Assembly: GCF_000150955.2 (NCBI RefSeq)
Contig: NC_011688.1
Location: 619,012 to 683,011 of the forward strand
From: Phaeodactylum tricornutum CCAP 1055/1
Taxonomy: Eukaryota; Bacillariophyta; Bacillariophyceae; Surirellales; Neidiaceae
Reading direction: 5' to 3'
DNA length: 64,000 bases
Part shown: piece by piece, positions 1-64,000 of the stretch
How the letters are laid out: every line of letters begins with the position of its first letter
Numbering within the stretch: position 1 is the stretch's first letter
Program-made: the position numbers and the translations under genes
Notes under the pieces: model-generated
Database searches by the model: none
Seen by the model: only the letters and a program-made list of their open reading frames with translations
What the model was told of the DNA's origin: nothing

Positions 1-459
1 TTACGAGTGTTCGAATGCTTCGTTTTGAAGATGTGGGACTGCAACGTGTTTTATATAGCCCCCGTATGGCAGCTTTTTGTCTCACTGTCAGCTGTTCAAA
101 TGAGAAGCCTTACTGCTTTAAGTAGCATTCCTAGTGACAGACAAAAAATCTCATTGTGCACTTTTTGGCTAGCTTCAATTCTGCAGCAGCTGCACAGCCC
201 AGATGCTCTTCAGATACCTGGAAATATATATAGGTAGATCCTGCGCAGAATGCAGCGATAAGTCCGACGATACGACACTTGGCTCTGTCATTGCTTCCTC
301 GGCGTTCTCTTTTCTTTTGCTAACTAGGTAGCCATATTCATGTCAGATCACCGTCTAAGACGACGTGTCAAAGCTGAGGGTACAACGGGGACTCCAATGT
401 AAACTAAATCTTTTCGTTTTCGATTCGCGCATTTTTCGTTGGTGGATCAGAAGCAATGT
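1..459. other. intergenic, no gene seen
   Basis: AT-rich sequence downstream of the minus-strand gene that ends at 460. I see no convincing coding region, RNA gene or repeat. A 76-codon frame at 7-237 has no recognisable features. Confidence 0.5.
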
Positions 460-1245
460 TCAGCTTTCTTCTTGACGCTCCTTCGCAATAATTTCCTCGA
501 GTTCTCGCAAAGTGTATTCGCTTCGGGATTGGATTGCTGCGACTTCGTCGGCATGTCCCAGCAACCTTGCCATAATCCGACTGGGCCGCGAATACTCCGC
601 GAACTGGGTCGCCCAGGAAGTTGCGGTGTTCGTGTCACGGCGGTTCTGCTTGGCCATTTCTTTCCGCAAATCCCGTACTTGATCCAAAGCTTCGTGCCGA
701 GCCGCCCAGTGTGATTTACTTGCCCAGTGTTCGAGTCCCCGGCATGTAGTGTCGCAGGCTGACCACGATACGAGCGCTTTGGCGTGGGAAGCTACCACTT
801 CGTGTTGCTGCAGTAACTCCGCCAATTCGCATTCTTCCGTGGTGAGAGCAATATAGTGCGCCGTGCGATACCCCTGATCTATTCCTTGGCGAGTCCCACC
901 AGCCGATGCTTCCAAACGGACATCGTAAGCGGTCGTCTTGGCGTACGTTCGAATACGTGCAAACTCGTTCGGGCGCCACCAGAGTGTCGAGAGCTCTCGC
1001 GAGGAAAATTCGGCCACCGTAGGAATGTACGTCACGATCGTTGCGATTTCTTCCGCGAACGTGAGATGCCTCGCTGCGTCCGGAGTTCCAAACGCGCTTC
1101 GTGGACGACAACGGCGGCGGAAACTGGAACGCGAGGGAAGGGCGTTGTTGTGACGGGACGCGGACGGTGAGATTTTGAGGCGGCGGAAATCGGCACCCAC
1201 TGTTTCGTGCGTTGTCTCGGAACCGTCCGAGATCGGAATCACCAT
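460..1245 (-). CDS. Hypothetical diatom protein with RGLE motif
   Basis: Single-exon frame of 261 codons from an ATG at 1245. I do not recognise a biochemical function. The middle and C-terminal half contain the pattern TCRGLEHWASKSHWAARHEA, followed by a helical, charged stretch (VRDLRKEMAKQNRR) and a Lys/Glu-rich C-terminus. A CRGLE-type motif followed by an Arg-rich helix is, as far as I recall, common to many diatom proteins of unknown function. The N-terminal 60 residues are Ser/Arg-rich and look disordered; no signal peptide or membrane segment is seen. The competing frame 716-1456 on the same strand has no family-like motif. The next gene, homogentisate dioxygenase, is divergent from it with about 700 bp between the starts. 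Confidence 0.6.
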   Translation of the reverse strand: MVIPISDGSETTHETVGADFRRLKISPSASRHNNALPSRSSFRRRCRPRSAFGTPDAARHLTFAEEIATIVTYIPTVAEFSSRELSTLWWRPNEFARIRTYAKTTAYDVRLEASAGGTRQGIDQGYRTAHYIALTTEECELAELLQQHEVVASHAKALVSWSACDTTCRGLEHWASKSHWAARHEALDQVRDLRKEMAKQNRRDTNTATSWATQFAEYSRPSRIMARLLGHADEVAAIQSRSEYTLRELEEIIAKERQEES

Positions 1246-1949
1246 GGTCTTTTTGATCTACAGTGAGCAAGAAGATGACACGCAGAGCAATGTAGACCAA
1301 CAGCCACACGGAAAAAAGGGGAGTAAAAACGTTTTTCTGGTGCGGAAGAAATATTTCCCCGTTCTGATAAGTTAGCCGAATGGTGTGCCTCGAATTGTCG
1401 TGCCGTAGTCGTCCACACAGAGGCGATTCCTTTGTCAGGGCGCAATTACACGGCATCTCCTAATGTAAATCGTCCAATTCCCGGGGTTTGGTACCAATGC
1501 GAGGCATTACCATAATTACATTTTTATATGTCGCCGGTGAATAATCTTGTAGACACTACAATTCACGTGTCAAGTTCGAGCATAGTATGAATCACGTTCG
1601 GACAACTATTTAACAGAAAAATTAGCAAGATAGAGCGTTCCCGCGGAATCACTGGCACTGTCAACAACGAAAGCGGTATGGGCCGATACAATATAGAAGT
1701 CTCGTCAGTAGTAGGGGAAGGGTTGCCCTTCGCACACACTCGTACTTTCTGCTGGAATTTCGAAGGGTTTTCGACCCTGCGAATTCTCGTTGTCTTGCGC
1801 TGTCAAAAGATGATTTGACACTCATCTTTTCTCGCTCGTACATTCCCAACACGACTACCGTATTCCATGGCCTCGTTTGTCAGCGATCGCATCCCACAGA
1901 GCAGCTCTTGCGTTTGCTGAACCGAGAAAAAAGAACATCATAAGTCAAC
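1246..1949. other. intergenic, divergent promoter region
   Basis: About 700 bp between two divergently transcribed genes (minus strand ending at 460, plus strand starting at 1950). It should hold both promoters. I find no further coding region or repeat. Confidence 0.4.
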
Positions 1950-3434
1950 ATGTCGACTGCCACGCCGCATTGCCACGCCTCGACGGTCGAACAGGATGGC
2001 CTCGTCTACCAGACAGGTTTGGGGAATCAGTTCGAAAGCGAGTGCATTCCTGGCGCGCTGCCCCGCGGTCGCAACAACCCGCGCATGGTTCCGTTTGGAT
2101 TGTACACGGAACAGCTTTCGGGAACGGCCTTTACGGCACCGAGAGCGGAAAACCGCCGGGTTTGGTTGTACCGGATTCAGCCCAGTGTCACTATTGGTGC
2201 CGCCGAATCGCTCCCCCAGGAACCGCAATTTGCGGGTGGTTGTGATCCGCGGGCCTGTGAAGCCGCGATAGATCCCTTGCGGTGGCACCCCTATCCCGTC
2301 GATGGTGCGGCTGGTGTAGAGTACGACTTTGTGTCGGGTTTGAAACTGCAGTGTCACGCGGGAGATCCAGCCATGCGAGAAGGACTCGCGATATACCTTT
2401 ACAGCTTCGGCACCAATATGAAAGACCTACAGACGCATTTCGTCGATCACGATGGCGAGCTGTTGATAATGCCGCAGCAGGGGTCGTTGGACGTTTTGAC
2501 GGAGTTAGGACGCTTGATCGTACATCCCACCGAACTCGTGGTGATTCCTCGCGGCGTTGTGTTTCAAGTCAATCATTTCGAGGGCGAGAGCAAGGGCCCC
2601 ATCCCAGGCACATCTCCGACGGCAACAGCACGAGGCTACATGCTGGAAGTATACAAAGGCGGATTTGCCTTGCCGGAGCTGGGACCGATTGGATCGAACG
2701 GGCTCGCCAATGCTCGAGACTTTTTACACCCAGTAGCCTGGTGCGTTGCGCAAAGCGACTACGAGAAACCGTGCTGTATTGTGGCCAAAATGCAGTCCCA
2801 ACTCTACGCCAAATCGTCCACACATTCGCCCTATAACGTGGTGGCCTGGCACGGCAACTATAGTCCGTACAAATACAATTTGGAACGCTTCTGTGCCGTC
2901 AATTCCGTCACGTACGATCACCTGGATCCCAGTATCTACACCGTTTTATCCTGCCAATCCGAACACGTGGGAACGGCCTTGGCCGACGTTGTACTGTTCC
3001 CACCTCGCGTTTTGGCGACCGATGCCAACACACTGCGACCACCCTGGTTTCACCGCAACGTCATGTCGGAGTACATGGGACTGCTGTACGGTTCGTACGA
3101 CGCCAAAGTGTCGTCGGGTACGGACGGTGCTGGTGGTTTTGTCCCGGGCGGTTCCAGTTTGCACAACGCCATGGTCCCGCACGGCCCGGATGCGGCGACC
3201 TACGTCCGCGCCGTGGCGGATCCCTGTGACGCTCCCGTTTTGCTTAATCGCGGTTTGGCGTTCATGTTTGAAACGTATCTGCCACTCCGGGTCAATCCAC
3301 AAGCCTTGCGGGACGAAGCGTGGCGAGATGTTGACTACACCGCGTGTTGGCAAGATTTGACGGCGGCAGATTTTACCGGATGGGACTGGGTCAACGGTAC
3401 GGTGGGGACGACACGGGAGGAAGACGATCGGTAG
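1950..3434 (+). CDS. HGD: Homogentisate 1,2-dioxygenase
   Basis: A 494-aa, intronless protein. It opens the ring of homogentisate to maleylacetoacetate in tyrosine and phenylalanine breakdown, using Fe(II) and O2. The family signature YQTGLGNQFESECIPGALP lies near residue 20. The iron ligands expected from the human enzyme are present with the right local order: His368 (WFHRN), Glu374 (SEYMG) and His411 (VPHGPD). The His-Glu spacing of 6 matches the family, while the Glu-His spacing is about 7 longer, with a Gly-rich insert (SSGTDGAGG). The start is the ATG after AACATAAGTCAAC; the frame is closed upstream. The protein is somewhat longer than the usual ~445 aa. No targeting peptide is evident, so a cytosolic location is likely. 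Confidence 0.96.
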   Translation: MSTATPHCHASTVEQDGLVYQTGLGNQFESECIPGALPRGRNNPRMVPFGLYTEQLSGTAFTAPRAENRRVWLYRIQPSVTIGAAESLPQEPQFAGGCDPRACEAAIDPLRWHPYPVDGAAGVEYDFVSGLKLQCHAGDPAMREGLAIYLYSFGTNMKDLQTHFVDHDGELLIMPQQGSLDVLTELGRLIVHPTELVVIPRGVVFQVNHFEGESKGPIPGTSPTATARGYMLEVYKGGFALPELGPIGSNGLANARDFLHPVAWCVAQSDYEKPCCIVAKMQSQLYAKSSTHSPYNVVAWHGNYSPYKYNLERFCAVNSVTYDHLDPSIYTVLSCQSEHVGTALADVVLFPPRVLATDANTLRPPWFHRNVMSEYMGLLYGSYDAKVSSGTDGAGGFVPGGSSLHNAMVPHGPDAATYVRAVADPCDAPVLLNRGLAFMFETYLPLRVNPQALRDEAWRDVDYTACWQDLTAADFTGWDWVNGTVGTTREEDDR

Positions 3435-3719
3435 CGAAGGGTCGAGACGGCGTATCACGCTGTCAATGGAGGAGTATGCGTGGGTTCTCATTTCCACCGG
3501 CACGGAACGAAAGACTACCGTTTTGAATGCGGCTTACGAGTGCTCACAGTCTGTGAACGAACATTAATTTCGCATACATATAAAAATCGACGTTACCTTG
3601 TGCTTTACATTTACCTTACCATTCACCTGGGGAAATTCTGTAAGCACGTATGCCATTCCATCATCCATCCATAACAATAAGAATGGAGTGTTTGTAATGC
3701 TACGTTGATCGGCTTTGCA

Positions 3720-4665
3720 TTAGGCAAACTTTCGGCAGGTTGGCAAAATGGATGTTTCCAAGTCTAGTTCGGCTTGATCGGTGGCGTTAATGTGGATGCC
3801 GACGCCGTTGAGTGCGGTCTTGAGGGCTTCCTTGGATCCACTGTAGAGCATTTTGGAGCGCACGTTGGCTGTGTCGGGATTCCAGGTAATAAAGACGAGT
3901 TTGGCGGTGGGTCGGCCGTCGTCCGTTTTGAATTCCAAATCGATGAGTCCGTAGCGGCAGTCGTTTTCGGGCAGGTCGGCGACGAAATCGTCGTAGGTCC
4001 GGTCGCGGGCTCCCTTCTTCTCGATGACAATGGTCTTCTTGTCTTCAATCTTGTAAATGTAGTAACGGAGCTTCTCGCCTTGCTGGAGCTTGAAAGCGTT
4101 GAAGGTCGTAGCGACTAGGTCATCGACAATGACACCGGTAGACTAGTAGCGGAAATATGTGGAAAGATGTGAGTCGTAGTCAGACAGTGTGCCTCTCTGT
4201 ATGTGTGTTTGCTTGTATATACATACGCAGGTATGTGTATAAAGGTCTTGGTATCGATGCAAATAGGAATCGGGAGAAAAAGACGCCAATAGGGGCGCAG
4301 CAACAGACAAGTAGCCATTGGAGGTGGACCGGACACCCCTCAGTTACGGCACGTTCGGTAAATGACTGCGGCCGACACGCTCTCACAGTCGATCCCCAAA
4401 CACTCACACGTCCTCGTTTCCTTGCCATCCGAAAGAGAAGCACGGTATCGCTCTGTAACGCAACCACACACACATACACATTCTGGATGTATCGTCCGCG
4501 GGTTCCACTGGGAATCGGGCTTACGCGCCCCAACGGGAGGCGTCTCCAAGGCTGGAATGTCCCGTCGCGTCCCCCAGTCTTTTGCAGACCCCATCCCCAA
4601 CGGATACGCACAACACAACACATACATACACAAACACCCGTCGGTCCCTTAGATACATCTTACCA

Positions 4666-4666
<1 letters not shown>
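3720..4666 (-). CDS. ADF/cofilin, actin-depolymerising factor (2 exons)
   Basis: Exon 2 (4142-3720) encodes 140 residues of a full ADF-H domain starting STGVIVDDLVATTFNAFK, with the actin-binding region YDDFVADLPENDCRYGLID and KLVFITWNPDTANVRSKMLY. The frame is open at its 5' end to an intron acceptor (CTACTAG). The only sensible start is an ATG at 4666-4664, immediately followed by a donor GTAAG, so exon 1 holds just the start codon and a 521-nt intron (4663-4143) follows. The joined product is 141 aa, the usual cofilin size, and Ser2-Thr gives a typical phosphorylatable N-terminus. It binds and severs actin filaments in the cytoplasm. The gene is divergent from the CCT-beta gene, whose complex folds actin. 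The domain call is very secure; the splice model is inferred. Confidence 0.88.

Positions 4667-4702
<36 letters not shown>
4667..4702 (-). repeat. (AAC)12 microsatellite in cofilin 5' UTR
   Basis: Twelve perfect GTT triplets on the plus strand, read as AAC on the mRNA strand, abut the proposed cofilin start codon. It is a likely unstructured leader. A similar ACA run lies in the leader of the gene at 56954. Confidence 0.85.
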
Positions 4703-4703
<1 letters not shown>

Positions 4704-5518
4704 CCAGTAGGGGACGAGGCTGTGAACCGTGAGCAAAGACTACAATGGTAAAGAGTAGTAGGTAGCTAGGTAGGTAGGTAGGTACTATGGGGCAGTACGG
4801 ACAGTGAAAACGGAAACCGGAAATCGCAACGTTGGGGGGAAAGGACCTATCCACGGTGTGGCGTGGTGTGGCAGTGCGCGCACCGGGGTGGCATTGGCTA
4901 GCTAGTCGGGGACAGAGAAGACACCCGGAACGAAAGCCCTCGAGTTTCTTCGCCGTGGTTCGCGTACACGATCCGAAAAGGGTGGGTGTAGTTGGGCCTA
5001 GAGTAGAGGAGCGCACGTTACACGCGCACATACACGGCAAAAAGTCGGACTGCGCCGTCGGGTCATTCCAATGACCCGATCCGAACCGAATCGACCGAAA
5101 CCCCAATCCGACATTGGCGTGGAAGGGAATCTCCGCACCGTGGAATCGACCGGTGGATCTCCCCTTGGTTCGATGGTGGCTTCGTGTTCGCGCCGCCACG
5201 GGGACACGAGCCCGTAGCCATCCCGACGAGTCTACCACACGGACGGTGTCCCCTATTAACCCTGACCCTAATCTTCGGTCCGTCCCCCGGTACGAATCCG
5301 TCGGGGTGTCGCCAGGGATCCCGCGTCCGTTCGCGTCCGACCGCCATTGTCCCTCACGGTCAGTCACTGTCAGTCAGACAACAGACAATCTCAACAGTAT
5401 AATTAGGTAGAGGTAGGTAGGCTCTCCCATCCCGTTGTCGCTTGCCTCGACCCTCCTCATTCGAAACGCCTTTCGTCCCTGCCCCAAACACTCGAAAAAA
5501 CTCCGTCCATCTCTCAGT
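4703..5518. other. shared divergent promoter of cofilin and CCT-beta
   Basis: About 0.8 kb between the two divergent starts. It holds a short GTAG/GTAGG repeat near 4757-4786 and otherwise mixed sequence. The long minus-strand frame here (4660-5367) begins in the AAC repeat and is not credible as a gene. Confidence 0.45.
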
Positions 5519-7485
5519 ATGGAACAAGCGTATATCAGTGAAGGCACTTCGATCGATAAGGTACGCACACTCGTCGTCTGGCGGTGGATGGTCCGAGCAG
5601 AGAGCCTAGTGGACAAGTGCCCACGACATTGTCGCGCGTAGGGTTGTCCACGGAATCCGTCGGATTTCTCTTGGTGCACCTGATGTCATGTAGAACATTC
5701 CGGATTCCACTATTTCACTACTTATTTTCTTATAAATCTCTCACGATACGGAATCTCGTTTTCGTTGGCAATCGGATACGACTCACACCCTTTGGATTTT
5801 TTTTTCTTTTGGTTCCTCTCCAGGGCGAAAACGCTCGTCTGAGTTCCTTCGTCGGTGCCATTGCGATTGCCGATCTCGTCAAGACGACGTTGGGACCCAA
5901 AGGATTGGACAAGATCCTCCAAAAGGTGGATCCGCACGATCAGAGTATTTCCGTCACCAACGACGGTGCCACCATTCTCCGCTCCGTACACGTGGACAAC
6001 GCCGCCGCCAAGGTCCTCGTCGACATTGCCCGGGTCCAAGACGACGAAGTCGGCGACGGGACGACTTCCGTCGCGGTGCTCTGCGGAGAACTCTTGCGGG
6101 AAGCTGAACAGCTTGTCACGCAGCGAATCCACCCCCAGACGATCTGTGCCGGATGGCGTCTGGCCCGACAAGTGGCACGCCAAGCCCTCCTCGACGCCTC
6201 CCAACAAGCCACCGACGAGGACGTCTTCCGCGAACAACTCTTGCAAATCGCCACCACTACTCTCAGTAGCAAATTGCTCACGCACGAAAAGGCGTACTTT
6301 GCCAATCTCGCCGTCGACGCCGTCCTCCGACTCAAGGGCAGTCGCAATCTGGAACACATTCAGGTTTTGAAAAAAGCCGGTGGCGTCCTCCGGGACAGCT
6401 ATCTCGAAGAAGGATTCCTGCTCAACAAGACCGTCGGGACGGGACAACCCAAGCGCGTGGAACACGCCAAAATTCTCGTCGCCAACACATCCATGGATAC
6501 GGATAAAATCAAAATTTACGGATCCCGGGTCAAAGTGGACAGCATCGATAAGATTGCCTCCATCGAACAAGCCGAAAAGGCCAAGATGAAGGACAAGGTG
6601 GACCGTATTCTGACACACAATTGCAACGTCTTTATTAATCGACAATTGATCTACAACTATCCCGAATCTCTCTTTGCCGAACGCGGGGTCATGGCGATTG
6701 AACACGCCGATTTTGAAGGCGTCGAACGATTGGCCGCTGTTCTCGGCGGTGACGTGGTTAGCACGTTCGACAATCCCGACAAGGTCACGTTAGGAGAGTG
6801 CGCGTTGATTGAAGAAGTACGTACTCGGCAACGACAATTTCGTGTCGGTGGTACGGTTGCGTGGGCAATTCCATTCTCACTATATGCTCACAACCTTGCT
6901 TGGTGTTCGTTCGTTGGTTCGTTGTAATTGTTCTAGATCTTTGTGGGTGAAGACAAGGTTTTGCGTTTCAGCGGTTGCAAATCCGGTGAAGCCTGTTCTA
7001 TTGTCTTGCGCGGTGCGTCTACCCACGTCCTTGACGAAGCCGAACGTTCCTTACACGATGCCTTGGCTATCCTAACATCCACCGTCAAGGAACCCCGAAC
7101 GGTGTACGGTGGGGGGTGTACCGAAGTGGCCATGGCTGCCGCAATCGACAAGGCCGCGGAAGAAACGCCCGGCAAAAAAGCGCTCGCCATGGCCGCCTTT
7201 GCCCGAGCCTTGCGTCAATTGCCGGCCATTGTCGCCGACAATGGCGGCTACGATTCGGCCGAACTCGTCACGCAGCTGCGGGCGGCCCACGCCGCCGGCA
7301 AGGCCTCCCACGGACTCGATATGTACCAAGGAACCATTGGTGATATGGAAGCACTCGGTGTACGCGAATCGTTCCAGTCGAAATTGCAAGTCTTGCTGAG
7401 TGCGTCCGAAGCGGCCGAAATGATTCTCCGGGTCGACGATATCATCAAGGCGGCCCCGCGGCGGAGAGACGAGTACGGGTATTAG
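5519..7485 (+). CDS. CCT2: T-complex protein 1 subunit beta (CCT2), 3 exons
   Basis: Group II chaperonin subunit of the cytosolic TRiC/CCT ring, which folds actin, tubulin and other proteins with ATP. Exons are 5519-5560 (14 codons), 5824-6816 (331 codons) and 6937-7485, all joined at phase 0 with donors GTACGC and GTACGT and acceptors CTCCAG and TTCTAG. The spliced product is 527 aa against about 535 in human. Chaperonin motifs are in place: [35 protein letters not shown] and the ATPase motif GDGTT. The C-terminal block [18 protein letters not shown] and [14 protein letters not shown] is specific to the beta subunit rather than the other seven. Intron 1 is 263 nt and intron 2 is 120 nt. Confidence 0.96.
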
Positions 7486-9437
7486 GACCAGCGGCCGACC
7501 GGTAGCGAGTGGTAGTCCTCCGTGACGGTTATCTGGTAACAAGTCGTTGGACCATACCTATCGCGCCATTCGCTAGAAGAATTGTTTCACTCGTACTCAG
7601 AAGTCTTTGAAGGGTTCAATTGGTGGGGAAAGGCACGGCGCAAAAACCTGGCTTGCTCCAATTGCTGGGTGGATTGTTGTAGAGCTTAATTGACCATGAT
7701 ATGATCGATTCCTTGACGGCATCGCGTCTAATAGACGTGATTGGATTGCCAAGCAACATTGCGTGTTCCAGTGTGTGTGTTTGTGTATATATATTCATTC
7801 CTATACATACAGTTTTCAAGGAGATTCGCGTATAAACTAGTCGTCGCTGGCCAGCCATCTGCACGAAAGTCCTTTTTGGGCAATACTCGCCCCGGTCTTT
7901 CCTGTACCAGACATTGACAAGTACTCTTAGGGAATCTACATCTTACAACGTCAGTGATGCTGATCAGATTGAGAGCGGAGCGGTAACACGTTTCGCAGTC
8001 AACCTGGTGACGGATACCTCAGCGAATTACAAACAGATAAACTCCCGTCCTTGGAATAGAAATTGCTTTTGTCAGCCCAGTGAATTCTTCTGATATGAAC
8101 TGATGTTGAGTGGTGAAGTTGTATAATTAGGATAAGGTAGGAGATTCAAGTACAGACCCGATCTTTTTCGGGTCGACAAATACCGTTGTTGGCGGAGGCT
8201 GTCAATGTTAAAATAAGGCCCACGCCATGAAAATACTTGGAGAGTTCCGGTTTTTGCAACGTCGAAGCGGAGAGTGATTGGAATCTGCTGTGCAAGTTGC
8301 TTACGTGTTCAGCATATTTACAACTCAAGCAAAAACTGATGAGGCATCGTTGACATTTGACTTTGTTCTTCTGATGCTTCGATTCTTGTTCATGTCAGTA
8401 AGTACAAGTACGGAGAAAAACTGACTATCACCAATACGGCAGTGAAATTACAGAGTCTGGTCCATTTGTTTGGGTAGTAGGCCTTGTTACCAATTCGTTC
8501 CCCGTGCCTTCGTGATTGTTGCTGCAATACGGATTATACTGCCTGTTTCTCACGGTGACCAAACCAAAAGCTTGCTACCAAGCCTCCCCAATCCGACATC
8601 TTGTCGTTTTTGATCCATTTTGCGGATACTTAAAATCCGTTTGCAGGGGCATTCAGGGAGAGAGGCACCAACGAGATGGTAGGTATCAGTTTAAAGACTA
8701 CGCTTTGATTGTGTTGTCTGTCCGTTAGTAAGGAATGGATCATTACGCAAAAGTGTGTCACAGGGTAGTAAACTTATGGAGTTGCATGTATTCACTGGGA
8801 AGCACACAGGAACTGCCACTGCAAAACAGATGGGCGTTTCAACTTTTCCGTTTGAATATCAGAACACATATAGGTATTCGAAATCGAAAATCCGTATATA
8901 CGCACGGTACCTTGCTGGATCACCTGCGAAACGATCAAAACGCGTGCAGATACACCGGTGTAAATCGTTTAAACTTTTCAATTGGATGCAAACCTTACAC
9001 ACTCCGGCCGTTTGACCGATCCCTTAAGATTGATTGGAATTCTAGCTTCCGTTTATATGAATCCAATTTTAATGGATCGCGGGACGAGCCAATTGCTAAC
9101 GATGTTCAATTCAGATAGCTGACAAAAAAATATTTCACCAGAACACAATCCGAAGACCATTACTTGCGGCTCAGACCGATAGTCAAATACTGCACCGGAA
9201 ACTAGTTGCCGTAATCAAAATAGAGGCTATATCCAGCAACCAGACGCTATAAGCATCTACCATTGAAGCCCTGTCGACTTTTGACGCTACAACTAGCGAG
9301 ACGAGAAATTTGCTTTTCCGCTTCAAATCTAGCCTACGTCAGTCCGGAGCAAATTGCTGACTGACAGTGAGTTGCGAGGCTTTCCTCTCGAAATCAAATT
9401 TGTGGAGGATACTCAACGTCCACGGAGAAGACATACA
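7486..9437. other. intergenic 1.95 kb, nothing recognised
   Basis: AT-rich DNA between two plus-strand genes. The longest frame (8735-9118, 127 codons) has no motif and an amino-acid composition typical of chance. No RNA gene or clear repeat was found. Confidence 0.45.
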
Positions 9438-12050
9438 ATGAAGACTATCAGGCCAGTTGGTATCCTCCGTCGCCCTTCCCGTTATCTCTTCACCAAAATA
9501 TGCCCGATGCTCTTGCTTGCCCTTTTTTTCGTCTTGCAAACCATCATATTGAAATGGTATCAAGCTCGTGCCGGCATTATCAACAACTACCGGACGGTAT
9601 ATTTGACAACAAAGGCATGTGATCCACACTGTAATTCTGGGATTTCGGATATTATCATTGGCACAAACACCAGAAAGATTGCTGACTTAATGGATAGCGG
9701 TTACCTCCCTGCCTCACTCGGCACGAGTAAGAGCAGCTCGACAATTCCTGTCAATCTCGTGAAGGGAAATGGGGAGGGGACGATTCAGCCCGTGTCTATG
9801 ATACTGCTACGTGCCATAGGAAATGCCCTTCCGCCACGTCATAGCTCAGAACAAACGCTCTTGAATGTGGACTTTATTCTTCAGCACGAGGAAACCTTCC
9901 CAAATACGTCTCGGCACTGGTTCCTCAACAGGCTTGTGGATCCACACATAGAGTGGCAAGTTGTGCAAAAACTTCAGCGAGCAAATGAATCCTTCACTAT
10001 CATTCCCTTCGACTTGAAAGTCTATGGCTCCCTTTCGTATCGTTTCGATCTGTTCGAATTTGCCGACCAAATTCATTCGGCTCACACTGATGCATCTAGG
10101 GGATCGGGGCGTCGAAAGATGGCCGAGGAGCGCATGTTTCACGATAAACTGCTCTACACTGCCAACGTCAATGGAGTGCGCAATGAAATGCTCAGATATG
10201 GCAAGCTGCGAAGTTCTGCAGACTACATTCTTCCATTCGACGGCAACTGCTTCCTCACTCGCAAAGCTTGGGAGGCTATTCAACGGGATATACTCAGCAA
10301 TCCGAAGGTCAAATACTTTGCCGTACCGATGGATCGCCTCGTTGAGGAAAATACAGCACTCTTGTTGAGCTCATACAAGCCAAATCCAGTTGAAGAACCC
10401 CAACTTATCTTCCATCGACGATCTGTCGCTATTTTCAATCCGAACTTGCCTTACGGGCGTCGCAACAAAGTCGAGCTATTGCTTCGGTTAGGGATTGTAG
10501 GCGCATGGCACAAATCCCACAAAAACAAGTGGGACCACAAGCTTGAACGGTCTCATCCAATTGTGGACATAAAACCAGATTCGATCGCGACCGCAACTGG
10601 TACAGCTGGCTGGGTATCTCGATTATATTCCGGCAATAAAAATGCGGAACTTTCAGACCATGGCACTGCTACCACTCGAGCCAGCCTACGTCGCACAGCG
10701 ATATCAAATTTACTCGACCGATTGGACTTGCGTGCAGCTGTGAACTTGTACAATTTCACTTCACATACCATGCTCTTCTATAACATGCAGCAGGTAAATT
10801 CGTTACGGTTGCAATGGCAGAGTGGCCAGCTGCAAGCTCCAATGATAAGAAGGCTTATGGAGTTGGCTTCCAACTTTCTGAACGAGGGCCCTTGGTCTGT
10901 TCTTAACACAATTCCGTTCGGCTGTGGCCCTTCTCAAAACTTTCATGACGGCGACTATACCCGGCCACTTAATTGGCCTCAGAGCAACGAGTCCAGCTAC
11001 AGCAATTGGTCAAGATTCTACCTTTCGAAATATGGAAAGAGCATTCCTGGAAGTGCCGTGTACAGCGAAGGAAGTGATCAGTTTGATCGCACACAATTCA
11101 ACTCGATGCAGCAGAGGACAACTGTTCTGGCACTTGCCTACGCAATATCAGGGAAACAATCTTATGTACAAGAAGCAGCCGAAAATCTTCGTGTACGGTT
11201 TCTTGACCCGAAAACCAAAATGAACCCAAACTTCACTTGTAGTCGAGGTATGTGGGAAGGCAACCCACCCAAATATGTGAAAAATACGTTTGGCACGTCC
11301 GAAATGAACGGAATGTATTTCTTTCTTGACGCCGTGAGGATTGTGGAGACTTCCGGAGCCTTATCGACCACGGAGATAGACAAACTGCATATTTGGTTTC
11401 GCGACTATCTTCTATGGCTGGTTGAGACCAACGGACCAGATCAGGATATAATGATTGGGGAAAGCCAAAGCGATGTGCCCGACAACTTTGCACCAAACCA
11501 TCGCGGTCTGTACTTCGATATACAGCTAGCATCTGTTGCAGCATATTGTGGTAACTTGACCTTGGCAGTCCACACGTTGCACCGGACCTTGGCTCGACTA
11601 GATGCGCACGTCAACTCTATCGGTGCGATGCGACAAGAGGCATGTGGAGACCGTAACTGTGAAGACTTTATTGCCTTTGCAATTAATGGATGGTCAGTAG
11701 CTGCTCGTATCGCTTCCTCAGTTGGGATCAACTACTGGTGGCGCTTTCCGGTTGGAAAACAATCCAAGCTCTGTCTTGCTATGGAATATAACAGTTTTCT
11801 CCTGCGCAATCGAGATCCCTGTGCACAAAGTAATACTGTGGGAGACAATACTGCCACCCGATGGTGGCCGCTCCTGTTTGAAGCCAAGCTACACTGTCCT
11901 CACTCGGAGATACAACATAGCAGCTCCTCTTCGCCGGAGATTTTTGGCGGCTCAAGATGTCATCACCCGGCTTTAAGCGGCGAGGTAGCGCCCTTTTGGA
12001 ATTTGAATTTGCCAACTGACAAGCAACACGGGTACTCAAAGAAACTGTAG
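9438..12050 (+). CDS. Type II membrane protein: glycosyltransferase-like plus alginate-lyase-like domains
   Basis: An 870-aa intronless protein from the ATG at 9438 (the frame stays open to a TTG at 9354, but this ATG precedes a good signal anchor). Residues 1-20 are basic and 22-39 form one membrane helix (MLLLALFFVLQTIILKW), so the protein is probably Golgi or ER anchored with a lumenal C-terminus. Residues ~110-370 look like a GT-A type glycosyltransferase fold, with ADYILPFDGNCFLTRKAW near 261-278. Residues ~480-770 resemble the alginate lyase (PF05426-type) helical toroid: NEGPWSVLNTIPFGCGPSQN near 480 and the catalytic-region motif NHRGLYFDIQ near 686. Several N-glycosylation sequons are present. 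It may act on cell-wall or secreted acidic polysaccharide; the substrate is unknown. The two-domain reading is inference. Confidence 0.7.
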   Translation: MKTIRPVGILRRPSRYLFTKICPMLLLALFFVLQTIILKWYQARAGIINNYRTVYLTTKACDPHCNSGISDIIIGTNTRKIADLMDSGYLPASLGTSKSSSTIPVNLVKGNGEGTIQPVSMILLRAIGNALPPRHSSEQTLLNVDFILQHEETFPNTSRHWFLNRLVDPHIEWQVVQKLQRANESFTIIPFDLKVYGSLSYRFDLFEFADQIHSAHTDASRGSGRRKMAEERMFHDKLLYTANVNGVRNEMLRYGKLRSSADYILPFDGNCFLTRKAWEAIQRDILSNPKVKYFAVPMDRLVEENTALLLSSYKPNPVEEPQLIFHRRSVAIFNPNLPYGRRNKVELLLRLGIVGAWHKSHKNKWDHKLERSHPIVDIKPDSIATATGTAGWVSRLYSGNKNAELSDHGTATTRASLRRTAISNLLDRLDLRAAVNLYNFTSHTMLFYNMQQVNSLRLQWQSGQLQAPMIRRLMELASNFLNEGPWSVLNTIPFGCGPSQNFHDGDYTRPLNWPQSNESSYSNWSRFYLSKYGKSIPGSAVYSEGSDQFDRTQFNSMQQRTTVLALAYAISGKQSYVQEAAENLRVRFLDPKTKMNPNFTCSRGMWEGNPPKYVKNTFGTSEMNGMYFFLDAVRIVETSGALSTTEIDKLHIWFRDYLLWLVETNGPDQDIMIGESQSDVPDNFAPNHRGLYFDIQLASVAAYCGNLTLAVHTLHRTLARLDAHVNSIGAMRQEACGDRNCEDFIAFAINGWSVAARIASSVGINYWWRFPVGKQSKLCLAMEYNSFLLRNRDPCAQSNTVGDNTATRWWPLLFEAKLHCPHSEIQHSSSSSPEIFGGSRCHHPALSGEVAPFWNLNLPTDKQHGYSKKL

Positions 12051-12484
12051 GTTTGTATGCTAATGAACGGCCGAAGGTCACCTCTATGGAGTGAGTGTGC
12101 AGACAACTATTTGTTGACTATGAAAGAGATTTATGCTTTGATTGCAAATGCCAAATTGGTTTTCTCACTATCAATGGGTATCGACGTGTAGTTTCCACTA
12201 CTCATATAGCAACTTAATTGAAATGGCTTACTGTAAAAATGTTTGAGCTTACAGTTAACAATTAAATATAGATCGTCTCGACGGAGTTACCGATCACATT
12301 GATTCCTTGATGGCTGCATGCCTACTGTTAACGTAAATTGTCCGATAAAGTTTGATCCTAAAGTACCAAACAATACAGCTATTACCAGTACGCGCGAATT
12401 GCGAATTTCTTTTTATGACGTTTCCTCTGAGTGTGTATATATCCATTCCCGTCTGCAGTGTTTCTTGGTAAATAAGCGTACAAA
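12051..12484. other. convergent intergenic spacer
   Basis: About 430 bp between the 3' ends of a plus-strand and a minus-strand gene. AT-rich, presumably 3' UTRs. It contains motifs like TTACAGTTAAC but nothing coding. Confidence 0.4.
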
Positions 12485-13725
12485 TTAGTCTTCGTCATCG
12501 TTGGCCGCAGCTTCCTCCTCTTCTTCCTGTTGCTTGGTGACGGTTGCGGCGTATTGGTCGGACACCTTGCACTGCACCCCCACAAAGTTGGTCACGTTGC
12601 CACCAGCATCCCGCAAGGCAGCAATGAAGAACTGATTCCAAAATGTGGTACCGTCCACGCGATAATTGAGCAAGCAGACCGACATATCGTTCCCCTGTTC
12701 AATGGCCTTACGGATACGCTCCACGGCTTTGGGGTCGGTCTCGGGTCCCTGTAGGAAACGACAATTTCGTCCGAGAATTTGATCCAAGGAGTATCCCGTC
12801 AAGTTGAGAAAGCCCTGCGAGGCATACACGATCGGATTATCCGGCAGAGAGGGATCGGTGACGACAAAGTTTTGCTGCGCCGTTTGGAGGGCCTTGATAA
12901 AGGAAAAATCGGGATCGTCCAGGACCTTGTTGGCGATGCCTTGCGACGACGCCAGGAGTCCATCAACGTCCGTTTTGTTGTTGTTGGCGCTATCGATGAG
13001 GGTATCGGCCTTTTCTTCGCCCAAGTGCGAACGAATGGAAGTCTTGAGCTTTTCGTTCTCTTCCTTAAGGAGGGAGACCGACTGCTGGAGGGATTCCAAC
13101 AAGAACTTTTTGCGAATTCGGGAGCGCTTGGCGTGCTCGCGATTGCGTTCGCTGTAAAAGGAATTCGAGAGGTAAGATTGGTGCGTGATCGAGCAAAAGG
13201 CGAGAAACGGTTGGCTGTTCTCGTGGTACTTCTGGTATGCTATGTGGGTACGTACCGACGTTCAACCTTTTGCTGTTCGGACATTTTACGATCCGATCGA
13301 CTGCCACTACCGCTCGTGCTGCTGGACGACGACTTTTTCTTGGGCGCGGCGTACTGCAAGTGATGGGTTGCCTGAGGGGCGGACTTGTACGGGACGGGCG
13401 CGGTGGCTTGCACGTTGATGCCTCCGGCAACTCCCATAGTCAAGGCAGGCTTGCTGTTGTCGTACAACTGAGTCGTGTAAAGTCCTCCACCTTGCTGGAC
13501 GGGTTGGTATTGCCCATCCTGTGTCGCTTTCGAAGCCATGGTGGTGACCTCGCGTTCTCCCGAATTCAACAATTCCTCCTTCTGTTCGGACATGAAGACC
13601 GTGTCTCCGTCAGGCGTGAACATGACGTCTCCAAAGATATCATCCAGATTCAGCGTAGCTGGGTTGCCCCTGTTGGTCACGGCGGCTTGTGCATGCGCCG
13701 AAAGGCTTTTGTTGTTGTCGGTCAT
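12485..13725 (-). CDS. AUREO1a: Aureochrome 1a, blue-light bZIP-LOV transcription factor (2 exons)
   Basis: Exons 13725-13256 and 13151-12485 are joined across a 104-nt intron (donor GTACGT, acceptor TTACAG), restoring Arg157 and an unbroken bZIP. The product is 378 aa. Residues 1-150 are a disordered N-terminal region with a Ser/Lys stretch. The basic region RRERNREHAKRSRIRKK spans ~156-172, followed by a leucine zipper to ~200. The C-terminal LOV domain (~239-367) has the flavin-binding motif GRNCRFLQ with photoadduct Cys287, then NYRVDGTTFWNQF and the Ja-region ending in a run of Glu. Family knowledge: stramenopile-specific photoreceptor that binds FMN, dimerises and binds TGACGT-type DNA; 1a controls high-light acclimation and light-triggered division in P. 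tricornutum. Length and Cys number match AUREO1a as I remember it. Confidence 0.95.
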
Positions 13726-14593
13726 GGTAATGAAATGTATAGCAAAAGGGAACCTAGTGTTGGTGGTGGTGGTGATAGTCGTCAACAGCGAGACAACGAA
13801 ATCAGTGTCTGTTACAGCAGCGACCGGCGCCTGAGATTTTATGGCTTGACAACCTAAAAAAAGCATACAAAGCAGGATCAGGAACCCGGACGGCATCAAC
13901 AAGTTCAAATGACCCTGGTAGTTGTCCCTCGTAAGAAAGGTACGCGGAATGACCATACCCAGACTTCGAGACGTCGGATCTTTCGCGGACTGGGGACTGG
14001 GGATCTGCTCGACCTTATCACAAGACTTACGTGGCGACAGAACAGCTATGAAAGCCTTTGATTGGCTGATACAGTCATTCATCGACATTCATCTAGGTCA
14101 CATCTAAGACATGCAGTTGCTTTTCTGTCAACATTCCATTGCTGCGGTCCCTTGTTACATATAATGACTTTGTTCTATTGGAGAAATGACCGTGGAACAC
14201 TTTGAGCGTATTAGTTTCTCCCTTGGAACCGGTTTTCAAGATCGTCGTTAAATGACCCAAATGACCTTTTCCCGCAAAATGAGGAGCGAATGAGAATTTC
14301 CATTGTCTGACAGTCGTTTCCCGCTTCGGAATCCAACTACGACCGGGCTGGGCTCTATGCAAGACCGTACGAAACGAGGAGTCCGCCCATTGAAACTGCT
14401 CTCAGTTTGCAAAAATCCGGTGGTAATTTGTACATGCGATCGTGCGAGATACTGTTGAGTCGGCCATATCCGATGTAATTAGCCACGTTTGTTCTTCACC
14501 AACGTGTCTCCGCAAAAAAAGAAACGTTTAGATTGACCAAACGCATTTGGTTTTTGGTTATTATGCATGTTTTCACATTTGTTAGCTTAAGTG
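13726..14593. other. aureochrome upstream region
   Basis: Holds the aureochrome promoter and leader and the 3' flank of the ankyrin gene downstream. The aureochrome frame stays open without an ATG for about 120 codons upstream (to 14088), but there is no family similarity there. Nothing else is recognised. Confidence 0.4.
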
Positions 14594-16066
14594 TTAGAGT
14601 CCCCTGACACACACCTTTAGTAGAGGTACGGTGTCATTTCTTGGTGTGCTGGTATGGGAAAACAAATATTTCTGTTGTCCCGTTGCTGTTTTATCCTCTT
14701 TCGACGGCACCGCCCGTGCCGTCAACGTACTGAGAATGTCCGCCATTTCATCTTCTTCCAGACTATAATAACTCCCATCTTCGTCTTCATCATCGAATTC
14801 GTCACTGTCGAGCTCACTGTCGCTGCCACTTTCATCATCATCCGATCCTTCAAACTCTTCGCTCTCAGTGTCGCTTCTATAGGAACCTTCTTCCTCCATC
14901 ATACTATATTTCAAAAATTGCGCTTCCCCCGGTAGCATCTGGCGCGAAGCGACCAGTTTGGCCAATTCGCAGGTTAAAGCATTCGCGGGATCCGGTAGAG
15001 GAGCGCTGAAGGGTCTTTCCATGAACAAGGCTGGTGGTGACTGCTCACGCGGTGGCATTCCGTGACCCGACAAGTCTGGCCAGTACATGTCCTTTCGGGC
15101 TCTGAAGTAGGGAATCCATGCACACCAGTGCTCCCTGCGTATGTACGAGAGCGGTAGGGCCCCTCGAGAATCCTCGAGATAGAGAAGGTTTGGATCGTGA
15201 CTGAGGATGACATCAACAACGGTCAGGGCGGGCTTGACAGCCCAACAGGCGTCATGCAAGGGTGTCCGACCGTAATCGTCGGAAACCTGCAGGCTCGTCC
15301 CACATTCTAACATGACCCGCAATGCATCCACGTTTCCAAGACGACAAACAGTATGCAACAGGCTTTCCCCAAACTTATTGCATGGATTTGGGGAAATTCC
15401 TGATTTCATGAGGGATCGGAGCGTCTCCATACCGCCCTTCTTGACAACTTCGATGAGATAGACGTCATAGGAAGCTTGCTGCAAAGGAGTAGGCATGTTG
15501 TAATAGGCTGTGTGCAACGTTTCAAACCTTGCCGTGGAATATCCACGGGCGCTAATCATAGTGTCCAGGAAAGCCTGGGGCGATACAGTTGAACCTTCCT
15601 CAAGCTACCGGCATCAACACCGGTGGGAGATATGTGAGAAACATTGCAAGTGACCAAAGGTTGGCGATTATGTCAAGTTTCTCTTTCTACTTACCTCTTT
15701 GAAAGGGATTGGTAACTGCGACTTGCTCTCCAAGATTACATTTTTCCGAAAAGTGAGGTACTTGACAAAGAGAGTGTTCATCGACGTTTCGGAACCCTGA
15801 ACAGGATTGGACGAAATATCATCTCTCTTGTTCTTCTTGACCTTCATGCTGGAATCTTTCTTGCTTGATTTTGTTTGCTTTTGAAGAAACCAGTTGCGAA
15901 AGAAAGTTCTGTTGGCAACTTGTTCTGGTGGGGGTCCCTCTACGGTTTTGCCGCGGTTCGATGCCAAGAAGACGGCCTGCAAAGTTGCCGGAATGCGGCT
16001 TTGGCGAGCCCCCGATCGTACCGGCTGCTGCTGGGCTTGGGATTCTTGCGCTCTCAGATCAACCAT
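14594..16066 (-). CDS. Ankyrin-repeat protein, tandem copy A (2 exons)
   Basis: Exon 1 is 16066-15695 and exon 2 is 15604-14594, split by a 90-nt intron (GTAAGT...GGTAG) at phase 0; the product is 460 aa. The N-terminus has SRIPATLQAVFLASNRGKTV, nearly the same as in copy B. A basic Lys-rich linker follows, then about four ankyrin-type helices with FGESLLHTVCRLGNVDALR and DDYGRTPLHDACWAVKPALT, the motif REHWCAWIPYF, and a long Asp/Glu/Ser acidic stretch ending EEDEMADILSTL. No signal peptide is seen, so it is probably nuclear or cytosolic. Family knowledge: this YGRTPLHDACW type belongs to a large diatom ankyrin family of unknown function. The adjacent paralog at 17155-18656 shares the intron position. 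Confidence 0.85.
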
Positions 16067-17154
16067 GATGTCCGCGACGAATGAGTAAATATGGCAGACA
16101 GCAAGAAGGCCGCCCGAGTAAAAAATGTGATCGCTGAAGTGAATTCCCAAAATGTTTGTTCTGCGTGTCCACATGCAGGAAGGCCGGTGAGTGGAAACGA
16201 ACTTCAACATGTTTCAAGTTTACGTGGTGCGTTCCTCGATACGCCAAGTTGACATATATAGGGCTGGCCATATTGTCATGTAAATAAATGCTTCCCACTT
16301 TTTCAATAAGTCTTTCGCTTGATAATATAATATCCACCGAAGGATGCAATCACGAAAGCTTCAACGAAAATAGTCATCACTAAATGACCAAGATCATGGA
16401 TATTTCAAATTTACCTTCTTCGATGATTGACAGTGAATACCTAGCTCTTTGGAGAGCGCAGCTGAGAGTCGTGATGGTTATTGACCCAATCTCTATGGAA
16501 CCCGAGCTGATAAGAGGAAAAGGGATACAATGACCGTTGTACAAGCTTCGATATTCACGGTCAATTCACAACGACGCTTCCTTGTTAGTAGAAGCTCAAA
16601 GAAGTCGGTCAACAAAATGACTGAAGGTAGGTGGGTTCTTTCTATTCATTGTCTATTCGATTGAGCAGGTTGATAGCATACCGCTGTTCAAACTTCACGC
16701 CTACAACCTTCTTTCTGCTTCAAAAAGAAGCCTCAAAGTGTCAAGCAGACGAATCGTACAGACGGATGCCTTTTCCTGACACTGAAGAATTTGAGTACCT
16801 GCAAAGTTCACTCTGACAGTGAAAAGGAAATAGCATTAAGCCCGCCAGCGGACATTTTGTTCCAGTGATACAAATGCTGGTCGCGGGTCTAACCCATTCA
16901 CCGCAGGTGAAGGCAAAAGCCTGTCTTCAGATAATGGAGCTCAATCAAACATTATGAGGTTACCGTTAGCAACGACAGAGACTTTGGCTGCAAATCATTC
17001 CCTCTATACGAAATGTTTTCAAAGCGGTGAAAAGCACTTCACTGTCAGCGAAATTCTTTCAAGTGAAGAACGATTTTTCGTTTCGTTCACACCACATCAT
17101 CGATTTGTAAATATCGTATGTAATTACATATATGTGATTGACTTTTGATGTCAG
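16067..17154. other. spacer between the tandem ankyrin genes
   Basis: About 1.1 kb holding the copy A promoter and copy B 3' flank. Short frames such as 16631-16816 have no motif. It contains scattered CACTGTCAG/CTGACAGTG words, but no gene is recognised. Confidence 0.4.
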
Positions 17155-18656
17155 CTACTGTTTCTCGACTGACGCTGCCCGGGGTGCCAATGTATTCAGA
17201 ATACTTGCCATCTCGTCTTCGTCCAAGCTGAAATCGCTCGCATCGTCTTCACTATCGTACTCGCTGTCATCATCGCTGTCGCTCTCAGTACCACTGCCAA
17301 TTCCTTCATCACTACCGCTCTCGTCACCAGATTCTTCGGCGTCTTCCTCCGCCTCGCTACTAGAACGAGACTCGTCGTCTTCATCGGTCACATCGTATTG
17401 CAAAAACTGAGCTTCGTCCGGTTGCATCTTACCGGAAACTACCATTTTGGCCATTTCGCAAGTCAAAGCGTCCTTGGGGTCGCGCAACGGTCGGGTATTG
17501 GCTCCTTGTGTGCACAGCAGCGGGGGTGCTTCTGCCTTAACTTGACTATCCGTGTCGGTGTTGTTGGTCAGCACCGGCCAATACGTGTGCTTCCTCGCCT
17601 CAAGGTACGGGACCCACTCACACCAGTGTTCCTTGCGCACGTAAGAGAGCGGCAAGGCGCCTCGACAGTCGGACATGTACAGCAAACGAGGATCGCGTTC
17701 GAGGATCAAGTCGACAACCGCAAAGGCCGGTTTCGCCGCCCAGCAAGCGTCGTGTAGCGGCGTTCGGCCGTAATCATCGGCCACCTGCAGGTTGGTACCG
17801 CACTCCAAAAGTACCTTTAACAAATCGACGTCACCGCGACGGCAGATCATGTGCAAGAGACTTTCCCCAAAAGTGTTACAGGGGTTGGGCGAAACACCGG
17901 ACTTGAAGATATTCCGAAGGGTTTCCACTCCGTTTTTCTTGACGAGATCAATGAGGTAGACGTCGTAGGAAGCTTGCTGCAACGCAGTGGGCTTGTTATA
18001 GTAGGCCGTTTGCAAGGTTTTAAACTTTTCCGTGGAGTAACCGCGTGCCGCGATCATATCATCCAAGTAGGATTGGGGCGAAATAGCCTGCTTTTCTTCA
18101 ATCTGCGAAAGAGAAGAAAGCTCAGAGCGTGAGTTACGTATACAATGGAAACGTGAACACGAGTGTCCTCGATCAACCAATGATTGACTACTTCACGTAC
18201 CACAGCTGCTGCACGAGTTGACGGAGTTGGTTTGCTTTTGGCGTTACTAGCCTTTCCAAAACTAATCGACGTGCTGGACAAAATCTTACTCGACTTGTCG
18301 ACGCTCTGCGGAGGTGCCGAGAAGCGTGATTGCTTGTTGTTGTTGTTGTTATTTTTGTAAAAGTTGTTCTTGACGAATTTGCCGCTGTTTTTGTTGCCTT
18401 TCTTGTTCCACTTCTTGTAGCCATTCTTGTAGCCGCTATTCTTTTCCGCTTCCGGCTTCTTTTGGAAGAATATCTTGCGAAAGAATACCTTGTAGGCAAC
18501 TTTGCCCGGAGGAGGGCGATCCACCGTCTTTCCTCGGTTAGACGCCAAGAAAACGGACTGTAAGGCCGCCGGAATGCGACCCTGACGAGGCCGTGGGGGC
18601 TGGGGCTGGGGCTGAGGCTGCTGAGCTTGCGTTTGTTCAAGTGTTCGGCGAACCAT
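17155..18656 (-). CDS. Ankyrin-repeat protein, tandem copy B (2 exons)
   Basis: Exon 1 is 18656-18201 and exon 2 is 18102-17155, with a 98-nt phase-0 intron (GTACGT...TCGCAG); the product is 467 aa. The layout is the same as copy A: a Gln/Pro-rich start, GRIPAALQSVFLASNRGKTV, a Lys/Asn-rich low-complexity linker (runs of Asn around residues 100-110), the ankyrin block with TFGESLLHMICRRGDVDLL and DDYGRTPLHDACWAAKPAF, then KEHWCEWVPYL. A long acidic Ser/Asp/Glu tail ends in LDEDEMASILNTL. Exon 2 starts IEEKQAISPQSYLDD against LEEGSTVSPQAFLDT in copy A, which fixes both acceptor sites. A DNA or RNA contact through the basic linker is possible but unproven. Confidence 0.86.
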
Positions 18657-19507
18657 GACGTGCAAGCAATAATTGAGTATAATCTGGGGACGGGAAGCAA
18701 GAAGATTGCGTTTCAGGGACTTTCAGTCGAGTTTATGCGAAAGAAGCTTTTTATGTTGTGCAGGAGCCGTATTAGGATGTTGTGTGGGAATCGAACCTCA
18801 ATCTATTTTGTGTTGACGTGGTGCATAGACGGAGATGCCGATTAGAATTACATACGTCGATCACAAGGGCTATTTACAACAAAATAACGCTTACTTAGTT
18901 GTTCAAATGACAGTTCACTGATCGGGACACATGGTTTTGGAACCAGCCAATCACGTGCCCCCCGTAAATTTCCCATTTATTTGTTAGATAAATGATAGAA
19001 ACCATAATTGAATTCAGCAGGAATCGAGTCATTCTTAGTGACCCAAGCGCTATATATATTTCGGTTCGATTTCGAAATTCCATACAACTTCACGAAAGAA
19101 AATCTCTGAAGTTCATGGGAGTTGATACATCGAAATCCTCCTGGCCAACAAACACTTATCGATATATTCTATACAAAGCTCAGGCGTCCAAGAACCGATC
19201 CTATAGCTTCTGGCCGCCACCTAGTACAGATGTTTGGAGTACTTTCCCAAAATAATGTGTTGCTTTGAACTGAGGAACAGCAGTTATCGTATAAGATAGT
19301 CTGAACTATGTGGATGCAAGCACGGGTTCCAAAGTAAGGTCTGCACACACGAAGGCGTGTAATGAACAGTCAGCACTGACGCCAAAGCAAATTTCATTGG
19401 ACGGTGCGATACGAGGCCTGTAGCACGAGAGCCTATATCGTTTAACGACAGTACATTAGTACGCGAACTTTTCTCGATCAAACGTTAGGTAGCGCGAACA
19501 AGCATAT
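18657..19507. other. upstream region of ankyrin copy B
   Basis: About 850 bp between the copy B start and the mirror-repeat region. No coding region is supported. The word GGTTCGATTCC occurs on the minus strand near 18787-18797 but lacks the stems of a tRNA. Confidence 0.4.
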
Positions 19508-19659
19508 GGGGATGGCCGAATAGACCTAAAACTAAGGAGTGAAAACTCCTTGCACGACTCATCCACGTCATACTCAGAAATGCTTTCGATCCGGCCGTTT
19601 GCGATTCAAACGAACAACGCAAGCACGCCATCCACGTCCACAATCAACAGAGATCGAAC
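19508..19659 (-). repeat. Outer inverted arm, left copy
   Basis: A 152-bp stretch that is the reverse complement of 32540-32691, with about 6 mismatches by eye. Similarity stops sharply at GGGGATGGCC on this side. It lies just outside Copia element 1 and marks the left end of the mirror-image region. Confidence 0.85.
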
Positions 19660-19677
19660 ATTTTTTGAGAATGTTAC

Positions 19678-19883
19678 TATTGAAGAACACAAAACGACGA
19701 TGGAGATCACAGTTAAGGAAAACGATGAACTACGAAGATTATGAGTCTACAATGTACTCTTGGATATTCGTAGGGACTGTGGGGCTGTGATTCGTTGTGT
19801 GTGGGACGGAAGCGACTTGGAGTTTAGCAGTAGGCGATTGAACTTCTGGTAAGACGCTGTCCTTACCAGGAGTTGGATCAACA
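19678..19883 (-). repeat. 3' LTR of element 1
   Basis: 206 bp, identical to the copy at 24749-24954. On the element strand it starts TGTTGATCC and ends TTCAATA, so the ends are TG...TA rather than TG...CA. The pol stop codon (19741-19739) lies inside this LTR. Confidence 0.95.
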
Positions 19884-22800
19884 CACCCTCGCTGCAAATG
19901 AGAAGTTGCTATGTCATTGGTTGATGACTGTTCGAGAAGGTAGTGCGAGCGCATTTTGCGATGATGTGCGGGAGAATGATGCTTGGAGAAATAGTCGGCC
20001 AAATTCGTAAGGCCGGGTCGCCAGTAAATAATAAACTGTTTTTGTTCGACGCGGTCTTTCACCCAGTAGAAACGCATGTCAATGGCTTTAGAACGGCGTT
20101 GTTTGATGGTTTGGTTTGCAATACCGGAGGCACAGGCGTTGTCGGTCTGGATAGGTGTAGGCGGCTGAATGTGGCCAAGCTCGTCGAGAGTGACCCGGAA
20201 AGCGGTGGCGTCCTTGGCGTTGTAAAAGAGGGCACCGAGTTCGGCTTCGGTGGCCGACGAAAGAACAACGGACATGATGGAGCTATGCGTATGAATGGCG
20301 CCATTATTGGGAGGGTCTGGATCAGTCGGAGCGGGAGCAGCATTGGGATCGTTGGGTCGACTGCTGAGGAAAAAATGACCTGCAGCACGAGAACGGGCTT
20401 TCGACTCGGAAAGGTAGGACGCGTCACTATGAATGTGTAAACACATGTCGCTAGCCCGAAACCGTACCGTAGCGTGTGGGTGAGTGGCACAGTAGTCAAG
20501 TAAATGTTCGGCAGCGTGAAGGGTCGCTTGGGTTGCAGTTGACTGTGCCGATGCCAGAGTGCCGAGAGCCACGAGAATGGTCGAGTCGACAGCCCTAGCG
20601 TAGTAAAGTAGGGTTCCGATGATTTCTTGCAGGTGGGTCTTGTCGGACGCATTGAGAGGTTCAGTGGTATCAGGAACTGGAGTGAGTTGGGTGGCAACGC
20701 CATAGGTCGGTGGGGTCCAAGGGTGTGGCGCATGTTGAGGCTTGAGAGGGGGCGATCGTTGGAAGCGGGTTAGGGCTTGGTCGATGTATTCGGGCATGGA
20801 CATGTCGAGGGTTCGATTGTCATAATCCCAAGCGAGTGTGAGACCGAGATAACGAGTGCCGTCCCAGTCAATGGTGATGGTGTAGAGCGCTTGTAGGGTG
20901 TCGATAAGGTGTTGCGCGTGTTCGTTGCCAGTGTACTTAACGCCAAAGTCGTCGACAACTAGGGTAAATTGGATAGGGCGCGTGACGTGGCGAAAAAGGC
21001 CGGCAGTGTGCTTGGTCTTGACGTAGCCGTGCCGAGCAAGGTGTTCAACCAGGCGATCATGAGCGAGAATGCCGGCTTGGGGAAGGCCGTACATACCTTT
21101 GCGAATTTCGACGGTAACGGAATTGTTGTGTATGAGTGGGGTCAACTGGTAATGAGCCAAGATGGTCGGGGGAATATCGGGGACCGGGATGCGCATGTAT
21201 TCGTAGCGAGCCATGGGTGTGCCTAGATAGAAATCCTTGATGTCTATGCACATGAACTTTGCCGCGGGTGTGGAGAGGACACTGTTGAACAGGATCTTGG
21301 CGGTGGTGATGTCCGCGGTGGGAGTGCTAACCTTTCCGGGGTACTGAACTAAGTTGCCACCGACGGTAAACCGGATTCGCTTGGGTTCCGATTTCTGAGG
21401 GCGAATGCTGGCAACAATGCGTAAGTAGGTTGCCTTGCGGCCGGGAGGAATGGCATTATGCGCGATAAAGTGCATGGTTTGGCTGCCGGTGGAACTGTGG
21501 GGCGGGTTACCTTGAGTGAGCCGTCCAATTTCGTTGGCGGCGGCGCGAATCCAATCGGGAGCGTCGGGGCCGGAGCGCAGGTGCCGATATTCCAATGAGG
21601 CGCCGGTGGCGGGGTCGACAACAGCGTTGGCAGAGGCCGGGACAAGAAAGGGCCGGGTGCGGGTGTTGTGTGGATGCGCTGGTACTAGGGTTGGGGTTGC
21701 CGGTTGTGTGCGTGCTTTGCGGCGGCGACGGCCTGGGTTGCCGGTGCGAGAGTGATAGGTGGCTATGGTGGGCACCCTCGGAGGTGCGGCGGCCGGAATG
21801 GGCACCCTCGGAAGTGCAGGGGCATGTTCGGCCGTGACGAGAGGAACGGCAAAGCGGACCTGAGAAGGGGGAGGTGCTGGGGCAGGAGGACGGACCGGAG
21901 GCGTGGGAGCGGATGTAGGGACGGCGGCGGCCGGGGCGGCCACGGTGGCAAAGAGATTGGCAAGTTGGGTGAGTGCCTGATGCTGGGTGGCGTCGAGGGG
22001 GGCGAATGGAGACGCAGGGGAGGGATTCTGGAGGGCATGGATCAGGTCGCGGGCGGCGGCCAGGGCGCGGTCGGTGGACGAAGCGGTGGGCATGGGAATG
22101 CGGGTCGGGAACCAGGAAAGGGTGTCAGCAACGCGTTCGGCACGTGTTTCCGTGACCCAGACTCGGTGGCAGCGGTAATGGTGCAGGGCGGGGCCGAGGT
22201 ACCAACCTTCGACAGCATGGGGGGCCCAAGTTTCGCGGACGGACGGCTTGACATGGACGAGGACGCGAGTACCGGGAGGAGCAAGCGGGGTGCGGTTGTA
22301 ATCGAAAGCACCATGAAGCTGGGCGTGTGCGGACAGCTTGGGATTGATGCGGGAGCGACGAAGAAGATTGAGGGTGATAAGGGCTTGTGGGAGGAGGCGG
22401 TCCCAAAGGTGTAATGGAAAATCCGGGTTAGTGGTGCAGAGGCCAGCAATAAAGTGGTTCTTGAAGGTGCGGATGGCCCGCTCGGCTGCATTACGACGGT
22501 GTAGATGGGGGGGTGCCAGCTGAAAGTCAACGTGTTCTGAGGTCATAAAGGACTGGAGGGCTGCAGAGGCTTCATTGTCCAGACGCTGGAGTTGGGGACG
22601 GAGGCCACGCTGGGTGAAAAGGGTATGAGCGCGTTTGTAGGCGGCCAGTATCTCCGGGCCGGACTTGTTCTTCATGAGTTCGACGTGGATGGCGTTGCTG
22701 TCGTAATCATAAAGCACAAGCATGTCGTTGTGGCCTGCACTGGACGGAGTGAGGAAACGTCCCGGTTGGTCTGTGTAGATTTGGCCGGTAACACGCTGGT

Positions 22801-23614
22801 GCGCAGCGAAGACGTGGTGCGTGCGTGTGACCGGTGGGGCATCGGGAGGATCCCTGTCAGGCTCGTGGTCGACGGGAGGTGTCGTTGTGGTAGGAGGACT
22901 GACCGGGGGAAGCTTGGTGGAGCGAAGGTTAGCTCGTTGTTGGTCGAGGTGACCCTTGATCATGGCAGAGGAGCTGGGTGGATGCTTGCGGATTTGCCGG
23001 GATGAAAGGTCCGGAAAGGTGGCGAGATGGCCCAAGTCAAGTGCCTGGCACCACGTGGAAAGTGCCGGGGAGAAGAGTGAGGCATGGATAAAAGCAATGC
23101 GGTCGGCAAGGGGTGTGTGTGGAACAAGGGCATGGGCCGTCGCGGGAGAGGGAGCTGGGGCAAGATCAAGGTGCCAAAGGCCAGTGTGGGGGGAGCGGGC
23201 CCCAGAGAGCAGCAGGGTAGCGTCGCGATGAATGTCGAGGCGAGTGGCAGAGAAGGTGGCCGTGCAGCCGTCATCGCACAGTTGCCCAATGGAGAGGAGC
23301 GGATGGGAAGCGAGCCCAGGAAAAATGTGGGCTTGGCAGGCGGCAGGGGAGAAACCAGGCAGGGCCAGGGTGGCAATGTGGCTGGAGCGGAGGACGGCGC
23401 CATTTGGGACACGGACGGCGAGGCTGGGGTTTGCTGGGTGCTTGTGGGTGTGAGGGCAGTCGACCGTAATGTAGTGGCCGGTGCAGCCAGTGTCGGCAAT
23501 GGCGGAGGTGTGTGTACTAGGCGGGGAGGGGACTACAGACGAATTAAGACTAGTAATATGATGTAAAGAATCGGTATTACTAGTTTTAATCGTCGGCGTA
23601 GCCGTCCCTCCTTC
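19739..23614 (-). CDS. Copia Pol polyprotein of element 1 (PR-IN-RT-RH)
   Basis: An unbroken frame of 1291 codons starting directly after the gag UAG and in the same frame; there is no ATG at its head (the equivalent codon is ACG), so synthesis should need readthrough. The protease has ADTGCTGHY near residue 40. Integrase core residues are Asp in YDYDSNAIHVELM (~300), Asp in LDNEAS (~343) and Glu in NAAERAIRTFKNHF (~375). Reverse transcriptase has MCIDIKDFYLG, KGMYGLPQAG (~840) and the catalytic VVDDFG (~886) in place of the common YVDDM. RNase H carries HSDASY, SSATEAELG and TDNACA. The C-terminal ~48 codons are read from the 3' LTR. It makes cDNA and integrates it. Confidence 0.93.
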   Translation of the reverse strand, partial: EGGTATPTIKTSNTDSLHHITSLNSSVVPSPPSTHTSAIADTGCTGHYITVDCPHTHKHPANPSLAVRVPNGAVLRSSHIATLALPGFSPAACQAHIFPGLASHPLLSIGQLCDDGCTATFSATRLDIHRDATLLLSGARSPHTGLWHLDLAPAPSPATAHALVPHTPLADRIAFIHASLFSPALSTWCQALDLGHLATFPDLSSRQIRKHPPSSSAMIKGHLDQQRANLRSTKLPPVSPPTTTTPPVDHEPDRDPPDAPPVTRTHHVFAAHQRVTGQIYTDQPGRFLTPSSAGHNDMLVLYDYDSNAIHVELMKNKSGPEILAAYKRAHTLFTQRGLRPQLQRLDNEASAALQSFMTSEHVDFQLAPPHLHRRNAAERAIRTFKNHFIAGLCTTNPDFPLHLWDRLLPQALITLNLLRRSRINPKLSAHAQLHGAFDYNRTPLAPPGTRVLVHVKPSVRETWAPHAVEGWYLGPALHHYRCHRVWVTETRAERVADTLSWFPTRIPMPTASSTDRALAAARDLIHALQNPSPASPFAPLDATQHQALTQLANLFATVAAPAAAVPTSAPTPPVRPPAPAPPPSQVRFAVPLVTAEHAPALPRVPIPAAAPPRVPTIATYHSRTGNPGRRRRKARTQPATPTLVPAHPHNTRTRPFLVPASANAVVDPATGASLEYRHLRSGPDAPDWIRAAANEIGRLTQGNPPHSSTGSQTMHFIAHNAIPPGRKATYLRIVASIRPQKSEPKRIRFTVGGNLVQYPGKVSTPTADITTAKILFNSVLSTPAAKFMCIDIKDFYLGTPMARYEYMRIPVPDIPPTILAHYQLTPLIHNNSVTVEIRKGMYGLPQAGILAHDRLVEHLARHGYVKTKHTAGLFRHVTRPIQFTLVVDDFGVKYTGNEHAQHLIDTLQALYTITIDWDGTRYLGLTLAWDYDNRTLDMSMPEYIDQALTRFQRSPPLKPQHAPHPWTPPTYGVATQLTPVPDTTEPLNASDKTHLQEIIGTLLYYARAVDSTILVALGTLASAQSTATQATLHAAEHLLDYCATHPHATVRFRASDMCLHIHSDASYLSESKARSRAAGHFFLSSRPNDPNAAPAPTDPDPPNNGAIHTHSSIMSVVLSSATEAELGALFYNAKDATAFRVTLDELGHIQPPTPIQTDNACASGIANQTIKQRRSKAIDMRFYWVKDRVEQKQFIIYWRPGLTNLADYFSKHHSPAHHRKMRSHYLLEQSSTNDIATSHLQRGCVDPTPGKDSVLPEVQSPTAKLQVASVPHTTNHSPTVPTNIQEYIVDS
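23544..23589 (-). promoter_or_regulatory. Stem-loop just after the gag UAG, element 1
   Basis: On the element strand the arms TTAAAACTAGTAATA and TATTACTAGTCTTAA pair over 15 positions with one A-C mismatch, enclosing a 16-nt loop. It starts 25 nt after the UAG (23617-23615). The same stem with a different loop occurs in element 2. A role in stop-codon readthrough is inferred. Confidence 0.7.
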
Positions 23615-24673
23615 CTATTCAGGAGGCCTGGGGGCAGTCCAAATCTTGGTTGATCCGCCAAGAGTGTTGGTGGCCGTCGCGTCGTCGCGATGGCCAGGGG
23701 CCTTGTTTTTGCACGTGGCGCTTGTGTGGCGCCGGTTCTTGCTGGTTCCGTGAGTCCAGCAATACGTCATTTCTGGAGAGGAGACGGAAGTCTGGGACAC
23801 AGAGAGCGCGGAGAAAGGAAGGCTAAGGGTGTCGGAAACCGTGGCTGGAGCCAGAGAGGGAGTGGCCGCGAGAAGATTGGCGTAGCCAAGGGATCCAGTG
23901 GTGGCGGTGAGGCGCCGGTCTTCGTCGGCGAGAGTGAAATGCTGATGGAAGTTGGCAAGGGTGTGAGAAACAAGGGGTAATTTGCGCCAGTCTTTGCAGT
24001 CCTGAGGGAAGAGGCCGGAGTGAGCTAGGACGTCGTAGCCGGCACGAACGGCGGCGGCCTCGGAGATGGGGTCGTTGCCGTCGATGGAAAACGCGATAGC
24101 TTCGTCAAGCTGTAAGAAAACAGTCTCGATGGGTTCGGCAGTGTTCCATGGGGTGTACATGGATTGGAAATTTTTCTGGAGGTCGGCAGGCTTAATGGTA
24201 CCATATTTGGTCCAGAGGTGCGAAAGGAGGTCGAGGCAGGTAACGGTGCTGAATTCGAAAATGGGATGTGCAAGGGCGCGTACGTAAATCTTCGGGAGGG
24301 CGTCGAGAAGTTGCTGGCGGAGGGCATTATTGACAGCGACGTACAGGTTGTAGACGTCGGCATTGCGTTGGTGGATGCGGTTGAACTCGGTGATTTGCGG
24401 TTGCGTGGTGCCGACGGGAGGGTTGGCCGGAGGGGCGACGGGAATGTCGAATGGGACGTCGCTGATGTCGGCGTAGGCGCGGGCGGTAAGCGTGAGGGCC
24501 ATGTGGCCGTGGGCGCCACCACCATTGAGCGTAGGGATGGCGGCGGCGTTGGTACTGAGTTGACGTTGGGCCACTTTGAGAGTGGCGTAGGTCGGCGGAA
24601 CGGTGGTGGTGGCGATTGGATCGAGGACTTTGTGAGGGAAGTCGCTCATTGTGAACTGGGCGGAGGTCGACAT
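23615..24673 (-). CDS. Gag of element 1
   Basis: A 352-aa capsid-type protein from the ATG at 24673. The frame is open further upstream into the LTR, but this ATG aligns exactly with the ATG of the 352-aa Gag of element 2. Shared blocks are FTMSDFPHKVLDPIAT at the start, SLNGGGAHGHMALTLT-like sequence, then DLLSHLWTKYGTI, FQSMYTPWNTAEPIETVF and AAAVRAGYDVLAHSGLFP, as in Ty1/copia UBN2/gag domains. Near the C-terminus is a short Cys/His knuckle, CWTHG...HTSATC, which is a shortened form of the usual CX2CX4HX4C knuckle and should bind RNA. It ends PPE followed by UAG, directly in frame with pol. Confidence 0.92.
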   Translation of the reverse strand: MSTSAQFTMSDFPHKVLDPIATTTVPPTYATLKVAQRQLSTNAAAIPTLNGGGAHGHMALTLTARAYADISDVPFDIPVAPPANPPVGTTQPQITEFNRIHQRNADVYNLYVAVNNALRQQLLDALPKIYVRALAHPIFEFSTVTCLDLLSHLWTKYGTIKPADLQKNFQSMYTPWNTAEPIETVFLQLDEAIAFSIDGNDPISEAAAVRAGYDVLAHSGLFPQDCKDWRKLPLVSHTLANFHQHFTLADEDRRLTATTGSLGYANLLAATPSLAPATVSDTLSLPFSALSVSQTSVSSPEMTYCWTHGTSKNRRHTSATCKNKAPGHRDDATATNTLGGSTKIWTAPRPPE

Positions 24674-24737
24674 CAGGACTGAAGAGAAGGCGGATGGGCG
24701 GTAGGGCAGGGGTGGGAGCTGAAAGACGGAGGGGTTG

Positions 24738-24748
24738 CTTCGTAGTTC
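24738..24748 (-). promoter_or_regulatory. Putative self-primer binding site, element 1
   Basis: On the element strand the first 11 nt after the 5' LTR are GAACTACGAAG, an exact reverse complement of CTTCGTAGTTC inside the LTR (24808-24798). There is no TGG start as expected for pairing with a tRNA 3' CCA end. The site is identical in element 2. Confidence 0.6.
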
Positions 24749-24954
24749 TATTGAAGAACACAAAACGACGATGGAGATCACAGTTAAGGAAAACGATGAA
24801 CTACGAAGATTATGAGTCTACAATGTACTCTTGGATATTCGTAGGGACTGTGGGGCTGTGATTCGTTGTGTGTGGGACGGAAGCGACTTGGAGTTTAGCA
24901 GTAGGCGATTGAACTTCTGGTAAGACGCTGTCCTTACCAGGAGTTGGATCAACA
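24749..24954 (-). repeat. 5' LTR of element 1
   Basis: 206 bp, identical to 19678-19883. It should contain the element promoter. It is followed on the plus side by target duplication GTTAC. Confidence 0.95.
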
Positions 24955-25110
24955 GTTACTCAGCATACAATGGCGGTGCTTCCTATACACTAAGCCTATT
25001 GCGTAGTTTCATAGATATCAAAGCGTAGCATCTCTACAGAGGGAATTTGCTGGCAGCAGAAAGTCGGTAAGCTAGATTGAGAATAAGCGCAGACAACGTT
25101 CAATTTCTTC
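24955..25110. repeat. Inner inverted arm, left copy
   Basis: Reverse complement resembles about 27100-27257: shared blocks include CTTATTCTCA, GGCTTACCGAC-like, TCTATGAAAC and CGCCATTGTAT in the same order. I estimate about 70 percent identity. It is the continuation of the outer arm once element 1 is removed. Confidence 0.6.
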
Positions 25111-25289
25111 CTGTCTTTCTGGGGCGTTCACATTTCTTGGCTAGGTCTCCGATTGTTACTCATTTTCGTTACATGGATATGCTGCAGTATTTCTGTGCAT
25201 TGAAGGCACGCAACTCACAGTTATTGCCTGTGGACGCGACAAAATCTCGAAATGCACAGTCAACTGAGAATCGGTCCGTAAATAGCTGT

Positions 25290-25765
25290 TGACATCGTCT
25301 AGGGTGCTAATGTGGGCCTTTGCCAAAGAGTTCGTCGGAAATTTTATGGATGGATGTGATCCAACGTTAGGATTGTCTTGAGTTCTAGCCTGGGCCTTTG
25401 CCAAAGCATTCGTCGGAAAGTTTGATGGTGGATGTGACCCAACGTTGAGGTTGTGTCCGAAATGTTGATGGTGGATGTGAGCTAGCGTTGAGATTATCTT
25501 GGGTACTATTGTGCGACTTTGCCAAAGTGTTCGTCGGAAATTTATGGTTGGATGTGCGCCAACATTAGGATTGTCTTGAGATCTAATGTGCGACTTTACT
25601 AACAGTCAAGCGTTTGTCGGAAATTTTGATGGTTTGATGGTGGACGTGAGCCAACGTTCCGGTTCTGTCGGAAATTTTGACGGTGGATGTGAGCCAATGT
25701 GAAGACTGTCTTCAGTTCTAATGTGCGACTTTGCTAACAGTCGAGCGTTCGTCGGAAATTTTGAT
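25290..25765 (-). repeat. Minisatellite, left arm
   Basis: About six degenerate units of roughly 78 bp, each with ACTTTGCCAAAG, TTCGTCGGAAATTTTGATGG, GGATGTGA and CCAACGTT-type words. They are inverted relative to the right-arm array at 26490-27110. Units here are more diverged and irregular in length than on the right. Confidence 0.75.
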
Positions 25766-26038
25766 CTTCCCATCCCAACCGCGCTGCACAAGAGGAAATT
25801 TGCCTTCCGCCGAAGCAATTTCCAGGGCTTTGGCCAGTGCATCTCTGGTTTCTTTTGAGCATGAGTTGAATTTTTGGGGAAAGAAGAAGCAATCTCCCAT
25901 ACATCTGCAGTCTTTACCCATATAGTCGCAAAGATTGTGTTGTTGTCCATCTGTTGCTGCAAAAGGGATACTAGCAGCTTCCCATTCCATCTGTTCAGAA
26001 ACAGTTTTGTCAAGCAATTGCTTCAGATAGCTGTCCAT
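25718..26038 (-). CDS. Small hypothetical ORF in the centre of the mirror region
   Basis: A 106-codon frame from the ATG at 26038 lying between the two minisatellite arms. It contains a Cys-rich patch (CDYMGKDCRCMGDCFFF) and ends SAEGKFPLVQRGWDGKIKIS before running into the left minisatellite. I do not recognise it. If the mirror region is a mobile element, this could be a remnant of its coding part; it may equally be chance. Confidence 0.25.
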   Translation of the reverse strand: MDSYLKQLLDKTVSEQMEWEAASIPFAATDGQQHNLCDYMGKDCRCMGDCFFFPQKFNSCSKETRDALAKALEIASAEGKFPLVQRGWDGKIKISDERSTVSKVAH

Positions 26039-26489
26039 TTTGGTGATAACGTAAAATGCCAAGCAAATATTGGTAACTGTAAGCAACTTCCCACTTCTGC
26101 AAAGTGGAAATCAGTGTTTTGTGCAATGCGTATAGATAATTGTTAACAGTAAGAAAGCAGACAGGGGAGATTGGGCATGCAGTGATTAGATCTTGTTGAG
26201 TAGGTGTTAAAAGTTAAGGCTACGTGGATTTTCACAGTTCAACAAAATTTTGAAGGACAAACATAAAATGCTATTCAAATTTACAGTAACAACAGTTTCT
26301 AAGTATATACTGTGTCTAGAACACAAGCGCCAGAAATGCATTATTTTCACAACATACATATATCTTTGCTTTACATAAAGAGATGTATCAATAAGCAATT
26401 CCAAGACAAAGCACTCTTCAGCCTTGAGCAGATAAGGTGCAGCCATAGCTCCAGCCGTCAATAGGGCTAATGGGAGTGGACGTTTCCTG

Positions 26490-27110
26490 AGGGAGGACAG
26501 TGTCAACATTGATCGCATCCACCGACAAAGCTTCCGACAAACGGTTTGGAAAAGTCCCTCATAAGGACTCAAGACAATGTCAACGTTTGATCACGTCCAC
26601 CGACAAAACTTTCAACAAGCACTTTGGCAAAGCCCCCTATTAGCACCCAAGATAACGTCAACATTTGTTTGCATCCACCGACAAAGCTTCCGACAAACGG
26701 TTTGGAAAAGTCCCTCATAAGGACTCAAGACAATGTCAACGTATGATCACGTCCACCGACAAAACTTTCAACAATCACTTTGGCAAAGCCCCCCATTAGC
26801 ACTCAAGACAATGTCAACGTATGATCACGTCCACCGACAAAACTTTCAACAATCACTTTGGCAAAGCCCCCCATTAGCACTCAAGACAATGTCAACATTT
26901 GATCACGTCCACCGACAAAACTTTCAACAATCACTTTGGCAAAGCCCCCCATTAGCACTCAAGACAATGTCAACATTTGTTCGCATCCACCGACAAAACC
27001 TCCGACGAACGTTTTGGCAAATCCCACACTAGCACTCACGATAATGTCAATGTTTGAGCATGTCCACCAACAAAAGTTCCAACAAACGCTTCGGTGTGCT
27101 TATTCTCATT
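26490..27110 (+). repeat. 78-bp minisatellite, right arm
   Basis: About eight tandem units with an exact 78-bp period (CAATGTCAAC begins at 26731, 26809, 26887 and 26965, with diverged units either side). Each unit holds TCCACCGACAAAACTTTCAA and ACTTTGGCAAAGCCCC. Because 78 is a multiple of 3, a repeating 26-residue frame appears here; it is a by-product of the array rather than a protein gene. Confidence 0.9.
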
Positions 27111-27257
27111 CCGGCTTACCGACCTTTGTTCCCATATACGCCGTCAAAAGAGACGCTACAATTAGTTGTCTATGAAACTTCGCAACAGGTGTAGTCTATA
27201 CAAAACATCGCCATTGTATAATAACAAGCAAATGAGCTGCTGTACCTGAAATGTTCG
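27100..27257. repeat. Inner inverted arm, right copy
   Basis: Partner of 24955-25110 in inverted orientation; ends at the target site GTTCG of element 2. It holds GTGCTTATTCTCA, GGCTTACCGACC, GTCTATGAAAC and CGCCATTGTAT in the same order as the reverse complement of the left copy. Confidence 0.6.
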
Positions 27258-27462
27258 TGTTGATCCAACTCCTGGTAAGGACAACGTCTATCCAGAAGTT
27301 CAATCGCCTACTGCTAAACGCCAAGTCGCTTCCGTCCCACACACAACGAATCACAGCCCCACAGTCCCTACGAATATCCAAGAGTACAGTATAGACTCAT
27401 AATCTTCGTAGTTCATCGTTTTCCTGACTTCGATCTTCATCGTCGTTTTGTGTTCTTCAATA
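27258..27462 (+). repeat. 5' LTR of element 2
   Basis: 205 bp, TGTTGATCC...TTCAATA. It differs from the 3' LTR at two places (GTCTATCC against GTCTAACC, and GACTCATAAT against GACTCGTAAT). It differs more from the LTRs of element 1, mainly in the last third. Confidence 0.95.
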
Positions 27463-27473
27463 GAACTACGAAG
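27463..27473 (+). promoter_or_regulatory. Putative self-primer binding site, element 2
   Basis: GAACTACGAAG directly follows the LTR and is the exact reverse complement of LTR positions 27404-27414 (CTTCGTAGTTC). The pairing ends on both sides after 11 bp. It is the same in element 1. Confidence 0.6.
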
Positions 27474-27537
27474 CAACCCCCCCGTCTTTCTGATCCCAGC
27501 CCTGCCCTACCGCTCCCCTGTCCTGCCTTCTGCCATC

Positions 27538-28596
27538 ATGTCCCCGACCGCCGACTTCACCATTTCCGACTTTCCTCACAAAGTCCTCGATCCCATCGCC
27601 ACCGACACCACCGCTCCCTCGTATGCGTCGCTTCTCCTGGCCCAACGCCAGCTCTCCGCCAACGCGTCCGCCATTCCCAGCCTTAACGGCGGCGGGGCCC
27701 ATGGTCACATGGCCCTCACGCTCACTGCCGAAGCGTACGCCGAACTCTCCGACATCCCTTTTGTCATCCCCGTTGCTCCCCCTGCCGACCCTGAACCCGG
27801 CACCACGCAACCTCAAATAACGGAGAACAACCGACTCCACAAACGCGCTGTGGCCATCCACAGCCTCTACGTGGCGGTCAACAACGCCCTTCGTCGCCAG
27901 ATCCTCGACGCTGTTCCTCGTGTCTACGTTCGCGACCTGGAACACCCCCAGTTTGCTTACAGCCACGTTTCCTGTCGCGACCTCCTCGACCATCTCTGGC
28001 GCAACTTTGGTACCATCTCCGCTTCGGACCTTAAGAACAACATTCAGTCCATGTACACCCCGTGGAACCCAGCTGACCCCATCGAGACCATTTTTCATCG
28101 CTTAACCGACGCCATCGCGTACTCGACGGCGGGACGTGACCCCATCACCGAGGCTGCCGCCGTTCGCGCCGGCTACGATGTTCTCGAGCACTCCGGCCTT
28201 TTTCCTCGTGCCTGTGAAACCTGGCGCACTGCCTTGCCGGCCACCCATACGCTTGCCAATCTGCGCGCCGTCTTTAAGGTCGCCGACACTGACCGCAAGC
28301 GTACGGTTACCACCGGCTCCCTAGGCTACGCCAACGTCCTTGCCACAGCTCCATTGGTTCTCCCGTCGCTTGCGCCCGACTCGCTCAGCCTTCCTTTTTC
28401 AGCCCTCTTGGTGTCACACTCCTCTGCTGCCCTCTCTGAGCGAACTTATTGCTGGACCCATGGGTCCAGCAATAACCGTCGGCACACTAGTGCCACGTGC
28501 AAAAACAAGGCCCCTGGCCACCGCGACGACGCGACGGCCACCAACACCCTTGGCGGCTCCACCAAGGTTTGGACTGCCCCCAAGCCTCCTGAATAG
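27538..28596 (+). CDS. Gag of element 2
   Basis: 352 aa from the ATG at 27538, the same length as Gag of element 1 and colinear with it: FTISDFPHKVLDPIATDTTA, ASAIPSLNGGGAHGHMALTL, DLLDHLWRNFGTI, IQSMYTPWNPADPIETIF, AAAVRAGYDVLEHSGLFP, and the C-terminal CWTHG...HTSATC knuckle. It ends PPE then UAG (28594-28596), in frame with the pol remnant. The frame has stayed open even though pol is broken, so Gag alone could still be made and might package other family members; that is inference. Confidence 0.9.
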   Translation: MSPTADFTISDFPHKVLDPIATDTTAPSYASLLLAQRQLSANASAIPSLNGGGAHGHMALTLTAEAYAELSDIPFVIPVAPPADPEPGTTQPQITENNRLHKRAVAIHSLYVAVNNALRRQILDAVPRVYVRDLEHPQFAYSHVSCRDLLDHLWRNFGTISASDLKNNIQSMYTPWNPADPIETIFHRLTDAIAYSTAGRDPITEAAAVRAGYDVLEHSGLFPRACETWRTALPATHTLANLRAVFKVADTDRKRTVTTGSLGYANVLATAPLVLPSLAPDSLSLPFSALLVSHSSAALSERTYCWTHGSSNNRRHTSATCKNKAPGHRDDATATNTLGGSTKVWTAPKPPE

Positions 28597-31500
28597 GAAA
28601 GAGGGACGGCTACGCCAATGATTAAAACTAGTAATACCGATTCTCTCAATCATATTACTAGTCTTAACTCGTCTGTAGTCCCCTCCCCGCCTAGTACCCA
28701 CACCTCTGCCATTGCCGACACCGGCTGCACAGGCCACTACATTACGATCAACTGCCCTCACACGCACCGGCACCCAGCCAACCCCAGCCTCTCCGTCCGT
28801 GTCCCGAATGGCTCTGTCCTCCGCTCCAGCCATGTTGCCACCCTGGACCTCCCTGGTTTCTCCCCTGCCGCCTGCCAAGCCCACATTTTTCCTGGGCTCG
28901 CTTCCCATCCGCTCCTCTCCATCGGTCAACTGTGCGATGACGGCTGTACGGCAACCTTCTCGGCCACTCGCCTTGACATTCATCGCGACGCCACCCTGCT
29001 GCTCTCTGGTGCCCGCTCCCCCCACACTGGCCTCTGGCACCTTGATCTTACCCCTCCCAAGCCCCCTGCTACAGCCCATGCTCTTGTTCCAACCACCCCC
29101 CTCGCCGACCGCATTGCTTTTGTTCACGCCTCGCTCTTCTCCCCGGCTCTCTCTACCTGGTGCCAGGCCCTCGACTCCGGCCATCTCGCGACTTTTCCAG
29201 ACCTTTCCTCCCGCCAGGTCCGCAAGTACCCACCCAGCTCCCCCGCGATGATCAAAGGTCACCTCAACCAACAACGCGCAAACCTGCGCTCCACCAAGCT
29301 TTCCCCTGTCTGTTCCCCTCTCTCGACGGAACCCCCTGCCGTCGCTGTGCCCGACCTCGATCCTCCTGACGCCCACCCTGTTGCACGCACACACCACGTC
29401 TTCGTTGCCCACCAACGGGTCACCGGGCAGATCTACACCAACCAACCGGGCCGTTTCTTCACTCCCTCCAGTGCCGGACACAACGACATGCTTGTCCTTT
29501 ACGATTACGATAGCAACGCCATCCATGTTGAACTCATGCGGAACAAGTCAGGACCCGAGATTCTTGCCGCCTACCAACGTGCTCACACCCTTTTTACCCA
29601 GCGCGGCCTGCGTCCCCAACTTCAGCGCCTCGACAACGAAGCCTCTATAGCCCTCCAAGCCTTCATGACCTTAGAGCAGGTCGACTTTCAGCTCGCACCC
29701 CCCCCCCCCCCCATCTGCACCGTCGTAATGCCGCCGAACGGGCCATACGCACCTTCAAGAACCACTTCATTGCTGGCCTCTGTACCACAAACCCGGATTT
29801 TCCCCTTCATCTTTGGGACCGACTCCTCCCACAGGCCCTCATTACCCTCAATCTTCTTCGTCGCTCCCGCATCAATCCCAAGTTGTCCGCCCACGCACAA
29901 CCTTACGGTGCCTTTGACTACAACCGCACCCCGCTTGCTCCTCCCGGCACCCGCGTCTTAGTCCATGTCAAGCCCGCTGTTCGCGAAACCTGGGCCCCCC
30001 ATGCTGTCGAAGGTTGGTATCTCGGCCCCGCTCTCAACCATTATCGCTGCCATCGCGTATGGATCACGGAAACACGTGCCAAACGTGTTGCTGACACCCT
30101 TTCCTGGTTCCCGACCCGCATTCCCATGCCCGCCCTTTGTCCACCGACCGCGCCCTGGCCGCCGCCCGTGACCTGGTCCATGCCCTCCAGAATCCTTCCC
30201 CGGCGTCTCCGTTCGCCCCCCTCGATGCCACCCAGCACCAGGCACTCACAGATCTTGCCACCCTCTTTGCCACTGTGGCCGCCCCAGCCGACGACATCCC
30301 TGCACCCGCTCCCGTGCCTCCGGTCCGTCCCCCTGCCCCAGCAACTCCCCTTGCTCAGGTCCGTTTTGCCGTTCCTCTTGTCACGGCCGAACATGCCCCG
30401 GCACTTCCGAGGGTGCCCATTCCGGCCCCAGCACTTCCGAGGGTGCCCACCCTGGCCACCTATCACTCTCGCACCGGCAACCCAGGCCGTCGCCGCCGCA
30501 AAGCACGCACACAACCGGCAACCCCAACCCTAGTACCGGCGCATCCACACAACACCCGCACCCGGCCCTTTCTTGTCCCGGCCTCCGCCAATGCTGTTGT
30601 CGACCCCGCCACCGGCGCCTCATTGGAATATCGCCACCTGCGCTCCGGCCCCGACGCTCCCGATTGGATTCGCGCCGCCGCTAACGAAATTGGCCGGCTC
30701 ACCCAAGGTAACCCACCCCATAGCACCACTGGCAGCCAAACCATGCACTTCATCGAGCATAACGCCATTCCTCCCGGTCGCAAGGCCACCTACTTACGCA
30801 TCGTAGCCAGCATTCGCCCTCAAAAATCTGAACCCAAGCGCATCCGCTTCACCGTTGGTGGCAACTAAGTTCAGTACCCCGGAAAGGTTAGCACCCCAAC
30901 TGCTGACATCACCACCGCCAAGATCCTCTTCAATAGCGTCCTCTCCACGCCCGCCGCCAAGTTTATGTGCATTGACATCAAGGATTTCTATCTTGGCACC
31001 CCCATGGCTCGGTACGAATACATGCGCATCCCGGTTCCCAATATCCCTCCCACCATCTTGGCTCATTACCGGTTAGCTCCACTCATTCGCAACAACTCTG
31101 TTACCGTCGAAATTCGCAAAGGTATGTACGGCCTTCCCCAAGCCGGTATCCTCGCCCACAATCGTCTTGTTGAACACCTTGCTGCGCACGGCTATGTTAA
31201 GACGAAACATACCGCTGGCCTATTTCGCCACGTCACGCGCCCTATTCAGTTTACCCTAGTTGTGGACGACTTTGGTGTCAAATACACTGGAACCGAACAC
31301 GCACAACACCTTATCGACACTCTCCAAGCGCTTTACACCATCACCATTGACTGGGACGGCACTCGTTATCTCGGACTTACACTTACTTGGGATTATGAGT
31401 GTCAAACCCTCGACATGTCCATGCCCGACTACATCGACCAAGCCCTAACCCGCTTTCAACGCTCGCCCCCTGTTACGCCTCAACATGCGCCTCACCCTTG

Positions 31501-32368
31501 GACCCCTCCAACTTATGGCGTTGCAACTCAACTCACACCAGTCCCTGATACCACTGAACCTCTCAATGCATCCGACAAGACCCACCTGCAAGAAATCATC
31601 GGAACCCTACTTTACTACGCTAGGGCTGTCGACTCGACCATTCTCGTGGCTCTCGGCACTCTGGCCTCGGCACAGTCAACTGCAACCCAAGCGACCCTTC
31701 ACGCTGCCAAACATTTACTCGACTACTGTGCCACTCACCCACATGCTACGGTACGGTTTCAGGCTAGCGACATGTGTTTACACATTCATAGTGACGCGTC
31801 ATACCTTTCCGAGTCGAAAGCCCGTTCTCGTGCTGCCGGTCATTTTTTCCTCAGCAGTCGACCCCACGATCCCAATGCTGCTCCCGCTCCAACTGATCCG
31901 GACCCTCCCAATAATGGCGCCATTCATACACATAGCTCCATCATGTCCGTTGTTCTTTCGTCGGCCACCGAAGCAGAACTCGGTGCCCTCTTTTACAACG
32001 CCAAAGACGCCACTGCTTTCCGGGTCACTCTTGACGAGCTTGGCCATCTTCAGCCACCTACCCCTATCCAGACCGATAACGCTTGTGCCTCCGGTATTGC
32101 CAATGAAACCATCAAGCAACGCCGTTCTAAAGCCATTGACATGCGTTTCTACTGGGTTAAAGACCGCGTCAAGCAAAAACAGTTTATTATTTGCTGGCGA
32201 CCCGGCCTCACGAATTTGGCCGACTATTTCTCCAAGCATCATTCTCCCGCACATCATCGCAAAATGCGCTCGCACTACCTTCTCGAACAGTCACCCACCA
32301 ATGACAAAGCAACTTCTCATTTGCAGCGAGGGTGTGTTGATCCAACTCCTGGTAAGGACAACGTCTAA
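28597..32368 (+). pseudogene. Broken Pol of element 2
   Basis: Colinear with pol of element 1 but with four lesions. A C-run of 15 at 29698-29712, where element 1 has 7, shifts the frame by +8 inside the integrase, just before the catalytic Glu. A 1-nt loss near 30130-30137 shifts it again. TTA has become TAA at 30866-30868, and a TAA in the 3' LTR (32366-32368) removes the last ~34 residues. Intact segments remain readable: protease ADTGCTGHY, integrase to LDNEAS, reverse transcriptase KGMYGLPQAG and VVDDFG, and RNase H HSDASY and TDNACA. No functional Pol is expected from this copy. Confidence 0.92.
28622..28667 (+). promoter_or_regulatory. Stem-loop just after the gag UAG, element 2
   Basis: Arms 28622-28636 (TTAAAACTAGTAATA) and 28653-28667 (TATTACTAGTCTTAA) with a 16-nt loop. 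It starts 25 nt after the UAG, as in element 1. The arms are identical in both elements; the loop differs at several positions. Confidence 0.7.
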
Positions 32369-32539
32369 CCAGAAGTTCAATCGCCTACTGCTAAACGCCA
32401 AGTCGCTTCCGTCCCACACACAACGAATCACAGCCCCACAGTCCCTACGAATATCCAAGAGTACAGTATAGACTCGTAATCTTCGTAGTTCATCGTTTTC
32501 CTGACTTCGATCTTCATCGTCGTTTTGTGTTCTTCAATA
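32335..32539 (+). repeat. 3' LTR of element 2
   Basis: 205 bp. The end of the pol remnant overlaps its first 34 nt. It is followed by target duplication GTTCG. Confidence 0.95.
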
Positions 32540-32691
32540 GTTCGATCTCAGTTGATTGTGGACGTGGATGGCGTGCTTGCGTTGTTCGTTTGAATCGCAA
32601 ACGGCCGGATCGAAAGCATTTCTGAGTATGACGTGGATGAGTCGTGTAAGGAGTTTTCATTCCTTAGTTTCAGGTCCATACGGCCATCCCC
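32540..32691 (+). repeat. Outer inverted arm, right copy
   Basis: 152 bp, about 96 percent identical to the reverse complement of 19508-19659. Similarity ends at GGCCATCCCC. Its first 5 bp are also the target duplication of element 2. Confidence 0.85.
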
Positions 32692-33445
32692 GTCTCATTT
32701 AATTCAAATATGTCCCTTTCGACTTCTTTAGTCATTCAGAATTCACCAGTTAAAAAATTGCTCTTGTTCTTTGAACATTACAACGGAGACCTAGGAGATC
32801 TGACCAGAAATCTTGTCGATTTCAAAGCCACTTTGCCGTTCCTCACATTGAATATGAATAAGTTTTAAATTTTGTTAATAGAAATTGAACTATGGGGAGT
32901 TCATTAATATTTTTGTCTTATTCTTTAAGTTTGAACAAGGCTATTTTCGGTACTTCAAGAGACGCTTGACGACACCTATATATAGTTTTCACCGAGGAGT
33001 AACGAGCGGTACGATTTATATCGATTGGTTGACTGACGTTCTTCCGTTCGCAGTTTGTCCGAAAAAAGATCTTCGACTTTGTTTACTGCAAGCGTTCGTT
33101 GTGCAATTGCAGTGACTCGCCCTTCTGTCCCAATGTTCGTAACGAGAATGCAAAACATCGAGGCCTTTTTTGGCTCTTGATACGATTGCAGTGGATACCA
33201 CCATTCGCGCTTTCTCGCGAGAACACTGGTGTCAACGATTCTCTGGCGTTGAAAAAATAGAGATCCCCAAAAGCTTTCCCTCGTTTGCCCAGTTTTTCTC
33301 CCCGCGTCAGTGTCTCATTGTTCAAAAACACATCAAAGCCAAAACCAATCTCCATATTCACAGCACCTCTGGCCTACCCAAACCCATTTTCGCATACACG
33401 CATAAACCCACTGCAGTCGTCCGCGTAGAGACAACCTTCATCACG
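32692..33445. other. intergenic, promoter of the hydrolase-like gene
   Basis: About 750 bp. The frame of the next gene stays open upstream to a TTG at 33170 but has no ATG. A TATA-like ACACCTATATATAG lies near 32972. Nothing else is recognised. Confidence 0.4.
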
Positions 33446-34561
33446 ATGATTTCCAAGTACTTTTCAACCGATGACGGGACCAAGTTGCACTACCTTGAAG
33501 CAGGTCAACGGACGCAAGCGCAACAAGAAGGGCAGCCGCCTGTGGAAACACTAATTATCTTACCGGGTTGGCTGCAGACTGCTCGAATGTTTGCATCGCA
33601 AGTTACGGCATTGTCAACGAGTCATCACGTGATTGTGCTGGACCTGCGTGGGCAAGGGGCTTCCGCCAGACCGCAGTCGGGATCCTACCGGGCAATACGT
33701 CTCGCCAAGGATCTGCTTAATTTGATGGATCACCTTCAGGTGCAAAAGACTCATCTCCTCGCCGTCTCGCTGAGCTCCGCCATTGTTTGGTCCTTCATTG
33801 AACTGTTTGGACAAGAGCGCTTGCAGTCGTTGGTCTTGATCGAGTCCGCAGCTGTCTACATTAAGCAGTCGCACTGGTCGAAGGAAGATCTCCGCAACTA
33901 CGGAGGTCAGCAGACTATGGAAGAGTTCCGAGACATGCTGACTCGGATGGAATCCTCCACCGACGGCGAGGCCTACGTACGTGACTGCCTGCAAGACCGT
34001 CTTTCGACAAAGATGAATTCGGAAGACTTTGAAGCGCTCTTGCAGGAAGTGCTCCAGTGTCGTCCAGTCGACGGGATTGGGAACAAGCTCGCGCTCGGTT
34101 TGGTTGCCGAAGACTACCGTGACTTGTTGCCTACCGTCAGGGTGCCCACGATGTGTATCGGTGCTAATCACAGTCCAATTCCTCCCGAATCACCCTCTTG
34201 GACGGCGGCCCAAATGGTGGACGCCAAGTGTGACTTTTTACCCGGATCCAGTTTTTTCTTCTACGAAACTCCCGGAGCTTTGAACGTGGTGGTGGACGAA
34301 TTCTTAGTGACACACCGAGAGAAACAGGTCAGGTCCAGCGACAGCAAGGACGACGATAGCAGACCGACATTGAAAACGGCGTCACCCAAAACACGTCACC
34401 ACGTCCGTGTCTCGTTTGGAGAAGGAACCAGTCCACCGGTACCGTGCAAGAAAGTCTTCGTCGCCGACACGGAAGTTCACATCGCTACACCGGAAGAACA
34501 GAAGCATTTGCGACAAATTTCGCTGAGTGAAGTCAATCTAGTTCCGGACGACTGGTTTTAG
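33446..34561 (+). CDS. Alpha/beta-hydrolase-fold protein lacking catalytic His and Asp
   Basis: 371 aa from the ATG at 33446. The fold is clear: an N-terminal DDGTKLHYLEAG strand, the oxyanion-loop region LIILPGWLQTARMF, VIVLDLRGQGASARP, then the nucleophile-elbow position LLAVSLSSAIVWSF, which keeps a Ser but replaces GxSxG with VSLSS. The acid position reads CIGANHSPIPPES with no Asp, and the usual His near the C-terminus is replaced in GSSFFFYETPGALN. About 75 charged residues follow the fold (to VPDDWF). By family knowledge a triad is needed for ester hydrolysis, so this is either non-catalytic or uses an altered triad. There is no targeting signal. It is close in overall form to small bacterial-type hydrolases. 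Confidence 0.78.
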   Translation: MISKYFSTDDGTKLHYLEAGQRTQAQQEGQPPVETLIILPGWLQTARMFASQVTALSTSHHVIVLDLRGQGASARPQSGSYRAIRLAKDLLNLMDHLQVQKTHLLAVSLSSAIVWSFIELFGQERLQSLVLIESAAVYIKQSHWSKEDLRNYGGQQTMEEFRDMLTRMESSTDGEAYVRDCLQDRLSTKMNSEDFEALLQEVLQCRPVDGIGNKLALGLVAEDYRDLLPTVRVPTMCIGANHSPIPPESPSWTAAQMVDAKCDFLPGSSFFFYETPGALNVVVDEFLVTHREKQVRSSDSKDDDSRPTLKTASPKTRHHVRVSFGEGTSPPVPCKKVFVADTEVHIATPEEQKHLRQISLSEVNLVPDDWF

Positions 34562-34886
34562 AACAAGGCAAGGGAAAAAAAATCACTTCACTTGCCATTA
34601 ACGGATCTACTCAGCACATTCTGGGCTCTTTTCCAGCTTGCTTTGTTGGAAGAGTCTCTTGCGTTCTGACCTCTTTACTATTATTCCATGCTACATCATA
34701 TTCACTCGCGTGCACTCTCATTACTTTCCCATCCTGCTCTAACGCAGCCTAACATTCAACATTTCTTTAAATTACAATAACACGATTGTTCAACAAGCCT
34801 AGCAGGATCCTACCGTCCTCATCAACAACTTGCACGGAAACGTAAAAGAGAGGTATGCTAGTATTATATGCGGACAATCTGTGTCG
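34562..34886. other. convergent spacer
   Basis: AT-rich 3' UTR sequence between converging genes. Nothing else is seen. Confidence 0.4.
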
Positions 34887-35813
34887 TTAACGGTAGGCTT
34901 TGTCTTTCAGATTCTGTCCCTGTTTGGCGCTGCCGTACATATCACTGAGGGCCTGGGCCTTTTGCGAGGAAGCTGCGTTGCCACCACCGTACATTTGTTC
35001 TAGTTCGGCTTGCTGTGCTTGCAGGGCCATTTGTTGCGCGTACTCCTGGAAGGACACAAAGCCGTCCCCGTCGTGGTCGAAATCTTCGAATTTGGGATAA
35101 TCCTTTTCCGACAAGCCGGGGTAATTACTGAGATAGTTCTTGACGTACATATTGAATTCTGCTCGACTGATGCGGTCGTCGCCGTCAATGTCCGGTTGCT
35201 TGAATTCGTCGTAATCGCGTTGCAGGGCCTCCAGTTCGTGCTTGCTCTCGGTCGATTGCAGCGCTTCCTTCAATTGTTCCACCATATACTGGAGTTCCTG
35301 GTTTTGCTCAGTAAGTTTATACACGTCGTTGTAGTACTGACTGTAAAGCTGTTTTTGCTCTTTTTGAAACTTGGCCTTTAACTTTTTGGTTACCCGACCC
35401 GAATGAAATTTGGCTCCCAGCATCCAGGATACCGCGGAACCCAGCACCATTTTCCCCATGCCTATACCGCCGCCACTGGGAAGCAAAAACAATGATAACA
35501 ACGACAATACGAACAATACGTAAGAGAGAGTGCATGGAACCGAGTGTGAGACTCCACTGGGGATAATCACTCATGAAAGATCCCAGTGCGGTTGGGTTTA
35601 GCGGTGGCTATTGCTATTGCTATCCGAAACTACGTACCCGCCTTCTGCAACTTTGCCTTGTTGCCGAGCGGCATAGTCGTGGTAAAGATTATCGGGGGAT
35701 CCATAATCGGCGTCGGCGTAGTCATCGTATTGGGGATAGTCTTGTTGCGCGTTGGTGGTGATGGTGACGGCACCGAGGAGCGCCACGACGAACGATCGCA
35801 CCCGAATCCGCAT
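34887..35813 (-). CDS. Secreted or ER EF-hand protein (2 exons)
   Basis: Exon 1 (35813-35638) encodes a signal peptide MRIRVRSFVVALLGAVTITT followed by an Asp/Tyr-rich segment. It joins exon 2 (35475-34887) across a 162-nt intron (donor GTACGT, acceptor TTCCCAG), reading EGGGGGIGMGKM at the junction. The product is 254 aa. A coiled coil follows (KLKAKFQKEQKQLYSQYYND to ~130), then two EF-hand loops, DIDGDDRISRAEF at 154-166 and DHDGDGFVSFQEY at 192-204, both with the acidic residues needed for Ca2+. The tail is Gln/Ala-rich. Without the splice, exon 2 would start on a weak hydrophobic leader. Likely a calcium-binding protein of the secretory route; the specific role is unknown. Confidence 0.85.
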
Positions 35814-36625
35814 GCTCGGGTTTTTGGACAGGGAGAATCAGTAACGAGTCCGTGTATAAATGTATAAAAGATGGAAAACCCCGTCAAAGTAGATGGTTGG
35901 ATTTGGGCAGAGTAGATATTGCGTGTTGGACTTTTGACAGTTCGTGTGTACGTTTGTTGGAACCGTGATGGGTTGATTGGGTTGGTTGTCCCCAGTCTGG
36001 AGTACAGTTAGTCTCTCTCCAACATACTCCAATGGCATCGCAAAAAGACACGTGGAACGGAAATTTGACATCAACGTCTGGACATCCTTGCAATGAGACA
36101 TCGGAACGACAGTCTTTCAATACGTCGTTCGAATCTACCCGTTACCGCTGTTACTACGATCACGAACTTCACCGTCAAGCACCCCCCAACTCCGGGGGTA
36201 TACGGGTTTCGCGAGACACACGGCGCAAGGCTGCCTTCCGGACCCGTCCGCCCTTGCCCGTCCGGAGGGTTGTCGAGTCCACGGCGCCCTCGACACGGAA
36301 CGAATTGCAGTGACTGCCGTATCGTTACGACGCTACGGCACACGCAAAGAATCCCAACGAACAACCTCTGTAGGTACCAACGCTTTAGTTTCTTGTTGTC
36401 GTTGTTTTATTGCTAGTGAAAGTGCTCGTTGCGTGTTCTAGAGCCACGTTTGAAAGGACCATTAGCTGGAAGTACGGGGCTGCCGTTTCGGCTACGGTCA
36501 CTTTACCACGCATATATTGCATAACTGTCCCGATCCACGTAGGTCTCTGCTAACCCCCGTTACTCTTTTGGTTCCCACAATCGACAGACGCGTTCTTTTC
36601 TATCGAATTGAAACCAACCACAACT
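35814..36625. other. divergent promoter region of the EF-hand and P1 genes
   Basis: About 0.8 kb between divergent starts. GC-rich patches near 36170-36300 give chance frames on both strands. No additional gene is supported. Confidence 0.4.
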
Positions 36626-37009
36626 ATGATTACCGGCTTATCCGAATTGACGGCATCCCAGAAGGACGAATTGGTGGCTTCCTTGTCGTACCTGCTGGTA
36701 GGCAGTGCGGAATCGGATGACGGTGTGACGGCTGACAAGCTCCAATCCGTAGCTTCCACTGCCGGCAACACACTGAGTCCGGCATTGGCGACCCTGTTCG
36801 CCTCGGTGGTCGGCAAGGCGAAGAAGGGTGTCGACGGATACTGCACTTCGCCCGGAGGTGGCGGCGGGGGCGGAGCGGCTGCAGGTGGTGACGCCGCCGC
36901 GGCGGTCGAAGCTCAACCGGAAGAAAAGGAAGAGGAAGAAGAAATGGATATGGGTGGCGGTATGGACATGTTCGGTGGTGACGAAGGAGAAGGTGGTGGC
37001 GACTATTAA
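36626..37009 (+). CDS. RPLP1: 60S acidic ribosomal protein P1 (stalk protein)
   Basis: 127 aa from the ATG at 36626 (an upstream TTG-led extension was dropped). The helical N-terminal domain LSELTASQKDELVASLSYLL...GVTADKLQSVASTAGNTLSP matches P1 rather than P2 or P0. A flexible hinge of Gly and Ala (GGGGGGGAAAGG) follows, then an acidic run (EEKEEEEEMDMGGG). P1/P2 dimers on P0 form the lateral stalk that recruits elongation-factor GTPases. The usual eukaryotic end DDDMGFGLFD is absent; the protein ends MDMFGGDEGEGGGDY instead. No intron is seen. Confidence 0.9.
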   Translation: MITGLSELTASQKDELVASLSYLLVGSAESDDGVTADKLQSVASTAGNTLSPALATLFASVVGKAKKGVDGYCTSPGGGGGGGAAAGGDAAAAVEAQPEEKEEEEEMDMGGGMDMFGGDEGEGGGDY

Positions 37010-38264
37010 ATTACTTAAGTGTCCTGTGGATAGGTTCATTCTACTCCGACGGGGTTGCTTTGTGTGTGTATGTAAGGTTGTGTAGACCTTTCCAACTCTG
37101 ATACTACCACAAGCGACCACGTCGGTACTAGATCAATTCCAATTGCACCAAACCTTCACCCACCAGGGAGATACTGGTGTGGGGTTGGAAAAAGGTGTTC
37201 GTGCCCTGCCACACGCCGAACCTTTGGTATACGCAATCGATGAGGCCGTTGCTTCCTTCACGGGTCTCGCAACTCTCCCTGTTCCCCTGCTTCCTCCTTT
37301 GTGTGAGAGCCGTAATCCTGGCACCTCGTTTCGTCATCGTGTTGACGATGGCTGGCTTGGTAGATAGATACTCTAGGTTTTCTGGTGACGAATGGACTAC
37401 CTCAATGGTCAACATCAATGGCGAAACCCCCCGCCTCGAACGTTTCTGACTACTCGCTAGCTGCCGTGGCGAACGGATAGTGTGCTGGAGAATGCTGGAC
37501 GGGAAAAAAGTGACCGGCTTTACAGGCGGTTGGAATTCGGCTGTTGATACTTCTCTTTGCTGGGCAACGCCAGGATAACGGCGACCATGAGTAGCCCTCT
37601 GGCATTGCGAGTACCTCGATACGAGATGATTGGATCTGCTACCCGCATCACGGCAAGAGATTCTTTGGAAAAACTACTTTACGGGAGAGAAATGGTCGTA
37701 GATTGCACCACAAACGCAATACTACGGAATGTCACGGCGTCTCGCGAATATCGAGTCGTCGACGGTGACTATCGCACGTACATACGCTCGACGATACACA
37801 GCGCAGCATCGGATGGCCAACATTCGATGCATTGTAGGTGCCATGCAAAGGTCGAGAATCCCAACCGTAGAGGAACACGAACGCCACTGTACCGAACTAT
37901 GGAACGCCAAGGATGGGTTTTACCGTTCGACCAAACGCTCGAGTCGAATGGTGGGTCGTGCGGACTGTGGAAATCAACTCCGGGTTGTCTAGCAGAGGGG
38001 ACCCGTAACTAAATCCGGTTCGTCCTCGCGATGGGTTCCTCGTCGGCACGAAGTTCGGAGACAGCGCGGCATTGTCGCGCGAGCCCGCCATCATTCGTGC
38101 CCATTTTCGCAACGAATCCGTCCAACGCGGAACACTTACACAACAATCCCACACACACTCGAAAGGCCAAACGCTGGGTAAGAGGGGAAACAAGCACGTG
38201 GGGGTTGTTCCTATTATTTTCATTCTTCTGGTTTTAGTTTTTACTGTCAGACACTGTTCTCGTC
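37010..38264. other. intergenic 1.25 kb
   Basis: No convincing gene. The frame 37557-38012 (internal ATG at 37587) has no motif and overlaps other chance frames. The sequence is fairly GC-rich toward 38000, probably the upstream region of the next gene. Confidence 0.4.
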
Positions 38265-38801
38265 ATGCCCCGAGGAAAGCGCAAAGCGACGTCCAAATCC
38301 CGGCCCGTCGCGACGACGAAACGGGTCAAGGCACCCGCGCCCCGTCGGGCGTCCCGCCGTGCCACGATCGCGCCGCGGTACGCCGACGATACGGCGTCGT
38401 CCGCTACGGAGGCGTCGCAAACTTCCGAGGGCAGCCACAACGAGGTCGTTGCCGAACGTCCACTGACGAGTAAGCGTGGAACGAAACAACAAAAGGGCGT
38501 TCTTCCTACCAAAATCCACCAGACAAAAGGCCGCAACCCGAAACCCGAACGTGCATCCCGGAGTGTCCGCTCGTCTCGGAATAACCCGGATTCCACTACC
38601 GACGCGTCGAGTGATGGCCACAATCCGGGATACCGCCAGGTCATGCGAAGCCCCGGCGACGATACATCGTCTGCGCGTAGTCGTCCCGTATCATCGCCGC
38701 TCCGCCCGGTCTCGATGGCATTGGCCCTGGAACGTCGTCGTGCCTGGCAGCAGGAAACAACACCTTCGGATTGGCGAGTCACCACTGCCATGGACTACTG
38801 A
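38265..38801 (+). CDS. Hypothetical basic, low-complexity protein
   Basis: 178 aa from the ATG at 38265, intronless. The N-terminus is strongly basic with NLS-like clusters (MPRGKRKATSKSR, KRVKAPAPRRASRR), and the rest is Ser/Thr/Arg/Pro-rich and looks disordered. The C-terminus SMALALERRRAWQQETTPSD is the only part that looks structured. I do not recognise a family. Composition fits a small nuclear or chromatin-associated protein, but that is only composition. Overlapping frames on both strands (to 38791 minus) are also open because of the GC content, so the call is tentative. Confidence 0.5.
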   Translation: MPRGKRKATSKSRPVATTKRVKAPAPRRASRRATIAPRYADDTASSATEASQTSEGSHNEVVAERPLTSKRGTKQQKGVLPTKIHQTKGRNPKPERASRSVRSSRNNPDSTTDASSDGHNPGYRQVMRSPGDDTSSARSRPVSSPLRPVSMALALERRRAWQQETTPSDWRVTTAMDY

Positions 38802-40208
38802 CTGTGAAGGAAGGAATGGATCGCGCAGCCACGCATCCCGTGGATGTGAATACATATACTACAGGTATTTCCACACGTTTCTTTGGAAGAATCGTCGTGC
38901 GAAACAACCCACGCCTACGTGAGTGTCGATTGTCTCGACCACTTGTCAATTACCGGTAGTTTGGTAGACTGTACGATTGCTAGATTGCACCAGAGAAGGT
39001 TTCGTTTGGGATTGTCGTGTAAACGGCTTGTAGTCTGCTAGCCGTAGTATCGGATAATGTACAGTTGGGACTGGAAATTTCTCTAGCTCTAGGATAGGCA
39101 GCTGCGAGGTTGAGTAGAGACGACATACTCTGTCGCTACCGACGGGATGCAAAATGTTGGTGTCGATGCAAGCCCGCGCTGTGCGATTCCTAGCAATCTC
39201 GAGTGAGGGTTAGGGGTGTGATACCCCGTTCACACACTCATAACGTACGCTCATCGTTCTTAGCATATACCATATGTACAAAGAACAGAATTGCCTGCCC
39301 CTTTTCAAATATACGATCTTGACCCCTGCCGGACTGGCATTCTGGTTCTCGACTCCTATTTCCGGATTATTGTTACTTACAATTAGTTGGAGACGACAAT
39401 GGAGAGGCAATAAGAAGAAATCTGTGCTTTCATAATCCCCAAAGCTTAAATTTTTACTATTTTAGAGTCTTGGTTGAAGAACGTCCATGTTCCGGTAACG
39501 TTAGCCGAAGGGCTTAGAACAGCTGTCCCGTGGCGATCTCGGCCCACACGGACCCGGGTCGGGCAAAACCTCACCTTTCGCCATCGTTCGATCGCATCTC
39601 TTATAGTGTCTCTCGCATCCGACCCTCTCACCCCAAGCCAACAAGAAAGGGGCACGGCACGTACGGGTAGAGCGGTCTGGTCTGGTACCCAAACACACAC
39701 GCTGTCGGGTTTGACTCACGATACACACACACACACACATACGCATCGCGTCATCCCGCCTTTGTTTCACATACACATCCCCCTACTGCTTTCCTCCCCG
39801 TATGTAGGCTGTGGTGACGACTGACAGTGAGCCTTGACTCTAGATAAGTACAAGTTCGTCTGCCTTTTTGTCGGAAACCCGTGTGTCGACGTGGTTGGAT
39901 ACGATCCTCCCACATAATTCATTCCACATCACTACCCGCACTGTTTCGGTGGAACAGTGTCGTACTATCAATATACACGTGGTCTCGTGAGAATTGTGAA
40001 GTTATTCTCAAGAGTACCTCTAGGTATCTACCGCACACGATACGAGAAAACAGAATTGGGTTGTCAAGGAGAAGCGGTGTTCGAGTCTTTACCCACTTTT
40101 TCCGTTCGAGCCCATCCAGGAAAGATCCTCTTGAGCACCTCCCGTCGAATCGTCACCAGCCTCGCGACTCTGTCAGCACAAACATACAAACAAACAAATC
40201 AACCAGCG
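38802..40208. other. intergenic 1.4 kb with (CA)n microsatellite
   Basis: Contains a (CA)8-like run at 39723-39738 and a CTGACAGTGAG word near 39821-39831. The frame of the next gene is open without an ATG back to 39957. No gene is seen. Confidence 0.45.
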
Positions 40209-43200
40209 ATGGAAACGGTCAAGCCGAGCGAAATGAAAAGGCGCGAAGCCGAAAAGAAGCACGTGTACTCGGCATCCGGAGCACCGCTGGGTACGATTTC
40301 TTCCCCCCCACGCACGACCGTCTCCACGCCGCCCTTGGGATTGAAAACGACCATTGTCTTCTCCGGTACCGGTGTCCCGATCGATACGCGTCTCGAATCA
40401 CCCCCCGAGCTACCACCGGCCAAAACTGGGACGAGTCCCAACACGCGACCCCCGTTGCCACGCAAAAGATCCAAACGGAGTCAGCGGAGTAAAGGCAAAA
40501 GCCGAGACAAGAATACTTCCTCCACACCCACGATTTTGTGTTGGCTGATTCAGCGAGGCAAGTATGAGGATGCTACGGAACGCTTGCACGAAACTCCGCA
40601 GGAGGCTAGTATTTGGTGGGTGGAACGACCTCCGGGAGACGATGCCGCTGTTTCCCGGGCCTTGCCCATTCATTTGGCGTGTCGGAAACTCGCGGAAGAA
40701 ACGGACGAAGCGGCTCGGGCTCGCCTCGGCGACTTTCTTTCCCACCTTCTTTTGATTTATCCACAAGGGGCAAGAATGCGTGACGACGGACACGTCGACC
40801 GGACTCGGATCGAGGACAGCCTACTGTTTTGCAACAGTAGTAACAACAGCAACAATAACAGCATTCGATCCGCCCGACGTACAGCGATTCCCGTCACGGG
40901 TCGATTGCCCGTGCACGATGCCGTGGCGGGGGGTGTCGACGAAGAAACACTCGCCTTATTCCTCACTGTATATCCGGAATCGATCTATTCCGTAGATGAG
41001 CGACGATTGTCTCTGTCGGAACTCAATCGACTCGCCACAAACGATCCGAATATTCAAGGTGTTCTGGATTTAGGCTACGAAGACTGGAAGTCGGCCTACG
41101 AATCGTCTCCGCTATCTGGAAGGTCCGCCTCAAAAATGGATGATTTGGTAAGTTGCGCTTCCGAGGCTCGGAACGCGGATATCAGCGCGTCAACGCCGAT
41201 TTGCCTATTAGTCGACGAAGGCGACGAACTCTTTCCGGATAATGTCAGTGCCTTAACCACACCTGACGAGCTTTTACCTTCCGGTAACAATGTGTGGGGG
41301 ATAGACCGACATGGCGACAAGATTGAGGACAAAGACAAAGAGGAAGTCTCTTCCGAACACGACGTTGTCGAAGAGGCAAAGCACGAAACTAAACCAGAAC
41401 AGAACTCGCCGAGCTCCGACCCGGCTCCTATTGTGACCTGGGAACAGATTGAGGAACGCGCCCTCGCTTTGGAACGAGTACTTGGCGAGATGAAGACCAA
41501 AAATTACGACTTGCACGAGAAGATTCAAGTTTTATCCAAAGACCAAGGGAGGGAGATCATTTTGCGCGTAGATCGATCTCAGAAAACCGATTTGTACGGA
41601 ATGGTGGATGTGTTACAACACCAGAATTTCGCTCTTGATCAAAATATTTATAAAACGGAAACATTGCTTCACTACTCAGTTTTTCCGAGCGACGAAGAGT
41701 CGGTGGGACGGCAACGGCGACGAGGAGAAATCGCACGTATGCTAGGCTGGCTGGATGTTGAAGAAAATGATAAAAGCAGCACTATCGAGGACAGCAGCGA
41801 CGAGGAAAAGGTTAATGACACCACGTTGCAACAAATATACAATGAGCTCCACGAATCTTATGATCAGCAAAAAGCTGCCATCAAACAGTTTGGTTTCGTC
41901 TTTGAAAAACTCGGGATCAATCGTTTTGTGGACGAGGACAATGCATCTGCTGATACGGTGCCCCGGAGTGTCGTTTCCAATCTGACCGTGAACTCCGACG
42001 ACTGGAGCTTTGGCTCCGATCATTGTGACGATGTCTCGCGTCCAGAGCGGTCTCGGAATGTCTTGCGCGAAGTAGAGATTGAATGGCCTGAAGACAGCGT
42101 AGATGCATGCCAAGTGAGTGACAATTTAAGTACCATTTTCCGCCACGCTGCCGCCATCACCGAAGAGAATGAAGATTGCCTGATGCCAACATCCTCTGGG
42201 GGGCACAATTTTGGAGTAGATAATCTAAGCCAAATCCTACGGTCGGCAGCTGCCAAGGAAACGAGGCGGAAAAAGGTCAAGCGTATGAAACCTGTCAGTC
42301 AAGAATTGACCATTCCGGCGCTCATGCCTGAAGGTGGTGCAAAGATGTTACCAGCAATAGCGGGCAGCCTGCAACACACCAAGTCTATTGGCTCTTTTCG
42401 ATCGGCATCCAAATCCTCCTTGAAACAGAGCTTTTTTACATCAACTACCAAGATTTACGAGGTGCCTTCTGTCTTGCCGGAGGCTCCTGTTAAAAGTCCA
42501 TCGTTAAAGTCTACGATTTCGGCCGAACGCTCCTGTCATGTAGCGTCGGCGTGTATATCAGACCCAATCCGGCCTCGTAGCATCAAGTCCAGCGAGGATC
42601 CGAAAAGAAGTGACAGTGAAAGTAAAGGTAGCGGTGGTGGATTCCGGCGGCAACAGCGGCGCCCGAGCTTGATGGATGGTGTGACGGCCTTGGCCGAAAA
42701 GGGGCGACTCCATACACGCGAGCACAATGATCAACAATCTCAATCTCCTTCGCATTTGCAGTCCGACGTTACAGATCTCCTGACTCCCGATGGTGACAAA
42801 AACGGCACGGACAATGACCATTGTGAGCACGACGAATTGAAGCTGTCCGACAGAAAACCTCCTATTGTGTCGTTTAACACTGTCTCTATACGAGTGTACG
42901 ATCGTATTCTCAGCGATAACCCGGCAGCTGCTAGCGGCCCGAGTCTTGGTATTGGGTGGGTCTTTGTACCTCAAGATGTCAAATCAGTTGACGACTTTGA
43001 GATTTTGCGTGAGCCTATGCGCGCTCCGGAGAGGTTGCTGCTGACTCGCCAAGAGCGTGAACAGGTCTTTTTTGACCTGGGGTATACCCAGAAGGACGTG
43101 GCTGTTAACGTACGCGAGCTCAACAAATTGCGATCACAGCGTCGAAGAACGATTGTGAACCTTGGTTCCACAAGAGTTGAAGAAACGGTGGAAGTCGCCA

Positions 43201-43385
43201 AGCGGAAACTCAAATCAATCTTGCGACTGAAACGTAGTAGTCCTCTGGAAACATCCGCTAAGAATTTGCTTTCATCTACTTCCACAAATTCGACTACATC
43301 GTCCTCGAAAGACAAGGAAAAGCTCACAAGTGCCATCGAACAGAGTACGAGCAAGCCTTTGCAGCTAGCAATCAACCCAATTTAA
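40209..43385 (+). CDS. Large ankyrin-like (LPIH-repeat) protein with conserved C-terminal IRxYDRIL motif
   Basis: 1058 aa from the ATG at 40209, the first ATG in a frame open from 39957; no intron. Residues 1-110 are a basic, Pro/Ser-rich leader. Residues ~110-290 hold diatom-type ankyrin-like repeats: TILCWLIQRGKYEDATERL, ALPIHLACRKLAEE, LLLIYPQGAR, GRLPVHDAVAGGVDEETLAL and YPESIYSVDE. A coiled-coil stretch lies near 410-470 and long acidic or Ser-rich linkers follow. Near 885-925 is VSFNTVSIRVYDRILSDNPA...GPSLGIGW, a motif I recall as recurring in stramenopile proteins of unknown role, then a basic helical region with RKLKSILRLKR. Probably a cytosolic or nuclear scaffold; function is unknown. 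Confidence 0.82.
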   Translation: METVKPSEMKRREAEKKHVYSASGAPLGTISSPPRTTVSTPPLGLKTTIVFSGTGVPIDTRLESPPELPPAKTGTSPNTRPPLPRKRSKRSQRSKGKSRDKNTSSTPTILCWLIQRGKYEDATERLHETPQEASIWWVERPPGDDAAVSRALPIHLACRKLAEETDEAARARLGDFLSHLLLIYPQGARMRDDGHVDRTRIEDSLLFCNSSNNSNNNSIRSARRTAIPVTGRLPVHDAVAGGVDEETLALFLTVYPESIYSVDERRLSLSELNRLATNDPNIQGVLDLGYEDWKSAYESSPLSGRSASKMDDLVSCASEARNADISASTPICLLVDEGDELFPDNVSALTTPDELLPSGNNVWGIDRHGDKIEDKDKEEVSSEHDVVEEAKHETKPEQNSPSSDPAPIVTWEQIEERALALERVLGEMKTKNYDLHEKIQVLSKDQGREIILRVDRSQKTDLYGMVDVLQHQNFALDQNIYKTETLLHYSVFPSDEESVGRQRRRGEIARMLGWLDVEENDKSSTIEDSSDEEKVNDTTLQQIYNELHESYDQQKAAIKQFGFVFEKLGINRFVDEDNASADTVPRSVVSNLTVNSDDWSFGSDHCDDVSRPERSRNVLREVEIEWPEDSVDACQVSDNLSTIFRHAAAITEENEDCLMPTSSGGHNFGVDNLSQILRSAAAKETRRKKVKRMKPVSQELTIPALMPEGGAKMLPAIAGSLQHTKSIGSFRSASKSSLKQSFFTSTTKIYEVPSVLPEAPVKSPSLKSTISAERSCHVASACISDPIRPRSIKSSEDPKRSDSESKGSGGGFRRQQRRPSLMDGVTALAEKGRLHTREHNDQQSQSPSHLQSDVTDLLTPDGDKNGTDNDHCEHDELKLSDRKPPIVSFNTVSIRVYDRILSDNPAAASGPSLGIGWVFVPQDVKSVDDFEILREPMRAPERLLLTRQEREQVFFDLGYTQKDVAVNVRELNKLRSQRRRTIVNLGSTRVEETVEVAKRKLKSILRLKRSSPLETSAKNLLSSTSTNSTTSSSKDKEKLTSAIEQSTSKPLQLAINPI

Positions 43386-43570
43386 GGTGCAAACGATGCC
43401 TTTACTTGAACGCTCGAGGATTCCTTTGTGACTGGAATTCCGATTGATTCTCCTTTGTAAACCTTACCATCATCATATGTCTGTGTATCACCAAATATTT
43501 ACCGTTAACTAAACTATGCATTATAGGCATTTCCCTTTTTTCCGCACTTCGCGCAATGGCGTATTACAAG

Positions 43571-43963
43571 CTAGAAAGCTCGAACGTATCGGACCGGAGA
43601 GAAGTCAAGTACAGCCAGCTTGAATATCAGCGCTGCCATAAAGACAAAAGTTGCCAAGACTAACGGGGCGGTGTACACAAAAAGTATGCGGATGGCTGTT
43701 GCAGGTGATAGAGCAATTGCCTCAGGCTTCGTTTCTGCTTCCACCTGAGACGCCTGAGGTGCGCGAGCGAATCGGGGAGAATCTAGATCTATGCGCAAAT
43801 ACCAAGGTTCTACAAAGTCCCGACTGCCAAATCTTACGTCTGTCGCTGGGGGTGCCTCTAATTGGAGTACTCGCCCAGATTGTCGAACTTGCACAAATCC
43901 ACGGCTTTCGGGCAATATGATGTACATGATAACTAAAGCGACGAAGTGGATATAGTTTCTCAT
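43571..43963 (-). CDS. Small single-pass membrane protein with signal peptide
   Basis: 130 aa if started at the ATG at 43963; a longer version (177 aa from 44104, ATG-led) is possible. The shorter start gives a signal-peptide-like N-terminus, MRNYIHFVALVIMYIILPES, followed by RGFVQVRQ, where the Phe after a likely cleavage site resembles diatom plastid-import signals, although the canonical Ala-Phe is missing. A second hydrophobic stretch near the C-terminus (LFVYTAPLVLATFVFMAALI) is a membrane helix, with a short tail ending YVRAF. I do not recognise the family. Plastid or secretory membrane location is inferred. Confidence 0.6.
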   Translation of the reverse strand: MRNYIHFVALVIMYIILPESRGFVQVRQSGRVLQLEAPPATDVRFGSRDFVEPWYLRIDLDSPRFARAPQASQVEAETKPEAIALSPATAIRILFVYTAPLVLATFVFMAALIFKLAVLDFSPVRYVRAF

Positions 43964-44215
43964 GGTGTGTGGTGAACAAACAAATAATATGTCTACGAGT
44001 TTGACGTATATGGAGAGGTTGTTGTGGGACGGGAGACGACTAGAAGCGATACTGCAGTCTACTTCACAATCAGCGAATGCGGAATCACCCAAATGCGAAC
44101 CCAAGCTCGGAACCGAACGCGGCGAACAATGGGTTTACATTAATCGGTCGTCATAACCCTACAAGATGAGACCTAGTCGAACTGGGTAGGTTCAGACGTA
44201 TATTCCCTTGAATTT

Positions 44216-44947
44216 TTATGTTCTGGCGCGTTTTGGTCTAATTGCCGCTCGTGGTGTTGACTCTTTCACCAAACGCTTCGAACCTGAATTTATTTCTTGA
44301 TTGTGTGTATCCGAGGTTATTGTCAAGTCTTCCATTGTACCTCCGGCCAGCACCTTTGCGGCTACCCAAAGTACTCGAGCAACTCGAGCCGAAGTCCATT
44401 TTTCTCCCAAGGTCTGGGCAATTCGAGAACATTCACGATTGACTCGCAAGTACACGGCTAGAGAGTAGTCTCTTTTGGGCTCAAAAGCATCGATGACTTG
44501 GTCGTACATGTAGCAGAAAGCAGCAGGATTGGTTCGACAAAGCAATGCGCTAGCTGTGGCCGGACCGACTCCTTGGAGCTTGATAACTTCCTGCAAGGCT
44601 TCCTTTACCGATAATTCGTTCGTAGACAACGCATTGTGTGCTTTTGCTATACCAGATCGCGTCCACTTGTTGACATCTTGCTCGGAGTTGGAGGCGAGGT
44701 ACTTTTTAAGAGCGTGACGCGGTTTTCCAACGGAGAATTTCCATTCAACCAGTTTCAGCAGCTGCGATTTGGTCAAATATGTTGCGCCCTGGCATATACT
44801 ATCAGCACCTGTCTCCAATGCTTTCGTAACACTTCCTCCTGCATCTGCAAATTGCGATTCGACGCGTTCCCAGAGTGATATATCCGCGGCAGTGAGCTTC
44901 TGCTGCAAGCGCACGGCGGCTGCTACACCAGGTCTCTTTTTTGACAT
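44216..44947 (-). CDS. Helix-hairpin-helix protein, possible DNA-binding or repair factor
   Basis: 243 aa from the ATG at 44947 (upstream codons to a TTG at 44980 were dropped). The core is helical with a helix-hairpin-helix motif LQGVGPATASALL at residues 124-136, as in HhH-GPD glycosylases and other non-specific DNA binders. Conserved-looking surroundings are LVEWKFSVGKPRHALKKYL before it and FCYMYDQVIDAFEPKRDYSL after it. I do not see the complete catalytic Lys/Asp arrangement or an iron-sulphur cluster of a classical glycosylase. The C-terminus is basic (AAIRPKRART) and could be a nuclear signal. No close function can be assigned. Confidence 0.72.
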   Translation of the reverse strand: MSKKRPGVAAAVRLQQKLTAADISLWERVESQFADAGGSVTKALETGADSICQGATYLTKSQLLKLVEWKFSVGKPRHALKKYLASNSEQDVNKWTRSGIAKAHNALSTNELSVKEALQEVIKLQGVGPATASALLCRTNPAAFCYMYDQVIDAFEPKRDYSLAVYLRVNRECSRIAQTLGEKWTSARVARVLWVAAKVLAGGTMEDLTITSDTHNQEINSGSKRLVKESTPRAAIRPKRART

Positions 44948-45422
44948 ACAGCTTGTAAAGGGGAGAGCACGGAGAGACAATTAACTTCAAATAAATCTAG
45001 GCGAACCTTCGTTTACTCACAGTCAATAGGAGTAACGGGCGAGACGGACCGGACGCGCATGTCTCACAGTCACTGTATTTCTGGCAACACAATTTCTCTC
45101 GGCTCCGACAGAAAAACTGGATTTCACAGCCAGTCAAGGTGTAATTCGCGAATCATGCGTCATCGAAGAATCGATTTTCAAATCCCTAACAGTAAGTGTA
45201 CTTTGACACAGCGCTTCGAAAGGATTCCTCGGAATTCCGACGAAGACTTCCCAACAGGAAGCTGCCTGCGACGCCTTCACCAATTGGCAACGGGACCGCA
45301 ATCCCCCACCTCAGAACTCATTTCTCACAAATTTACCACCGACCACGTCTTTTCTCACCACGGAAGCCAAACACCGTTTGTACTCTCTACCAGCACAAAC
45401 CGCTTTGATCGCAAATCTTGCT
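44948..45422. other. divergent promoter region
   Basis: About 475 bp between divergent starts, with CTCACAGTCAA (45017-45027) and CTCACAGTCACTG (45062-45074) close together. A 208-codon frame from 45059 overlaps the next gene out of frame and was not accepted. Confidence 0.4.
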
Positions 45423-46052
45423 ATGACAATGAAACGTCCTCTAATTCTGCTTCTCGGTATTTCCAGTACTACAGCGTACAGCACAAATATGTCGCCGTCG
45501 CTGGATGTTGTGAGCTTTGCTCAGACACTTCGAGTTGCAAGTACTTCCACAATCATGGAACAAAATCGATCACTCTTGGAGAGTCGGATGTCCAAGCCTT
45601 ACAAAGTGTCTTACGATCTTGGGATCGGAAGGAACTTTCCGTTTGTAAGCAAGGGTCAACAAGGCGAAGCACAGAGGGAACGTAAAAGCCGTGATCAGAG
45701 CGTATTTCATCACGCAACAGTCGAATTTTGGAATGAGCACCAAGCCGTTCGAGACCTTCCTGACCCAAGCAGACGTACACCTTCTGTAAAAGCCGCACGA
45801 AAGGGGAGCAAGGTGAAACCGATTGTACCAAACCGATTGGCGATCGATGCGCTCGCAATTATGGAATACGACGAATATCTGGGAGAGACTAAGGCGTCCG
45901 GCTCCTCGTCCTTCTCAAGGGCGCAAAACCGGCCTCACCCAATCATGACCGTGGCTGGCTCCTTCTCTGTACGAAATCTCGATGTCAATACTCCTTGGGT
46001 CGAAATGTTAATCCATGAACAGCAGCAAAAATTGAAGCTTCAAGCTAGCTGA
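45423..46052 (+). CDS. Hypothetical protein with N-terminal signal sequence
   Basis: 209 aa from the ATG at 45423, or 207 from the ATG two codons later. The start MTMKRPLILLLGISSTTAYS looks like a signal peptide. The rest is soluble: YKVSYDLGIGRNFPF, a basic middle segment (KGQQGEAQRERKSRD, KAARKGSKVKPIVPNR), RLAIDALAIMEYDEYLGE and a C-terminal FSVRNLDVNTPWVEMLIHEQ. I recognise no domain. The signal suggests secretion or, if TAYS acts as the cleavage site, plastid import; the canonical Phe is absent. No intron is needed. Confidence 0.6.
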   Translation: MTMKRPLILLLGISSTTAYSTNMSPSLDVVSFAQTLRVASTSTIMEQNRSLLESRMSKPYKVSYDLGIGRNFPFVSKGQQGEAQRERKSRDQSVFHHATVEFWNEHQAVRDLPDPSRRTPSVKAARKGSKVKPIVPNRLAIDALAIMEYDEYLGETKASGSSSFSRAQNRPHPIMTVAGSFSVRNLDVNTPWVEMLIHEQQQKLKLQAS

Positions 46053-47063
46053 TAAATAAATCTAATCCTTTGAAGCCAATACTTTTCTGTTATGTTGAAT
46101 TCGTGGCCTTGCTGTAAGTGTCCGCTGAAGCTGTGCGGTTAGCAACCTTAAAACGGCTCAATCCAAGTGCTTGGGAAAAGCCTCAGTGGCTCGACTAGGC
46201 AATGATTTTGGCAGCGAAGGTCAAGAATTCATGCAGACTAGCGTAAAAATACTTTTGAGCTGACCTCCTTGTAAGTATGAAGAGATTTTGCCAAAGTCTC
46301 CTGGATTTGTCTTTGGATACTTCCCGCATAAAAATGTTTTTTCCGATAGACAGTTCCTACGGTTTCCCCTCTCATTGTACATCGAACTGAATGGCCCTAT
46401 CCAAAATTACTGTGCCCATTGACTTCGAGTGACTTTCAATTTCATGGGACATCTTAATAAATAGAGACGGTTTTCAATTGGACATTTCTCTGGATCTGAT
46501 TGGATGCGATATATAGAGGTTGCTCCAATGCGAGATGTAAGGTTCTCTTCTTTCCGTAGACGCTGTCACCCCTATTTTTGGTTCAGCCCATTAATCAAAT
46601 TTCTTTGTTGCAATAATGTGTCAAGCAGATGCTGCGAAACCGCTACTTATGTATTCTGTCTCTAGTCTCCAAGATGCTTTCGATATATACCGTACGCTCG
46701 GATTATAATTGGATGAAATTAATGAATTTAACATAGCAGCCCTTTTATATTGCCGTGCACCCAGGCACGTACACGACGATGAGCAATCTGCCGAGAAACG
46801 TGGACGATCCCATCTACATTCCTTACCTATGAACTCCGCCTCCATTCAAGTAAAAGCGTTCGAAAAAAACGAGCCGACGCAATCGATGTTAAGAAGCCAG
46901 TAATCAATATCGGCTCGGAAGGTGGTACACGTCTAGAAAAACTGCACAGTCGTGACCTACAGAGGTGCTAAGATACGCCTCTGCTGTGGTTGTTGTTGCT
47001 GCTGCAAGGCAGCGCACACATCGTTTCACTTGGGAGAGACTACACACATATGCACAGTGTAGC
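46053..47063. other. intergenic 1.0 kb
   Basis: AT-rich. The next gene's frame extends upstream to a GTG at 46965 without an ATG. No gene, RNA or repeat is recognised. Confidence 0.4.
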
Positions 47064-48308
47064 ATGTTTCAGACTCACCAGGTAAACTCTCATAACGATG
47101 CGGACGGCAGCAACAAAACCGTGCCACGAGTGCCATTAGGTCGCCCAGTCTTACGGCAATGGGAGCTCACGGCTGAATCTTCCAAGTACGAAAAGTCCAT
47201 TGCCGCTCCTTCAGATCACGATCTTGTCCTCATGTGGACAATCTGGGGAACGCTTCTGTCGATACTGAGTCTCATCCTGCTCGTCATCTTTCTTGCTGTG
47301 TTGTCCTCCAAAAAGGCACGGCGTAATTCCTTCAATCTTTATTTATTGTTCATGATTGGACCAAACATGTACTATAGTTCCCAGTGTGCAATTACCTGCG
47401 CCTGGAACGCCATCTTGGGTCACTATCAGAGCTCCCCCATGTGTTTGTACCAGTCGTGGTATCTCATTTTCGGAAGTGGGGCCAATTCCTGGATGATTGC
47501 CGTAATTGCGTACGAACTGCACCGCCTATTGCGTTTCTCGCGTCGACGACAGCGTTACTTTCCACCGCGGCGAGCCCGGGTGGTCACCGTATCACTACTT
47601 GTGTATGCGTGGGTGGCCTTTCTAGCATTTTGGGGCGTTCTCTCCTTCCCGTGGCTACCGCACGATACCAACGCTCAGAACGGTGCTTTTTGTATTCCCA
47701 TCGAAACGAACCGCCGCGGGTCCCAAATCACTGGCTGGCTACTCTTTTTACCGCTGCTTATCATGATCCCTTTTGCGTACACGCTCGTCGTTATTGCCGA
47801 TGTTGTATGGAACAAGTTGTTGCCGCAGAGGGGGGCGGCCCGTGTTCTGGCCGTTTACTTTTTTCGTCTCGCCGGTTTGTACGCGCTTACCTGGGCGCCC
47901 ACCTTTGTTGTATTATATGCAGTGCGCGATCAGGGACCCTGGGTGACCTGGGGTTGGGGGACCATTTCGCATTTACACGGACTTTTGGCTGCCTTGGTGG
48001 CCCTTTGGAAACCCGACATTGCGCAAGCCTTTCGAAGCTTCGTTAGTTGTCGAGCGGATCACGGTTGCCGTGGTTGTGTCTGTGCCACCGTGAACTCTTC
48101 GACCATGGAGTCTTCCGACGACCAATTGGAGCCTACTAGTACACATCATGGTCAAGATGATGAAGACGGTACGACGTGCAATCTAAGTTCCATGGGCGAT
48201 TCTGCTACTTTCTCGATGAAAGCGAGTTCCTCGTCGTCGTTCCGACGCTTGTCGCCATTGCCTAGCGTCCTAGCGATTATAGAAGAAGCCGACGGATTGG
48301 AACCTTGA
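47064..48308 (+). CDS. Seven-transmembrane GPCR-like protein
   Basis: 414 aa from the ATG at 47064. The predicted topology is seven helices at about 57-80, 90-112, 131-153, 174-196, 223-247, 263-287 and 295-315, after a ~55-residue N-terminus with an N-glycosylation site (GSNKTV). The C-terminal tail (316-414) is Cys-rich and then Ser/Thr/acidic, with many possible phosphorylation sites. Cys in TM2-3 loops could form the usual disulphide. Conserved-looking blocks are CLYQSWYLIFGSGANSWM and the loop RRRQRYFPPRRARVV after TM3; I recall a similar ANSWM...YFPP pattern in a diatom-expanded receptor-like family. Ligand and G-protein coupling are unknown. Plasma-membrane location is likely. Confidence 0.8.
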   Translation: MFQTHQVNSHNDADGSNKTVPRVPLGRPVLRQWELTAESSKYEKSIAAPSDHDLVLMWTIWGTLLSILSLILLVIFLAVLSSKKARRNSFNLYLLFMIGPNMYYSSQCAITCAWNAILGHYQSSPMCLYQSWYLIFGSGANSWMIAVIAYELHRLLRFSRRRQRYFPPRRARVVTVSLLVYAWVAFLAFWGVLSFPWLPHDTNAQNGAFCIPIETNRRGSQITGWLLFLPLLIMIPFAYTLVVIADVVWNKLLPQRGAARVLAVYFFRLAGLYALTWAPTFVVLYAVRDQGPWVTWGWGTISHLHGLLAALVALWKPDIAQAFRSFVSCRADHGCRGCVCATVNSSTMESSDDQLEPTSTHHGQDDEDGTTCNLSSMGDSATFSMKASSSSSFRRLSPLPSVLAIIEEADGLEP

Positions 48309-48384
48309 TGTTCACATTCACCTTTATCGACAGTGGAGCAGGCCGACCTCTCAAAGAGAACAAAGAAGAGTGCTTCACTCCCGT

Positions 48385-49257
48385 TTAATGAGGGTAATGG
48401 TGGCTTGACAACAAACTTATGACGAGCGTTGCATTATCCTCACTGTGGCATGCCTTTCTGAAGCAAACTGCTATCGATGCTGATAACGAGAACAACATTG
48501 CCGATTGTGATAAATGTCCATACATCAAAGTGTCCAAGGATGATTGAACCACAATCGATGAAATTTGTGCACAGCAAATGTGCCGGCTCCAGTGAATTTC
48601 AAGAAGTTTGAGGCGTAGCAGTGTCAAAATGCTTATCTGGTGGTCAAGTGACATACAAGCGAATTTCTTTGTAAGAAAGAGGATGACTTTTAAATTATCG
48701 CTTACCATGGCTTGACGTGGAGAAGCGAACAAGCGAAAGCCGTCAATAGGAAAAATGCGCTCCTTTGCGGACGTCACAGCCTTCAGCGAGGAGATAATTG
48801 TGGAATGACGCCATCCGAGAGACAGACTGCGCGAAAAAAATGGATCTTGCTCTGCCGGTCCAGACAAATGACTAGCCGTCTTGGTGGTGAAAAATGTCGT
48901 AGCTTGTGATTTACTCTTGACGAAAGCGAGCATGTGAAGTCCTGCTATTCCTCCTTTGAGAATCCTGGCCTCACCAGAAAAGCTTGTCATGGCAAGGTTA
49001 TGGATTTTATGTATGCCATGATCCGTCGTGTGATTGCGTCCCTTGCTCGGGATGAACCTGTGACACAAAAACCACTTCTCGGAGTGCCACTGTGGTAAAA
49101 AGAGAGTCCCACCCAGAAACGCCCAATCTTGTACAAAACTGATACAACACCAAGCCGATGTCGTTTGCCAGCATCTGCGTCTTGAATAGCTCTTAAATAT
49201 CTTTGATTTTGCTCCACTGTTTTTCAGGAAGTTGCCAGCAAGATGAGAAGAAGCCAT
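48385..49257 (-). CDS. Doubtful hypothetical ORF
   Basis: An ATG-led frame of 290 codons with no recognisable motif and a composition rich in Ser, His, Leu and Cys that could be chance. It may be partly real as the 3' part of a gene whose first exon is the frame at 49598-49269: a donor GTAAGC at the end of that frame could join to the acceptor AACAG near 49212, giving LGAKSKIFKSYSRRR in this frame. Two other minus-strand frames across 48990-49220 look equally protein-like, so frameshifts or further introns are possible. Transcript data would be needed. Confidence 0.25.
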   Translation of the reverse strand: MASSHLAGNFLKNSGAKSKIFKSYSRRRCWQTTSAWCCISFVQDWAFLGGTLFLPQWHSEKWFLCHRFIPSKGRNHTTDHGIHKIHNLAMTSFSGEARILKGGIAGLHMLAFVKSKSQATTFFTTKTASHLSGPAEQDPFFSRSLSLGWRHSTIISSLKAVTSAKERIFPIDGFRLFASPRQAMVSDNLKVILFLTKKFACMSLDHQISILTLLRLKLLEIHWSRHICCAQISSIVVQSSLDTLMYGHLSQSAMLFSLSASIAVCFRKACHSEDNATLVISLLSSHHYPH

Positions 49258-49268
49258 GACGAGCGCGC

Positions 49269-49598
49269 TTACAGAACCCTCATATTGGCCTGAGGATCAG
49301 CTACGTGAAAAATTACAAGTCCGATGTCCCATTTTTCGGGGTGGGTCGACAGCAGGCCGCTGTCGCCCGCACAGGAGGCGTCTAGACACAAATGCGACGA
49401 AGTGTTTTTCTTCAGAACATTTGGAGCAGAAGGGAAGAACCGATCACTGGAGACATTGTATAAGGATGTACGCAAAATGGAAAGGCAAACGAGGGCGCCG
49501 ATTAGCCCAATCGAAGTCTTCCATCGTGGGGTGCTCCTTTTCCGTTCATCCTGCTGGACTTCAGCACCATTGACTTCGTGCTTTGTCGTCGCCAACAT
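49269..49598 (-). CDS. Possible first exon of a type II membrane protein
   Basis: A 109-codon frame. After a basic Lys/Arg-rich start it has one hydrophobic segment, TSIGLIGALVCLSILRTSLY, then a lumen-like stretch with Cys residues and an NTS sequon, a pattern seen in Golgi enzymes. It ends soon after GLVIFHVADPQANMRVL. A GTAAGC donor overlaps the stop region, so it could splice into the downstream frames. The first residue is not an ATG in the long frame (TTG at 49598), which weakens the call. Confidence 0.25.
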   Translation of the reverse strand: MLATTKHEVNGAEVQQDERKRSTPRWKTSIGLIGALVCLSILRTSLYNVSSDRFFPSAPNVLKKNTSSHLCLDASCAGDSGLLSTHPEKWDIGLVIFHVADPQANMRVL

Positions 49599-51011
49599 TC
49601 TTGGATTGATTCAATCAACCGGTAGTAAGTAGGTTCGCGGCGTCATAGCATTGCATCTCCTCTCCCTCAGGCCAGATACGCCTTCCAGTTGTTGATTTGC
49701 TATCCATGCGTCTCTACTGCCGGCGCGCGCATTTGTCGATATGACACAGTGTTGCTCTCTTGTCGTGGGTGTCTGGCGTTTCTACTGAAGACTGCGGACG
49801 TTCCTCACGGGACCCACTACCTTGGAGGACAGCTTTCGACCATTCCAGGTTGAAACAATGTGCACGGAGCTGCCGAGAAGTGAACTTCATGTTCCAACAT
49901 GGAATTGTCGTGGTTACGCGTGCCAATCTCAGTTGCTTATTTATTAACCAATAAAGGGAACGCGACCATATATGCTGTAGTATGTGACAATTTTCGATCA
50001 CAGTCACTGTTCGTTCCGACTCGAGCGCCGGAAAAACATTTACATTAACTGCAAATCAATGAAATTTGTTACACTACATTAGTAAGACTGACTATGAGTC
50101 CACTACCAAATCATGAAAGCATCCTAGCGGTGACAGACAGAGCAACATTTCCCAATAGAGGATTTTCAATCTCGGAGAGCGAAAATGCACGTGCTTTAAC
50201 ATGCAAAGAGGAATTCGGTTGGAGGAAGAAATTTATTTGGAATTGGACTAGGACGAAAGGCGTGAGACTAGGAAGATACCTGCGTCACAGTCAATAATCT
50301 TGGATCTCATATACCTTACTGTTAGTTATTCGCTTCTCCGTATTGTCTCGGTGGGCTTTTTTGTTCGAATGAAAAATAGCGGAGGCTGTGTATGCGAAGA
50401 GAAATTCCCACGTAAGTATCTTTGTTCTTTGGAACACCGCACTTAATGATATAGTTAGACTATCCTTGCCAAATCATAAATTTGCTGACTGTGACTGTTA
50501 AACGCATTCCAAGGTTGACTGTGAATGAAGTATGGACAAATCTTACATCAAGCAGAAGTGCAAATATTGATGCCACTTGTGGCAATTTCTGTTTCGACTA
50601 GCAGAAGCTAGCTAGAGGGATAATTCTAGCTCGTTTATTGAACCCTACTCGCGCGGGGAAATGGTAGCGCGGGCCCGAATCCGGAGTTGGCTGTGAAACA
50701 GCGTCGCCTGTTGCCTGCCTAATCGACATGCAAAAACTGGACGACCTTCTCCTTTTGTTGAACGCTTCCCGTTTCCTCCTCTTTGCTGCATTTGCTTTGC
50801 TAAAGATATACTCTTCTGCTTGCAAGATATCTTTGTTGTATACGTTGCGGACGTTGTTGAAGCGCGGTGGGTGCAATCAACCGTAGCGAACGAGCCGAAA
50901 TTCCCTCGGCGTCATTCTCAACGACGGGTCGAGCGCCATTGCTAGATCCGCAATCGCTCTTTATCCGTTTCCACGCTGAGGTGTTTCGTTTCATTCGCGT
51001 CGGAATTTTCA
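49599..51011. other. intergenic 1.4 kb
   Basis: No gene supported. Several CACAGTCA / TGACTGTGA words occur (near 50001, 50286 and 50507). The end of the stretch, from about 50870, is the GC-richer upstream region of the urea-transporter gene. Confidence 0.4.
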
Positions 51012-52370
51012 ATGCCGTCCTTGATTTTGGCAACACCATCCGCTCGTTGTTTCTCGAGCACTCGCTCCGCAATGCGCAGCCTCGACGGTCGCTACGGTAG
51101 ACGTATCTTTGGGAGTCTTTGGCCACATCAACCCCAAGCGTACGCTTCCGTTACTACGGAGACGATCAACTCGAAGAAGAGGGAAGATTTTACAGCCAGA
51201 ACCCGTTGGGCGGTACAAATCTTCTCACGAGACCAGCGATTGGCCCATCTTGGAAGCTCGTCCTTGCCGCGATTGTTCACCGTGCGAAACTTCACCACAA
51301 CGTCCTCCTCCACGCCGAAGCCGCCCCCGCAAAACAGCGACGACAATCAAACGGACAACCCGACAAACGAGCCCGACACCACGTGGGATCTTACCACCAA
51401 GAGTCTTGGCCAAGTCATTTTTTTGAATTCCTCACACTCTGGAACTATCTTGCTGGCGAGTCTGGCCTTGGGCGATCCATACTTGGCTTTTTTGGCAGGA
51501 GTCGGCACCGTCACAGCCAACGCCACGGCCCGGAATGTCTTGCAACTCGACGCACAAGTCTACGGTAACGGCTTGTGGGCCTACAACGGTGCCTTGGTCG
51601 GATGTGCCACGGCCGTCTTTGTCGCGCCCCTCGCCGACAGCGCCAACACAGTGGCAATGTTGAGTCCCGTACTGACGGGCCTCGCGATTACCACCACCGG
51701 AGCGGCGGTGTCAACGGCTGTCACGGCTAGCCTGTCCCGCACCATCACGTCCATGCCCCAGTGGACTTGGGCCTTTAACGTTGTGGCTTTAAGTATTTTG
51801 TTGCGCACGCAGCCCTTGCGTCCAACATTCGACCCCAACAGCGTTGGCGCGACGGAAATGGTCGCCCCCTCGACAACGTCTCTGCTCGAGCTCGCCACGG
51901 GGCCACTGAAGGGTGTGTCGCAAATTTTTGTCGTCGAATCGGCATGGACAGGAATCGGAATACTCGCTGCCATTCACGCCTACTCCCCACTCCTGGCGGG
52001 ACACGCTCTTCTCGGCAGTACCGTGGGCATGCTCACGGGAACAGTCTGTTGCAGTGACGCAGCAACGGCGGAACTCGCCGCCGGCTTGTTTGGTTTCAAC
52101 GCCGCCCTAACGAGTCTGGGAGTTGGAGTCTTTTTTCGTAACAACACGGCGGCTTGGGTCTTGTCCGGTACGGGAGCGGTCGCCACCACGGTTCTGTTTG
52201 GGGCCCTACAAAATGTGCTCGGTGCCTTGCACAGCCCCTGTCTGACCTTGCCCTTTTGCATCACCATGTCGGCGTGCTATCAATTGGGTGGGAGAGTGGG
52301 CGGGCCGGAAGGTGTCGTTCCGAGCCTTGAACTAGCGACGAATCCGCATTCGCCGGAACAAAACCAGTAA
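51012..52370 (+). CDS. Urea-transporter (SLC14/UT-type) family protein with basic leader
   Basis: 452 aa from the ATG at 51012. Residues 131-430 show the two-fold repeated UT fold: GQVIFLNSSHSGTILLASLA (133-152), GLWAYNGALVGCATAVF (~187-204), then the second half with GVSQIFVVESAWTGIGILAA, PLLAGHALLGSTVGMLTG and AAGLFGFNAALTSLGVGVFF, matching the LNGYNGxLVG and GFNxxL signatures of animal and bacterial urea channels. About eight to ten membrane helices are expected. The first 100 residues are rich in Arg and Ser with almost no acid (MPSLILATPSARCFSSTRSA) and look like a mitochondrial presequence, then a hydrophilic linker. By family knowledge it would move urea passively; diatoms run a mitochondrial urea cycle, so a role there is plausible but inferred. 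Confidence 0.8.
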   Translation: MPSLILATPSARCFSSTRSAMRSLDGRYGRRIFGSLWPHQPQAYASVTTETINSKKREDFTARTRWAVQIFSRDQRLAHLGSSSLPRLFTVRNFTTTSSSTPKPPPQNSDDNQTDNPTNEPDTTWDLTTKSLGQVIFLNSSHSGTILLASLALGDPYLAFLAGVGTVTANATARNVLQLDAQVYGNGLWAYNGALVGCATAVFVAPLADSANTVAMLSPVLTGLAITTTGAAVSTAVTASLSRTITSMPQWTWAFNVVALSILLRTQPLRPTFDPNSVGATEMVAPSTTSLLELATGPLKGVSQIFVVESAWTGIGILAAIHAYSPLLAGHALLGSTVGMLTGTVCCSDAATAELAAGLFGFNAALTSLGVGVFFRNNTAAWVLSGTGAVATTVLFGALQNVLGALHSPCLTLPFCITMSACYQLGGRVGGPEGVVPSLELATNPHSPEQNQ

Positions 52371-52951
52371 ACCTGATTTTGGGGTTATAATTGTAAAAAT
52401 TGCCAATGTAATTATATGCGTGTGGCGGGAAGTTGGCCACCAACGAGTCTCTCGCAAGTCTGTGTAGCGCCCTGCAGGATATGGCGTCCTCCTTTTGTTC
52501 AGGGTCTCATCGAGCCGCAAAACACCTCTGTCGACTTCATGACAGCAAAACCAGGTTTTTCAAAAGGTCAACCGACCTTCTACATTATAGGAAACCGGTG
52601 AATGATCCCGGTGTATTGATTCGTACGGGAGAACAACCACAAGCGAGGATTATCAAGTTGCTACGAGTTCCGTGGCATATATCACCAATGTTTGCTCTCG
52701 AACGCCTTCCACCAATCTTAACCTGCACGCTAGCATCAGGATACAGAGAAACGAAAACGAACCAATATAAACAACACGTTCTTTTGTTGTAGAGAACACT
52801 CCCCAGAGACAGTATGTGAATTCCGACTCGAATTTACAAAAGGTCAGGCCCATGAGCTTGAAGTTGTGTCTAGGGGGGATGAAGCATCCTGGGCGCGATA
52901 TGTCTTACTTCGTTCAACACGGACTCTATATTATTCTTATTACCAGTACCT
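52371..52951. other. convergent spacer
   Basis: About 580 bp of 3' flanks of converging genes. Nothing recognised. Confidence 0.4.
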
Positions 52952-54493
52952 TCATCCCAATGTAGCCTTCTCCTTTTCATCCGGGATGGTATCGGCTAGA
53001 GAGCCTTTCTCGATGGGCGCTCTTTCGTTGTCCGACACTGCTACTTGGCCATCTTTTTTCTCGGCCGGCTTGGTTGCATCGCTTCCATCAGAAAGAGAAG
53101 TACTGGCGCTGCTGACGAAGGATTTGGCGTGCGCCGAGGCCATGTAGTTCTCGAGCGTGACGGCGAGCTTGGCCGCTTCGGTCGCGAGTCCAACTTTGAC
53201 GAGGAGGACGCGGGTGGCTTTGGTGGCGGGATCGAGGGTGGTAATTTGCACGTGCTTGTCGGAGGGCCTCGCCACGACGCTTTCCCGCCAGACCGGTACG
53301 TTCCAGAGCAAAATGGTGACGGGTCCGCTGGGATCGACCTGACGACGCTGGACGAGGCGCACGTGCTGAGTGACTGGATTTTGTAAAACACGCAAGGGAC
53401 CTACACCAACTTCTTGCCAAGAAGAGGAGACAGTGGTGGTTGCTGCCGCCGTTGTACCGTCGGGATGAGCGTGATTTACGTGGGAATCCGAGTCTGGAGA
53501 AGATGTAGTCGTGGTGGAGTCGGCGACGGGCGGAACTAACGCATTGTGACTCGGCGGGACCGAGGGCGGTGCCACCGTTGCTGAGGCGCCGGGAAATTGT
53601 GATGGCGCAGCACTGGTTGAAGTTCCCCAACGGTGGGTCCGACAGCGTTGTTCCCATATCACCAGCTCGTCTTCTTCCCCCGACGTGACCTGATATGATG
53701 AAGGCCAAAGTGCGGAAGGAGCGGTTGTTGCTTTGATGGCAGCTTTGTCCGGACTGGTCGATTTGCTTTCCGCCTGGGGTTTATTGATATTGGTCGGAGG
53801 TGATGTGGCACCGGCCGTGTTCTTATCATCGTGATGCTCGGCCTTGTTGTCGGTAGCGGTAGCAACGGTGTGAGCGAAGGAGAATGCGTTGCTGCTACCG
53901 TTGCTATTGCTGTGGTTGACAGCATTACCGAAGCCCGCAAAACTACCAAAGACGCTACCACCGGATCCAGAGTTGGTGCTAATGGCATCGACAGTGCTAC
54001 TCTGGTTGTTATCGGTAGTGGCGGTACCAACGCCCCCTTCACTGTTGGAAAGGTTGGTATTGGGAAGAGTCGTAGGGAATCCGTTCGTAGCGGTGGTGGC
54101 AGGAACGACGGTCCCAAATCCGCGGAACGCAGTGGAAGCTCCAAAGACCGGTGCCGCAGTGGTGGTGGCGGTGGTGGTAGTAGTAGTAGTAGTAGCAACA
54201 ACGTTCGTGGGTTGCGGTTTGGCGTCTGGAGCAGTGTCCCCGGACGCCGCCGATCCCAAGGTGACGTTGGCAAAGGGATTCTTTTGGACTGGAAGAGTCA
54301 CAACGGAGCCGTCGGCATTCCGTGCAACTTTGAGACGACGTCGGGATTGGATCGTAGCGGCGTCGGCGCGGACAAAGACGTCGGGTCGCTGTCGAGCCTC
54401 GTCTTCGTCCGCATCGCTGAGCGTCCGTGCTTGACGGTTTTCGTACTCGTCCTTGTTGATCTGGTGATCCGCAACGCGCTTTTTCGAAGTCAT
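52952..54493 (-). CDS. Nup50-like nucleoporin with FG motifs and Ran-binding domain
   Basis: 513 aa from the ATG at 54493. The N-terminus MTSKKRVADHQINKDEYENR, followed by a basic RRRLKVARN segment, fits the importin-alpha-binding end of Nup50/Nup2. The middle (~70-250) is Thr/Ala/Asn-rich low complexity with scattered FG motifs (VFGAST, RGFGTV, SVFGSFAGFG). The C-terminal Ran-binding domain starts SGEEDELVIWEQRCRTHRW (near 292) and resumes at SSSWQEVGVGPLRVLQNPVT and VRLVQRRQVDPSGPVTILLW, separated by an insert of about 67 Ser/Pro/Thr-rich residues. It acts at the nuclear basket in RanGTP-dependent import recycling. A longer TTG-led extension to 54601 was rejected because the ATG gives the family N-terminus. 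Confidence 0.85.
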   Translation of the reverse strand: MTSKKRVADHQINKDEYENRQARTLSDADEDEARQRPDVFVRADAATIQSRRRLKVARNADGSVVTLPVQKNPFANVTLGSAASGDTAPDAKPQPTNVVATTTTTTTTATTTAAPVFGASTAFRGFGTVVPATTATNGFPTTLPNTNLSNSEGGVGTATTDNNQSSTVDAISTNSGSGGSVFGSFAGFGNAVNHSNSNGSSNAFSFAHTVATATDNKAEHHDDKNTAGATSPPTNINKPQAESKSTSPDKAAIKATTAPSALWPSSYQVTSGEEDELVIWEQRCRTHRWGTSTSAAPSQFPGASATVAPPSVPPSHNALVPPVADSTTTTSSPDSDSHVNHAHPDGTTAAATTTVSSSWQEVGVGPLRVLQNPVTQHVRLVQRRQVDPSGPVTILLWNVPVWRESVVARPSDKHVQITTLDPATKATRVLLVKVGLATEAAKLAVTLENYMASAHAKSFVSSASTSLSDGSDATKPAEKKDGQVAVSDNERAPIEKGSLADTIPDEKEKATLG

Positions 54494-56953
54494 GCTGTGG
54501 CGGCTTTGGTAGATTTGTAGGTAACTACCGGACGTAAGGTGGTATCGACAGACAGGGAGGAAGGACTGTTCGAAATATCGAAACGATTGCTGACGAATCA
54601 AGGGCCAATTTCGTGTTATCGTTCACTAGTCGGGGACGAATCTGGTTTTTTGAAAGGATTGTAGGGAGAGGAAGAAAGTGAATGGCGGATGGACTCTTTG
54701 GGTAGGTACCACACCGGCAAGAAGTTGTGGATGTATCAACAGGGGTGGCGGGACGTTGCCTCTCGCCATGGTCGTTACTGGGGCGGTGCCGTTTGGAGAA
54801 GGAACTTTGGGTGCGTTGTCTGACCCCTCGGTAGGGTATTATAGAGTGCAGCCACCCATATTTAATAGCAAAGTTAGTTAGTATCACAGTTACGGGTAGT
54901 ATGTATAGAGCCTCTCTCCTCCACAATAAACCGTCAATCAATCGAGTGCCGTCGGTCGAAACGACAAGTTGCCGTGCTCTCTCGGTGATGGTACGAACGT
55001 TTGCTCCACTGGCACTTTCTAGTCGATTGAGAGTCGTTGTTCCGTGCTACTGTGGGCGAGCGAGATTCACGCGTCAACTGGGATGGAACGTGAAATGTAG
55101 GGAGACGCAAGCAAAACGACGGAAAAATTATGCAGTCGATGGGAACTACAAAGCACAAAAGGCTCGAATGGACGGTCGATACGCGTTTCGTTCTGTCACC
55201 GAATTCATAGTGACAGAATTCACGGCAATCTGTGGCTAGATCTACTCGGTAATGGACCAAGTGTTCGAAACGATTCAGTCTTAATGGAGAAGTGAGTTTT
55301 TGCGAGTCCACTCCGGAACGAGACTGGTCTAGTGGCCATGGACCTAACAGTCAATGCTTTACGCTGACGGTCGTCGAAAAACTTGAAGAGTTGGGGCAGT
55401 TTCGTGGCGACGAGATCGACTAGCTGGCAGTGACCACAACTTACAGTTTGTGGTTGGACCAGGTGAATAGCAGCAAGCAATCAATCTGTCAACGATATTT
55501 CGTTGGCTCTAGAGCTACTGGTCGACACTTTGCTAACAGTAAGTTGAATGAACCGATCCGGGATGGGGTCGCTTTTTCAGTTGACTATTGATCATTCACT
55601 GTCAGCTTTGGCAACAGTGTAATAGTAATGGTAAGAACTCTTCCCACAGTTGGTGCTGTTGTCAGGAGAGAGGCATGTCCCCAAACTTTCCAATAAAGAT
55701 ACTAGGATTGCTCTACACTCTTTTTGGTAGAGAGGGAGAAATGACAGGCCTACTTACAGTTAGACCGTGAGAACTTTCAGGTACACAGCCCATTGGCGAT
55801 CTACGGGACCAGGCAGGGTTCGGCTATGCCGTATAGAAACAGGAAAGTTTCATTATTATTGACGATAATAGTTTGGTTCCTGTGACCCACCGCAAAATCG
55901 AAACTTTCCGACGGGCCAAAGGAAAATGTACCGAGCAATGATTCGTGAAACCCAAAGTTCCAACTTTGTCCGTATTGTTGTCGGCGGGTATTGTTGTTTG
56001 TATCAGAGAGAGCCAGAACAAAACATACGGTAACCGTATCAAAACGGGAAAACACAGAGAAACCTGTTCCGCACGCCAGTGGATGTTTCGTCGCTTCCGG
56101 AACGGCGGACGCACGGAAACGGGAAGGTCCGTGCGTCCGGACCAGCGGTATTCGAAGCCCACTGACACCCGCGCAAGCTGGCGTGGACACCCTCCGGAAC
56201 AATCGTGTCAGTGACGCGGTCGTTGTCCGGACTGGGGGACAACCAATCGGAGGTCCCGGTGTCACCGACGCAGGAACAGCTGGCACGCATACTGTAGGTA
56301 CCTACTTACGTAAGTAAGTAGGTTGTAGGCGGCGTAACTTATATGTCAGAAAGTGTTCCTTGCCGTACGGTATCGTACGGCATCGTGATATTGTCACTGT
56401 ATAGATCACAAGAGGCACGAGCAGCAACAATCCGAACGAGATTTCGCTCCTCTCACACTCCCTCTCGTCACACGGTCCGTCGAGCCACACTCGGTGACGA
56501 GTGCAACGTGTGTGTGGTACCTGTATCATCCTCGTTGTCCCATTCCAAACCGAACCGAACGAAGCAAGTTACACAGTCTCTCGACTTTTTTCGTTTTCTC
56601 TTCCGAAAAGGCCATTTTTGCCCGTGAGGTTTGTTTGCTTACCATTCATCGTCGTTCTTCGTTGGTGGAATCCGATTCTTCTCGATTGGACTCTACTGGG
56701 AGAATTTGGAACGGCGGATCGTCGCAACTACTTTACTTTCCACTCACAACAACAACAACAACAACAACAACAAGCGAGCAGTGGATAGCATAAAACCACG
56801 AGTGCCGCTTCCATTCGTCTCTCCATTCCCATAATAGTCAGTCAGTCTTTCTCCAACAACTGATTGATTGATCAATCAATCGTGTACGCATCCCGACATT
56901 GACTCTTCGAAATACACACACACACACATATCAATATACATACACACAAAATC
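54494..56953. other. intergenic 2.46 kb with small repeats
   Basis: Divergent promoter region. It holds an 8-bp-arm hairpin (GCCGTACG-GTAT-CGTACGGC, 56362-56381), a TTACGTAA palindrome near 56308, an ACA-triplet run at about 56745-56772 and a (CA)n run near 56914-56928, the last two in the leader of the next gene. Frames such as 54901-55239 and 55801-56286 show no family features. No RNA gene was found. Confidence 0.45.
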
Positions 56954-58450
56954 ATGCCAAAGGCAACCGAGACAAAAGGCAACTTGGGTCGTCGGCGATC
57001 GCGGGTTGCTCAGAGCAGCATCAGCAGTAACCGAAACCGAACCAACAATGGTGTACGGGTTTGGTTCTTGATGGCGATTGTGTTGCTCGTGGCTACGCTC
57101 TACGTGACCGACACGATTGCCTTTGCCCCGCCATTGCCGTTGCAGCAGAACCAACGACAAGAACAACACCCACTGCAACTGTCATTGTATTCCAAGAACG
57201 ATCCGACCCACGGACCCTATGAACCGTCTTCTTGTTACCACAGTCGGCGGAGAACTCGCCAGGCATCTTCAACCTTCACAAAATCATTTACAAGCACTTG
57301 CGGCAATTCGTTGGGCTCGGCCTTGCAAGCGTCTTGTTTGGTACCGCCACCGCCACCCTCGCATTTACAGTTCCTCGAACAAGGCAGTGTATGGGAAGAT
57401 GCCCCCTCGGTACAGGCGTCACAACACCACCGATCCACACGCAAATACCGGCGTCGGACGGTACACGGGTCGACTTGGAAACACGGTTCTCCTTCGTTGC
57501 AGGATCCCGCGATCGTCACGTTGGTCAAGAAGGCACCGCACGATTCAATCACCGCTCCTACCAATAGTAACAACGCGTGGGAAGACTTGGTGCAAACCGT
57601 TCTTCCTTCCAGTAGTAGTAGCAGCAGCCGCACCGAATCTACCGTCACATCCATCGACAGTGACCCCGCCTATCAACGCCGCAAGGCCGACTGGGCGAGC
57701 AAGTACGCGTCCGTGGAAGCCCTGCGGGCAACTTTTGGAGTCAACCGCAACGGTTTCTGGGGAGATTTAGACGCCGACCGGACGCGCCGTTTGTACAAAA
57801 CGCTCCTGCCCAAGGCACTCTTGGAACTGCACGCCATGGGCGTGCAGGCCCAGGATTTAGCCCCTCTCGCCTACCGTGCCCGCGTCGCCGCCAAACTGTA
57901 CGCCCGCGAACGATCCTACGTTACCCTCCGCATAGGAAGTCACATGCTCGACGGAATACGAACCTGGCAACGCTACGGACAATTCGACGTTACCGGTATG
58001 AGCTACACGCAGGTATGGGAAAAGTACGCCAAGGCCATTCTCGAAGATGCTGATGAAGATAACGAATCCCACGCCGCCCTCCGCGAAGAAGATGTTACCG
58101 CACAAATATGTCTCAAGATTTTGGAATCGTCGTGTCGGAGCAACACCATGATTGATCGATTGTGCCTTGCCAGTGGCAGTCACAACAGCCATCACGAGGA
58201 TCACGATACGACCTGCTTAGTGCCGCCACACCATTGCGACGATCTCAACATTCTCACGCAGGATTTGGAACGCGACGTGTGGAGTATTTTGGACGAGGCC
58301 CAGACCCGTGCACATGATCCTCGACCTCACTCACCGACCGAGCACCCACCGTCGTACAATGTACAGCGGTGGCGTACGCTGCGTACGCTGGCCCGGGTCA
58401 AGCGACGTTTGGAACGCTTACAGCACCATCCTCACCCGGATTCCCAATAA
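56954..58450 (+). CDS. Plastid-targeted protein of unknown function
   Basis: 498 aa from the ATG at 56954. A basic, Asn/Ser-rich start is followed by a hydrophobic signal segment (VWFLMAIVLLVATLYVTDT) and then IAFAPPLPL, an AFAP-type cleavage site that in diatoms marks import across the four plastid membranes. A low-complexity stretch (Ser/His/Pro-rich) follows to about residue 230. The folded part, ~235-370, contains RRKADWASKYASVEALRATF, LYKTLLPKALLELHAMG, LAPLAYRARVAAKLYARER and QRYGQFDVTGMSYTQVWEKY; a similar helical block occurs, as I recall, in other algae, function unknown. The C-terminus is His-rich and helical (RTLARVKRRLERLQHH). No intron is needed. Confidence 0.72.
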   Translation: MPKATETKGNLGRRRSRVAQSSISSNRNRTNNGVRVWFLMAIVLLVATLYVTDTIAFAPPLPLQQNQRQEQHPLQLSLYSKNDPTHGPYEPSSCYHSRRRTRQASSTFTKSFTSTCGNSLGSALQASCLVPPPPPSHLQFLEQGSVWEDAPSVQASQHHRSTRKYRRRTVHGSTWKHGSPSLQDPAIVTLVKKAPHDSITAPTNSNNAWEDLVQTVLPSSSSSSSRTESTVTSIDSDPAYQRRKADWASKYASVEALRATFGVNRNGFWGDLDADRTRRLYKTLLPKALLELHAMGVQAQDLAPLAYRARVAAKLYARERSYVTLRIGSHMLDGIRTWQRYGQFDVTGMSYTQVWEKYAKAILEDADEDNESHAALREEDVTAQICLKILESSCRSNTMIDRLCLASGSHNSHHEDHDTTCLVPPHHCDDLNILTQDLERDVWSILDEAQTRAHDPRPHSPTEHPPSYNVQRWRTLRTLARVKRRLERLQHHPHPDSQ

Positions 58451-58942
58451 CCACCACCGCTGGACTCCGCATTCGTGCGGTCTCGGCATGTCACTACTAC
58501 TGAATAAAAACAAAACATGTGCACACACAAGGTAGCCGCTGCCAATCCACCTGGTTGGTTGTTTTCTCTCACAATAAACAACCGCAACCTAGTAAAATAC
58601 TGTTTCAACGAGAAGAAGAAAAGATATTATTCACTTTGCTGTAGGACTCTGATGTTGCTGTTGATGGTCTTGTAGCTGGATTAGTCGAGATTGGGTAAGA
58701 TTTGATAATTCCACGGACGGTGAACAGGTCTGCTAGATGCTGCATGGTACTGATAGGACTCAGGACGACGTACAGAGCAATTTGCAATTCCATAATCTTG
58801 TGTGCAGTTGCGGACAATCTCCCCATTCACCCTCTGCTATGTTGCTATTGTGTACAGGTACACTAGCATCAACTGTAAGCCACAGGCTTGTCAAGTAGGC
58901 TTGCAAGACAAGACAAGACAAGTTGTTGCTTATTTTTAGGAA
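58451..58942. other. convergent spacer
   Basis: About 490 bp between converging genes, with a short AAGACAAGAC repeat near 58906-58920. Nothing coding. Confidence 0.4.
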
Positions 58943-60112
58943 TCATGTTTGGTATAGTGCTTTTGGAACAGTACAATTGTGGGAAGCCCAAAAGCTGTGC
59001 CTCCGCTCTTCAAGCAGCGTAAGTTCCTCGGGAGTTTTCAGGGAAGGTAATGTGACAAAGTGTAAGTTAAGATTCCCTTTCATATATAGCCCTTCGCAAG
59101 GATCCAACACCTTTACATATTTTGCCTCATCTGACGTGAACCAACATTTGAGCAGCAAGTTTAGAAGAGATTGATCCCGGCGATGCTCCACAAAAGACGG
59201 TGCATTTGGGATCAGAGATTCCGTGTCAGATATTGCACTGTAGTCTTCGGTGGCTCGCTGCCACTCTTCAATAAACTGTATGACACGGGGAGTAGGGCGG
59301 AAAATATGCAGCCCAGCGCGCCACTGACCAGAGTCCTGGAGCGCCTTTGTCGGTTTTCCACAGTATGCTTCAAATACGTCCTGTTTTGTATAATCCTTCT
59401 CATTAAACTTCATTTGTGTTAGAGCCCAGTCAATATTTGGATTTTGAATCATGTATTCGATAAAAACTGCCAAGCCTGGCCACCAATTGGTCTGGTCGTA
59501 GTCAGCATAAACCAGCACATCATCTGGTGACAGCTGCTTCAAGACATCCAAGATCACAGCCGGCTTCCAAAACCACCAGCCTCCACCCTTAGAAGATTCA
59601 TGTGTCGGATCTTTCAGGAACTGCAAATGTTCCTGGTACGGTTCATAGTTCAGCCAATGGTCGGGAACTTTGAAGTGAGAGATGGCATCAGAGGTATTCC
59701 GTAGCCAGGGAAACTTCTGGATCACTTCCCTTTGTCTGTCTTCAACATCCTTTTGAAACTTGTTGTTGTATCCCATTTTTCCAGTTAGATGAATAACGCG
59801 CTGATTGGGTTTGAGAGGTATGTGTCGGTATGGATCCTTGCTATCGCAGTAGGACTTATCGGAAGTGTTTAAAGTATTTGAAGCAAAGTCACGCAGCACC
59901 GAATCAGCACGTGTTGGGTGATGTCGAGGCTTACGCGTTGGCTGTACAGTTTGGGCTTGCAATGACTGATAAGATTGCAGAGCCTCAATCATGTCGACAT
60001 TTTTACAGTTGATCATTGCAAAATTCCTTACAAGCAGAAAAATGAAGCAAACTCCGGCAAGCAGGATTGGTATGCGAACTTTCTTCTTTGTAATGGTCTT
60101 TTCTGGAGCCAT
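58943..60112 (-). CDS. Type II membrane, glycosyltransferase-like protein
   Basis: 389 aa from the ATG at 60112 (the frame runs on to a TTG at 60145). The N-terminus MAPEKTITKKKVRIPILLAG, with a single hydrophobic segment ILLAGVCFIFLLVRNFAMI, gives a typical Golgi signal anchor. The lumenal part has RVIHLTGKMGYNNKFQKDVE, the motif GGGWWFWKPAVILDVLKQL and the likely nucleotide-sugar metal site VLVYADYD, then WRAGLHIFRPTPRVIQFIEE and EHRRDQSLLNLLLK, all in the order seen in GT-A enzymes that carry a WxWKP motif. Several NXS/T sites are present. Donor and acceptor sugars are unknown. It sits beside the 3' end of a Copia element. Confidence 0.72.
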   Translation of the reverse strand: MAPEKTITKKKVRIPILLAGVCFIFLLVRNFAMINCKNVDMIEALQSYQSLQAQTVQPTRKPRHHPTRADSVLRDFASNTLNTSDKSYCDSKDPYRHIPLKPNQRVIHLTGKMGYNNKFQKDVEDRQREVIQKFPWLRNTSDAISHFKVPDHWLNYEPYQEHLQFLKDPTHESSKGGGWWFWKPAVILDVLKQLSPDDVLVYADYDQTNWWPGLAVFIEYMIQNPNIDWALTQMKFNEKDYTKQDVFEAYCGKPTKALQDSGQWRAGLHIFRPTPRVIQFIEEWQRATEDYSAISDTESLIPNAPSFVEHRRDQSLLNLLLKCWFTSDEAKYVKVLDPCEGLYMKGNLNLHFVTLPSLKTPEELTLLEERRHSFWASHNCTVPKALYQT

Positions 60113-61142
60113 GTTGTCAAAATGAGTGCGTAGATTCCTTATCAATAGTCTTGGAAGTGAATACCTGGTAAATTAGGATAAGAGGAACGCTTTTCTGCGT
60201 CGACCAAATTGAATGTGATGAAGTGCGGTGGGCTAAACGGCACGGTGCAAACTGTCGGCCTGGAAGCTCCTGGTATGATCTCTACGTGATCAGTCGTACC
60301 ACTAGTCACGTAAGCAATAACTTCGAACAACACTGTCAACCACTTTTGCATTTAACTATTTTAAAAATTGTTGTTTTCAGTTAGCAATAACGTCCGTCTT
60401 AGGCGCTCCTATATGGATCGATGCTTGTTCGTATATGTACCAGGATTGGGACTGATATTGGCGCGTCCAAATGTAAGTACGAGTATTTGAACACTCGCTA
60501 TTTGTTCATTCAACTCTACATACCATGATTTAAAAATTTCATGGCGGTTCGCATTCCGTTACATAATGGAAGAACGCGAGCGAGTCTTTACATTGTATGA
60601 TAAATTATAGCCACGCGATGCTACAATTTGATATTACTATCTAGATATAATTGCTTAGTTATTAGCATCGTTTGCTGGAACATCTATCTAACTGTAAAGT
60701 TTATTAGCTCTAGATCTTGGCCTTATTGCCACTTCCTTTTTCCTGACCCTGTCGTAGTCTGTTAATCTCACCGTAGTGGATACGTAGGTCCATATTTACA
60801 GTACATTCCATACAGGACGTGATGATACGCAACATAAGATTAAATTATAGGGCTTGTGACATACTACCTATGTCACATCACCAGATACACTACCACTGGA
60901 TTTGCTCAGTCCCCTCACATTACTATTCGTAACTCAGAATGATAAGGTGACCAAACAATCCGTCCAGCTCCTGGGATCACGACCAAATCCATGATCAACA
61001 ACCAAATCGACAACCGTCTTTAAAAACAAATATAAAAATCATATCCACATTGTAACAACGCTCACAGAAACCCACTCTTGTAATGCAATTCCGCACGGTG
61101 GGAGGTACAATGCTTCTTCCAAAGCAAGGGACCCAAATAAAG
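60113..61142. other. Promoter of the GT gene and probable 3' LTR of Copia element 3
   Basis: AT-rich. The part nearest 61142 must hold the 3' end of the element whose pol stops at 61143. The LTR limits cannot be fixed because the other LTR lies outside the window. The 9-bp-arm palindrome at 60855-60877 could mark an LTR edge. No gene is supported; a 69-codon minus-strand frame at 60142-60351 is weak. Confidence 0.4.
60855..60877. repeat. Perfect 9-bp inverted repeat
   Basis: TGTGACATA (60855-60863) and TATGTCACA (60869-60877) around a 5-nt loop CTACC, downstream of the Copia 3 pol gene. It could be an LTR terminus, a protein-binding palindrome or an RNA hairpin. Confidence 0.7.
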
Positions 61143-64000
61143 TCAATACAAGATCCTCGAAACTAGTTCTTGAATCCGATGACCATCCAAATTCTTCGTT
61201 AGCAAATCCGCTAAGTTTGTTTTGGTACTCTCATGAGCAATCCGAATGATGTCGGCCGCACACGCTTCTCTCACCCGATGATAACAAATGCTAACATGTT
61301 TCTTTTTCATAACCGACTCCGATCGCGACGCATTGGTAACTACCGATTGATTGTCCCCGAAAACGTTTGCCGGTCCATCCAGAGGCAAACCCATCATTCG
61401 AAGTTTGTACCGCAAACCAATCAACAGCTCCGTCGCAATCTTCATCGCAACAAATTCCGAACCAAACGTAGACGTTTCGACAGTGTTTTGTCGTTTCGAA
61501 AACCAAATCACCGGTGCTTTATTCACAAATATCAAAACACCCGTTCTCAAACGACGTGTTACCTGATCGCCCGCATGATCGGCATCAACAAAAGCATTCA
61601 ACTGAACTTCTTTACTGCGAGGCTCCGGCATATTTCCTGGAATCGGTTCCATCGCATCGGGATAGAAATCCTGCCAATCACACTGAGTGAACTTGTCTTT
61701 CCACGAATTAAACGTATCGTCGAAAACAACTTTAGATTGTCCATGCACCTTTAGATACCCAAATATATGGAACACTTGATCCAAATGTCCCTCCCTTGGC
61801 TGAGCGAGATATTGCGACAACATCGAAACTTGCGCAAAGATATCGATCCGCCCCAATTCAACTGCCCATTGCAAGATTCCAATTAGGTTCTGGTAATAGT
61901 TAGCCTTGTCCGCTCCCAACACAGGCGACACATCCAATTCCGGACGGTACAATTGCGACATAACGGTGTGTCCCGACCGCGTGGTAAACCTCTGCCCGAC
62001 TTTGAAAAGCTCATTTTCAACATTAGTTACCGCAGCTTTCACGTAGTCGTCCGAACTCATATACCAATGCTCTTTGGTGGCTCCTGGTAACTTATACTTT
62101 CCAACATTGGCGCCCAAATAACGATCTGGAGGACCATACTTCTTCCGGGTCTTCGGATCTTCTTTGAACTTATAGAGACTTGATAACGTTTCCATAATCC
62201 GATCCGGCTTCTCTGAAACTGCCAAAATGTCATCAACATAAATGAGTACATATTCATAGTATTTGTCCCCATTACCTTTGACAGCCGGTCGCAACCAAAC
62301 ATCAGGATCCGCCACGCATGGTCGAAACTTTAAATCCGACATTGTTTGTGCTAAGTGCGCATGCCACGCCGCGCCTGAACTCTTTAATCCATATAGAGCC
62401 CGAACAATTAACACACGAAGTCCTTGTCTAGCTGCGCCAAACTCAGGGCCCGCAATTGTATACACACTTTCCCGACAATCTGCGTTTAAGTAAGCATTTT
62501 GCGCATCCGCCGCCAAAATGTCCAACCCGTTTAACGCTGCCAACATAAATGCAATCCGAACACTTTCTCGAGAAACTACCGACAAATAAGTCAAAGCCGC
62601 CGGTGCTTCCGTCATGTGTCCCCCAGCCACATACCGTGCCTTGCGAGTCAAATCAAGTTTCACATCAAATATAATATGACAATCAATTTTCTGGCAACCA
62701 ACCGGGAGATTTTCGTCCCCTTCGAGGAACTTGAATGCTGGCATTACGTTTGCCATCTCTTTCTCAATCGCACGTTTCCAGAACTCGGTCCCCGTTTCCG
62801 CGTCAATCTCCAACGCGTCCTTTACCAATTTGGGAACACGAATACCAAATTTGTAAGTGCGTTTCCAGTACCAAGCATTTACCTTAGAAATAATCCGATC
62901 GCGACGTCGTAGAACATCTTTGATCCACCAGATAAAGGCCGGTTCTTCTGCAAGCTTGTTAGCCACTGCGTACTCCGCCACTTGCACAGGATTTGATTCT
63001 TTTAGGTTAGCGAGGCGTTCCCATGTAGACGTCCCGTCTTTCCACTGAATCAAAAGCTTCCAACCTTTCGTCGTCCAACGCAAATACCGATTGGAGCCGT
63101 CTTTGTCGGCATACATGTTGTCATGAGACACAGCCGATGCATCCTTAGAGTGGTCTATGATCTCGTCAATCAACTGGAACTGCCGTCCGTCTTGATCAAC
63201 TTTAGAGTACAAAGACTCTGCAATGATATTAGCCGAATACTCTTTTTCGGTCCCATCCGGGAACTCGACTGTGTAAACACGGGTATCCAAAATTGGGTTA
63301 GAATTTGCAACGCCAACGGGGTTTCCATCCGTATCCCGCTTACGGCCGGTAACTTTGGCCCGTTGCTTTCCGTCCCCCAATGCCAACACCACTTCGGCCG
63401 AGAGATACTTATCAAATGTTTCCTCTGTGTACTCATTGGCTTCCGGCATGGATGCCTCCTTCTCTACGGGGTCGATATCTTCATCAATCGCAGCGTACAC
63501 ACGATTGACTTTCCAGCCAACGCCGCCATCCGGCACGTGCGTGTCGCCCCTGTTGAGGAAGTCTTGGACCGACTTGTCGAAATCTTTCAAACTAGTCTTG
63601 AAACTGTCCAATCCACGCTCGTCGGCTGAAACTGGCTGCACCATTGACCGTGCAATTACTCGTCCCGACTTGGGAACAATCCAGCAACAGAACGCCTGGC
63701 CGACCCGGTGAGCAGGACCTAACCACCGGCCAAGCAATTTCTTTTCCTCCGGAAAGTCCCCAGGGTCCAGATACCACACAGGCTGGTACATCCTATACTC
63801 TAGCCACTCTGTGATATCCGGCGTCTCCCCAGTAACGTGCTTGATGGGTGTCCTACCTTTGAGATTGTACAGTGGGTGAGCAGTACGAGACCGAATCTCC
63901 GAAACATACTCTGCCACGTAATCCCAAAAACGTTGCGGAACTCCTTCGTGGGTCATGATACGAAGCACCTGCTTCTTCAATTCCCGGATTTCCGATTCCG
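61143..64000 (-). CDS. Copia Pol polyprotein of element 3 (partial, runs off the window)
   Basis: An open frame of about 950 codons that continues past position 64000, so the N-terminus (Gag, protease, integrase core) is missing here. Visible order: integrase C-terminus (GVPQRFWDYVAEYVSEIRSR, LLGRWLGPAHRVGQ), a chromodomain-like block YLRWTTKGWKLLIQWKDGTS...LANLKE (plus-strand ~62950-63095), then reverse transcriptase with WKRAIEKEMANV, DILAADAQNAYLNAD, LYGLKSSGAAWHAHL and the catalytic YVDDILAVSE, and RNase H with FVDADHAGDQ, TFGSEFVAMK and GDNQSVV. The end DLLTKNLDGHRIQELVSRI is typical of Copia. It is a different lineage from elements 1 and 2 (YVDDIL against VVDDFG). No break is visible in this part. 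Confidence 0.92.
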   Translation of the reverse strand, partial: ESEIRELKKQVLRIMTHEGVPQRFWDYVAEYVSEIRSRTAHPLYNLKGRTPIKHVTGETPDITEWLEYRMYQPVWYLDPGDFPEEKKLLGRWLGPAHRVGQAFCCWIVPKSGRVIARSMVQPVSADERGLDSFKTSLKDFDKSVQDFLNRGDTHVPDGGVGWKVNRVYAAIDEDIDPVEKEASMPEANEYTEETFDKYLSAEVVLALGDGKQRAKVTGRKRDTDGNPVGVANSNPILDTRVYTVEFPDGTEKEYSANIIAESLYSKVDQDGRQFQLIDEIIDHSKDASAVSHDNMYADKDGSNRYLRWTTKGWKLLIQWKDGTSTWERLANLKESNPVQVAEYAVANKLAEEPAFIWWIKDVLRRRDRIISKVNAWYWKRTYKFGIRVPKLVKDALEIDAETGTEFWKRAIEKEMANVMPAFKFLEGDENLPVGCQKIDCHIIFDVKLDLTRKARYVAGGHMTEAPAALTYLSVVSRESVRIAFMLAALNGLDILAADAQNAYLNADCRESVYTIAGPEFGAARQGLRVLIVRALYGLKSSGAAWHAHLAQTMSDLKFRPCVADPDVWLRPAVKGNGDKYYEYVLIYVDDILAVSEKPDRIMETLSSLYKFKEDPKTRKKYGPPDRYLGANVGKYKLPGATKEHWYMSSDDYVKAAVTNVENELFKVGQRFTTRSGHTVMSQLYRPELDVSPVLGADKANYYQNLIGILQWAVELGRIDIFAQVSMLSQYLAQPREGHLDQVFHIFGYLKVHGQSKVVFDDTFNSWKDKFTQCDWQDFYPDAMEPIPGNMPEPRSKEVQLNAFVDADHAGDQVTRRLRTGVLIFVNKAPVIWFSKRQNTVETSTFGSEFVAMKIATELLIGLRYKLRMMGLPLDGPANVFGDNQSVVTNASRSESVMKKKHVSICYHRVREACAADIIRIAHESTKTNLADLLTKNLDGHRIQELVSRILY
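61143..64000 (-). mobile_element. Ty1/copia-type retrotransposon, element 3 (partial)
   Basis: Only the 3' half is in the window; its 3' LTR should lie within 60113-61142. The uninterrupted pol suggests a fairly young copy. It is on the minus strand, 1 kb upstream of the glycosyltransferase-like gene. Confidence 0.85.

Follow-up and report, generated by a model that had tools for sequence, protein, structure and literature searches.

The 64-kb window, by which we mean the whole stretch of Phaeodactylum tricornutum DNA analyzed here, carries two LTR retrotransposons of one family on opposite strands. Element 1, a Ty1/Copia element, runs from 24954 to 19678 on the minus strand, to which all its coordinates refer, and is bounded by two LTRs of 206 nt without any difference between them, the 5' LTR at 24749–24954 (TGTTGATCC...TTCAATA) and the 3' LTR at 19678–19883, themselves flanked by the target-site duplication GTAAC (24955–24959 on the 5' side, 19673–19677 on the 3' side). 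Adjoining the 5' LTR lies the predicted primer-binding site (PBS), GAACTACGAAG (24738–24748), and inside this LTR lies a predicted self-primer site, CTTCGTAGTTC (24798–24808), the candidate start of R, from which a proposed R–U5 leader of 60 nt (24749–24808) extends to the LTR end. The self-primer site has its copy in the 3' LTR (19727–19737), which is abutted by a purine-rich stretch, AGCGAGGGTG (19884–19893), picked by eye as the candidate polypurine tract. The coding region comprises a gag-like reading frame (23615–24781, listed with a GTG start) and a pol frame of 1291 aa measured from stop to stop (19739–23614). This pol frame continues through U3 of the 3' LTR, so that U3 is also coding, and its stop codon TAA (19741–19739) stands one base ahead of the primer-site copy that begins at 19737.

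Element 2, the other family 1 member of the window, occupies 27258–32539 on the plus strand, with its 5' LTR at 27258–27462 and its 3' LTR at 32335–32539 (2 differences in 206 compared positions), and is flanked by the target duplication GTTCG (27253–27257 and 32540–32544, by eye). Both of its predicted sites are as in element 1, with the self-primer site at 27404–27414, the PBS at 27463–27473, and the copy of the primer site in the 3' LTR at 32481–32491. Elements 1 and 2 face each other head to head across 2.3 kb (24955–27256), and the interval between them holds a 78-nt tandem array of 7.7 copies (26496–27091), units of which recur inverted within 25280–25737, as well as a pair of inverted flanks (24965–25035 and 27149–27219).

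The assignment to Ty1/Copia is supported by the paired LTRs and 5-bp target duplications, and by an integrase-side domain that precedes an RVT_2-type reverse transcriptase (RT) in the pol of element 1, in weak but ordered matches: SH3_retrovirus at residues 253–298 (E 0.026) and, downstream, RVT_2 at residues 641–758 (E 0.0044), both below the Pfam cut-off. The same order, drawn from the same weak matches, places element 1 outside the Tf1/sushi clade. At the default threshold, Pfam returned no match for either gag or pol of element 1, and the gag frame gave a weak Ty5-Gag match (E 0.19). By eye, the pol frame contains the motif ADTG, an integrase region, an RT with VVDDFG, and the acidic motifs HSDASY, TEAEL, and QTDNA; going by the consensus motifs, we take ADTG to be protease-like, VVDDFG to belong to the RT, and the acidic motifs to belong to RNase H. 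Judged from the weak matches, this pol is divergent. A protein search nevertheless placed 2166 relatives at E ≤ 0.001 among 7994 scored proteins, with PF07727 common among the best 120 of these 2166, and one relative from Fragilaria crotonensis among the matches listed. No relatives were found on viral contigs, with the pol protein and a 40-sequence alignment as queries, and none of the lineage on genome contigs with the alignment as query.

The initial annotation had drawn attention to the junction between the 5' LTR and the interior of element 1, and its description of the letters stood in every respect. The PBS (24748–24738) is the exact reverse complement of LTR bases 24808–24798, the complementary LTR stretch begins 60 nt ahead of the LTR end, the pairing ends after 11 bp, and the PBS lacks the TGG that would pair with the 3' end of a tRNA. 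The 11-mer of the site occurs six times in the 64-kb window versus 0.03 expected, always within the two Copia elements. Since the target duplications of both elements of the window start with G, the position of the LTR end is ambiguous by one base from the window alone; however, two duplications of a sister family treated below (AGTGG and ATGAG, flanks by eye) begin with A, from which it follows that the LTR ends in AATA and that the G belongs to the PBS. The zero spacing between LTR and PBS is firm, and the junction has the layout of self-primed elements of the Tf1 type, that is, a PBS placed directly after the 5' LTR and complementary to a stretch of that LTR.

This layout is kept in the other copies of the family. 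Searching the P. tricornutum genome (27.45 Mb, 88 contigs) with the LTR and leader as query, we retained the best 40 of 88 candidates, which resolved into 30 loci, 23 of them with a 5' junction. Among these 23 junctions, all 11 bases pair in 20, and in 22 when G-U pairs are counted, two copies (L016 and L020) keeping all their pairs through G-U; the last one, L023, loses two pairs, each at a CpG position. The 11 nt of the PBS are unchanged in 22 of the 23, with a single change in L023, and the primer site always starts 60 or 59 nt ahead of the LTR end.

The pol protein further led to a second family in the same genome, family 2, with a pol identity of about 59–63% to family 1. Its LTR reads TGTTGATATG...CATCAATA, the TGTTAATAA subtype having the target duplication GTATG, and is directly followed by a changed PBS, GAACTAATAAG, while CTTATTAGTTC is found at the place of the LTR that matches the self-primer site of element 1. 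Relative to element 1, two neighboring pairs are thus changed on both arms, from C-G to A-U and from G-C to U-A. The two arms pair over 12–14 bp in 11 of the 13 family 2 copies, the two others, L123 and L124, having two and three mismatches within the first 11 positions and looking worn; the primer-site start lies 58 nt from the LTR end in 12 of the 13 copies and 64 nt in L124. Where element 1 has its candidate polypurine tract, family 2 has ACGAGGG. The compensatory changes in the two stretches that the initial annotation had proposed to look for are therefore present between the families, as these two base pairs, but not inside family 1; none was seen within either family, where L023, L123, and L124 simply break pairs.

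Could the complementarity have arisen by chance and, having no function, have merely been kept by descent? The copies within one family are related, and identity within a family is for this reason not independent evidence. However, an anchored match of at least 11 nt was reached by just 56 of 200,000 LTRs simulated under a first-order Markov model (0.00028), and the pairing is kept with different letters in the two families. As controls we also chose ten other Copia elements of the genome from 150 RVT_2 matches, by score and open frame, of which one (B) gave no LTR pair and was omitted; among the control stretches, only G and I are alike (66–75% identity). In the nine that remain, the longest anchored self-match is 6 nt, the test being partial in five of them (the 5' LTR is cut in E, G, I, and K, of which K retains just 85 nt, and the LTR match of J, at 170 nt, looks incomplete). 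We accordingly regard a chance origin as very improbable.

The coordinated change was then quantified on an alignment of 19 distinct rows (A3, which replaced a 20-row version, A2), from which L124 was omitted because of its insertion and degraded site. In this alignment, 98.1% of the cells of the 11-bp helix pair, versus only 22–48% when the partner is slid by 1–3 columns. Two pairs and 11 cells are changed on both sides, a cell count that none of 500 shuffles reached, while the count of doubly changed pairs does not exceed that of shuffles (412/500). As the rows fall into two families, this covariation amounts to one divergence rather than to many: as far as the alignment tells, it consists of two adjacent base pairs that differ between two families, and it possibly reflects one evolutionary episode. 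RNAalifold recovers the 11-bp helix unprompted from the A3 rows, together with a short inner stem in U5 that sits in a loosely aligned part and on which we do not rely.

Predicted folds of single leaders bring in another reading of the junction, in which the PBS region would not receive a primer made of the element's own RNA but would form an RNA structure, in which it pairs with either the U5 end or the LTR site and which serves packaging, dimerization, or the presentation of another primer. Indeed, the minimum-energy fold of the element 1 leader is a local U5–PBS hairpin (−17.0 kcal/mol), ahead of the self-primer duplex (−15.0), and in the alignment this hairpin likewise shows double-sided change, at two pairs and in 12 cells, with 0 of 500 shuffles as high. 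A structural replacement of the PBS has moreover a precedent, insofar as fungal GalEa Copia elements have a hairpin, the Conserved Hairpin Site, in its place, with no complementary repeat in U5, according to PMC5445492. GalEa elements resemble element 1 in being Copia elements with no tRNA-type PBS and with a feature of RNA structure at the LTR junction, but differ from it, by the same account, in the absence of the U5 repeat complementary to the site, which element 1 has; by eye, the junction of element 1 shows neither a palindromic 9-mer nor an inverted copy 12–41 bp downstream, as a GalEa-type site would. When examined as the conserved element in its own right, the local hairpin proved to be conserved less faithfully than the long helix, in spite of its covariation, and we set it aside: family 2 preserves it badly, the overall share of paired cells is 84.3% versus 98.1% for the long-range helix, and 6 of the 14 hairpin pairs depart only through broken cells. 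The long-range duplex, for its part, comes out as the most stable predicted fold for 13 of 20 distinct sequences (8/13 in family 1 and 5/7 in family 2), or, counted by copies, in 10 of 23 family 1 and 11 of 13 family 2 elements, and it is the best fold of two family 2 leaders (−19.2, z −4.7 and −4.1). Furthermore, the helix terminates exactly on the base that follows the LTR, which is where the 3' end of a primer must sit. A purely structural role is consequently unlikely in our view.

The remaining alternative is that priming relies on a tRNA or a tRNA fragment, either one outside our sample of tRNAs or one that pairs imperfectly. An Rfam search of the genome gave 51 tRNA places (from the best 63 of 882 candidates scored), 41 of which entered the comparison, 40 at once and the initiator tRNA-Met later. 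Over the 40 places, the longest exact run between the PBS of element 1 and a tRNA is 7 nt, with 73 of 200 shuffles as good, and that of the family 2 PBS is 6 nt (124/200 and 139/200); with the initiator tRNA-Met added, 75 of 200 shuffles do as well for element 1 and 130 of 200 for family 2. When wobble and mismatch are allowed, element 1 pairs at 10 of 11 positions (nine Watson–Crick pairs and one G-U) with nt 3–13 of a tRNA-Ile (L050), a score equaled or bettered by 18 of 300 shuffles. This is the closest approach of element 1 to a tRNA in the comparison, but the match involves a mismatch and a wobble and is gone in family 2, whose best score is 9 of 11 with a different tRNA (153 of 300 shuffles as good). 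The first scan tolerant of G-U had separated known tRNA matches poorly from shuffles and was repeated for families 1 and 2 only. Besides, the exact 11-mer occurs at 108 places in the genome, and the 100 of these that were compared by eye with the 51 tRNA places all lie outside of them.

The other Copia elements of the genome provide a yardstick for these comparisons, and their habits also lend the tRNA reading some plausibility, since seven of the nine controls match internal parts of tRNAs, over 11–15 nt (controls within L064–L083; initiator tRNA-Met at L138). Element A matches the half of the initiator tRNA-Met up to the anticodon stem (15 nt, 0/200 shuffles), and C matches the D arm of the same tRNA (14 nt, 0/200); E and H match a half tRNA-Asn over 11 and 14 nt, E reaching 14 nt once its PBS start was reset; and G, J, and K match a half tRNA-Ile over 14, 14, and 11 nt, if position 34 is inosine, as we assumed. 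For D and I no match was seen in the tRNAs compared, the PBS starts of E and I having been set by eye after the first comparison and then retested, with the same outcome for I. Given these seven matches, the exact-run test can detect tRNA primers in this genome, and it detected none for families 1 and 2, so that the comparison with tRNAs proposed in the initial annotation came out in favor of its reading, over 41 of the 51 tRNA places. The controls that match half tRNA-Met or, if base 34 is inosine, half tRNA-Ile recall the plant Copia elements Osser, Bryco, and Bianca, described as primed by half tRNAs, a group to which element 1 and family 2 do not belong, as neither has such a match among the tRNA places compared. 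A tRNA primer would also leave the coordinated changes of the LTR unexplained, and we hold it to be distinctly unlikely. Overall, at least four primer solutions appear, from sequence comparison, to coexist among Copia relatives in one 27-Mb genome, namely the element's own RNA tip, pieces of initiator tRNA-Met, half tRNA-Asn, and half tRNA-Ile read through inosine, which makes this host a good system for questions of primer switching.

From the two arms, with their positions, length, conservation, and coordinated change, we infer the steps that follow, and, in support of the reading of the initial annotation, we consider it likely that element 1 is a self-primed Ty1/Copia element working in the manner of Tf1. 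Transcription would start at 24808 or within a few bases of it, in which case the RNA would begin with CUUCGUAGUUC, and the RNA of family 2 would be expected to start at TTCTTATTAGTTC or TCTTATTAGTTC. The 5' tip of the RNA would then fold back and pair with the 11 nt right behind the 5' LTR, RNase H would cut the RNA past the paired stretch, and the 3' end so created would prime the synthesis of minus-strand strong-stop DNA across U5 and R. This reading has the merit of placing the family's promoter start with almost single-base precision. In Tf1 of Schizosaccharomyces pombe, according to PMC7175516, priming dispenses with a tRNA: the RNA pairs with the PBS through its first 11 bases, and the RNase H cut falls between bases 11 and 12. 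Element 1 agrees with it in the predicted pairing of a 5' tip with the PBS, and in doing so over 11 bp. A U5 stem in the RNA is also mentioned in the title of a work cited there, and the short stem of RNAalifold, in its loosely aligned part, occupies a like place here. The two nonetheless differ in that Tf1 belongs to Ty3/gypsy and element 1, with its integrase region before the RT, to Ty1/Copia, and in that priming has been studied experimentally in Tf1 and is deduced for element 1. One may go further and suppose that this Copia lineage, whose relatives among predicted proteins exceed 2000, gave up tRNA primers independently of Tf1 and copies its primer into a new PBS at each cycle, in which case the PBS would record where each transcript began, but we find this extension rather doubtful.

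Within Copia itself, self-priming has been predicted for the plant lineage TAR, including Houba and Osr-1, where it was called from an LTR complementarity of at least 10 bp beginning 0–5 bp past the LTR (PMC6317226). TAR and element 1 have in common their superfamily and a predicted self-priming, TAR being a plant lineage, and the passages on it in PMC6317226 present no covariation test of the prediction. Many Skipper elements of dictyostelids, which belong to Ty3/gypsy, have lost the PBS and have no complementary LTR stretch (PMC5006619). As regards diatoms, the CoDi Copia elements (Maumus 2009, PMC2806351) come from the same host species and superfamily as the elements described here, which are probably among those counted there; searched by whole words, the main text of that article has no "tRNA," uses "PBS" for a buffer only, and uses "primer" for PCR only. 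Its abstract reports that LTR-retrotransposon transcription rises under nitrate limitation, and one genomic PCR primer that it gives for the Blackbeard locus of P. tricornutum matches the genome studied here exactly once, by which we assign the host to this species. Likewise, among the matches listed in a search of the open-licence literature, at the level of titles and abstract openings, we found no report of self-priming in a diatom Copia element. Within the scope of that search, the initial remark on novelty stands as far as diatoms are concerned, and it has to be tempered for Copia in general, in light of the prediction for TAR (PMC6317226). Self-priming being already known from Tf1 and predicted in plant Copia elements, diatoms would, if our reading is true, join its hosts, and a Copia lineage outside the Ty3/gypsy group of Tf1 would share this mode of priming, with the backing of a coordinated sequence change.

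Two further junctions deserve mention. In control element D (L070, G000:C10:643395-645395, minus strand), a 14-nt palindrome, CGTTTGATCAAACG, is seen by eye at the PBS position, its first C being the last aligned base of the LTR, with a near-inverted copy, TTGGTCAAAC, downstream; the pair resembles the Conserved Hairpin Site of fungal GalEa Copia elements. In the family 2 copy L120 (G000:C4:924166-924441), the PBS matches its own LTR over 14 nt, when seven others match over 12, and the longer match arises from two adjacent PBS differences at positions 13–14, the LTR letters being the same; in this single copy, the PBS looks as if a slightly longer self primer had been copied into it.
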